Position numbers and translations under genes: made by a program | Notes under the pieces: generated by a model | Databases searched by the model: none | What the model saw: the letters and a program-made list of their open reading frames with translations, nothing else | Told to the model about the DNA's origin: nothing | From: Acidimicrobiales bacterium | Lineage (GTDB): Bacteria > Actinomycetota > Acidimicrobiia > Acidimicrobiales > Aldehydirespiratoraceae | Direction: 5' to 3' | DNA length: 37,900 nucleotides | Assembly: GCA_022425325.1 (NCBI GenBank) | Contig: JAKMFW010000010.1 | Span: forward strand, 1-37,900 | Part shown: positions 1 through 37,900 of the stretch, in pieces | Numbering within the stretch: the first letter of the stretch is position 1 | How the letters are laid out: each line of letters starts with the position of its first letter

Positions 1-1052
1 AACAGGCGACCGAGAAACGACGGGTCTTCGAAGGGATGCGAACCGATGCCGATGAGCGCGCCAACCACGAGCAAACCAAGGAAGAACGACCGGTGACGCC
101 AACGGACTGTGGTGGCCGAGATCAAGGCCAGGACCACCAGTCCGAAGGTCAAGAACAAGAGCCAGACCCCTTGCGTGTACTCGACACTCGGCCGAATCCA
201 GGCTCCGAATTTGTCGTTGCCGTAGAAGAACCAATACCCCAACCCGCGGAGGATCTCCGGAGCTGTCGACGCCCCGGCCACGGTCTCGTAGGTCTCGGTG
301 TAGCGGGTGACGGGCAGGCTGTAGCGACCCTGGATGACGAGTCCTGCGACCCACCAGACCGACACGACTGCGGACCCGAGTCCGATGCGCAAGGCTGCGG
401 CGACCGATCGGCGCCACGGCACCGACCGCTCGACAACGGTGACGTGGAAAAGCCACAGAACGGGAGCGAGTCCGACCAGCAAGAGACTGGTTGCGTTGAC
501 ACTGCCGACGGTGAGCACCACCAGGGCGAACCGTGCCGGATGGCGCCATCCTCCATGTCGGACGGCAAGCACCGTCAGGCCGATCATCCAGGGGAGGCCC
601 GCCCACGGCAACAGCACCACCGAGATACGGGCGGAGTAGTCAAGAAGATAGGGGCTCAGCCCATAGGCCGCCATGGCGACACCCAGTCCTGGACCGGACC
701 AGTCGAAGACGCGAAGCAGGAACCGAACGCCCATCGCAGCGGCGAAGAGCAGCGAACCGAGCCAGATCCGCTGGGCGAACCAGTCGGGCGAACCGAGTGT
801 CTCGAATACCCAGTAGAAGGGTCCCATCGGCCAGAGATACCCGACGTTTTGGTGCGTAACCGTTCCGAGCGCGACATCGCTGTTCCAGAGCAGACGGGCG
901 TCACTCAGGACCCCGCCCGGATCGAGATACAGGTACGTCTTCGTATCGGCCCCAACATCACCGGGGCTGGAAAAAATGACCGGGACGTAGGTCAAGACGG
1001 CGATCGCGAGCACCAGTCGGTGCCGCTGAAGCCATGCCAACAGGCGGCTCAC
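1..1052 (-). CDS. AftD-like membrane arabinofuranosyltransferase, N-terminal part (gene runs off the left edge)
   Basis: About 350 N-terminal residues are present; no stop occurs before base 1. The GTG start at 1052 overlaps the upstream glycosyltransferase stop as GTGA. Translation shows a first membrane segment at about residues 12-28, then an acidic loop (ADTKTYLYLDPGG), LWNSDVALG, YLWPMGPFY, and several further hydrophobic helices. This order matches the GT-C fold N-terminus of the alpha-(1->3)-arabinofuranosyltransferase family (DUF3367/AftD), which uses a polyprenyl-phosphate sugar donor outside the membrane. Inference: it extends a cell-envelope or secreted polysaccharide. Donor sugar and polymer cannot be read from sequence. 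Another GT-C enzyme of unknown specificity is the alternative. Confidence 0.75.
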   Translation of the reverse strand, partial: MSRLLAWLQRHRLVLAIAVLTYVPVIFSSPGDVGADTKTYLYLDPGGVLSDARLLWNSDVALGTVTHQNVGYLWPMGPFYWVFETLGSPDWFAQRIWLGSLLFAAAMGVRFLLRVFDWSGPGLGVAMAAYGLSPYLLDYSARISVVLLPWAGLPWMIGLTVLAVRHGGWRHPARFALVVLTVGSVNATSLLLVGLAPVLWLFHVTVVERSVPWRRSVAAALRIGLGSAVVSVWWVAGLVIQGRYSLPVTRYTETYETVAGASTAPEILRGLGYWFFYGNDKFGAWIRPSVEYTQGVWLLFLTFGLVVLALISATTVRWRHRSFFLGLLVVGALIGIGSHPFEDPSFLGRL

Positions 1053-2242
1053 GAGCGCGGATGCCCTGCAAGCACAGCAAGCGTGTCGAAGGCTGTGCGA
1101 TCCCACGAGAAGTGTGCACTCCGGGTGAGCGCAGCGGTGGCCTGGCGCTGCCGAACGTCGTGCTGGGTCAAAAGCCGGACCATCGCAGGCGCGAGTTCGT
1201 CGTTGCGGTCGACGAGAAGTCCCGTCTCGTTGTCGACGACGGCGTCGGTGTGGCCAGGGATGCGGGTCGCCACAGCGGGTGTCGCGCAGGCGGCGGCCTC
1301 AGTGAGGGTCATACCCCAACCTTCCGCACGAGATGTGCTCGCGACGATCCAGGCACTCCGATACGCCTCGAGGAGGACCTCCGGCGCCACGCGTCCCTCG
1401 AGCGTGCACCATTCAGCTGCGTCGAGTTCAGCGATGCGACGCTCGAGGTTCGGACGCTCATACCCCTCACCGATGATTCGCAGCCGAGCGTTCGGAACCT
1501 TGTGACGCACCGCCGCCATTGCGTCGAGAAGTGCAGGAAAATCCTTCGACGGCATGAGCCTCCCGACGGCGACAACCGTCGGATCGGGCGCCTCAGTGCC
1601 CGGAGAGAATCCGGGATCGATTCCGGGCGGCACCGCGTGCACGTTGTCGGCAGGCAACCGGAGGCGATCGAGAATGTGGGCGCGCGAGGACTCGGACAGG
1701 GTCACGATCGGTGTGCGCCGGTAGAACGGCGGGGCAATCCGTCGCTCGAGCAGCTGTCCGGCTCGGGCGAGTTTCGGCGGGAGCACCATCGGCCACATGT
1801 CCTCGTGCACATGGTGCAGCCATGTTGCGCGGTGTCCGCGGGCCCACAGTGGGGAAAGAAAGGGGACACCGTTCCAGATCTCAACCAGGGCATCACGGCG
1901 GCCATGACGCCCAAACAGTTCGGCGGCAACAGCCCGCGGAAAGATCAGGTACCGGCCGGCGTAGCGAAGGATCTCGTAGCCGTCTCGAATGGCCCTGGGT
2001 GGCGATCCCGCAGCGTGGGACGTGCGCATGATCACCTCAATGCCGGCAGCCGCCCAGCGGGCGGCGACGGTGCTGGCATGCAATTCCGAGCCGCCGGCCT
2101 CGACGTCATCGAGATCACGCCATGCCAGCACGTGAATCCGACCGATCCCGGCGTCGGCGGCGAGATCCCAGATTTTGGTCGACGACCAACGCCTGTGATC
2201 AACGGGGGTTTGGGGCGGCTGGGTGTCATCGTCGAACTGCAT
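1049..2242 (-). CDS. GT4-family glycosyltransferase
   Basis: A 397-residue GT-B glycosyltransferase. The N-terminal half carries a WRDLDDVEAGGSELHA segment typical of sugar-acceptor domains. The C-terminal half has VAVGRLMPSKDF, IIGEGYERP and the E-x7-E donor-site motif in EGWGMTLTEAA, features of group 1 (GT4) enzymes. I chose ATG 2242 because AGAGAGGGG lies just upstream; a longer in-frame reading would enter the divergent promoter region. Its stop overlaps the AftD-like start by 4 nt, so the two are translationally coupled. Likely role: cytoplasmic glycosyl transfer to a lipid-linked glycan of the same pathway. Substrate unknown. Confidence 0.85.
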   Translation of the reverse strand: MQFDDDTQPPQTPVDHRRWSSTKIWDLAADAGIGRIHVLAWRDLDDVEAGGSELHASTVAARWAAAGIEVIMRTSHAAGSPPRAIRDGYEILRYAGRYLIFPRAVAAELFGRHGRRDALVEIWNGVPFLSPLWARGHRATWLHHVHEDMWPMVLPPKLARAGQLLERRIAPPFYRRTPIVTLSESSRAHILDRLRLPADNVHAVPPGIDPGFSPGTEAPDPTVVAVGRLMPSKDFPALLDAMAAVRHKVPNARLRIIGEGYERPNLERRIAELDAAEWCTLEGRVAPEVLLEAYRSAWIVASTSRAEGWGMTLTEAAACATPAVATRIPGHTDAVVDNETGLLVDRNDELAPAMVRLLTQHDVRQRQATAALTRSAHFSWDRTAFDTLAVLAGHPRS

Positions 2243-2345
2243 GATCGCACCCCTCTCTGACCCCTTGCGACCTCGCAAGCCTAGCTCCCAGCCACCTGCC
2301 CTCGGTGGCCAAGCGAGGTTGCGAATACCGCCGGTGGAGGTCAGG
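2243..2345. promoter_or_regulatory. Divergent intergenic region between the two glycosyltransferases
   Basis: About 100 bp separates the GT4 start (minus) from the GT2 start (plus), so promoters for both must lie here or the genes are read leaderless. A GGAGGT Shine-Dalgarno ends 5 nt before the GT2 ATG. I see no clear operator. Confidence 0.45.
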
Positions 2346-3224
2346 ATGCCGCCTGCCATGCGCACCGATGCCGTTATCTCCGTCGTGATCATTCACCGTG
2401 ATCGACCCGATGCGGTCGGCCGCACGGTCGAAGCCTTCAGGGACCAGACTGCGCCCACCTCGATCATCGTCGTCGACAACGGTTCTACTCCGGAAACCGA
2501 GGCCGCGCTTCCTTCGCTCGTTGGTGACGCCGAGCTCATCATGACGGGTTCCAACCTGGGCTTTGGTCCCGGCGGTAACGTCGGTCTGCGGCGGTGGCTC
2601 CAGCAGCACGACACGGAATGGGTTGCGATCGCCCCCCACGATGCGCTCCCGGATCCCGACACACTCGAGGTCATGCTCGGAGAACTTGAGGGCCGCGAGC
2701 ACGTCGGCCTGGCGTCGGCCGACGTTGGCGACGACGCCCTGCCGGTGATCGACCCCTACCTCGGCACGATCGATGCACCGCCGACGGTCGAGTCGGGCTT
2801 TGAATACTCGGGGTATCCGCACGGCACGCTGATGCTCGTTCGACGAGCCTGCGCCGAACAGGTCGGCATCTTCGACGAGCGCTACTTCGCCTATTGCGAG
2901 GAAAGTGAGCTCGCCCTCAGGGCCGATGCGGCCGGATGGCGTTGTGGCCTCATCCGCGGGGCGATGGTGCGCAATCCCGGGATGAGCGCCAGCATCGAAC
3001 GGGTGGCCTATCTCCAACTGCGGAACACCTTGTTGATGCTGCGCGAGCACTTCGGGCGACGCCACGCCCTGTTCCGGATCGGTGTCGCTCTGGTTCAGCT
3101 TCCGATGGGCATGGTGCACGCACCGGCTCGGGGCCTGCACTGGTCGCCTCGAGGGCGCCTCCTGGCAATTCGGGACCACCTGCGCAAGCGGTACGGGCCC
3201 CCACCCGACGAGGTCCGGTTGTGA
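2346..3224 (+). CDS. GT2-family glycosyltransferase (rhamnosyltransferase-like)
   Basis: A 292-residue GT-A enzyme. VISVVIIHRDRPDAV opens the nucleotide-sugar fold, IIVVDNGST is the classic GT2 motif, and GSNLGFGPGGNVGLR and YFAYCEESELALRADAAGW correspond to the donor loop and acceptor/base region of rhamnosyltransferase-like GT2 proteins. The usual DxD is replaced by an HDA-type stretch (IAPHDALPD). ATG 2346 has GGAGGT five bases upstream; ATG 2358 is a possible alternative. It is divergent from GT4/AftD-like and convergent with the flavoprotein. Inference: sugar addition to the same surface glycan; the sugar is unknown. Confidence 0.85.
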   Translation: MPPAMRTDAVISVVIIHRDRPDAVGRTVEAFRDQTAPTSIIVVDNGSTPETEAALPSLVGDAELIMTGSNLGFGPGGNVGLRRWLQQHDTEWVAIAPHDALPDPDTLEVMLGELEGREHVGLASADVGDDALPVIDPYLGTIDAPPTVESGFEYSGYPHGTLMLVRRACAEQVGIFDERYFAYCEESELALRADAAGWRCGLIRGAMVRNPGMSASIERVAYLQLRNTLLMLREHFGRRHALFRIGVALVQLPMGMVHAPARGLHWSPRGRLLAIRDHLRKRYGPPPDEVRL

Positions 3225-3290
3225 AGGACGGCGCAGCGGTCGTGGAGGTTCCGACACCGGCCGCGACCCGCCCCAGCGCCAGCTGATCGC

Positions 3291-4745
3291 TTACGACGAG
3301 ACCTCGGCCGCTTCTTGTGCCACTTCCTCGTGGTACTCGGCCTCGACGTTGACCTCCCACACGTCGTGGGCGGTGCCGTCGACAATGTTTTCGACGGTGA
3401 GCATCGCCGTGTACATCGAATGGTCCTGGTTGTTGTAGCGATGCATGCCGTTGCGGCCCACCGGATGAACATTGGCCGCGTTGGCGGCCAGCCAGTCTCG
3501 CAACACGTCCACATTGTCGCGGTAGAAGGCGTCGTACATCGGGTAGGCCTTCGGCATCCGAACCACGAACCCCTGCTCCACCACCCCCGGCTCGAGCAGC
3601 CCGAGCCGCTCCATCTCTGCGGTACCGAGCGCAACGAGATCGTCATCGCTCGAGCTCCAGAGTTCGTCGCCTTCGGACACGAAATATTCGAGTCCGAGGC
3701 AGGTTTTGCCGGATTCCGGAACCATCTGAGGCGACCAGCTCCGGAAGTTCTGGACCCGCCCAACCTCGACGTCAGGGGCATGGATATAGATCCAGTTGTC
3801 AGGGAAACCGTCCGTTTCGGGAACGACGAGCGCAACCGTGAGGAAATCGCGGAATGCCAGCCCGTCGGCCGCAGCAAGAACCTCTGCCGGGGGAGCAGGA
3901 TCCATCGCCTGCACGAGACGGGGGATCGGCATCGAGGACACAACGTCGCCGCATGGGAAACGCACCTCACCGGCCGGTGTCTCGGCGATCACGCCGGTCG
4001 CGACGCCGTTTGCGTGTTCGATCCGGGAAACCGCGTGGTGGAAGTGGACCTCGCCACCCTGCCCCTCAACGAGTTCGTGACACCGTTCCCACATCATTCC
4101 GGGACCATGACGGGGATACTCGAATTCCTCGATGAGGCTGGTGATCTCCTTCTGGTTCCGCCGTGGTGCTAACGAGTTGATGATTGCCCGGAGCAGGTCG
4201 AGGTTCTTGACCCGCTGGGCTGCCCAGTCGGCCTGGATCTGATCGGCGGGAACGCCCCACACCTTCTCGGTGTATGTCTTGAAAAAGATACCGTAGAGCC
4301 GCCAGCCAAACTTCGAGGCGATGTACCCCTCGAAGGTCGTGAGGTCCTTCGGTGGCCGAATCCGCACCCAGAGATAGGACAGAACGCACCGGACTGCCTC
4401 GAGCACACCAAGGTTGCGGAGCGCGTTGAACGCCCGAAGCGGGTAGTCGTAGAAGCGACCGCGATAGAAGATCCGACTCATACGAGGCCGCAGAAGGAAG
4501 TCTTCGTCGGGCAGGATCTCGTGCCACAGGTCTCGTACCGGCGTGACCTTGGTGAAGAAGCGGTGCCCGCCGATATCGAATCGCCAGTCACCGACACGAG
4601 CCGTGCGAGAGATGCCGCCCACGACATCGTCGGCCTCGAGGACGACCGCTTTGTGATCGCGCTTGCCGAGCTCGTAGGCCGCCGTGAGGCCGGCCGGGCC
4701 GGCACCGATGACCACGGTGTTTGCTCGCTGGCTTTGCTCGTTCAC
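3291..4745 (-). CDS. UDP-galactopyranose-mutase-like / amine-oxidase-superfamily FAD protein
   Basis: 484 residues. VVIGAGPAGLTAAYELG at residues 11-27 is the FAD dinucleotide-binding motif (GxGxxG), followed by VLEADDVVGGISRT and a GGHRFFTK segment. The C-terminal HPVGRNGMHRYNNQDHSMY is the second FAD-contacting region of this family. GTG 4745 was chosen because GGAGGGGGAG precedes it; the frame stays open upstream but has no family-like residues there. It resembles bacterial proteins annotated as UGM-like or protoporphyrinogen-oxidase-like that sit beside glycosyltransferases. Inference: sugar-nucleotide or lipid-glycan flavoenzyme of the neighbouring cluster. True mutase activity (UDP-Galp to UDP-Galf) is not proven. 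Confidence 0.75.
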   Translation of the reverse strand: MNEQSQRANTVVIGAGPAGLTAAYELGKRDHKAVVLEADDVVGGISRTARVGDWRFDIGGHRFFTKVTPVRDLWHEILPDEDFLLRPRMSRIFYRGRFYDYPLRAFNALRNLGVLEAVRCVLSYLWVRIRPPKDLTTFEGYIASKFGWRLYGIFFKTYTEKVWGVPADQIQADWAAQRVKNLDLLRAIINSLAPRRNQKEITSLIEEFEYPRHGPGMMWERCHELVEGQGGEVHFHHAVSRIEHANGVATGVIAETPAGEVRFPCGDVVSSMPIPRLVQAMDPAPPAEVLAAADGLAFRDFLTVALVVPETDGFPDNWIYIHAPDVEVGRVQNFRSWSPQMVPESGKTCLGLEYFVSEGDELWSSSDDDLVALGTAEMERLGLLEPGVVEQGFVVRMPKAYPMYDAFYRDNVDVLRDWLAANAANVHPVGRNGMHRYNNQDHSMYTAMLTVENIVDGTAHDVWEVNVEAEYHEEVAQEAAEVSS

Positions 4746-4844
4746 AGCTCCCCCTCCAGGCTGGCTGACTCTAGCCGCACCCTCCGCCTGGCTTGCACTC
4801 GGGTGAGATGGGGGAGCGGCTGCGTCGTGTGGCATGCTCCATCG

Positions 4845-5030
4845 ATGCCGACCGACGCCTTCGCTTGCCCTCGTTGTGGCAGCCAGACCGACGAGACGTA
4901 CTACGGGCCGTGTGCGGGCTGCCGCACCGAACTGCGGGCGACGATGGGCGCTGACGCCAAGGACGTCGCCGTCGAGTACGAACCGAAGAGGAACGTCACA
5001 CCGAACGCCGTGGCCCTGAAGGACGACTGA
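4845..5030 (+). CDS. Small zinc-ribbon protein (61 aa)
   Basis: A 61-residue protein with two CxxC knuckles, C8-x2-C11 and C23-x2-C26, and an acidic and basic tail. The spacing fits a zinc ribbon. The ATG at 4845 immediately precedes the knuckle; upstream in-frame sequence overlaps the opposite-strand flavoprotein and has no such features. It is divergent from the flavoprotein (99 bp apart) and convergent with the proposed RNA at 5039-5740. Function is unknown; zinc ribbons of this size often bind nucleic acid or act as subunits. Confidence 0.6.
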   Translation: MPTDAFACPRCGSQTDETYYGPCAGCRTELRATMGADAKDVAVEYEPKRNVTPNAVALKDD

Positions 5031-5038
5031 CCGGGGGC

Positions 5039-5102
5039 CAAAACGAAACGAAGCCCCGAGTAGCCTCGCCCGCCTTGCGACGGACTCAACTCCTCGGGGC
5101 TC
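5039..5102 (-). terminator. Rho-independent-type terminator of the proposed RNA
   Basis: AGCCCCGAG (5102-5094) pairs perfectly with CTCGGGGCT (5061-5053) and is followed on the minus strand by the T-rich run TCGTTTCGTTTTGG (5052-5039). The 32-nt loop is long. Orientation shows that transcription from the minus strand ends here. Confidence 0.6.
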
Positions 5103-5740
5103 CGAGATCGACGTGATCATCATGTTCCACCACCCGAGAGCGATGAAACTCGTTGGGTGATTCCCCGTGAAGGGTTTCACCCTGACCAGCCGGCCCGGGA
5201 ACGTCTCCCGATCCTGCTGACCTGCATCGGCGTCCGGCACCCGGCGGTGCCTACGGGCCGTTCCGGTCGCCTTGCCCGTCAGCAAGGCTTCCGACCCGGT
5301 CCGCACGACCCCTCACCTCGGGGAGCGCCCCTTGATCCGGCCGCACACTCCGCAGCGTGCGCCTGGCGACCAACGAGATCTCCGAGATGCGATGATCCGG
5401 TGGCCCTCCCGGATCCTCCCTTGTGAGAAGTGCCCGGACGAGTCGCCGCCTCACCAGCGGTGTCTCGGCCGATCAACCGCTCCCGAGGGAGTGGCTTGAT
5501 CGTGTCGGTGTCGCCGCTCCCAACCTGCTGGAGGTTCTCGATCCGCCGCTCGGGACTTGCGCCCCTCCCGACCTCTCGGTCTCTCCGTCGCACGCTGTTC
5601 GCTTCGACGTGGTCATCTTCTGACGCCGCCACCACCGACGCAAGGGGTTTGGCTGAAATCCACAGAACATTCGGGGATTCCCACCGGACATCCCCAACGA
5701 AAGCGCAGTTTTCCTCAGCTTCATCCACCAACCAAGCCGG
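5039..5740 (-). ncRNA. Candidate large structured non-coding RNA
   Basis: The 722 bp between genes (5031-5752) have no convincing protein but many stems. Perfect or near-perfect stems are: 5132-5136/5156-5160; 5197-5201/5207-5211; 5237-5242/5247-5252 (6 bp, 4-nt loop); 5270-5276/5283-5289 (7 bp) extended across a GGAA bulge by 5266-5269/5294-5297; 5343-5347/5358-5362; 5395-5401/5410-5416 (7 bp); 5472-5485/5488-5502 (about 12 bp with a bulge); 5571-5574/5579-5582; 5587-5591/5606-5610; 5674-5679/5691-5696. On the minus strand two loops are GNRA tetraloops: GAGA at 5575-5578 and GCAA at 5558-5561. The latter closes a 5-bp stem containing a G-U pair that would be a C-A mismatch on the plus strand. 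A terminator ends the minus-strand transcript. The 5' end is a guess just after the phosphodiesterase stop. RNase P, tmRNA and SRP signatures were not found. Confidence 0.5.
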
Positions 5741-5752
5741 ATTGGCGACGTT

Positions 5753-6505
5753 TCAGGCCAGCGACACGCCTCGCTCGGCAAAGACTGACGCAAGGACCTC
5801 AGGGCGATCGGTCATGATGGCGTCGACGCCGAGGTCAACGAGACGATGCATCTCCTTAGGGTCGTCGATCGTCCAGACGTGCACGTGGATCCCGCACCCG
5901 TGAGCGAACTCAACGAACCGGCGAGTGACGACCGGGATGGGTCCGAAGACGGGCGGCACTTGCAAGACGTCAACGTCGCGGAGCGCACCAATCCCGGCAA
6001 GACCGACCATAGCCTCGATCGTCGCGCCGGTAGCGCCCCCGGTGCACAGGTCACTGCCGACACGGCGCTTCACCCGCTCGGTTCGCCGGCGAGAGAACGA
6101 CGTGACGCACACCCGGTCCTGCACACCGTAGTGAAGGATCAGATCAGCGAGTGGCTCGACCGCCGTGTCGGCCTTGGGATCGATGTTGATCCGGGCGTCC
6201 GGGAACCGCTCCAGCATCTCGTCGAACCGCAGGATCGGATCCGTGCCGTCGACGCGTGCTTCGGCGACCTCGGCCCACGTGAGGTCGATGATTCGACCGG
6301 TGCGGTCGGTCACTCGGTCGAGCTTGTCGTCGTGGAACGCGATCAGTACGCCGTCGGCGGTGGCATGAACGTCCGTCTCGAGATAGCGATACCCGACTTC
6401 GACAGCGTGCCGAAACGCCCGTTCGGTGTTCTCCGGATGAGCGCCCGCACCACCGCGATGGGCGAAGCCGATGGGCGCCTCATAGGCGAGGTACGGGTGC
6501 AGCAC
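5753..6505 (-). CDS. Glycerophosphodiester phosphodiesterase (GDPD family)
   Basis: 250 residues. GFAHRGGAG (H16, R17) followed by PENT (E25-T27) is the GDPD active-site signature, and ETDVHATADGV with IAFHD supplies the metal-binding E-x-D and catalytic His. These TIM-barrel enzymes hydrolyse glycerophosphodiesters to glycerol-3-phosphate and an alcohol. No signal peptide is visible, so it is cytoplasmic, like UgpQ. GTG 6505 begins directly at the domain, and TACGGT lies 7 nt upstream, so the mRNA is probably leaderless. It is divergent from the SirB1-like gene by 32 bp. Confidence 0.88.
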   Translation of the reverse strand: MLHPYLAYEAPIGFAHRGGAGAHPENTERAFRHAVEVGYRYLETDVHATADGVLIAFHDDKLDRVTDRTGRIIDLTWAEVAEARVDGTDPILRFDEMLERFPDARINIDPKADTAVEPLADLILHYGVQDRVCVTSFSRRRTERVKRRVGSDLCTGGATGATIEAMVGLAGIGALRDVDVLQVPPVFGPIPVVTRRFVEFAHGCGIHVHVWTIDDPKEMHRLVDLGVDAIMTDRPEVLASVFAERGVSLA

Positions 6506-6531
6506 GGTAGGGACCGTACCGTGGGTACTGT
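6503..6531. promoter_or_regulatory. Divergent leaderless promoters with an inverted repeat
   Basis: Minus-strand -10 TACGGT (6518-6513) lies 7 nt before GTG 6505. Plus-strand -10 TACTGT (6526-6531) lies 6 nt before GTG 6538. CACGGTA (6503-6509) and TACCGTG (6517-6523) form a perfect inverted repeat with a 7-nt spacer, covering the phosphodiesterase start codon and its -10. It may be an operator, or a by-product of the two promoter signals. Confidence 0.6.
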
Positions 6532-6537
6532 GCCGGG

Positions 6538-7299
6538 GTGCGTCTGCCGGTGCGGCTCTCCGCGTTCTTCTCTGATCCTGGTGTCGTGCCGCTCGACGAG
6601 GCCTTGCTGTGGGTGGCGTCCTTGCGCCCAGGTGCATCCGTCGACATCGGCGAACACCTCAGGCTGCTCGACACCTGGGCCGAAACCGCGCCCTCGAGCG
6701 ATGTCGAGGGACTTCGGGTGCTCGTCTACGACCGTCTCGGCTTTCGCGGCGACGTCGACGACTACCACCAGCCCGCGAACTCGTACCTCGACGAGGTCCT
6801 GCGCCGCCGGCAGGGGATGCCGATCACCCTTGCGGTCGTGCTGCTCGCTCTCGGTCGAAGGATCGGTGTCGAACTCGTTCCGATCGGGGCACCCGGCCAC
6901 TTCCTCGTGAAGGAGCCCGTCAGCGGCTCGTTGCTCGATCCCTTCGATCGCGCTTCCGACCTGCAGCCCAACGCGCTTGCCGCCCGCATGGCAGCGCTCG
7001 GTGCGCACCTCGACCTGACCGAGGCGCTCGCCCCGATACCCGATCAGGCCGTCGTCGCCCGTGTCCTCAACAACCTCACCAACACGATGGTGCAGCGATC
7101 GGTGCGGGATCTCGATTGGGTTCTCGACCTGCGTCTGGCGCTTCCGCTGCGCTATCAGGATCCCCGCGCACTGGCGGCGCTCTGCGAGCAACGAGGGCGC
7201 CTCGACCGTGCCGCCGAGCTTCTCGACCTGCTTGCACGGGCTACCGAACGTGAGGACCTCAGCCGCAGAGCCCATGCCTTGCGAGCCCGCCTGAACTAG
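6538..7299 (+). CDS. SirB1-family protein (transglutaminase-like core)
   Basis: 253 residues. The central stretch (about 80-125) with YLDEVLRRRQGMPITLAVV and ELVPIGAPGHFLVK matches the SirB1 / Transglut_core2 family, followed by helical tetratricopeptide-like repeats near the C-terminus (about 180-250: LRYQDPRALAAL, GRLDRAAELLDLL). There is no Cys at the expected catalytic position, as is usual in SirB1 proteins, so hydrolase activity is doubtful. GTG 6538 has TACTGT 6 nt upstream and no Shine-Dalgarno: a leaderless start. The biological role of the family is unsettled. Confidence 0.82.
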   Translation: MRLPVRLSAFFSDPGVVPLDEALLWVASLRPGASVDIGEHLRLLDTWAETAPSSDVEGLRVLVYDRLGFRGDVDDYHQPANSYLDEVLRRRQGMPITLAVVLLALGRRIGVELVPIGAPGHFLVKEPVSGSLLDPFDRASDLQPNALAARMAALGAHLDLTEALAPIPDQAVVARVLNNLTNTMVQRSVRDLDWVLDLRLALPLRYQDPRALAALCEQRGRLDRAAELLDLLARATEREDLSRRAHALRARLN

Positions 7300-7352
7300 C
7301 GCAGGCGCCTCCGTTTTTCGCAAACGTCGGTCCACCACGCGCGCTGGGTCAC

Positions 7353-7358
7353 TAGCCT
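7353..7358 (+). promoter_or_regulatory. Leaderless -10 box of pyruvate kinase
   Basis: TAGCCT ends 7 nt before ATG 7366 and no Shine-Dalgarno is present. Upstream at 7302-7320 a GC-rich stretch followed by TTTTT may terminate the SirB1-like transcript. Confidence 0.5.
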
Positions 7359-7365
7359 TGCGCTC

Positions 7366-8793
7366 ATGAACCGACGCACGAAGATCGTCGCCACCATCGG
7401 TCCGGCAAGCGCGGACGAAGCCACACTGCGGGCCATGATCCGGGCCGGCATGGACGTGGCCCGACTCGGCCTCGCCCACAACACGATCGACGAAGGCCTC
7501 GAGCGCTTCCATCGCATCCGCAAGGTCTCCGAGGATGAGGGCCGCCGGGTCGGCATCCTCGTCGATCTCCCCGGCCCGAAAGTCCGGGCCGGGAACTTCG
7601 GCGAGACCGGTGTCGATGTGCCCACCGGGTCCTCCATCGAGCTTTGTGTCGGGGAGGCAGGGTCCTCTGCCGACGTCATCGAGGTCGACTACGAGTTCTT
7701 GATGCGCGACATCCAAGTCGGCGACCGCGTGACCATCGGCGACGGCGGAGCTGTACTCGAGGTCACGGACAAGAAGGCCGAAAAGATGCTGGCCAACGTG
7801 GTCGCCGGCTCAAAGCTCCGCGGCCGCCCAGGTGTCCACATCCCCAGCGACCGTCTCCAGATCCCGACACCGACTCCCGAAGACTTTGTCGCGCTCGATG
7901 CCTTTGTCGAGGCCGGCGTCGACATGGTCGCCGTCAGCTTCGTCCGCTCGGCCCACGACATGCGTCGCGTCGGCACTGAGCCTCATCCTCGGGGGCCGCT
8001 GCTCGTGGCCAAGATCGAGACTCGCGCCGCCGTCGACAACCTCCCCGGCATCATCGAGGCGTCCGGTGCGGTCATGGTCGCTCGCGGCGATCTCGGCAAC
8101 GAGTGCAGCCTCGAAGATCTCCCGCACCTGCAAAAGGACATCATCCGCCAGTGCATCGCCGGCGGCCGCCCCGTGATCACCGCGACCCAGATGCTCGAGT
8201 CGATGGTCACGAGCCTCGCACCAACTCGCGCAGAAACGTCCGATGTCGCCAACGCCGTGTTCGACGGTTCGTCGGCGGTCATGTTGTCAGGCGAAACCGC
8301 GGTGGGCGCCGACCCGACGAACGTGGTTCGCACGATGAGCCGAATCGCCCGTCGAGCCGACGAGGAAATGGACTATCCCGGCTGGGCCCGCCGCCTTGCC
8401 GAGATGCGTATGACGGACCGATCCGAGAGCACCTCCGTCACCGACGCCATGACCATGGCGGCCTGGCGGGCCACGCAGGAACTCGGCGTCCAGAACGTGC
8501 TGTGTATTTCCGGATCGGGCTTCACGGTGCGATCGATGGCCCGATTCCGTCCCGAGGCGAACATTCTCGGGTTCTCCGTCAACGAGGCCACCGTTCAGCA
8601 GTTGACCCTCAGCTGGGGCACCACGCCGATACTCATGGGGAAGGGTGGCACGAACGAGGAGATGGTCGCCGAGGCGATGCGTCTCGCCAAGAGCGCAGGG
8701 CACATCCGGCCCGGCGAACTCGTGGGCGTCCTCGCCGGCTCCGACAGCCGGGCGCAGGCCACGAACGTTCTGCGTATCGAACGGGTGCCCTAG
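7366..8793 (+). CDS. pyk: Pyruvate kinase, K+-independent-type signatures
   Basis: 475 residues, normal length. It converts phosphoenolpyruvate and ADP to pyruvate and ATP. The catalytic Lys is in KIE (K216), metal ligands are E218 and D242 (ARGDLGNE), and ATQMLESM is the substrate loop; a C-terminal domain follows from about 345. Two motifs differ from the norm. The usual RLNFSHG is RLGLAHN (33-39), losing the Asn and Ser that bind K+. The usual DTKGPEIR is DLPGPKVR (67-74), with Leu68, Pro69 and Lys72. Lys at this last site (rabbit position 117) is the known marker of K+-independent enzymes. Its last codons overlap a convergent small gene by 4 bp. Confidence 0.93.
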   Translation: MNRRTKIVATIGPASADEATLRAMIRAGMDVARLGLAHNTIDEGLERFHRIRKVSEDEGRRVGILVDLPGPKVRAGNFGETGVDVPTGSSIELCVGEAGSSADVIEVDYEFLMRDIQVGDRVTIGDGGAVLEVTDKKAEKMLANVVAGSKLRGRPGVHIPSDRLQIPTPTPEDFVALDAFVEAGVDMVAVSFVRSAHDMRRVGTEPHPRGPLLVAKIETRAAVDNLPGIIEASGAVMVARGDLGNECSLEDLPHLQKDIIRQCIAGGRPVITATQMLESMVTSLAPTRAETSDVANAVFDGSSAVMLSGETAVGADPTNVVRTMSRIARRADEEMDYPGWARRLAEMRMTDRSESTSVTDAMTMAAWRATQELGVQNVLCISGSGFTVRSMARFRPEANILGFSVNEATVQQLTLSWGTTPILMGKGGTNEEMVAEAMRLAKSAGHIRPGELVGVLAGSDSRAQATNVLRIERVP

Positions 8794-9065
8794 GGCCCCG
8801 GGTTGCAGCGCTCCGGACGCCGGTCCTCAGGCAGCGCGACGGACTCGCCATAGAGCGTGCACTGGCATGTCTCTGCGCAGGCCCGCAGATCGGCGCGTTG
8901 GATCCACAGCGAGACACCGAGCCCGGCGATCAGGAGCAACAGTAGGAACTTCGTGACGACCTTCCGCACGAAGTTGAGGACGACGTACACGGACACGAGA
9001 AGCCCGCCGATCACCGCGAGGATGACCCACTCAAGTCGTTCGGCATCGAGCCAGTCGGGAACCAC
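8790..9065 (-). CDS. Small membrane protein with Cys-rich tail (91 aa)
   Basis: Two hydrophobic segments (about residues 12-33 and 39-55) are followed by a soluble tail with four cysteines, three of them in a CAETCQC cluster. GTG 9065 is preceded by TACGCT with a 7-nt gap, so it is read from a leaderless message. The 3' end overlaps pyk by 4 bp in convergent orientation. I do not recognise a family. The Cys cluster could bind metal or form disulfides; function unknown. Confidence 0.6.
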   Translation of the reverse strand: MVPDWLDAERLEWVILAVIGGLLVSVYVVLNFVRKVVTKFLLLLLIAGLGVSLWIQRADLRACAETCQCTLYGESVALPEDRRPERCNPGP

Positions 9066-9072
9066 GGCGCGC

Positions 9073-9127
9073 AGCGTAGTGGGGGAGGGGGCCGGTATCG
9101 GGCCACCCTCGTGTCGATAGGTAGGCT
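9073..9127. promoter_or_regulatory. Divergent leaderless promoters (small membrane protein / DUF3151)
   Basis: Minus strand: TACGCT (9078-9073), 7 nt before GTG 9065. Plus strand: TAGGCT (9122-9127), 5 nt before ATG 9133. No Shine-Dalgarno on either side. Confidence 0.5.
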
Positions 9128-9132
9128 GCGGT

Positions 9133-9561
9133 ATGACCGATCGTCCTGTGAACCTCTACAGCTCCGGCCCCCCGGAGACCGTGATCGACCCCGAACCCGC
9201 CGAGGCGATCGCAGCGCTCGCCGAAGCCGAGGCGGCCGCAGATCCGATCGCGGCGATCGGTTCGGTGTGCACCCGCTGGCCGACGTTCCTCGCTGCGTGG
9301 GCAAGCCTCGGGGACGTCGTCGCTGAGCCCGCACTCAAATACGCTGCCTACCGCACCGGCTACCACCGTGGTCTCGACAAGCTTCGCGCCTCGGGCTGGC
9401 GAGGCAGCGGGTATGTCCGCTGGCAACACGAGCCCAACCGGGGATTTCTTCGCGCCCTCGCCGGGCTGCAGGCCTCCGCAGCGGCCATCGGCGAGTCGGC
9501 CGAGGATGAGCGCTGTGCGATCTTCCTTCGCCAGCTCGACCCGGAGTGGCCACCGTCGTGA
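9133..9561 (+). CDS. DUF3151 family protein
   Basis: 142 residues, soluble. The conserved actinobacterial core is clear: RTGYHRGLDKLRASGWRG, then YVRWQHEPNRGFLRALAGLQ and CAIFLRQLDPEWPP at the C-terminus. An N-terminal alanine-rich helix (about 23-45) precedes a CTRWPTFLAAWASLG segment. DUF3151 has no established function. The start is leaderless (TAGGCT 5 nt upstream). The stop overlaps the mobA start (GTGA), so the two are translated together, although MobA's pathway gives no firm hint. Confidence 0.85.
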   Translation: MTDRPVNLYSSGPPETVIDPEPAEAIAALAEAEAAADPIAAIGSVCTRWPTFLAAWASLGDVVAEPALKYAAYRTGYHRGLDKLRASGWRGSGYVRWQHEPNRGFLRALAGLQASAAAIGESAEDERCAIFLRQLDPEWPPS

Positions 9562-10118
9562 CCTCCGTGGCCGGCGCCGTTCTCGCCGGTGGTGCAAGCA
9601 GCAGGATGGGCCGCCCAAAGGCCTTCATCGAGATCGACGGCCGGACACTGCTCGACCGAGCCGTCGGCGCCCTCACGGCCGCCGCGATCGATCCGGTCAT
9701 TGTCGTCGGCGGTGACCAAGCAGCGATCGAGGCGGCAGGTCACCGCTTCGTTCCTGACGAGTACCCCGGTGAGGGGCCGTTGGGTGGAATCATCAGCGCG
9801 CTCGGCGCCGTCGACACCGACCTTGTCGTGGTGCTCGCGTGCGACCTTCTCGCCGCCTCGTCGGACGCGGTGACCAGGTTGCTTGGGTCGCTCGGCGAGG
9901 GTGACGTCGCCGTCCCGGTTGTCGAAGGCCGAGCCCAGTGGCTTCATGCAGCGTGGAGGCGGTCGGCGGAGTCCGCCCTTCGAACGGCGTTCGGCGGTGG
10001 CGAACGGGCACCAAGGCGCGCGCTCGGCGGGCTGGTGACCGTGGAGGTCGTCGACGCCTCGCCGACGTGCTACCAGGACGCCGACACGCCCAGCGATCTG
10101 CCACCCGGAGCCCGTTGA
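9558..10118 (+). CDS. mobA: Molybdenum cofactor guanylyltransferase
   Basis: 186 residues, typical for MobA. AGAVLAGGASSRMGRPKA near the N-terminus is the nucleotide-binding signature (LAGG-x-SxRMG-x-K), VVVGGD and GPLGGI follow, and LACDLL takes the place of the usual CDMP metal site. It attaches GMP to molybdopterin to form the guanine dinucleotide cofactor. I placed the start at GTG 9558, overlapping the DUF3151 stop by 4 nt; earlier in-frame GTG 9546 would add four residues. No other molybdenum genes are in view. MobA-like transferases of CTP or other sugars are the alternative. Confidence 0.82.
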   Translation: MTSVAGAVLAGGASSRMGRPKAFIEIDGRTLLDRAVGALTAAAIDPVIVVGGDQAAIEAAGHRFVPDEYPGEGPLGGIISALGAVDTDLVVVLACDLLAASSDAVTRLLGSLGEGDVAVPVVEGRAQWLHAAWRRSAESALRTAFGGGERAPRRALGGLVTVEVVDASPTCYQDADTPSDLPPGAR

Positions 10119-10149
10119 CTCGATCACCAGGTGGGAGCGAGTGTCTCGC

Positions 10150-10155
10150 TACGGT
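10150..10155 (+). promoter_or_regulatory. -10-like box upstream of rnd
   Basis: TACGGT lies 9 nt before ATG 10165, which opens a 46-codon frame (10165-10305) overlapping the rnd start in another frame. The box is identical to several leaderless -10 boxes in this window, so it may drive rnd with a leader of about 105 nt. Confidence 0.4.
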
Positions 10156-10220
10156 AGGTCGCTCATGCAGCTTCCAGCGATCGACTCCGGCCGGCGGGCC
10201 ACGACCCGGCTCTTTCACCA

Positions 10221-10238
10221 ACGGGCGGGAGCGCCCGT
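10221..10238 (+). other. Perfect hairpin in the rnd leader
   Basis: ACGGGCG (10221-10227) pairs with CGCCCGT (10232-10238) around a GGAG loop, 30 nt upstream of the rnd GTG. No U tract follows, so it is not a classic terminator; the loop is Shine-Dalgarno-like. Confidence 0.45.
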
Positions 10239-10267
10239 GATGGCGACCTCGTGGGGCGCCGCTCGAC

Positions 10268-11470
10268 GTGAACCGCGTGACGTCTCATCACCGATCGGCG
10301 CCTGAACCCGTGGCTCCGCATCGTCTTATCGACACCGAAGCTGAACTTGCGTGGGTCGTCGAGCAGTTGCTCGGTCAACCCAGATACGCGCTCGACACGG
10401 AGTTCCACCGCGAACGTACGTACTGGCCCAAGGTCGCACTGGTCCAGATCGCGTGGCCGGGCGAACTCGTCCTGATCGACCCGCTCGCTGTCGACCTCGC
10501 CCCGCTGCGAGCGCTCATGGACTCCGACGCTCTCGCCGTGCTCCACGCTGCGTCGCAAGACCTCGAGGTACTCGAACTCGCCACCGGTGCCGTGCCTCGC
10601 CGTTTGTTCGACACGCAGATCGCAGCCGGCTTTCTCGGAATGTCCACCCCGTCGCTTGCGTCGCTCCACGAACGTGAGTTCGGCGTGCAGTTGCCCAAGG
10701 GCAACCGGCTCACCGACTGGCTCGAACGGCCACTGAAGTCGGCGCAGAAGGAGTACGCCGCTGCGGATGTCGAGCGCCTGCTCGAGATTCACGACGCCCT
10801 CGTCGCCCAGCTCGACCGACTCGGACGGGTGGCGTGGGCTGAAGAGGAATGCGAGATCATGCGGTCTCGAGATCGCGGGCCGAGAGATCCGTTCGAGGCG
10901 TGGCGCAAGATCAAAGAGGCCCGTCACCTCAAGGGATCGGCCCTGTCAATCGCTCGCTCGATCGCGGCGTGGCGCGAACGACGGGCCGCCGAGATCGACC
11001 AACCGGTTCGGTTCGTTTTGTCCGACATCGCCGTCGTTTCGGTTGCGCAGTCAGCACCCGAGTCGCCTGAGGCGCTCGCAAAGGTTCGCGGCGTCGACAA
11101 GGGCGTCGCCCGGGGAGCGATCGGGGAGAAGATCCTTGCCGCGGTCGCCGAGGGAAGGGCTACCGACTGGCGTCCCCCGCGGCCGCAGAAGCGTCGAGAC
11201 GACGGCCGCGACATCCGTCCTGCCGTCGCTCTGGTGGCTGCGTGGGTGAACCAGATCGCTCGAGACCGACAGCTCGATCCCGCCTTGCTCGCCACTCGCG
11301 CCGACGTCGAGGCGCTCGTCCGAGGAGACGAGGACGCTCGTCTCGCGCACGGTTGGCGGGCTGAGACGGCCGGGGGGCCGATCACCCGCCTCGTCTCGGG
11401 CGATGCTGCGCTGGCCTTCGAGGGCGGCAATGTTGTGCTTGAGGAGCGCAGCCGGCGGCCCGTCGTCTGA
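10268..11470 (+). CDS. rnd: Ribonuclease D family 3'-5' exonuclease with HRDC domain
   Basis: 400 residues. The DEDDy exonuclease motifs are all present: ALDTEFHRERTYWPK (Asp, Glu), LHAASQDLEVL (Asp) and YAAADVERLLEIHD (Tyr and Asp). An HRDC helical domain follows around residues 220-300, then a second basic helical region. It trims tRNA and other RNA 3' ends. GTG 10268 is the only start after an in-frame TGA at 10238-10240. It stands alone, 149 bp after mobA, with a hairpin-bearing leader. Bacterial two-HRDC RNase D proteins have this length. Confidence 0.9.
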   Translation: MNRVTSHHRSAPEPVAPHRLIDTEAELAWVVEQLLGQPRYALDTEFHRERTYWPKVALVQIAWPGELVLIDPLAVDLAPLRALMDSDALAVLHAASQDLEVLELATGAVPRRLFDTQIAAGFLGMSTPSLASLHEREFGVQLPKGNRLTDWLERPLKSAQKEYAAADVERLLEIHDALVAQLDRLGRVAWAEEECEIMRSRDRGPRDPFEAWRKIKEARHLKGSALSIARSIAAWRERRAAEIDQPVRFVLSDIAVVSVAQSAPESPEALAKVRGVDKGVARGAIGEKILAAVAEGRATDWRPPRPQKRRDDGRDIRPAVALVAAWVNQIARDRQLDPALLATRADVEALVRGDEDARLAHGWRAETAGGPITRLVSGDAALAFEGGNVVLEERSRRPVV

Positions 11471-11561
11471 GAGCGGGAAACCTCCTCGCCTGATGTCGGG
11501 GCATCTCTCCCTGCGAGCTAACATGGGCGTCCTGTGACATGAGCAACCAGGAGTTACCACG

Positions 11562-11723
11562 GTGAAGAAGGGGCGACACCGGCGCTATGAAGAAGCCCGA
11601 GCGTTGAAGCGCTCGAACGAGGGCGACTTCGAGTCTCTCCTCGACGACTTCGTCGACGACGATGAGGACGTCAAGCCGGAGCACGCTGCCTGGGCCGAGG
11701 AGTTCGACGCCGACGACGACTAG
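11562..11723 (+). CDS. Small bipolar (basic-acidic) protein, 53 aa
   Basis: The N-terminal third is strongly basic (KKGRHRRYEEARALKR) and the rest strongly acidic, ending in DADDD. AGGAG at 11549-11553 lies 8 nt before the GTG, and TAACAT at 11519-11524 is a good -10. The stop is 1 bp from the convergent ClC stop, so coordinates fit a compact genome. No domain is recognisable. The charge split suggests binding to nucleic acid or to a basic partner, which is inference only. Confidence 0.65.
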   Translation: MKKGRHRRYEEARALKRSNEGDFESLLDDFVDDDEDVKPEHAAWAEEFDADDD

Positions 11724-11724
11724 G

Positions 11725-13398
11725 TCAGGCGCCTGTCTCGTCGAGGATCTCGTCGAGCTTCACGATGTCTTCCTCGGCCACGAGGCCGATGAACGTGCCT
11801 TCCGCATCCGTCACAGCGATCAGGTCCGTACCGGAGGTCTCCATCGCCACCACTGCGTCGCGCAGCGTCCACGACGGGCGGGCCGTCGCCAGTTCGGTCG
11901 CCATGACCTCCGCGATCGTTAGGTTCTCCCACTCGCCCCGGTCGAGTTCACTGATGTCGTCGAGGCGAGCCATCCCGACATACGTGCCACCATCGACGAC
12001 CGGAACGACACGCTCACGCCGAGCAAGGACGTGGAAGTACACGAACTCGCTAACCGTCGCGTCGGGTGGCACGGTCAACACGTCGGTCGAGAGAATCGAC
12101 GACAGCGGCAGCGTGAAGCGGCGCTCGAGATAGCCGAGACGGTGCTGATGCTGGTGATCAGCAACCGACGACGGCCCGGCGACGAGCTGCGAAACGGCAG
12201 CGGCGACCAGCGCAGGCACGACGAAGGAACCCACACCGCCTGTCGATTCGGCAACGAACATGACCGCGGCGATCGGCGCCCGGTAGCCGGCACCGAGGAA
12301 GGCGGCGAGACCAAGGATCGGGTACAGGATCGTTTCGCCTTCTCCGAGCGCCTCACCGACGAACTCGCCCATCACCACACCGAGGGTGGCAAGCGGGATG
12401 AACAACCCGCCGACCCCGCCGGCGACGAGTGTCGCAGCGGTCGCAGCGACACGGAGTACGAACAGGAGCGCAATGAGCGACAACGTCCGGTCATCGACCA
12501 CCCACGCCATCGAGTCGGTGCCTGGACCGAGGGTCAGCGACTCGCCGAAGGCTTCGTCGCTCGCCACGGCGAGGGCCGCCATCGTCAGGCCGCCAATGAG
12601 CAGGCGGTGCAGCGCCGGGAGATCCTTGCCCAGGCCCTTGGCCCGGCGAACGAGCCAGGCGAAGCCCCGACCACCGAGTCCGGCGCCGATGCCGAGAAGC
12701 AGGGCTCCAAGCAAATCCACAGCCTGCACCGCAAGCAGCGACGACGATTCCTGGTCGAGGAGCGGAACCACGGGCTCCGTGCCGACGAGGGCCACAAAGG
12801 TTGCGTAGCTCGATGCGGCCGCGAGGAGCGATGGCAGCAACGCGTGAGGGGTGACGTCTTCCCGGTATGGCGCCTCCATGGCGAACATCACGCCGGTTGC
12901 GGGCGCCTTGAACACGGCGGCAACGCCGGCCGCCGCTCCGGCGGTCATCAGCACCTTGGCCTCGTCGCGCTGGAGCCAGCGCCCGAAACGATTGTTCATC
13001 GAGAGACCCAACGCCGACCCGGCGTAGATCGACGGGCCCTCGAGTCCGACTGCGCCGCCGAGCCCGATGGTGGTGATACCCGCTGCGAGCTTGCCGGGTA
13101 CCTCTCGGAGCGGAATCGACGGATTTCGCTCGTGGAACGCTCGAACGTACTCGTCGGAGGTCGACGCGCTGGCATTGAACCCGACAGAGCGAAGGATCAG
13201 GACGGCGCCGACGGCGCCGAGAAACGGTGCTGCCGCCTGGATCGAGAGTTCCTGGTCGAGCAGCCATTCGTAGACCACCTCGACCGTCAGGGCGTCGAAG
13301 AGGGCCACGATCATGGCGACGACGACGCCGGTAGCGGCCGATGCCGCGAGAAGACGCACGTCCTGTCCTCGCACGAGCGGAGCGATTTGCGTTCTCAC
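11725..13398 (-). CDS. ClC-family chloride channel/antiporter with C-terminal CBS pair
   Basis: 557 residues: about 10-11 membrane helices (to about 420), then two CBS domains (about 435-557) that usually bind adenine nucleotides. The gating glutamate is kept in GLEGPS (E120), and GAAAGVAAVFKAPATG and GGVGGLFIP are ClC motifs. The first anion-site motif GSGIP is replaced by an unrelated stretch (NASASTSDEYV), and the inner proton glutamate (E203 of E. coli) is Ala176 in MEAPY. These changes suggest altered ion selectivity or channel-like, uncoupled transport. GTG 13398 is preceded by AGGAAGA. Convergent with the 53-aa gene. Confidence 0.88.
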   Translation of the reverse strand: MRTQIAPLVRGQDVRLLAASAATGVVVAMIVALFDALTVEVVYEWLLDQELSIQAAAPFLGAVGAVLILRSVGFNASASTSDEYVRAFHERNPSIPLREVPGKLAAGITTIGLGGAVGLEGPSIYAGSALGLSMNNRFGRWLQRDEAKVLMTAGAAAGVAAVFKAPATGVMFAMEAPYREDVTPHALLPSLLAAASSYATFVALVGTEPVVPLLDQESSSLLAVQAVDLLGALLLGIGAGLGGRGFAWLVRRAKGLGKDLPALHRLLIGGLTMAALAVASDEAFGESLTLGPGTDSMAWVVDDRTLSLIALLFVLRVAATAATLVAGGVGGLFIPLATLGVVMGEFVGEALGEGETILYPILGLAAFLGAGYRAPIAAVMFVAESTGGVGSFVVPALVAAAVSQLVAGPSSVADHQHQHRLGYLERRFTLPLSSILSTDVLTVPPDATVSEFVYFHVLARRERVVPVVDGGTYVGMARLDDISELDRGEWENLTIAEVMATELATARPSWTLRDAVVAMETSGTDLIAVTDAEGTFIGLVAEEDIVKLDEILDETGA

Positions 13399-13532
13399 GC
13401 CTGTCTTCCTACAGCGACGCGAGGCGCACGCGACCGGACCCGGGGGAATTTCTGGCCGGCTGTCGCATGGGACACAGCCGATGGTCCGACGCCTGCAGGA
13501 GGCGGCTCTGGTAGAACGGAGGCATCTACACG

Positions 13533-13544
13533 ACGAACGTTCGT
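13533..13544. promoter_or_regulatory. 12-bp perfect palindrome (operator candidate)
   Basis: ACGAACGTTCGT lies 37 bp before ATG 13581 and about 135 bp before the divergent ClC start. It has no spacer between half sites, unlike the actinobacterial LexA box. Confidence 0.4.
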
Positions 13545-13580
13545 GTCGTCATAAGGCGAGCGAACGAGACAGGGGGAACC

Positions 13581-13940
13581 ATGGAGTCATCGGAGCTTCG
13601 AGGTTGGATCGATCATCGAGCAATGATGCTGTGGGTCAGCGTCACGTGTCTGATCCTGATGGTCGTGGGGGTAACCATTGCACTCTCGCTCGATGGTCTG
13701 AGTGACGACGCCACACTCCCGCTGTCGATCTTGGTGGGCGCCATCGGCTTTTTCCTGTGGTTCTGCTCCTTCGGCGCAGTGATGGACATCGCCTCGATGC
13801 GCTCGGACATGGACGACTCGCTGCGCAGGAGCAACTTCGGCTCGCAGTTCGCCAAGGCACCATTTCCTGCATACCTCGCGTTGACGACGATCGTCATGCT
13901 CGGCACGCCCGCGATGCTGATCTGGATGCTCAACGCCTAG
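13581..13940 (+). CDS. Three-helix membrane protein, unknown
   Basis: 119 residues with hydrophobic segments at about 14-36, 46-70 and 95-117, and a charged middle loop (SMRSDMDDSLRRSNFG). AGGGGGA ends 3 nt before the ATG, a strong though close Shine-Dalgarno. A perfect palindrome sits upstream, so it may be regulated. No family recognised. It is convergent with the Cys-rich protein gene, 17 bp away. Confidence 0.65.
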   Translation: MESSELRGWIDHRAMMLWVSVTCLILMVVGVTIALSLDGLSDDATLPLSILVGAIGFFLWFCSFGAVMDIASMRSDMDDSLRRSNFGSQFAKAPFPAYLALTTIVMLGTPAMLIWMLNA

Positions 13941-13957
13941 GGACCGCGGCGGCGCGT

Positions 13958-14719
13958 CTAGGACGGCGTGCGGCGACGAACCTGCGGATGGGGGAGGAAC
14001 ACGGGGGCGTTGCCGCGCTCGGCGTGTTCCACCCGCTCGCGGATGACATCGACCAGGCGTTGATAGGGGCCCTCGCCCACAAGCTCCACGATCTCGTCCC
14101 GTGAGGTCTTCCACACGGGGCGGTCCTCGTTGAACGCGAGGGGGTCGTCGGTGCACCACCACGCAAACTCGGCACCACCCTCCCCCCAGTCACGGCGCTT
14201 CCACTCCCGCAGGATGAAGGTGGTGTGGCCGTTGTCGTCGGTGTGCTCGTCGAAACGGATCGGCACCTGCCAGCAGACGTCGGGCTTCCAGTCGAGGGGA
14301 CGTTCACTGCGTCGCACGGCCGCCTGGTGCAGGGCACATCCGGCACCGTGCTCGAAACCGGGTCGGTTCAGGAAGATGCACGCATCATCGACGGTTTGGG
14401 TGACCCATTCCCCGTCGTCGTTCTTGAAAATCGGCCCACCCATCTCTGCGGCGCGTTCCGCGAGTTCCCACTCACCGGGTTCGAGTCGGTCGATCTGCGC
14501 TCGGATCGACTGTCGGTCCTCCTTGTCGACGAAATGGGCGCCATAGGTGCAGCATCCGTGCTCGTACTCCGGGGCCAGCTCGGTGAAGACTCCCGGGCAG
14601 CCCTTGCCGTAGATGCAGCCATAGTTCGAGGTGAGGAAAGTCAGGTCGAACTGCCACGTGTCGCCGTCTTCGTCGTCGAAGGTGACCCACTCGTGGAGGT
14701 CGGCGGGGTAGTCGCTCAT
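13958..14719 (-). CDS. Conserved Cys-rich protein (YkgJ/DUF3109-like), function unknown
   Basis: 253 residues, soluble. Eight cysteines stand in conserved-looking settings: C35 and C41 in YGCIYGKGCPGV, C56-C57 in HGCCTYGAHF, C114 in DDACIFLNRPGF, C128 with H131 in GCALH, C149 in KPDVCW, and C189 in WWCTDDP. This resembles the zinc or iron-sulfur cysteine clusters of YkgJ-like proteins, and I recall similar actinobacterial hypotheticals, but assignment is by eye. ATG 14719 has TACCGT 7 nt upstream (leaderless), divergent from the 67-aa gene. A metal-binding or redox role is inference. Confidence 0.8.
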   Translation of the reverse strand: MSDYPADLHEWVTFDDEDGDTWQFDLTFLTSNYGCIYGKGCPGVFTELAPEYEHGCCTYGAHFVDKEDRQSIRAQIDRLEPGEWELAERAAEMGGPIFKNDDGEWVTQTVDDACIFLNRPGFEHGAGCALHQAAVRRSERPLDWKPDVCWQVPIRFDEHTDDNGHTTFILREWKRRDWGEGGAEFAWWCTDDPLAFNEDRPVWKTSRDEIVELVGEGPYQRLVDVIRERVEHAERGNAPVFLPHPQVRRRTPS

Positions 14720-14726
14720 GCCGGGG

Positions 14727-14750
14727 ACGGTATCCGCCGGCCGATACGGT
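14727..14750. promoter_or_regulatory. Divergent leaderless promoters at the Cys-rich protein gene
   Basis: Minus strand TACCGT (14732-14727) is 7 nt before ATG 14719; plus strand TACGGT (14745-14750) is 7 nt before ATG 14758. Only 38 bp separate the two start codons. Confidence 0.55.
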
Positions 14751-14757
14751 GCTGGTC

Positions 14758-14961
14758 ATGGCCGGAGAATTCGACGAGATCCGAGGACGTCTTGAAGGCA
14801 TCGCCGAGGAGTTGGCGGAGCTCGCAATCGTGCGGCTTCGAGAATCGATCGATGCAGGTGGAACCGAGTACCCGGTCGACGAAAAACGCCTCACTCGGGC
14901 GCGCCGTGCCGTCGAGAAGGCGATCCATCTCCTTGAGGAGCCCGACGACAGCGCCTGGTAG
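14758..14961 (+). CDS. Small helical protein, unknown (67 aa)
   Basis: A short all-helical protein: an acidic amphipathic N-terminal helix (about 3-30, rich in Leu/Ile/Glu) and a second with DEKRLTRARRAVEKA near the C-terminus. TACGGT stands 7 nt before ATG 14758, which favours this start over GTG 14749. Convergent with the LOG gene, 6 bp apart. Similar small actinobacterial hypotheticals exist; function unknown. Confidence 0.65.
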   Translation: MAGEFDEIRGRLEGIAEELAELAIVRLRESIDAGGTEYPVDEKRLTRARRAVEKAIHLLEEPDDSAW

Positions 14962-14967
14962 CAGCGC

Positions 14968-16011
14968 TCAGGCCGGCGTGTTCGCGTTCAGGCGGTCGAT
15001 CAGGAGCCGCAGCATCGACCATTGGTGCTTGTCGAACTCGAACACGATGCGCGGCAGGTCGACATGGTCGCCGTCCCGGATCTCCGCCTTCGTCGCGTCG
15101 ATCGCGCTGATCCCGCCGTGGACGATCATCGGGGCGAACTCCTCACTGAGTGCTGCGAGTTCGTCGTCGCCGACAGGCCGATGGAGGCGGAAGACGAGCT
15201 GGTCGCCGACAAAGCGCATCGAGTGATAGGTGCGGTAGAAGTTGCAGACCTCGTCGACCGCTTCCTCGACGGTGTGCGCCACCCGCACGAGACACATGTC
15301 GTCGGGCGAGATGAGTCCGGCGTTGCCGAGTTCCGTCGTGACGAAGTCGTACCAGTGGTCCCAGTAGGTCCCGCCGGGTTCATCGAGCAGGACGACGGGG
15401 GCCGGCGCGGTCTTACCGGTCTGGATGAGGGTGAGGAGTTCGAAGCTCTCGTCCATCGTGCCGAAGCCACCCGGAAGCAGGACGTACGCCTCGGATTCCT
15501 TCATGAACATGACCTTGCGCGTGAAGAAGTACTTGAAGTTGATGAGCTTCGGGTCATCGGCGATGTACTCGTTGGCCGATGCCTCGAACGGCAACATGAT
15601 GTTCACACCGAACGACTGATCGGCACCGGCTCCTTCGTGACCCGCTTCCATGATTCCCGGTCCGGCACCCGTGATGACCATCCAGTCCCGATCGGCGATC
15701 TGGCGAGCGAAGTTCTTGGCGCATTCGTACGCAGGCTCACCCGCCTTGATCCGAGCCGAACCGAAGATCGTGCATTTGGGGGTGTGGCGGTACGGGCCAA
15801 ACACCTCGAAGCTGTAGCGAAGCTCCTTCATCGCGGCGGTCACGAGCTTGAGATCGCCTCGATCGTTGTCCTCGCGGCTGAGCCGCAGGGCCGTGACGAT
15901 CATCTCGAAGACGAGTTCGCGGTCGGCCTCGTCGACATGGCGGAGCAGGCCGATGATCTCGGCGTCGAGCCTGTCGTCGCCCGTGCGGTAGCGCGTGCTG
16001 AGTTCGGTCAC
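14968..16011 (-). CDS. LOG-family Rossmann-fold protein
   Basis: 347 residues, longer than the usual 190-250 of LOG (Lonely Guy) cytokinin riboside monophosphate phosphoribohydrolases. The family motif PGGFGTMDE is at about 178-186 and GAGPGIMEAGHEGA binds the phosphoribosyl part. An N-terminal helical extension (about 1-75) and a C-terminal region (about 270-347) are extra and typical of the larger bacterial group. Its likely reaction is hydrolysis of the N-glycosidic bond of a nucleoside monophosphate. GTG 16011 has TACGGT 7 nt upstream, so it is leaderless and independent of fbiC, whose stop lies 47 bp upstream. Confidence 0.82.
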   Translation of the reverse strand: MTELSTRYRTGDDRLDAEIIGLLRHVDEADRELVFEMIVTALRLSREDNDRGDLKLVTAAMKELRYSFEVFGPYRHTPKCTIFGSARIKAGEPAYECAKNFARQIADRDWMVITGAGPGIMEAGHEGAGADQSFGVNIMLPFEASANEYIADDPKLINFKYFFTRKVMFMKESEAYVLLPGGFGTMDESFELLTLIQTGKTAPAPVVLLDEPGGTYWDHWYDFVTTELGNAGLISPDDMCLVRVAHTVEEAVDEVCNFYRTYHSMRFVGDQLVFRLHRPVGDDELAALSEEFAPMIVHGGISAIDATKAEIRDGDHVDLPRIVFEFDKHQWSMLRLLIDRLNANTPA

Positions 16012-16018
16012 CCTCGAG

Positions 16019-16024
16019 ACCGTA
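16019..16024 (-). promoter_or_regulatory. Leaderless -10 box of the LOG gene
   Basis: TACGGT on the minus strand, 7 nt before GTG 16011. Confidence 0.5.
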
Positions 16025-16058
16025 GCCGTCGGCGGCTGCCCGCCGTGCCCGGGCAGCC

Positions 16059-18452
16059 TCAGGCCCCGGCCACCGGGATCGAGACCCGACTGCGGCGGGT
16101 CGGTTCGAGAGGAAGATTCGAGGGGTCTGGCCGACCGTAGAGGGTCGTCCGCTGGACCAGGGTGCGGCCGAGCGGTTCGACGATGCGGCGGAAGTCCTCG
16201 GCGGTGACCTCGGTGCCGTGATCGGCACCGGCGGCCCGGGAGATGTTCTCGTCCATCAGCGTGCCGCCGAGGTCGTTTGCGCCTGACTGCAGCAATTGGC
16301 TGATGGAATCGAAGCCGAGCTTGACCCACGAACCCTGGATGTTGTCGATGCGTCCGCGATACGCGATCCGGGCGACGGCGTGCATCAGGACGACCTCCCG
16401 GAAGGTCGGACCGCGACGGGCCTTCTTCTGGAGGTAGATCGGGCTGGCCATGTGCACGAACGGCAGGCCGACGAACTCGGTGAAGCCGCCCGTCTCCTCT
16501 TGGAGTGCTCGGGTGCGAAGGAGGTGATGAACCCAGTGCTCCGGACGCTCGATCGACCCGAACATGATCGTCACATTGCTGCCCAGGCCGACGGAATGGG
16601 CGATGCGGTGAGCTTCGAGCCATTCCTCGGTGTTGATCTTGTCGGGACAGAGGGTGGCACGTACGTCATCGTGGAGGATCTCGGCGGCGGTGCCCGGCAG
16701 CGACTTCTGGCCGGCCTCTTTCAGACGGGTCAGGTAGTCGGCCAACGGCTCTTGATTGCGTTTGGCGCCCTCGGTGACTTCGAGCGCGGTGAAGCCGTGG
16801 ATGTGCATCCCCGGCACCGCCTCGTGCACAGCGCGGGCGACATCGATGTAGTAGTCGCCGTCGAAGTTGGGGTGGATACCGCCTTGCAGGCACACCTCGG
16901 TGGCGCCTGCCTCGGCGGCCTCAATCGTGCGATCAGCGATGTCTTCGAGTTCGAGCAGATAGGGAGTGCCGCGGAGGTTGAGCGACAGCGGGCCCTTAGA
17001 AAAGCCGCAAAAGCGGCACTTGAACGTGCACACATTGGTGTAGTTGATGTTGCGGTTGGCGACCCAGGTGACGACATCCCCGACGATCTCCTGGCGGAGT
17101 TCATCGGCGACCTGGGCGACCGCTGCCACCTCGCGACCACGAGCCCGAAAGAGCGTGAGGATCTCGTCGAATCCCACGTCTTGGCCCGCCCGAACACCGT
17201 CGAGGACCTCCTTGACGACCCCTGTGGCAAACGGTTCGCCAGGAATCAGGGACTCGGGGTCAGCACCAGTACCGACGTACCACTGACTGCTGATCGTGCC
17301 GGTGAGCTCGAACTCGGCCCCATCGTCGACCTTGGCGCGTTCCATGGTGCGCTCGGGCCACACCGAGCCGGCATCGTCGCGGGCGTAGCCGTCGGAGTCG
17401 GAGCGGTCGGCGACCGGAAAGTGCAACGCGGGGTCGAGCCATCGCTCCGGCTCGCAGGCGAACGCGGGGTGGATCGTGAGGCGAGGCGCCAGCGTGTGTC
17501 CCTTCGCCTCGGTTACCTCGCGCAGCCGGTCGAGATCGGGCCAGGGGCGCTCGGGGTTGACATGGTCGGCAGTAACGGGGGAAACACCGCCCCAATCGCT
17601 GACGCCAGCATCGAGCAGATCGCCGAAGTCGTCGGAGAGGTTTGGTGGCGCTTGGACGTGGACGTCGAGCGGCAGGATCATCCGGGCGAGCGCAATTGCG
17701 TCGAGATAGTCGGCGCGGGGGCAGGGTTCGGCGTTGTGCATCGCCGTGCCGGCCTTGGGCAGGAAGTTCTGGACGATCACTTCCTGGACGTGGCCGTGGC
17801 GCTGGTGGCTCGCTGCGATCGCTTCGAGCGCCTCGATGCGGTCGGCTCGGTTCTCGCCGATGCCGACGAGGATTCCCGTCGTGTAGGGGATCTGTAGTTC
17901 GCCGGCCCACTCGAGCGTTTCGAGTCGGCGGGCCGGCACCTTGTCGGGCGCGCCGCGGTGAGCGTCAAGATCGCTGCGCAAGGACTCGAGCATCATTCCC
18001 TGGCTCGGCGTGACCGGGCGAAGGAGTGCAAGCTCGTCGCGATTCATCGCACCGGTGTTGCCGTGGGGGAGCAGGCCTGTCTCGTCGAGAACGAGCTGCG
18101 CCATGGCAGCGACATAGTGGACGGTGGAGTCGTAGCCATGGCGGTTGAGCCAGTCACGGGCAACCGGATAGCGGAGCTCCGGCTTTTCGCCGAGGGTGAA
18201 AAGTGCTTCATGGCAACCAAGCTCGGCGCCCTGACGGGCGATCGCAAGAACGTCCTCGGGCTCGAGGTAAGGCGTGTCGAGACGAGCAGGAGGCTGCGCG
18301 AACGTGCAGTAGCCGCACTTGTCGCGACACAACATGGTCAGCGGAATGAACACCTTCGGCGAGTAGGTCACCACAGAGCCGAACGCCTCATCGCGGCGGG
18401 CTCGGGCCAGAGCGAAAAGATCGCTCCCGCTGAGGGAATGGAGATCAGACAC
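16059..18452 (-). CDS. fbiC: FbiC: 7,8-didemethyl-8-hydroxy-5-deazariboflavin (FO) synthase
   Basis: 797 residues holding two radical-SAM halves. The CofG half (about 1-370) has C42RDKC46GYC49. The CofH half (about 440-797) has CTFKCRFC with the same CxxxCxxC spacing. Together they join tyrosine and a ribitylaminouracil to make FO, the deazaflavin of cofactor F420. The single fused chain is the actinobacterial arrangement. GTG 18452 overlaps the HxlR stop by 8 nt, so both are on one transcript; longer in-frame starts lie inside the HxlR gene. Presence of FbiC implies F420-dependent enzymes in this organism, possibly the FDOR-like protein at 33813. Confidence 0.95.
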   Translation of the reverse strand: MSDLHSLSGSDLFALARARRDEAFGSVVTYSPKVFIPLTMLCRDKCGYCTFAQPPARLDTPYLEPEDVLAIARQGAELGCHEALFTLGEKPELRYPVARDWLNRHGYDSTVHYVAAMAQLVLDETGLLPHGNTGAMNRDELALLRPVTPSQGMMLESLRSDLDAHRGAPDKVPARRLETLEWAGELQIPYTTGILVGIGENRADRIEALEAIAASHQRHGHVQEVIVQNFLPKAGTAMHNAEPCPRADYLDAIALARMILPLDVHVQAPPNLSDDFGDLLDAGVSDWGGVSPVTADHVNPERPWPDLDRLREVTEAKGHTLAPRLTIHPAFACEPERWLDPALHFPVADRSDSDGYARDDAGSVWPERTMERAKVDDGAEFELTGTISSQWYVGTGADPESLIPGEPFATGVVKEVLDGVRAGQDVGFDEILTLFRARGREVAAVAQVADELRQEIVGDVVTWVANRNINYTNVCTFKCRFCGFSKGPLSLNLRGTPYLLELEDIADRTIEAAEAGATEVCLQGGIHPNFDGDYYIDVARAVHEAVPGMHIHGFTALEVTEGAKRNQEPLADYLTRLKEAGQKSLPGTAAEILHDDVRATLCPDKINTEEWLEAHRIAHSVGLGSNVTIMFGSIERPEHWVHHLLRTRALQEETGGFTEFVGLPFVHMASPIYLQKKARRGPTFREVVLMHAVARIAYRGRIDNIQGSWVKLGFDSISQLLQSGANDLGGTLMDENISRAAGADHGTEVTAEDFRRIVEPLGRTLVQRTTLYGRPDPSNLPLEPTRRSRVSIPVAGA

Positions 18453-18912
18453 GTGTGTCCTCGGTTCCGATGTGTCGACCGGGACCCGGCCGAGAGGAGA
18501 TGTCGGTGGGCGCCACGGGCACGTTGCAGGTGGTGCACCAGGGCTGAAGCTCGAGGCGGGTGTCGCACTCGTCGTGAACGAGTTCGGTGGGGGCGAGACC
18601 ACCGCTGACGTACCGATCGCCCCAGCGCATCAGCGCGAGGAGTGAAGGGCTCAGTGCCCGGCCCTTCTCGGTGAGACGATATTCATGGCGAACAGGGCGC
18701 TCCTGATAGGGCACCTTTTCGACGATGCCGGCATCGACGAGGGTGCCCAGCCGGTCGGTAAGGAGGTTCTTTGCAATTCCCAGATCCTCCTGGATGCGAG
18801 AAAAGCGGCGTACCCCCCGAAACAGATCTCGCAGGATGAGCAGCGTCCAACGATCGCCGATGAGATCAAGAGTGCGCTGGATTGAGCATTCGACCGCAGG
18901 CTGCGTGCGCAT
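18445..18912 (-). CDS. HxlR-family winged-helix transcriptional regulator
   Basis: 155 residues. The HxlR fold is clear at about 8-105: CSIQRTLDLIGDRWTLLILRD, then RFSRIQEDLGIAKNLLTDRL (recognition helix) and HEYRLTEKGRAL (wing). A C-terminal extension carries a CTTC pair, possibly a metal knuckle. It is cotranscribed with fbiC through an 8-nt overlap, so it is a candidate regulator of F420 biosynthesis or of itself; this link is inferred from position only. The ATG is preceded by a good -35/-10 promoter and no Shine-Dalgarno. Confidence 0.88.
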   Translation of the reverse strand: MRTQPAVECSIQRTLDLIGDRWTLLILRDLFRGVRRFSRIQEDLGIAKNLLTDRLGTLVDAGIVEKVPYQERPVRHEYRLTEKGRALSPSLLALMRWGDRYVSGGLAPTELVHDECDTRLELQPWCTTCNVPVAPTDISSRPGPGRHIGTEDTRV

Positions 18913-18920
18913 GAAGCCGC

Positions 18921-18949
18921 ACCCTAAAGGAGTCAGTTTCGATTTTCAA
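18921..18949 (-). promoter_or_regulatory. Promoter of the HxlR-fbiC operon
   Basis: TTGAAA (18949-18944), a 17-bp spacer, and TAGGGT (18926-18921), then 8 nt to ATG 18912: a near-consensus sigma-70 promoter for a leaderless message. It is the clearest -35 in the window. Confidence 0.65.
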
Positions 18950-18982
18950 CCAACCGCTTGATGCGAGAGGGTTGACCGCCGG

Positions 18983-19324
18983 TCACTCCTCGTCGGGCTC
19001 ACCGAGGAGGCCCCCTGCGGCGGCCAAGGCACCGGCGAGCACGGCGGCCCGCTCGTAGACCAAGGAGAACCAGTGCTCCGCCGCCGTCTCGTGCCCCGAG
19101 AGCGGTACTCGGCCGAGTGAGCGGACAACCGCCTTCGGATCGACGGCCTCGGCGATTGCGCGCATCGGGTCGGGGAGCGCCGCTGGGTCGCCCCAGAACT
19201 CGACCGCGTCGACCTTTGGCTCGTTGCGCTTCTGCTGATGCGGCTTCTGCGGGGTTTGGCCCTTGACGTCGGCGGTCGTCGCCCGATTGCGATTCCGGCT
19301 GCGCTTGCGTCGGTTCTGGCTCAT
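18983..19324 (-). CDS. Small protein with basic N-terminus, coupled to the SNF2 gene
   Basis: 113 residues. Residues 1-35 are rich in Arg, Lys, Gln and Asn (SQNRRKRSRNRNR), then a conserved-looking acidic/aliphatic region with EFWGDPAALP and an Ala/Gly-rich helix near the end. The ATG overlaps the SNF2 stop (ATGA), implying coupled translation. The basic tail suggests nucleic-acid contact, matching the helicase partner, but no family is recognised. Confidence 0.7.
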   Translation of the reverse strand: MSQNRRKRSRNRNRATTADVKGQTPQKPHQQKRNEPKVDAVEFWGDPAALPDPMRAIAEAVDPKAVVRSLGRVPLSGHETAAEHWFSLVYERAAVLAGALAAAGGLLGEPDEE

Positions 19325-22300
19325 GCGGTCACCTCCACGACATCGTCGGAGCCCATCTCGAGCAGCTGGGAGGTGTCGATACCGAGCGCCTGTTGCAGCT
19401 GACCCGCATCGAGATCACCGATCGAGCTCGACTTCGGCAGGGTGATATCTGCGATCTGTCGCTTGCCGGCCACGACTTCCTCGACGCGCTCGTCGATCGT
19501 TCCCGGGCAGACCAGCCGGTGACAGATGACGGTGTTCTTCTGCCCGATCCGCCAAACGCGGTCGCGGGCCTGATCCTCCACGGCGGGATTCCACCAGCGG
19601 TCGTAGAGCACGACATGATTGGCCGCCGTGAGGTTCAGGCCGGTACCGCCCGCCTTGAGCGACAACACCATGGCGCCTGCACCCGGTGCGGACTGGAAAT
19701 CGTCGACCATCCGGTCACGCGCACCACGGCTGAGGCCGCCGTGATAACACTCGATCGGCTTCCCGATGCGCTCGCTCAAGTACGCAGCGAGCTTCTCGCC
19801 CCACGTCGCAAAGTGGGTGAAGACGAGGATCTTCTCGTCAGCGGCGAACACTGTCTCGATGATCTCATTGAGACGGTTGAGTTTCCCGGAACGTCCATCG
19901 AGGCCATCGTCATCGGTTTGATAGTTCACCGGGTGGTTACAGATCTGCTTCAACGCAGTAATCGCTGCGAGAACGGCGCCCTTGCGCTCGTTGCTGCCCT
20001 GCTCCGACTCTGAGGTGGCGACGACGAGGCTGTCGATCACGGCCTGGTACAGCCCGATCTGCTCGGGCGTCATCGCACAGTGGTCGAGCTCGTCGATGCG
20101 ATCGGGGAGTTCTTTCGCGATCGCCGGCTCAGCCTTGGTTCGGCGGTACACGAGGATGCCATTGAGGGCACGAAGCGCATTTTCGCCGTCGCCACCCGCC
20201 TTGCCCTTCGTTGCCGGCGTGAGCTGGGCGATGAACGGTGCCCGGGGACCGAGCAGGCCGGGATTCGCCCAGTCCATGATCGACCACAGGTCGCCGAGGC
20301 CGTTCTCGATCGGGGTGCCGGTGAGCGCCAGCCGAGTGCGAGCCTCAAGACGGCGGAGCTGCTGGGAGACTTCGGCGGTGGGGTTCTTGATCGCCTGCGC
20401 CTCGTCGATGACAACCTTGCCCCACTCAAACTCGCTCAGTTGGTCCATGTCGCGGACGGCCGTGCCATAGGTCGTGATCACGAGGTCCGCAGCCCGAACG
20501 GCCGACCCGAGCGCTGGGCCCTTCGCCCGGTTGCCACCGTGGTGAACGAGCACGTTGACCCCGGGAACGAACTTACGAGCCTCCGATGCCCAGTTGCCCA
20601 CGACGGCAGGGGGCGCGATCACGAGCGCCGTGTCAGCCTGACCGGACAACGCGATGCTCGCAAGGGTCGTCGGTGTCTTGCCGAGTCCCATGTCGAGCGC
20701 CAGGCACCCGCCGAGCCCGGCATCGTCGAGGAAGGCGAGCCAAGCGAGCGCATCGGCCTGGTAGGACCGGAGTTCACCCGCGAACCCCTCGGGCGTCGTC
20801 GTCGGCTCCTCGGGGAGCGACTCGACACTCCGGAGCAGGTCGGCGGCCCACCCTCCTCCGACGATATTGACACCACCCGAGAGCGGCGAACCCTCGAGCC
20901 CGAGCGCATGACGGAGCATGTCCGCACCCGTCAGGCGGGTTTGGTCGGCTCGCTCCGCCAGCGCCGCCGCCGCCTCAGCCAGGTCGTTCTTGTCGATCTC
21001 GACCCACGTGCCTCGAGACTTCACGAGCGGGCGGGCCTCGCGTGCAAGCTGGGCGATCTCCGCTGCGGTGAGTTCGACGTCGTCGAATACGGCCGACCAA
21101 CGGACGTCGGCGAGCTGCTGAGCACCGACCACGGTTTCGTCGGCCTCGCTGGTGAGCCGAAGCGACGCCGTCGCCTTCTTGCGTTTCAGCTGCGGGACTC
21201 GGACCTCGAAGCCGCATGCTTTGAGCGTGTCGCCACCGACGGTCATGAGGTCCCACGCTTCGTCCTGAGACAGGATCACTTCGCCGCGTCGTCGTCCCCC
21301 CAGACGCAACAGCTGTGGGAACAGACGCTCGAGGCGGGCGAGCTGCGCGGCCGTCGCCTTCGACGCCGACTTCGAACTCGCCGCCAGTGCGACTTCGACC
21401 GGATCAAGCCCGTCGTCGTCGTTGTGGGCCAATACCCGCACATGCCAGGCATCGGATTCATCGGGCGGATCAAGCTGCACCACCAGCGGACGCTCCGCGG
21501 CGCCGATGACGCTTTGTCCCCACTGCGACAAGCGGCGAACCACCTCGCCGCCGAGTTTGGTGGGGGCCCGGAAGGGGGTGCCGTCGAGATGGCACAACGT
21601 GGCCTCGCCGACGTCGTTCTTGGTCACGACCTCGGGCGGCGCTGCCGGCATCTCCATCTGGCCAGCTCCGACGCCGACGATCGCATCCGTGAGATCGGCA
21701 AGTGCCGCCAGCGCAAATTTGGTGCGGTCCTGCTCGCGAGCACCGGCCATCGCCGCGCCGGGGACCGCGGCTGCGAGCGGCTCGAGTCGCTCCGGGTCGA
21801 CCAGTGCAGGCAACCAACGGAGCCGGAAGGTGCCGGAGTTCGCGTCTGCAGGATCTTTGCGGCGCTTCTTCGATTGCACCAGCTGGGGAACGACCCGACC
21901 TTGGGCGACCAGCTCAACGGCCAGTGCGGCTGCTTGACCCATCCAGGTGACACTCGTCCCGACCGACGGATCGTCAGCCGAATCGCCCAGTGCCACCAAC
22001 CAGCCGAGGGCGCTCGAGACCGGAGCGGACAGGGTCGAGACCCGGCCGCTGCCGGGAATCTTCATCGTCGCGCGTTCGTCCCATTCGATGGCACCGCCGT
22101 CGAGCGCCCGGACTCGCTCGAGCACATCCTCGTGGTACTCGCCGCGCAGATTGTGCCCTGCCGCCCACGCGACGATCCGACCGTCGGTTCGGGACAGCTG
22201 GAGATGCACAGTGCCGACATAAGGCGTGCGCGGCTCCGGCTCAACATCGCGCAGGTCCGCCAGAGGGAGGAGCTCGTCATCTCGTGGCGGACCCGTCAAC

Positions 22301-22605
22301 GCAGTCAACTGGGCGTCGATCCGAAAGCAGTCCTCGTCGAGATCGGACAGCACGTGGGCGCGCGCAGGGCCCTTCACGGAGGTGCGAGCGGATGCCAGCG
22401 CTTCCTCAGCGTGGTCAAGCAGCCGCCAGAGGCTGCCGACCCAGGCATCCTGGTTGGTTTCGAGAAAGCGGACCTCGGCTTCGGTCGCGTGACCGTCGAG
22501 GTGGGCCTGTGCCAACGCGTCGATCTGCGTCGGCTTCAACACGGCCCGATCGGGGGTGATGGTGACGATGACTCCTACGGAACACGACGCCGTGGCGCCG
22601 TTCAT
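19321..22605 (-). CDS. SNF2/SWI2-family DNA-dependent ATPase (helicase-like)
   Basis: 1094 residues. The C-terminal half holds the two RecA-like domains: Walker A in LDMGLGKTPTTLAS (about 640), DEAQ in VVIDEAQAIKNP (about 733), LTGTPIENGLGDLWS, and the helicase C motif YDRWWNPAVEDQARDRVWR (about 1010). The N-terminal half (about 1-600) is the accessory region of bacterial SNF2 proteins. They move along duplex DNA rather than unwind it. The start is uncertain: ATG 22605 has no good Shine-Dalgarno, and GGAG further in is not followed by ATG or GTG. Downstream partner overlaps by ATGA. Confidence 0.88.
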   Translation of the reverse strand: MNGATASCSVGVIVTITPDRAVLKPTQIDALAQAHLDGHATEAEVRFLETNQDAWVGSLWRLLDHAEEALASARTSVKGPARAHVLSDLDEDCFRIDAQLTALTGPPRDDELLPLADLRDVEPEPRTPYVGTVHLQLSRTDGRIVAWAAGHNLRGEYHEDVLERVRALDGGAIEWDERATMKIPGSGRVSTLSAPVSSALGWLVALGDSADDPSVGTSVTWMGQAAALAVELVAQGRVVPQLVQSKKRRKDPADANSGTFRLRWLPALVDPERLEPLAAAVPGAAMAGAREQDRTKFALAALADLTDAIVGVGAGQMEMPAAPPEVVTKNDVGEATLCHLDGTPFRAPTKLGGEVVRRLSQWGQSVIGAAERPLVVQLDPPDESDAWHVRVLAHNDDDGLDPVEVALAASSKSASKATAAQLARLERLFPQLLRLGGRRRGEVILSQDEAWDLMTVGGDTLKACGFEVRVPQLKRKKATASLRLTSEADETVVGAQQLADVRWSAVFDDVELTAAEIAQLAREARPLVKSRGTWVEIDKNDLAEAAAALAERADQTRLTGADMLRHALGLEGSPLSGGVNIVGGGWAADLLRSVESLPEEPTTTPEGFAGELRSYQADALAWLAFLDDAGLGGCLALDMGLGKTPTTLASIALSGQADTALVIAPPAVVGNWASEARKFVPGVNVLVHHGGNRAKGPALGSAVRAADLVITTYGTAVRDMDQLSEFEWGKVVIDEAQAIKNPTAEVSQQLRRLEARTRLALTGTPIENGLGDLWSIMDWANPGLLGPRAPFIAQLTPATKGKAGGDGENALRALNGILVYRRTKAEPAIAKELPDRIDELDHCAMTPEQIGLYQAVIDSLVVATSESEQGSNERKGAVLAAITALKQICNHPVNYQTDDDGLDGRSGKLNRLNEIIETVFAADEKILVFTHFATWGEKLAAYLSERIGKPIECYHGGLSRGARDRMVDDFQSAPGAGAMVLSLKAGGTGLNLTAANHVVLYDRWWNPAVEDQARDRVWRIGQKNTVICHRLVCPGTIDERVEEVVAGKRQIADITLPKSSSIGDLDAGQLQQALGIDTSQLLEMGSDDVVEVTA

Positions 22606-22779
22606 CAAACTGCTCAGCGGGCCGGATTCGACCCTCGCATCTTCGTCAGCCGAAGCGACGCCTGATGCGCCGGTCCCAACCGAAACGAGGGGACCGTGCG
22701 GAGCTCACCGGTACGCCGACCGGGGGATCCGCTGGTTGCAAGGCTAGGCCGAGCGGGACCGAAATCCGCGTCTCGGACC
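22606..22779. other. Intergenic region between SNF2 and transaldolase genes
   Basis: 174 bp upstream of SNF2 and downstream of tal, both on the minus strand. A TAGCCT box on the minus strand (22748-22743) may be a SNF2 promoter with a leader of about 130 nt. No terminator hairpin with a U tract is evident. Confidence 0.35.
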
Positions 22780-23871
22780 TCAGGTGAGGCCCGTCGCCTT
22801 TTCACCGAGGGCAGCGAGGAGTTCGTCGAAACTCTTCTCGAAGGCCGCCACACCCTCGTCCTCCAGCTTCTGAGTGACCTCGTCCATGTGGATACCAAGC
22901 CCGGCCAGGGCCTCGATCACGGCATGGGCTTCCTGGACGCCCTCGTCGACGGTTCGAGCCACGGTTCCGTGGTGTTCGAAGGCCTCGAGGGTGTTGTCGG
23001 GCAGTGTGTTCACCGTGTCGGGGCCGATCAACTCGTCGACGTACAACGTGTCGGGATAGTCAGGGTTCTTGGTCGAGGTCGACGCCCACAGAGGACGCTG
23101 TACTCGTGCGCCCCGCTCGACGAGCGCCTCCCAGCGCGATCCGGTGAAGGTCTGCCGGAACAACTCGTAGGCGAGCTTCCCGTTGGCGACGGCAGCCTTG
23201 CCCTTCAGCGCAAGCGCTTCCTCGGTGCCGATCTCGTCGAGGCGACGGTCGATCTCGACGTCGACTCGCGAGATGAAGAACGATGCCACCGAGCTGATGT
23301 CCGACAGGTCGCCCGGAGCCGCCTCCAAGCCGGCGAGATAGGCCTCCATGACCGCTGCGTACCGCTCGAGGCTGAAGATCAAGGTGACATTGATCGATCG
23401 CTTCTCCGAGATCATCTGCTGGATCGGGGCGAGTCCCTCGGCCGTTGCCGGGATTTTGATGTAGAGGTTCGGTGCGTCGAGCCGTTCGTCGAGCTCGCGG
23501 GCCGATGCCTCGGTGCCCGCCGAGTCACGGGCAAGGCCGGGATCGACCTCCACCGAAACGTACCCGTCGAGCCCGTCGCTCTGGTCATACACCGGCCGCA
23601 GAATGTCGAGCGCCGCCGAAATATCGCTCGTAACCAGTTCCCAGTAGCTCGCTTCGACATCAAGACCGCTCCCGATCGCCTCGGAGAACTGCTGGTCGTA
23701 CTCAGCCGAACCTTGAATTGCCTTCTGAAAGATCGACGGATTCGACGTGAGTCCTCGCACGCCGCGCCCAACCCACCTCTCCAGCTCACCGCTCGTGATC
23801 CAGCCACGACGGATGTTGTCGAGCCACGGGCTCTGGCCCTCGTGATCGAAGAGATCGTGCAAGCGGGACAT
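22780..23871 (-). CDS. tal: Transaldolase
   Basis: 363 residues, the actinobacterial long form. It transfers dihydroxyacetone from sedoheptulose-7-phosphate to glyceraldehyde-3-phosphate. GVRGLTSNPSIFQKAI is the phosphate-site signature, NLYIKIPATAEGL follows, and the Schiff-base lysine is K268 in ASTSTKNP. ATG 23871 has AGGAGA five bases upstream; longer in-frame starts run into the transketolase gene. It lies 28 nt downstream of tkt on the same strand, so the two form a pentose-phosphate operon. Confidence 0.93.
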   Translation of the reverse strand: MSRLHDLFDHEGQSPWLDNIRRGWITSGELERWVGRGVRGLTSNPSIFQKAIQGSAEYDQQFSEAIGSGLDVEASYWELVTSDISAALDILRPVYDQSDGLDGYVSVEVDPGLARDSAGTEASARELDERLDAPNLYIKIPATAEGLAPIQQMISEKRSINVTLIFSLERYAAVMEAYLAGLEAAPGDLSDISSVASFFISRVDVEIDRRLDEIGTEEALALKGKAAVANGKLAYELFRQTFTGSRWEALVERGARVQRPLWASTSTKNPDYPDTLYVDELIGPDTVNTLPDNTLEAFEHHGTVARTVDEGVQEAHAVIEALAGLGIHMDEVTQKLEDEGVAAFEKSFDELLAALGEKATGLT

Positions 23872-23899
23872 GGATTCTCCTGTCAAGAGCGATGGGACG

Positions 23900-25852
23900 T
23901 TAGGCGCCGATGAGGGTTCGGGCTCGAGCGACGACATTGTCGACATTGATGCCGAGCTCTCGCATCACCGTGCCGCCGGGAGCCGATGCGCCAAAACGGT
24001 CGATCGACACCACGTCGTCGACCCACTTGTGCCAGCCTTGCGCAACACCTGCCTCCACCGCCAGGCTTGGCAGTTCGGGTCGCATCACGGCCTCCTGGGT
24101 GTCTGCGTCGGCGTCGGCGAAAAGCTCCCAGCTCGGAAACGACACGACCCGGGCGGACACACCCTGCCCTGCGAGTGCTGCGGCAGCCTCGACACAGACC
24201 GACACCTCGCTGCCGGTGCCGACAAGGGTGACGACGGCATCGTCGGCTTCCTGCAAGACGTACGCGCCGGTGCCAACAGGCGCGCCGGCGGAACCTTCGA
24301 GGACCGGAAGATTCTGTCGGGACATGATCAGCGCCGTGGGGCCCCCAGAGCCCACCGCCACTTTCCACGCCTCGATCGCTTCGTTTGCGTCGGCGGGCCG
24401 GATCACCCGCAGCCCAGGAATGGCGCGAAGCGAGGCGATCTGCTCGACCGGCTGATGGGTCGGTCCGTCTTCACCGACACCGACAGAGTCGTGGCTCCAG
24501 ACAAACAGCACCTTCGCCTCGGACAACGCCGCGAGACGAACTGCGGCTCGCATGTAGTCGGCGAACACGAGGAAGGTACCGACGACGGGGATCGCTCCGC
24601 CGTGCAGCGCCATCCCGTTTGCGATCGCGCCCATCGCGTGCTCGCGCACGCCGAAATAGATCTGCCGGCCGCCCGGGTCAGCGGGGGAGAACACGCCGTG
24701 ATCCTTGATCACCGTGCCGGTGTTCCCGGTGAGGTCGGCACCGCCGCCGGTGAGGCCCGGCACGAGTTCGAGCATGGCTTGGAGCGCTGCACCCGACGCC
24801 TTCCGGGTGGCGACGCTGTCGCCGGCTTCGTAGACGGGCAGGTCCTCGTCCCAGCCGGGCATACCGGTGCCGGAGAGTTGAGCCTCAAGTGCAGCTCGGT
24901 CGCCGCCGAACGCGCCGAGCCGCTGCTCCCACGCCTCGCGCTCGGTACCGCCGCGCAGGCCGGCGGCCCGGTACGTCTCGAGCACGTCGGAGGGCACGTG
25001 GAAGGTCTCGTCGACGGGCATGCCCATCGCTGCTTTAGTGGCGGTGATCTCCTCGTCGAGGATGGCGTAACCGTGTGCCTCGTGGGTGTCGGCAGACTCG
25101 GTCGCCGGGGTTCCGATGATCGTGCGGAGGATGACGAGCGAGGGCGCGTCGGTGACGGCCTTGGCCTCGTTGAGCCCGGCCTCGAGCGCATCGAGATCTT
25201 CCCCAACCTCGCCGAGCTCAAGCACGTGCCAGCCATACGAGCGGAAGCGGGCTGCCGCGTCGTCGCTCAACGCCAGATCGGTCTCGCCATCGATCGTGAT
25301 GTGATTGTCGTCGTAGATCATCACGAGCTTGCCGAGCCCGAGGTGGCCAGCGAGCGACGCCGCCTCGTGACTGATGCCCTCCGAGAGGCATCCATCTCCG
25401 GCGATAGCGAAGACATGGTGATCGAACAGGTCCGCGCCGTACCGGGTTCGCAACTGCGACTCGGCGATCGCCATGCCCACGGCATTGGCCACGCCCTGGC
25501 CGAGCGGACCGGTCGTGACCTCGACACCGGCGGTGTGCCCGACTTCGGGGTGGCCCGGTGTTGCCGACCCCCACTGACGGAAGTCCTTGAGGTCGTCGAG
25601 CGTGAGGCCGAATCCGGCGAGATGCAGCATGGCGTACTGCAGAATTGAGGCGTGACCGACCGAGAGCACGAACCGGTCCCGATCGGCCCAGTCGGGGCGG
25701 CTCGCGTCGTACTTCATCACCCTGGTGAACAGCACATGGGCGAGCGGGGCAAGCGACATCGCTGTGCCCTGATGACCACTCCGGGCTGCGTGCGGCCCGT
25801 CCATCGCGATCCCTCGGATCGTGCTGATCGCCCGTGTATCGAAATCGGCCAC
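23900..25852 (-). CDS. tkt: Transketolase
   Basis: 650 residues. It moves two-carbon units between sugar phosphates using thiamine diphosphate. GDGCLSEGISHEAASLAGH (about 151-170) is the cofactor and Mg2+ motif, continuing to DDNHITIDG; FGVREHAMGAIANG (about 400) holds the catalytic Glu; GVGEDGPTHQP is the pyrimidine-domain motif. The GTG start has GGAGGA eight bases upstream. A TAGTGT box at 25907-25902 could be the -10. First gene of the tkt-tal pair. Confidence 0.94.
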   Translation of the reverse strand: MADFDTRAISTIRGIAMDGPHAARSGHQGTAMSLAPLAHVLFTRVMKYDASRPDWADRDRFVLSVGHASILQYAMLHLAGFGLTLDDLKDFRQWGSATPGHPEVGHTAGVEVTTGPLGQGVANAVGMAIAESQLRTRYGADLFDHHVFAIAGDGCLSEGISHEAASLAGHLGLGKLVMIYDDNHITIDGETDLALSDDAAARFRSYGWHVLELGEVGEDLDALEAGLNEAKAVTDAPSLVILRTIIGTPATESADTHEAHGYAILDEEITATKAAMGMPVDETFHVPSDVLETYRAAGLRGGTEREAWEQRLGAFGGDRAALEAQLSGTGMPGWDEDLPVYEAGDSVATRKASGAALQAMLELVPGLTGGGADLTGNTGTVIKDHGVFSPADPGGRQIYFGVREHAMGAIANGMALHGGAIPVVGTFLVFADYMRAAVRLAALSEAKVLFVWSHDSVGVGEDGPTHQPVEQIASLRAIPGLRVIRPADANEAIEAWKVAVGSGGPTALIMSRQNLPVLEGSAGAPVGTGAYVLQEADDAVVTLVGTGSEVSVCVEAAAALAGQGVSARVVSFPSWELFADADADTQEAVMRPELPSLAVEAGVAQGWHKWVDDVVSIDRFGASAPGGTVMRELGINVDNVVARARTLIGA

Positions 25853-25936
25853 TACGTCGGTCCTCCAGTTCGACCCTGGGCACCGCGACGCGCCCGCCCG
25901 GACACTAACCGCGTCGAGCGCCGCGCGGTTCGACGT

Positions 25937-27076
25937 TCAGCCGAACACGAAAAGGGTTGATGCGGTGAACCCGTGCACATGATTCTCGCCACCGACGGGA
26001 CCGATTTCCCCGGCACAAAACATGCCGGCCACCGGACCCCCGCCGACGGCATCAGAGACGCGTCGAGCGTCGTGGTCGGCCTCGCCGAACAGGCGATGAC
26101 CACGACCGTTGCAGGTGAACACCAGCGCAGCATCGGCATCGACGACCCGCAGCAGCGACTCGAGGTCCTCCGTTGCGGTCTCGGCGTCTCGAACATGGAA
26201 CTGCAACGTGGTGCCAATCGGAGCCCGATCCCCAATCCGGATGGCCCCTCCACCATGGTCGGCTCCGAGAATGCCGCGCACGAGAAAGTCACCCCGCCGA
26301 AACTCGCCGGCCGACTCGTCGACGACGATCCCGACATGGAGTCCGCGAGCCATGAGCACCTTGGTTTCCTCATCGGCGTCGTCCACGAGTTCGCTCAGCC
26401 GCTCAAGCGCAGGACGCATCCCGAGTCCGCGGACGAGGTTCGCTTCACTGTCGGTCACGATGTACGGCTCACCGACCGGCCGACAACCCTGCGACACCAC
26501 CGTGAGTTCACCGAGGCCTGCCGGCAAGAGGACGCCGACGGCGCCATCGGTGTGCAGCGCGCCATCGAGGATCAGTCGGTTCGCGCCCGGACCACCATCG
26601 GCCGATGCAACCCCACCGACGATACGCAAATGGGGGTATTGGTGATTGCTCGCCTTGGTCAACGAGTCGACGGGAAACGAGAAGGGTTCGGTGAGCAACA
26701 CGAGCGTGCGAGAACCGTCAGCGGCGTCGTCCGGCATTCCGACCACGGCGGTTCCCTCTGGAGCGCGGACGGTCTCAAGTCTGACCGCCTCGGCTCTCCC
26801 GACCCGGCCGGCCCACAGCGAGATGGCCGGCGCCTCCTCGGCCTCGTAGTCGTTGCCGATCACGCCGACTGCGGTGCAACCAGCGAGCACGCCGGGTCGC
26901 AGCAGTGCACGCACTGCGGTGGCGATTTCCCCGACGGCATCGACATCGTGGCCACTCACGAAAAGGAACGCGATGTCGGGTGCCTCGCCGACCGACTCGA
27001 CGACCGCTCCGACGACTTCGCCCACGGCAAACGCCGCGTCGGGGTGTTCCGAGATTGCGGCGCCGAACGACGCCAC
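25937..27076 (-). CDS. FIST-domain protein
   Basis: 379 residues covering FIST N (about 20-225) and FIST_C (about 235-370). Typical stretches are LAGCTAVGVIGNDYE, IVGGVASADG and MFCAGEIGPVGGENHVHGF. FIST domains are small-ligand sensory modules often fused to signalling proteins; this one stands alone. GTG 27076 begins 1 nt after the stop of the upstream gene, so the pair is translationally coupled. A ligand, possibly an amino acid, is suggested for the family but not shown here. Confidence 0.88.
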   Translation of the reverse strand: MASFGAAISEHPDAAFAVGEVVGAVVESVGEAPDIAFLFVSGHDVDAVGEIATAVRALLRPGVLAGCTAVGVIGNDYEAEEAPAISLWAGRVGRAEAVRLETVRAPEGTAVVGMPDDAADGSRTLVLLTEPFSFPVDSLTKASNHQYPHLRIVGGVASADGGPGANRLILDGALHTDGAVGVLLPAGLGELTVVSQGCRPVGEPYIVTDSEANLVRGLGMRPALERLSELVDDADEETKVLMARGLHVGIVVDESAGEFRRGDFLVRGILGADHGGGAIRIGDRAPIGTTLQFHVRDAETATEDLESLLRVVDADAALVFTCNGRGHRLFGEADHDARRVSDAVGGGPVAGMFCAGEIGPVGGENHVHGFTASTLFVFG

Positions 27077-27077
27077 G

Positions 27078-27467
27078 TCAGGCCTCCGGAGGCGGAAGAA
27101 TGGTGTAGGGAACCGTGACGTGGGGGTCCTGGTTGATCCGGCAGCGAGCCTCGACCGTGCCGTAGTCCTCGAATTCGAGCTCGGCCCGGACGAGGCGGTA
27201 GGTGAACTTTCCCGGCTCGACATCGAACGGCTGAACGTTGCGGGCGATCTGCTCCTCGCCGCGGTGGAAGGTAACCTCCAGTACACCTTGGCCCGAGCCC
27301 TCCGGTGCACAGCGAATGATCACGCACAGGTGGGGAGCCCAGGTGAAGGGCAGGGGGGCAGGGGCCGCGGCGCTGAACTGAATGCCTGACAGGTCGATTC
27401 GCGTGGCCGGCCCCGGCACCTGCCGGAGGTCGATCTCGTCGATGAACAGGGCCGCGATGATCTCCAT
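27078..27467 (-). CDS. Hypothetical beta-rich protein coupled to the FIST gene (129 aa)
   Basis: 129 residues with alternating hydrophobic strands and few helices ([39 protein letters not shown]), suggesting a beta-sandwich. ATG 27467 has TACGGT 8 nt upstream and no Shine-Dalgarno, so it is probably leaderless. It ends in PPPEA, 1 nt from the FIST start. Family not recognised. Divergent from a TetR regulator with 54 bp between starts. Confidence 0.7.
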
Positions 27468-27475
27468 GGCGCGTC

Positions 27476-27513
27476 ACCGTACAAGCGCCTCGGAGCCGAA
27501 CCCCCACTAGGGT
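27476..27513. promoter_or_regulatory. Divergent leaderless promoters (FIST pair / TetR)
   Basis: Minus TACGGT (27481-27476) is 8 nt before ATG 27467; plus TAGGGT (27508-27513) is 8 nt before GTG 27522. The short shared region is the natural place for the TetR protein to act, but no clear inverted repeat is visible. Confidence 0.5.
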
Positions 27514-27521
27514 TCACGGCC

Positions 27522-28139
27522 GTGAGTGGGTTGGCCACGAAGGACGCGATCATCGTCGCTGCGCAGCGTCTCTTCGCCGAACGCGGCTTCGACGGCGCAT
27601 CGCTCAACCTCATCGCCGCTGAGGTCGGCATCCGCCGCCAAAGCCTGCTGCATCACTTTCCGACCAAGGAAGCGATGTACCGCAAGGTGTTCGAGCAGGC
27701 ATTGGCCGAGTGGTACGAGCGAGTCGAAGCGGCGGTAGCGGGCAGCGACGCTGACGGCTGGGACGAGGTCGACCATGTTCTGTCCGCTGGGTTCGAATTC
27801 TTCCAGGCCAATCCAGACTTTGTTCGCCTGGTCCGTCGAGAGGCGCTTGCGGAAGAGGGCACTGGGCACGTCGAACTCGGCATTGCGCTGCAGCCGCTGT
27901 TCGCTCGCGCTGCGGCCTATTTCGAGCGGGAGATGAACGCCGGGCGCTTCCGGCGCCACGATCCGGAGCAACTGCTGCTCACCGGTTACGGCGCCCTGCT
28001 GTCGTACTTCTCCGACGTGCCCCTGATCGCCGGTCTGCTCGACCGCGATCCGATGACCGAAGCCGCCCTCGAAGCCCGCCTCGACCATATTCGGGCGTTG
28101 TTCAGAGCAGCCCTCGAGCCCACGTCGCCGCACGCCTGA
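27522..28139 (+). CDS. TetR-family transcriptional regulator
   Basis: 205 residues. The helix-turn-helix is at about 8-50: [20 protein letters not shown], then [20 protein letters not shown], the recognition helix and TetR signature (LLHHFPTKE). The rest is the ligand-binding, dimerising domain, ending near 205. It is divergent from the FIST pair and may control it and itself. Ligand unknown. Confidence 0.9.
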
Positions 28140-28187
28140 GCGGGGCGCCGCGATCTCGGCCTGCCTGCGGCCTACCCTGACGAAGCG

Positions 28188-29729
28188 ATGCGACGGCTCC
28201 TCCTTCCCATCTTGTTGCTCACGGTCGCCATGGCCGCCACGGTGCAGATGAACCGCGTCAACGAGCATGCCGATCCCGGCCGGGCCACCGAGGTCTCGTC
28301 CGAACCGGATCTCGCCACGCCGTTGCTTTCGGCACGCCGAGCACCGGAATGGCTACGTTCGCCCGAGTCCGACGCCTTGCTCACCAGCTCGATTCGCTCA
28401 GCACTGTCCAGAGCTGGCGCGCCGAGCACCAGTTGCGTGCTCGTCGAGCGGGCGGGCGAGCAACTCGCGGGCAGCAACCTTGACGTTCCGCTGCCCACCG
28501 CCGAGCTCCATCGGCTTCTCACGGCGTCGGTCATCAACGCAGTCGGCAGCGGCAGCGGCTTCCGCACCGAGATCGCGATTTCCGCTGACGCCGTCATCAA
28601 CGTTGACGAGGAGGACGGAACGGCGGAGCTTGAGGGCGACATCTGGATCATCGGCGGCGGCGACCCGGGACTTGCAACGACCGGCTATGCATCTCGTTTC
28701 GACAACGGGCGCGTGTTTACCAACTTCGACGACTTGGCCGACGAAGCCCTTGCCTGGCTGCAAGAACGCAACATCGTCACGATCCGAGGCCGGATCATCG
28801 GCGACGAAAGCAAGTACGCCCCCAACGAGCGCGATTACGACAACGCGTTGATCGAGACCAGCGAAGGCCGAGTCAATGTATGGGACCGGCGAGACGGCAG
28901 GACCAATGAGATCGGCCCGCTCTCGGCGCTGCTCCTCAACGACGGCTTTGTCGACTGGCCTGAGGACGTCATCGATCCGACGCTCAACGAACGAGCCTCA
29001 AACCCATCACGCTCAGCGGCGGCCTTCTTTGACGACATCCTTGAATTCGCCGGGATTGCCGTGCTGCGCAGCGCTCGGGACGGCGTCGCCCCGCCGATCG
29101 CCGAGCGAAAGACCCTGGCCGTGATCGAGAGCCCCCCGCTTGACGACATCGTCGCCTCGTCGCTCGTCGACGCAACCACCGCTGAGATGCTCCTCAAGGA
29201 ATACGGCATCCGGAGCGGCACATCCGCCGAGCGAGAGGCCGTGGTCTTCGCCCTCGCAGTCGGCAACGGATTTAGCTTCGCTGGGCTCCCGTTCGATATC
29301 ACCACGACGGCCTACGTCGATGGCTCGGGACGGTCGTCAGTCAACGCGACCACCTGCGAGATGATTCACGCCACGATCGTCGACCCCGACGACGTGGGCG
29401 CCAGTGTGCTCCCGAGCGCAGCGGAAAGTCCAGTCGCCGGGTGCGCTGGCTCCACGGGTTCCGCCCTCCGGGTGTTCGCGGTCGCCCGCGACTCCACCAC
29501 CGGGCTCGCCGGCTGGTACGACGCCCCCAACGGTGAGCGACTCACGTTCGCGATGCTGGCGGACGATCCGTCAAGGTTCACCGTCCCGGACGACGCCCCC
29601 GAGGGCACCGAGCCGATCGGACCCTACGAGTTCTGCAATCCGCTGCAAGCGGCAATGCTCGATGCCATTACCGGGCATCCCTATGGCCCCGATCTCGATG
29701 ACCTGGGCCCGGTGGCCCCCGCCGGATGA
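28188..29729 (+). CDS. PBP4-like (peptidase S13 family) protein with degenerate active site
   Basis: 513 residues. A signal-anchor helix (about 4-17) exports it. The fold resembles DacB/PBP4 D-Ala-D-Ala carboxypeptidases: IWIIGGGDPGLAT, a VIGD-like IIGDESKYAPNERD, and VDGSGRSSVN (378-386, third-strand SxN region). The catalytic SxxK is ELHR at 106-109 (so Ser is Glu and Lys is Arg), and KTG is STG at 422-424. Only the SxN motif survives. It is therefore probably a catalytically dead peptidoglycan-binding or scaffold protein. TACCCT lies 9 nt before the ATG. Its stop overlaps the Lon-N gene start (ATGA). Confidence 0.82.
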   Translation: MRRLLLPILLLTVAMAATVQMNRVNEHADPGRATEVSSEPDLATPLLSARRAPEWLRSPESDALLTSSIRSALSRAGAPSTSCVLVERAGEQLAGSNLDVPLPTAELHRLLTASVINAVGSGSGFRTEIAISADAVINVDEEDGTAELEGDIWIIGGGDPGLATTGYASRFDNGRVFTNFDDLADEALAWLQERNIVTIRGRIIGDESKYAPNERDYDNALIETSEGRVNVWDRRDGRTNEIGPLSALLLNDGFVDWPEDVIDPTLNERASNPSRSAAAFFDDILEFAGIAVLRSARDGVAPPIAERKTLAVIESPPLDDIVASSLVDATTAEMLLKEYGIRSGTSAEREAVVFALAVGNGFSFAGLPFDITTTAYVDGSGRSSVNATTCEMIHATIVDPDDVGASVLPSAAESPVAGCAGSTGSALRVFAVARDSTTGLAGWYDAPNGERLTFAMLADDPSRFTVPDDAPEGTEPIGPYEFCNPLQAAMLDAITGHPYGPDLDDLGPVAPAG

Positions 29730-30358
29730 GCGCCTATGAGCTCCCGATGTTCCCGCTGGAGCATCCGGTGCTTCCTGGCCAACTGATTCCACTCCAGCTC
29801 TTCGAACCGCGGTACCTGGCACTCGCCGAACACCTGCACGGCGAGATCGAAGCCGACTTTGGCATCGTCGGTATCGAGCGAGGACGTGAGGTCGGCGGGG
29901 ACGACGTCCGCGCCGACGTGGGCGTCGTCGTGCGAGTGCTGGAGATGACCCGTCTTCCCGACGGACGGGTCTCGATCGTCGCCGTTGGCACTCGACGGGT
30001 GAAGGTCAACGGGTGGCTCGACGACGCCCCGTACCCCCGCGCCATGGTCACCGATTGGCCCGACGACGTGATCGAAGACGGTCTCGATGTTGCGGCGGCG
30101 AACCTTGCCGCAGCCGTCCATGCGCTGGTCGATGCGGCCCGCCGCAACCAGCCCGGGCTCGAGGTCGAGGTCCCATCGATCGATCCCGACCATCTCGACA
30201 CCTCGATCTGGCGCCTGATCACGTTCAGCGGGCTCGGCCCCCTCGACACCGCCGCCTTGTTGCGCTCCACTGATCCGATCGCCCGGAGCGCGAGCGCCTG
30301 CACGATCATCGACGAGCGCCGCGAGTTGCTCGACGCCCTCGGCGACAACGACCGGTAG
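29726..30358 (+). CDS. Lon N-terminal-domain (LON substrate-binding) protein
   Basis: 210 residues. LPMFPLEHPVLPGQLIPLQL and FEPRYLALAEHL are the start of the LON substrate-binding domain, and ADFGIVGIERGREVGG with GRVSIVAVGTRRV continues it. There is no ATPase or protease domain, so it is a stand-alone LON domain protein of the kind common in actinobacteria, possibly a substrate adaptor. ATG overlaps the PBP4-like stop by 4 nt. Confidence 0.88.
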   Translation: MSAYELPMFPLEHPVLPGQLIPLQLFEPRYLALAEHLHGEIEADFGIVGIERGREVGGDDVRADVGVVVRVLEMTRLPDGRVSIVAVGTRRVKVNGWLDDAPYPRAMVTDWPDDVIEDGLDVAAANLAAAVHALVDAARRNQPGLEVEVPSIDPDHLDTSIWRLITFSGLGPLDTAALLRSTDPIARSASACTIIDERRELLDALGDNDR

Positions 30359-30391
30359 ACTGGCGTTTTCGCCACGACGGACAGGGATGGG

Positions 30392-30688
30392 ATGGCTGAG
30401 AAGCAAGGGGTCGCCGACCTCCTCGACCTGATCAAGAACTACGCCAGGCAGGAGACCACCGAGCCGTTGAAGGGCGCTGGCCGTTGGATCGGCTTCGGGC
30501 TGCTCGGCAGCGTGCTCCTAATGCTCGGTGGTATCGCCCTCACCCTTGCCCTGCTTCGCTTCCTCCAAGAAGAAGGCGGTTCGTGGATGACCGGCAACCT
30601 CTCGTGGCTGCCCTACCTATTCACCCTCCTGGCGCTGGCCATCAGCATCGGCCTGCTCGCCTGGCGCATCACGAAGAAGACGCTCTGA
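30392..30688 (+). CDS. Holin-superfamily-like two-helix membrane protein (98 aa)
   Basis: Two hydrophobic segments (about 31-57 and 69-91) with a charged N-terminal amphipathic helix (ADLLDLIKNYARQE) match the actinobacterial Phage_holin_3_6 (DUF1469-type) superfamily. No lysis genes are near, so a phage role is unlikely; such proteins are common chromosomal membrane proteins. AGGGATGGG precedes the ATG. TAGACT at 30356-30361 overlaps the previous stop and could be a promoter for this part of the operon. Its stop shares one base with the next ATG (TGATG). Confidence 0.72.
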   Translation: MAEKQGVADLLDLIKNYARQETTEPLKGAGRWIGFGLLGSVLLMLGGIALTLALLRFLQEEGGSWMTGNLSWLPYLFTLLALAISIGLLAWRITKKTL

Positions 30689-30900
30689 TGGCTGACGAGA
30701 CTCCCAAGATCAACCGAGACGACCTCGAGGCCGGGTTCCGCGAGCTGTCGAATGAGGTCCAAGGCCAGGTCGACGAGGCCAAACCCAAGCTGCTTCCCGC
30801 CGCCGTCGGGGGTGGATTGCTGCTGCTCTTCGTCGCCTACGTCATCGGGAAGCGCGTCGGCGCCACGAAATCGACCATCGTGGAGATTCGGCGAATCTGA
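30688..30900 (+). CDS. Small single-pass membrane protein, unknown (70 aa)
   Basis: 70 residues: an acidic helix (about 8-35, DDLEAGFRELSNEVQGQVDE), a membrane helix at about 37-53, and a basic tail (GKRVGATKST). It starts on the last base of the previous stop and ends sharing one base with the next start. The topology suggests a small protein anchored at the membrane with its acidic part in the cytoplasm. Family not recognised. Confidence 0.7.
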   Translation: MADETPKINRDDLEAGFRELSNEVQGQVDEAKPKLLPAAVGGGLLLLFVAYVIGKRVGATKSTIVEIRRI

Positions 30901-31163
30901 TGTCGTGGCGTTCCCTCGGCCCCGCGGCCGTGAAACAAACGGTTCGCACGAACGCACTTCGCAGAGGCCTCCTTGGTGGTAGCCGGCCCTGGCTCGCGGT
31001 CTTCGCCGTTCTGCAGATTGTGAAATGGTCGAACAAGGTCACCAAACGGGGCGAGGCACCCATCAAGTTCCGTCAGGCACTCCGGCCAGGGCAGTCGTTC
31101 GTGATTACCCACCTCGAAGCGCCGGCCAAGGCACCGAAGTCGAAGGGTGCGTCACCCGCGTGA
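30900..31163 (+). CDS. Small basic protein, unknown (87 aa)
   Basis: 87 residues: a basic N-terminal part, one hydrophobic stretch (about 31-42, [11 protein letters not shown]), and a Lys/Ala-rich end ([13 protein letters not shown]). It starts by one-base overlap (TGATG) and its stop overlaps the sulfur carrier start (GTGA), so it is translated as one unit with the tRNA thiolation genes. Family not recognised. Confidence 0.65.
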
Positions 31164-31345
31164 AGGTCCTGCTCCGCAACCCGGCGCGGGAACTCGAGTT
31201 CGACGGCCCGATGACCGTCGGCAAACTTCTCGCGCGACTCGACCTTAATCGCGAGAGCCACCTCGTGATCGAGGACGGCACGCTCTTTCCCGCCGACGCG
31301 GTCGTCGAGATCCGCTCGGTCATCTCGGGTGGGAGCTCCTCGTGA
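31160..31345 (+). CDS. ThiS/MoaD-like ubiquitin-fold sulfur carrier (TtuB-like), Gly-Gly followed by three Ser
   Basis: 61 residues. [14 protein letters not shown] begins the beta-grasp fold, [11 protein letters not shown] is the family's second half, and the end is ISGGSSS. In working carriers the two glycines are the C-terminus, which is adenylated and thiocarboxylated; here they are residues 57-58 with three serines after them. The overlap with the next gene (GTGA) and a purine-rich GGGAG there explain the extra codons. Neighbouring TtuA suggests a TtuB role, giving sulfur for tRNA 2-thiolation. MoaD or ThiS for other pathways is the alternative. Start GTG overlaps the previous stop. Confidence 0.8.
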
Positions 31346-32292
31346 AGTGCCGCGTGTGTCGCGGGCCGGCGATCATCGACATCCGGCGTCACAATGCGAA
31401 TTTCTGCAGCGAGCACTTTCTCAAGCTGTGCCGAGACCAGACCGCCAAGGCCATTGCGCAGTTCGACATGCTCCAGCCGGGAGATCGCGTGCTCGTGGCC
31501 GTGAGTGGCGGCAAGGACTCGCTTGCGGTCTGGGACATCCTCAATGAACTCGGGTACGACGCCGAAGGCTTCTATGTCGGACTCGGCATCGGCGAGTGCA
31601 GCGATGTGTCGGCCGAGTACGCCACCCGATTCGCCCACGCCCGGAACCTCACGCTCCACACCGAGGACCTGCTGCGCGACCACGGGTTCGACGTGCCACA
31701 CGGCAGCCGGGCCGCCAAGCGGGCACCCTGCTCGGCGTGCGGCCTCACCAAGCGGCACCTGTTCGACGAGGCGGCCCACCGGGGCGGCTATGACGCGATC
31801 GTCACGGGCCACAACCTCGATGACGAAGCGGCCGTGTTGATGGGCAACGTCTTGCACTGGCACACCGACTATCTCGCTCGACATGCCCCGATGCTGCCAG
31901 CGCGCGACGGGTTTCCGAAGAAGGCGAAGCCGCTCGTGCGACTCACCGAGCGGGAAACCGCCGCCTATTGCGTCCTTCGCGGCATCGACTATCTCGTCGA
32001 CGAGTGCCCCATGGCCGTTGGCAACAAGCACCTCGCCTACAAAGAGCAGCTGAACGAGCTCGAGCGAACCTCGCCGGGAGCCAAGTTCGACTTCTACTTC
32101 CGCTTTCTGCTCGATGCGCAGGATCGCTTCGCTGAAGCCGAGGCCGAGCGCACCGATATCTCGCTCCAAGCGTGCGAACGGTGCGGCGCCCCCACCAACA
32201 ACGACATCTGTTCGTTCTGCGCGCTCACCGAACGAGCCACCCGACCCGTCCCGCTCACGATCGGGCGCAAACCCCAGGAGGTCGCCTCATGA
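31342..32292 (+). CDS. ttuA: TtuA-family tRNA 2-thiolation enzyme
   Basis: 316 residues. The PP-loop SGGKDS is at 55-60. Zinc finger one is C3, C6, C22, H25; zinc finger two is C278, C281, C290, C293. The three iron-sulfur cysteines are C130, C133 (APCSACG) and C222 (DECP), which fall at the same numbers as in Thermus TtuA. That enzyme makes 2-thioribothymidine at position 54 of tRNA using a thiocarboxylated TtuB. The gene order carrier-ttuA-trmI supports this over TtcA (2-thiocytidine 32), which has a different finger set. GTG 31342 overlaps the carrier stop. Confidence 0.88.
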
Positions 32293-33068
32293 GCCGCAGC
32301 GGTGTGTTGCAGGCCGGCGAGCCCGTGCTCTTGATCGACCGCAAGAAGCGGCGCTACTTGATCGACCTCGAGGAAGGCGGCGAGTTCCATTCGCACTCCG
32401 GCGTGCTCCCGCACGACGAGTTGATCGGAAAACCGGAAGGGGAGACGTACCGGTCGAGCCGGGGCATGGTGTTCATCGCCATTCGCCCGACGATCACTGA
32501 CTTCGTTCTGAAGATGCCACGCGGCGCACAGGTCGTGTACCCGAAGGACATCGGCCCGATCCTGATCCAAGCCGACATCTTCCCCGGGGCCCGGGTGCTG
32601 GAGTCAGGGCTCGGATCCGGGGCCCTCTCGATGGGCATGTTGCGCGCCGGCGCCGACATCGTCGGATACGAACTTCGCGAAGACTTCGAACAGCACGCTC
32701 GCACCGCAGTGGCTCGCTTCCTCGGCGCTGAGGCTCTCGAGCGGTATCGGACACAGGTCCGCGATGTCTACGCAGGTATCGACGAGACCGACCTTGATCG
32801 CATCGTCCTCGACCTTCCCGAACCATGGCAGGTCGTGCCCCACGCCGAGACGGCCCTGCGTCGCGGCGGCATTTTCCTCGCCTACACACCGAGCATCATC
32901 CAGGTCTCTCAACTTCACGAAGCCTTCGAAGACTCGCGGTTCGGCATGGCCGAGACGCTCGAGGTCCTGCATCGCGGTTGGTACCTCAACGGCACCGCCG
33001 TTCGTCCCGACCATCGAATGGTGGGCCACACCGGCTTCTTGACCCACGCCCGACTGCTTGCCGAGTGA
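32289..33068 (+). CDS. trmI: tRNA (adenine-58-N1)-methyltransferase
   Basis: 259 residues, TrmI family. VLESGLGSGALSM (about 103-115) binds S-adenosylmethionine, IVLDLPEPW holds the catalytic Asp of the m1A58 enzymes, and the N-terminal 90 residues form the beta-rich domain. It methylates A58 in the T loop of tRNA as a tetramer. In mycobacteria its homologue (Rv2118c) lies a few genes from mpa; here the mpa gene is 1.7 kb downstream. ATG overlaps the ttuA stop (ATGA). Confidence 0.93.
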   Translation: MSRSGVLQAGEPVLLIDRKKRRYLIDLEEGGEFHSHSGVLPHDELIGKPEGETYRSSRGMVFIAIRPTITDFVLKMPRGAQVVYPKDIGPILIQADIFPGARVLESGLGSGALSMGMLRAGADIVGYELREDFEQHARTAVARFLGAEALERYRTQVRDVYAGIDETDLDRIVLDLPEPWQVVPHAETALRRGGIFLAYTPSIIQVSQLHEAFEDSRFGMAETLEVLHRGWYLNGTAVRPDHRMVGHTGFLTHARLLAE

Positions 33069-33808
33069 TGCGGCGGCATTTGTCCATCCTGCTCGTCGGC
33101 GTCGTGCTGGCAGCGGGATGCGGCAGCGTCACCTCCAGCGAGTCACCGTCCGGCCGCCCGCCCTTGGCGTCACCCCCAGATCCGGGTCGACCACCCGAGA
33201 CTGACGGCCTCACCGCCGACGTGCGCGATGACGTGGCCCAGTCGACCGTGCGGGTCACAGGGATTGCATGCGGACGCACCACCGAGGGAAGCGGCTTCGC
33301 CGTGGGCGGAGACCTGATCGCCACCAGTGCCCACGTACTGGTCGGACTCGACACACCGACCATCGAACTCGGCGACGGCACGAGCCTGGATGGCGACATC
33401 GTCGCCTTCAACGTGATCGACGACCTCGCCCTCATTCGGGTACACGGCGCCGACTTCGAACCGTTGCCGCTCGGCCCAGCCGAAGATGGCACCGTCGGCG
33501 CCGTCTTTGGCTGGGAGCCGGGTCCGGCCGTCGACCCCACACCGTTTCGCATCGATCGCCCGGTCACCGTGCGAATCGAGGCGGTCGCGAGCGACGAGCG
33601 CATCGAGCGCCGTTCATGGCTGCTCGCCGCCCGGATCGAAGCCGGTGATTCCGGTGCTGCGCTGGTCGACCCCAGCGGCACCATTGTCGGCGTGGCCTAC
33701 GCGACGACCACGCGGGGGAGCAGTGTTGCCTACGCAGTGCGCGCCGAGCGCCTCGAGGCGTTGATCACCGAGGGGCCGGACCCCGACCTCATCGTGCCGG
33801 GCTGCTGA
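33068..33808 (+). CDS. Exported trypsin-like serine protease, lipoprotein
   Basis: 246 residues. A signal peptide ends in the lipobox LAAGC (Cys18), so it is an envelope lipoprotein. The chymotrypsin-fold triad is H89 (TSAHV), D118 or D119 (NVIDDLAL) and S195 (GDSGAAL). The sequence resembles the periplasmic protease domain of MarP, a mycobacterial acid-resistance protease, but without its membrane helices. ATG shares one base with the trmI stop (TGATG), the last gene of the coupled run. Substrate unknown; membership may be operonic convenience. Confidence 0.85.
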   Translation: MRRHLSILLVGVVLAAGCGSVTSSESPSGRPPLASPPDPGRPPETDGLTADVRDDVAQSTVRVTGIACGRTTEGSGFAVGGDLIATSAHVLVGLDTPTIELGDGTSLDGDIVAFNVIDDLALIRVHGADFEPLPLGPAEDGTVGAVFGWEPGPAVDPTPFRIDRPVTVRIEAVASDERIERRSWLLAARIEAGDSGAALVDPSGTIVGVAYATTTRGSSVAYAVRAERLEALITEGPDPDLIVPGC

Positions 33809-33812
33809 GCGC

Positions 33813-34232
33813 TCACCCCTGGAAGTGGAAGAACCGTTCGGGCTCGACCCGGACCCGGATCGCTTCGTGACGCATTCCTCGGATATCGGCATCAAGCTGC
33901 CGGTGGGCGGGGTCGGCGAGGTCGAGGTAGCGGTCGCAGAGTCGTTCCACCAGCTCGGCTGCGTCGTCGTGCAACGTTGCAACACCCTCGACTCGTACCC
34001 AATAGACGGGCTCGGCGACTTCGGCGCTCACCAGGACGGTGATCTCCGGCGCAGCCTGCAGGCGCGCCACCTTGGGGCGGTTGGGGCGGGTGAAGAACTC
34101 GATCGCCTCGCCATCCCAATCGAACCACACCGGCACGGCATGGGGGGCCGGCGTGGCCGTCTCGGCGATCACCGCCATGCGAGTTCCCCGCAAGAACTCG
34201 TGGGCGGATGGCGGAAGCCGTTCGATGCGCAT
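33813..34232 (-). CDS. PNPOx-fold / FDOR-type flavin- or F420-dependent oxidoreductase
   Basis: 139 residues. The split beta-barrel is recognisable from HEFLRGTRMAVIAET, AVPVWFDWDGEAIEFFT and RPNRPKVARLQAAPEITV. Such proteins bind FMN or, in the FDOR-B group, F420, and reduce varied substrates or bind heme. FbiC in this window makes F420 use plausible; the sequence does not decide. Start ATG 34232 with TACGGT 5 nt upstream (leaderless). Convergent with the protease, 4 bp apart. Confidence 0.82.
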   Translation of the reverse strand: MRIERLPPSAHEFLRGTRMAVIAETATPAPHAVPVWFDWDGEAIEFFTRPNRPKVARLQAAPEITVLVSAEVAEPVYWVRVEGVATLHDDAAELVERLCDRYLDLADPAHRQLDADIRGMRHEAIRVRVEPERFFHFQG

Positions 34233-34237
34233 GGCGC

Positions 34238-34243
34238 ACCGTA
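34238..34243 (-). promoter_or_regulatory. Leaderless -10 box of the FDOR-type gene
   Basis: TACGGT on the minus strand, 5 nt before ATG 34232. Confidence 0.45.
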
Positions 34244-34254
34244 GCCCGGACGCG

Positions 34255-34284
34255 ACGAAGGGAGAGCCGGAGCCCTCCCTTCGT
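34255..34284 (-). terminator. 10-bp hairpin after the ferredoxin gene
   Basis: ACGAAGGGAG (34255-34264) pairs perfectly with CTCCCTTCGT (34275-34284) around a 10-nt loop, 22 bp after the ferredoxin stop. No U tract follows on either strand; it most likely ends the ferredoxin transcript just before the FDOR promoter. Confidence 0.55.
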
Positions 34285-34305
34285 GTCAGATCTCAGTTGT
34301 GAGGA

Positions 34306-34539
34306 TCAGACCTCGATGAAGATGCACTCACCGGGGCACTCTTCGGCCGACTCGATGGTGGCCTCTTCCTGACCGGCCTTCACGACGGCGAGGCCCTCCG
34401 GCCCACCGGGATCCGAGAAGATCTTGTCGCCTTCCTTGACGTAGGCCAGGCCGTCGTCGAGGAGGGTGAAGACGTCGGGAGCGATCTCTTCGCAGAGACC
34501 GTCGCCAGTGCAGAGATCCTGATCGATCCAAACCTTCAT
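34306..34539 (-). CDS. Small ferredoxin ([3Fe-4S]/[4Fe-4S] type)
   Basis: 77 residues. Cys10 and Cys16 (CTGDGLC) and Cys68 with Pro69 (CPGEC) give the C-x5-C...CP pattern of mono-cluster ferredoxins in which the second cysteine of the usual CxxCxxC is Gly, typical of [3Fe-4S] donors to P450s and other oxidoreductases. A fourth Cys72 is unusual and could serve as ligand. ATG 34539 has GAGG about 10 nt upstream. It is acidic, as electron carriers are. No P450 is in the window. Confidence 0.88.
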
Positions 34540-34717
34540 GGGCTGTACCTCACGCTCGATGCGCGCCCGGTAGTGGGCTCGCCTTTTCGGTCGGGAGTGT
34601 ACATCCTCGAATGGACAATCGAATACACGGAGACGATCAGATCCATCCCCTTCGCACACCCGGCGTGGCGAGACCTTCGAACGTGCGCGAAGGTGCCGAC
34701 AGGAATGGCGTCCCGTC

Positions 34718-34723
34718 TATGGT
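34718..34723 (+). promoter_or_regulatory. Possible -10 of mpa
   Basis: TATGGT, which would put a transcription start near 34730, about 20 nt before GTG 34752 and its GGAGAG Shine-Dalgarno. Confidence 0.35.
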
Positions 34724-34751
34724 GGCGTCCAGGCGACGAACGGAGAGTTTC

Positions 34752-36491
34752 GTGGACGAGCAGAGCGCAGCTTCGGAGGTCAACCGGTTGCGCATGGTCG
34801 CCGCTGGACTCGAGGACGAGGTCGCCGCACTTCGGCGGCGGCTTCAGGATTCGCCCAAGCGCGTCCGCACGCTCGAGGAGCGCCTGCTCGAAAGCAAGGG
34901 CCAACTCGCTCAGGCCGTCTCCCAGAACGAGAAGCTCACGTACACCCTGCGCGAGGCGCGCGAGCACATCGCCACCCTGCGAGATGAAGTCGACAAGCTC
35001 ACGCAGCCGCCGTCCGGGTACGGCACCGTGCTCGGGCTGAACGACGACGACACCGTCGACGTTCACGCCGGCGGCCGCAAGATGCGCGTGGCGGTGCAGC
35101 CCGAACTTCTCGGCTCGCTCGAGCGCGGCCAGGAAGTCGTGCTCAACGAATCGTTCAACATCGTGATGGCCCGCCGTCCCGAGACCACGGGCGAAATCGC
35201 CACCATCAAGGAAGTGCTCGAGGACGGCCGCCGGGCGATGATCGTCGGTCGCGCCGACGAGCACCGCGTGGTCGAACTTGGGGAAGGCGTGCTTGATGGC
35301 CCACTCCGCTCCGGCGACAGTGTCCTGATCGAGCCCCGCGCCGGCATCGTGCTCGAACGGCTGCCCCGTCCCGATGTCGAGGAACTCGTGCTCGAAGAGG
35401 TTCCCGACGTCTCCTACGACGACGTCGGCGGCCTAGATGACCAGATCGAGCAGATCACCGATGCGGTCGAGCTGCCGTTCGTGCACCAGGCGCTCTTCAG
35501 CGAGTACGACCTCCCGGCACCGAAGGGCATCCTGCTCTACGGCCCGCCCGGCTGCGGCAAGACACTCATTGCGAAAGCGGTCGCCAACAGCCTGGCCAAA
35601 AAGGTCGCGGAGGTCTCCGGCGATCGAGAGGCCCGGAGCTTTTTCCTGAACATCAAGGGTCCGGAGCTGCTCAACAAATACGTCGGCGAGACGGAGCGGC
35701 AGATCCGGATGGTGTTCCAGCGAGCCCGCGAGAAGAGCGAGCAGGGGTGGCCCGTCATCGTCTTCTTCGACGAGATGGAGTCGCTGTTCCGCACCCGTGG
35801 CAGCGGCATCAGCTCCGACATCGAGTCGACGATCGTGCCGCAGTTGCTCGCCGAGATCGACGGCGTCGAGACGCTCAAGAACGTCATCGTGATCGGCGCC
35901 TCCAACCGAGAGGACCTCATCGACCCGGCGATTCTGCGGCCGGGCCGCCTCGACGTGAAGATCAAGATCGAACGTCCCAGCGAAGAGTCGGCGGCGTCGA
36001 TCTTCGGCCGCTACCTCACGAGCGACCTACCAATCGATCCCGACATGGTCGACACCATCGGTGGGGGCGACCCCGACAAGGCCGTCCAAGCCATGATCGA
36101 GGACACCGTCCGAGAGATGTACCGAGACGACGAGGCCAACCGCTTCCTCGAGGTCACCTACCAAAACGGCGACAAAGAAGTCATGTACTTCAAGGACTTC
36201 TCGTCCGGCGCCATGATCGAAAACATCGTTCGTCGAGCGAAGAAGCTCGCCATCAAGCGGCAGATCGCAGGCGGCCCCAAGGGCATTCGCACCGACGATC
36301 TCCTCTCCTCAATTCGTCAGGAGTTCAAGGAACACGAGGATCTGCCGAACACGACGAATCCCGACGACTGGGCAAAGATTTCGGGCAAGAAGGGTGAGCG
36401 CATCGTGTACGTGCGGACGCTGATCCACACCGACACCGACGGCGAGGGTGGCAAGGCCATCGATTCCGTCACCACCGGCCAGTACCTCTAG
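34752..36491 (+). CDS. mpa: Mpa/ARC proteasome-associated AAA+ ATPase
   Basis: 579 residues. An N-terminal coiled coil (about 6-84) receives Pup-tagged proteins, two OB domains follow (about 88-225), and the AAA+ module has Walker A GPPGCGKT (264-271) and Walker B FFDE (338-341). The chain ends in GQYL, the tail whose tyrosine docks into the 20S proteasome. It unfolds pupylated substrates. GTG 34752 follows GGAGAG; an in-frame start at 34611 would add 47 residues unlike the family. No pup, dop, prcBA or pafA is in the remaining window. Confidence 0.95.
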
Positions 36492-36601
36492 CTCACCACC
36501 GACACCGGCGACGGCGAACACGCCCGTCCGCAGGAGTTTCCGACTGGTTTCGGGCGCGTGAGCAGGCGGTGGCGTCCGTGGCAGAAGGTTCGTGACCTGT
36601 G

Positions 36602-36630
36602 TAGGGTTTTTGCCCACCCCGATCGGGGTG
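36602..36630 (+). promoter_or_regulatory. Promoter -10 and 16-bp palindrome before the AapJ-like gene
   Basis: TAGGGT (36602-36607) would start RNA near 36614, exactly at the palindrome CACCCCGATCGGGGTG (36615-36630). The element could be an operator at +1 or a 6-bp hairpin at the 5' end of the mRNA. A GGAGG lies at 36639-36643. Confidence 0.5.
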
Positions 36631-36653
36631 TTCCAACTGGAGGAAATGAACCA

Positions 36654-37790
36654 ATGCAGAAGCATCTTCTACTGCGACTTCTCGCCGTGCTGCTGGGCTT
36701 CACTCTCGTGGCCACGGCCTGCGGTGATGACGACAGCGACAGCGGCGAGGCCGCCGACAGCTCGAGCGACAGCTCTGACGACAGCTCCGACGACAGCGAA
36801 GACGTCGTCGAGGCCACCCAGGACGGCAGCGTGCTCGCTGCCGTCATCGCCCGCGGTGAACTCAACTGTGGCGTCTCCGGCGCTGGCGTGGGCTTCTCGG
36901 TCACCCAGCCCGACGGCTCGCAGGTCGGCTTCGACGCCGACTACTGCCGCGCCACCGCCGCCGCCATCCTCGGCGACGCAAACGCCGTGAACTTCGTGCC
37001 GCTCACCGCTGCCGAGCGCTTCACCGCCGTCCAGACCGGCCAGGTCGACGTGCTGTTCCGCAACACGACCTGGACCCAGAGCCGTGACACCGACGTCGGT
37101 ATGGACTTCGGCCCGACCACCTACTTCGACGGTCAGCAGCTCATGGGCCGCGCCGGCGACGGCTTCTCCGGCGCCTCGGGCGTTGCCGACATCGACGGTG
37201 CGGTTGTGTGCACCAACGCCGGTACCACCACCGAGAAGAACATCGCCGACGCCGCTGACGCCGAGGGCGTCAGCATCGATCTGCAGACCTTCGAGGACTT
37301 CAACCAGGTCACCGACGCCTTCATCAACGGTGCGTGCGACATCATCACCACCGACGGTTCGGCCCTCGTCGGCCGGAAGGCCGAGCAGCAGCCCGCCGAT
37401 CAGGAATGGGCGATCTTCCCGGCCACGCCGATTTCCAAGGAGCCGCTCGGCCCGACCTACGGTCAGAACGACTCGGCCTTCGCCGACGCCGTTAACTGGA
37501 CCGTTTACGCCACGATGATCGCCGACGAGAACGGCATCAACCAGGGCAACGTCGACGACGCTGTCGCCAACCCGCCGACCGCCGAGATCGGCCGTCTGCT
37601 CGGTGGCGAAGGCGAACTCCAGTCCGCCATGGGCCTGTCTACCGACGCCTTCTACCAGGTGATCAGCCAGGTCGGTAACTACTCGGACATCTTCGACCGT
37701 CACCTGACCCCGCTCGGGATCACCCGTGAGGGTTCGGCCAACGCCCAGTGGACCGACGGCGGCCTCATCTACGCCCCGCCGGCCCGCTGA
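36654..37790 (+). CDS. AapJ-type amino-acid ABC transporter substrate-binding lipoprotein
   Basis: 378 residues. Signal peptide with lipobox VATAC (Cys23), then an Asp/Ser-rich linker (about 24-52), then a family 3 binding domain. The stretches NCGVSGAGVGFSV, FRNTTWTQSRDTDVGMDFG, TTDGSALVGRK and ISKEPLGPTYGQND match AapJ, which captures L-amino acids for the AapQMP permease. ATG 36654 has GGAGG 10 nt upstream. The permease and ATPase genes are expected beyond the right edge. Unlinked to mpa by function. Confidence 0.92.
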   Translation: MQKHLLLRLLAVLLGFTLVATACGDDDSDSGEAADSSSDSSDDSSDDSEDVVEATQDGSVLAAVIARGELNCGVSGAGVGFSVTQPDGSQVGFDADYCRATAAAILGDANAVNFVPLTAAERFTAVQTGQVDVLFRNTTWTQSRDTDVGMDFGPTTYFDGQQLMGRAGDGFSGASGVADIDGAVVCTNAGTTTEKNIADAADAEGVSIDLQTFEDFNQVTDAFINGACDIITTDGSALVGRKAEQQPADQEWAIFPATPISKEPLGPTYGQNDSAFADAVNWTVYATMIADENGINQGNVDDAVANPPTAEIGRLLGGEGELQSAMGLSTDAFYQVISQVGNYSDIFDRHLTPLGITREGSANAQWTDGGLIYAPPAR

Positions 37791-37839
37791 TCCGTCAGCT
37801 GACCGATCGCATCTGACACCTCGCCGGGTGGCCACCAGA

Positions 37840-37872
37840 GGGCCCCCCGCCCGTGACCCCGGGGGGGGGCCC
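37840..37872 (+). terminator. GC-only hairpin after the AapJ-like gene
   Basis: GGGCCCCCC (37840-37848) pairs with GGGGGGCCC (37864-37872). No U tract follows. As binding-protein genes often have a stem-loop before the permease genes, it may attenuate or stabilise the mRNA. TAGGGT at 37876-37881 could be a further -10. Homopolymer runs near here could also hide sequencing errors. Confidence 0.4.
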
Positions 37873-37900
37873 GCGTAGGGTAAGCCCCCCACCCCCAGTT

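Follow-up and report, generated by a model that had tools for sequence, protein, structure and literature searches.

The window analysed here (the whole 37,900-nucleotide stretch of DNA, from an Acidimicrobiales bacterium) carries on its minus strand a putative large structured RNA of the Acidimicrobiia that is absent from Rfam and appears to be new. Comparison among relatives shows a unit of about 570 nt whose multi-domain fold is conserved. A -35/-10 promoter directly precedes it, phased repeats lie further upstream, and it ends in a 3' hairpin that is strongly conserved and is found again across the Acidimicrobiia. Judged from these sequence comparisons, the shape of the RNA has been kept by evolution while its sequence changed, and the feature is real and unusually well supported for a computational finding. 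It is probably a free-standing noncoding RNA gene, transcribed, we infer, from about position 5608 and ending just past the terminal hairpin. To our knowledge, large bacterial RNAs with comparable conserved structure are few, and several of them proved to be machines of a new sort; many Acidimicrobiia, a group known mostly from metagenome assemblies, carry the gene for this one in the chromosome. The promoter, the phased boxes, the class-wide hairpin, the GNCG loops and an empty site in a relative are all new beyond the original prediction. The RNA and its neighbours are as follows.

5608 to 5039, minus strand: long-form RNA of about 570 nt, with 5' GUCGAAGC at 5608; both ends are putative; supported as a unit by 27 long forms and covariation
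5753 to 6637, minus strand: GDPD gene (PF03009, E = 3.4e-43), the upstream neighbour of the RNA
4842 to 5030, plus strand: gene for a small zinc-ribbon-like protein, convergent with the RNA; read by eye, with no Pfam match

The original prediction was a stable minus-strand RNA of about 700 nt occupying 5039–5740. A structured minus-strand RNA is upheld by covariation, constant length, strand bias, the promoter and the spread among relatives, at a length of about 570 nt; it occupies about 5608–5039, and 5609–5740 hold the promoter and repeat array. The minus strand of 5039–5740 folds at -356.6 kcal/mol with a z score of -8.9 (against 20 dinucleotide shuffles), and the plus strand reaches a far weaker z of -2.85. 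The RNA strand likewise has the lower z in all 11 long forms tested (of 27 in the set) and in 62 of 69 short forms, four chance-like loci (L067, L092, L095 and L111) having been left out of this comparison. A plus-favouring pair, 5480/5493, had been listed as counter-evidence; it carries no weight against the minus strand, because helices 5 and 6 are separated by an internal loop to which 5480 belongs, and 5493 is an edge position of helix 5.

A BLAST search covering 61 relatives hit 28 genomes, among them the window's own. The long matches were in eight genomes of genus g1 (again counting its own), and most of the others covered about 40–80 bases, mostly the 3' hairpin. Reading the full flank revealed an RNA of the same length in eight of those other genomes, and in four further ones the contig ended inside the RNA. 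Together with a named genome collection, from which 22 candidate long-form loci were drawn (10 proved to be duplicates, and one, L051, had no start by the rule used), the relatives yielded 27 distinct long forms of 567–578 nt, so that the conservation in relatives on which the prediction had been made to depend was found, at near-constant length. L002, a near-copy of L001 that contains an N, was excluded from alignments A1 and A3.

Five clades (8, 4, 3, 2 and 10 sequences) were aligned and folded apart. Any two of the resulting structures share 124–170 of about 190 pairs with a tolerance of two columns, compared with means of 2.8–4.2 and a maximum of 32 in the shifted-structure control. The structure of one clade pairs 68.1–73.8% of the cells in rows left out of its derivation, against an average of 37.5–39.1% and a maximum of 46.1% when the partners are slid. 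The conserved structure over 26 aligned rows comprises 174 pairs in 23 helices, which bears out the claim of at least ten stems. In these rows and pairs 76.5% of cells are paired (shuffled, 67.0%), double-sided compensatory changes occur in 110 of the 174 pairs (shuffled, 84.0±3.8) and in 483 cells (shuffled, 215.9±12.0), and the covariation score is 0.315 (shuffled, 0.178). None of 500 shuffles was as high in paired cells, double-sided pairs or cells, or score, and a single shuffle attained the observed number of further pair types; sliding by 1–3 columns leaves 46–67 double-sided pairs. When the 3' part was aligned by itself, in 15 rows, 20 of 39 pairs showed double-sided changes. These figures come from a sequence-only alignment, and the clades share ancestry and one energy model, so they are to be read as strong controls and not as a formal covariation test. 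Helices 1, 15, 16, 21 and 22 are paired in only 31–56% of cells, through either misalignment or variability.

A protein-coding or chance stem-rich stretch was the reading under which the prediction would have failed, and high GC does yield many stems by chance. The agreement of the clade folds, the pairing in held-out rows, the double-sided changes and the strand bias all speak against it. Coding is excluded because each of four sequences (L001 and L003–L005) has stop codons in all six frames and, when five sequences are compared with L001, 49 of the 57 indel runs have a length not divisible by three. We therefore consider a coding or chance origin extremely improbable.

The predicted anatomy of the long form, on the minus strand throughout, is as follows.

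5511 to 5608, minus strand: domain I (helices 1–4), an irregular hairpin with a GCAA tip (5557–5560), closed by pairing of the 5' end with (C)GAC
5475 to 5496, minus strand: hairpin with a CUCG/UUCG-type loop (helices 5–6; helix 6 pairs in 58% of cells)
5226 to 5473, minus strand: domain II, multibranched (helices 7–18), closed by helix 7
5277 to 5280, minus strand: GNCG tetraloop (GACG) of helix 17; GNCG in 26 of 26 rows
5242 to 5245, minus strand: GNCG tetraloop (GCCG) of helix 18; GNCG in 24 of 26 rows
5184 to 5222, minus strand: domain III, a long hairpin (helix 19), with double-sided changes in 12 of 16 pairs
5202 to 5205, minus strand: GNCG (GACG) at the tip of helix 19; GNCG in 25 of 26 rows
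5155 to 5182, minus strand: helix 20 hairpin, with double-sided changes in 7 of 9 pairs
5124 to 5149, minus strand: hairpin of helices 21–22, weakly supported (36% and 35% of cells paired, unguided alignment)
5048 to 5105, minus strand: terminal hairpin CCCCGAG-R-AG ... RRCU-A-CUCGGGG, matched by model R2 in the window's own genome and class-wide
5039 to 5052, minus strand: T-rich, terminator-like tail, read from the sequence; TTTT in 12 of 26 long forms

The closing pairs of domain I are predicted in clades AB and F, and helix 1 is weak (56% of cells paired). Helix 7 (5467–5473 with 5226–5232) is paired in 91% of cells; the weak helices of domain II are 15 (31%) and 16 (52%). Of two GNRA loops described earlier, the GCAA at 5557–5560 is retained; the GAGA, presumably that of a local GACC-GAGA-GGUC hairpin, is absent in L003 and L004, and the bases of that hairpin belong to conserved helices 2–3. 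A second GCAA loop lies at 5075–5078, in the terminal hairpin. The predicted terminator stem is real and is helix 23, with 97.7% of cells paired. The accompanying T-run is present in the window and in fewer than half of the long forms: 3' of the hairpin, 12 of 26 have TTTT, 12 have CGCGTC and two have neither. CGCGTC also stands in place of the T-run in many short forms, and might be either another way of terminating or a 3' processing signal.

A cmscan of the window with the 4227 families of Rfam 15 gave no hit at the gathering score. Four sub-threshold matches were seen at E up to 5; the best, to F6, falls on the terminal hairpin and scores 22.6 bits where the cut-off is 46. Rfam also gave nothing at E up to 0.5 in 18 relatives or at E up to 1 in six loci, of which three had not been searched before. 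RNase P RNA and tmRNA, already doubted, are accounted for elsewhere in the genome: RF00010 is unmatched here and its copy lies on contig C36 (E = 2.5e-78), and RF00023 is unmatched here with its copy on C38 (E = 3e-29). The earlier failure to match SRP RNA or group I/II introns holds for this locus against the Rfam models. The 6S model (RF00013) had no match in ten genomes at E up to 1; it is insensitive in this phylum, since the control was detected in 6 of 14 genomes and missed in Corynebacterium. Blastn of the window sequence against phages and plasmids gave no match, one pattern match in viral contigs appeared chance-like by eye, and we found no description of the RNA in the open-licence papers searched.

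The promoter and the array upstream of it are laid out as follows.

5615 to 5620, minus strand: -10 element GAAGAT, with a like arrangement in relatives
5638 to 5643, minus strand: -35 element TTGCGT, 17 nt from the -10
5655 to 5729, minus strand: phased DnaA-box-like repeats, five boxes, two of them weak
5655 to 5664, 5687 to 5696 and 5720 to 5729, minus strand: boxes TGTGGATTTC, TGGGGATGTC and GGTGGATGAA, respectively, read from the sequence
5676 to 5685 and 5709 to 5718, minus strand: weak boxes, read from the sequence

Among 16 long forms the -35 is TTGAC in eight and another TTG hexamer in eight. The boxes, of the form CTG[GT]GGATTTC with a phased TG[TG]GGA core, also lie upstream of the promoter in relatives. 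In 109 regions, each of about 182 bp, they average 1.32 per region, compared with 0.042 in random stretches, and 57 of the 109 have two or more (0.9% of random stretches do); these two figures include genomes present in both collections. No box is seen in 33 of the 109; this count, like the cluster and UvrD-linked counts below, uses a box matrix trained on the same promoters, and the promoter counts are accordingly descriptive. Spacing is mostly 11, 21–22 or 32 bp and the distances from the -35 are fixed at 20–21, 52–53 and 74, so the boxes face the same side of the helix. A search of nine genomes for a two-box pattern gave nine sites, with no match in two of the genomes. Seven of the sites are the RNA promoter; of the other two, one is immediately upstream of smc in the genome of the window and one is inside a reverse-transcriptase gene (by eye). 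The reversed control of the pattern had none in the same nine genomes. Clusters of at least three boxes lie just upstream of the promoter in 36 of 37 cases in loci with a mapped promoter; in other loci 31 of 37 are followed by a hairpin of this RNA's type within 900 nt, and six are not.

We call the repeats DnaA-like by their likeness to what we take to be the DnaA box, TTGTCCACA/TTATCCACA. It is quite possible, although we lean slightly against it, that the phased boxes bind DnaA or a regulator with like sites, which would couple RNA synthesis to replication or growth. Against a DnaA reading stand the 33 boxless regions and the UvrD-linked loci with a readable upstream region, of which 12 of 13 are boxless (L146 has four boxes); clusters of at least three boxes occur beside dnaA in two of five genomes, and the window's own dnaA locus has only two boxes. 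The smc site, L199 (G000:C56:6656-6695, upstream of a PF02463 gene), is the sole other two-box site in the window's genome and may hint at a shared regulator of replication and segregation. An origin RNA was considered and rejected: in two single-contig genomes, G364 and G015, the RNA lies about 0.40 and 0.45 of the chromosome from dnaA.

The terminal hairpin reaches much further than the long form. Model R2 (the hairpin) matches at least 71 of 395 sampled genomes of the class, in 44 of 184 genera and as a single copy in 70 of the 71, and model R1 (the 3' part) at least 61 of 395. In a phylum set R2 matches at least nine of 396 genomes, six of them outside the class; search filters make all of these counts lower bounds. 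A scan of the named collection for the hairpin pattern found at least 118 loci. Among the matches listed (80 titles), at least 47 name Acidimicrobi-, at least 21 Actinomycetota, Actinobacteria or Actinomycetes without a finer label, at least four only "bacterium" and at least five others, of which L090 and L098 have promoter and hairpin and three are chance-like. Microthrix, Poriferisocius and Sva0996 (at least three among the matches listed) we take to belong to the Acidimicrobiia, and the titles listed include a marine group and a sponge symbiont. The invariance of the arms is overstated, as both the scan pattern and the rows of alignment A2 were selected on them; R1 matches include arm variants such as CCCCAAG/CUUGGGG.

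A promoter precedes the hairpin in at least 93 of the 118 loci by a permissive rule that favours TTGACA and has no chance baseline. In these 93 loci, among the matches listed, the distance from -10 to hairpin is 140–279 nt in 67, 500–539 nt in 18 and other in eight, and across the class it spans about 85 to 530 nt. One short-form group (L068, L102, L121 and relatives) has strongly conserved hairpins of its own, AGGUUCCCUGGGAC and GGGGGUCGUCCGACCC, and the bodies thus differ between lineages. Outside the class the six matches are weak, a lead only, and were read by eye. L188 and L191 have a promoter, a body of about 160 nt and the hairpin; L194 is ambiguous in arrangement; and R2 matches two of five genomes in the class of G481, no more than had been found before. 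L189, L192 and L193, two of them from one genus, have a -35/-10 directly before a bodiless hairpin and could possibly be a minimal RNA of about 55 nt. These three loci and the widely variable distance from -10 to hairpin in the 93 loci would suit a hairpin that is by itself a functional small RNA from its own promoter, the body being neutral or structural growth in between. We think this fairly unlikely: the three matches are few and weak (E = 0.0006–0.003), and a neutral body would not keep the length and the 110 compensated pairs of the long forms.

The genes downstream of the RNA vary. The window has the convergent gene, 14 loci have a UvrD-like helicase, and a sigma-region-4-like protein lies near nine, these two labels coming from one protein of each run against Pfam. 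The last is a recurrent small protein (L113, L106 and seven further loci); that of L113 matches sigma-70 region 4 (PF04545) just below the cut-off. The UvrD-like gene, being next on the same strand in its 14 loci, would be the target of a long 5' leader or attenuator, which we nevertheless rejected as very improbable, since the window's downstream gene (4842–5030, plus strand) converges on the RNA and the downstream genes differ between lineages; the RNA is therefore not a cis-element of one gene. Gain or loss is visible nearby. G008, from the same genus as the window, carries a short form, some 300 nt long, that has a like array and hairpin (L207), and in G034, of genus g2 in the same family, the GDPD gene adjoins the zinc-ribbon gene and the RNA is absent, an empty site (L210). 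Two more g2 genomes, G009 and G018, have neither RNA nor zinc-ribbon gene between GDPD and a flavoprotein-like gene (by eye), the next gene in the window past the zinc-ribbon gene, and the R2 search had no match among the five g2 genomes listed. The RNA is thus not needed everywhere.

The long forms share a loop type. GNCG makes up 99 of their 229 predicted tetraloops, compared with 3 of 75 in one shuffle set, and occupies six hairpin positions in 18, 14, 26, 24, 25 and 22 of 26 rows; at hairpins 4 and 23 the loop is instead GNRA, in 16 and 22 of these rows. The YGNCGG motif occurs 114 times in 26 long-form RNAs (28.7±4.9 in 100 shuffles) and is depleted in short forms, with 24 in 70 RNAs against 46.7±6.5; the chance-like L111 may be included in these loop and motif counts. 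Short forms are not enriched in GNCG and have GNRA and UNCG loops instead, so the GNCG loops cannot carry a class-wide function. CsrB-type sponge RNAs carry GGA loops and titrate CsrA, and the repeated YGNCGG of the long forms, in a fast-evolving body between a fixed promoter and 3' hairpin, would allow a similar titration of an RNA-binding protein. We judge such a sponge quite unlikely, as the motif is depleted in short forms and the multibranched domains exceed a sponge's structural need.

The same loops might let the long form assemble from RNA only, packing within or between molecules through self-complementary GNCG loops. Their fixation at six hairpins and enrichment over shuffles favour this, as does precedent: GACG loops kiss through only two pairs in retroviral RNA dimers, in the parts of PMC7357161 and PMC516450 used here, and GOLLD, ROOL and OLE form large homo-oligomers whose contacts include kissing loops, in the part of PMC12286853 used here. 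We nonetheless hold it to be unlikely, the short forms lacking the enrichment, the window's own RNA having three such loops (helices 17, 18 and 19) and not six, and GNCG being possibly just a stable loop.

The reading that we prefer, tentatively and at less than even odds, is that the RNA acts in trans as a ribonucleoprotein. A core cellular factor would dock on the terminal hairpin, with its R.A mismatch between CCCCGAG and AG, and the body would serve as a scaffold specific to the lineage. RNA polymerase would be the likeliest partner, which would make this the Acidimicrobiia counterpart of the 6S, Ms1 and CoRP RNAs; we propose it because an RNA that is structured, lineage-restricted and single-copy, and that has its own promoter, matches that group in role. 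RNA polymerase-binding RNAs of the phylum are diverse and reach such a length, the CoRP RNA of Corynebacterium glutamicum having 516 nt and binding RNA polymerase, in the part of PMC11077062 drawn on here, and Ms1 binds the core enzyme and has another synteny, in the parts drawn on of PMC9130861 and PMC6582537. Against such a role, the long form is not a single rod with a central bubble, and its body is not conserved across the class. A more elaborate combination, in which GNCG kissing builds a self-assembling particle, the hairpin recruits a core protein and a DnaA-phased promoter times production to chromosome replication, is conceivable but improbable. The variable body, the conserved promoter and hairpin and the GNCG repeats make RNA-only assembly and replication-coupled expression directly testable, and a class without a recognised 6S RNA gains a candidate.

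Several known systems invite comparison. The long form resembles CsrB-type sponges in repeating a loop motif across many hairpins, the loop being GNCG here and GGA in CsrB, and only the tetraloop type is common to it and the retroviral GACG kissing loops, with no relation implied. GOLLD and ROOL are associated with phages, and these families and OLE are, we presume, included in Rfam. The long form differs from all three in its lack of Rfam, phage and plasmid matches and in the existence of short forms, and is like them in being large, ornate and multi-hairpin with kissing-capable loops, as far as the part of PMC12286853 used here describes them; a self-assembling long form, if true, would parallel the GOLLD/ROOL cages as a particle that is cellular and not of phages. 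As the used part of PMC9130861 has it, 6S is a rod with a central open-promoter-like bubble, and Ms1 is its relative, syntenic with a HAD-IB hydrolase. The long form, by contrast, has several domains, and in the window this RNA neighbours the GDPD and zinc-ribbon-like genes; Ms1 is a widespread RNA of Actinomycetota, and the Acidimicrobiia searched give no 6S match. CoRP, likened here by description and not by sequence, differs in being flanked by tRNA genes and in that its RNA polymerase binding has been shown, and is similar in phylum, length, structured character, intergenic gene and narrow phylogenetic range (PMC11077062, in the part used).
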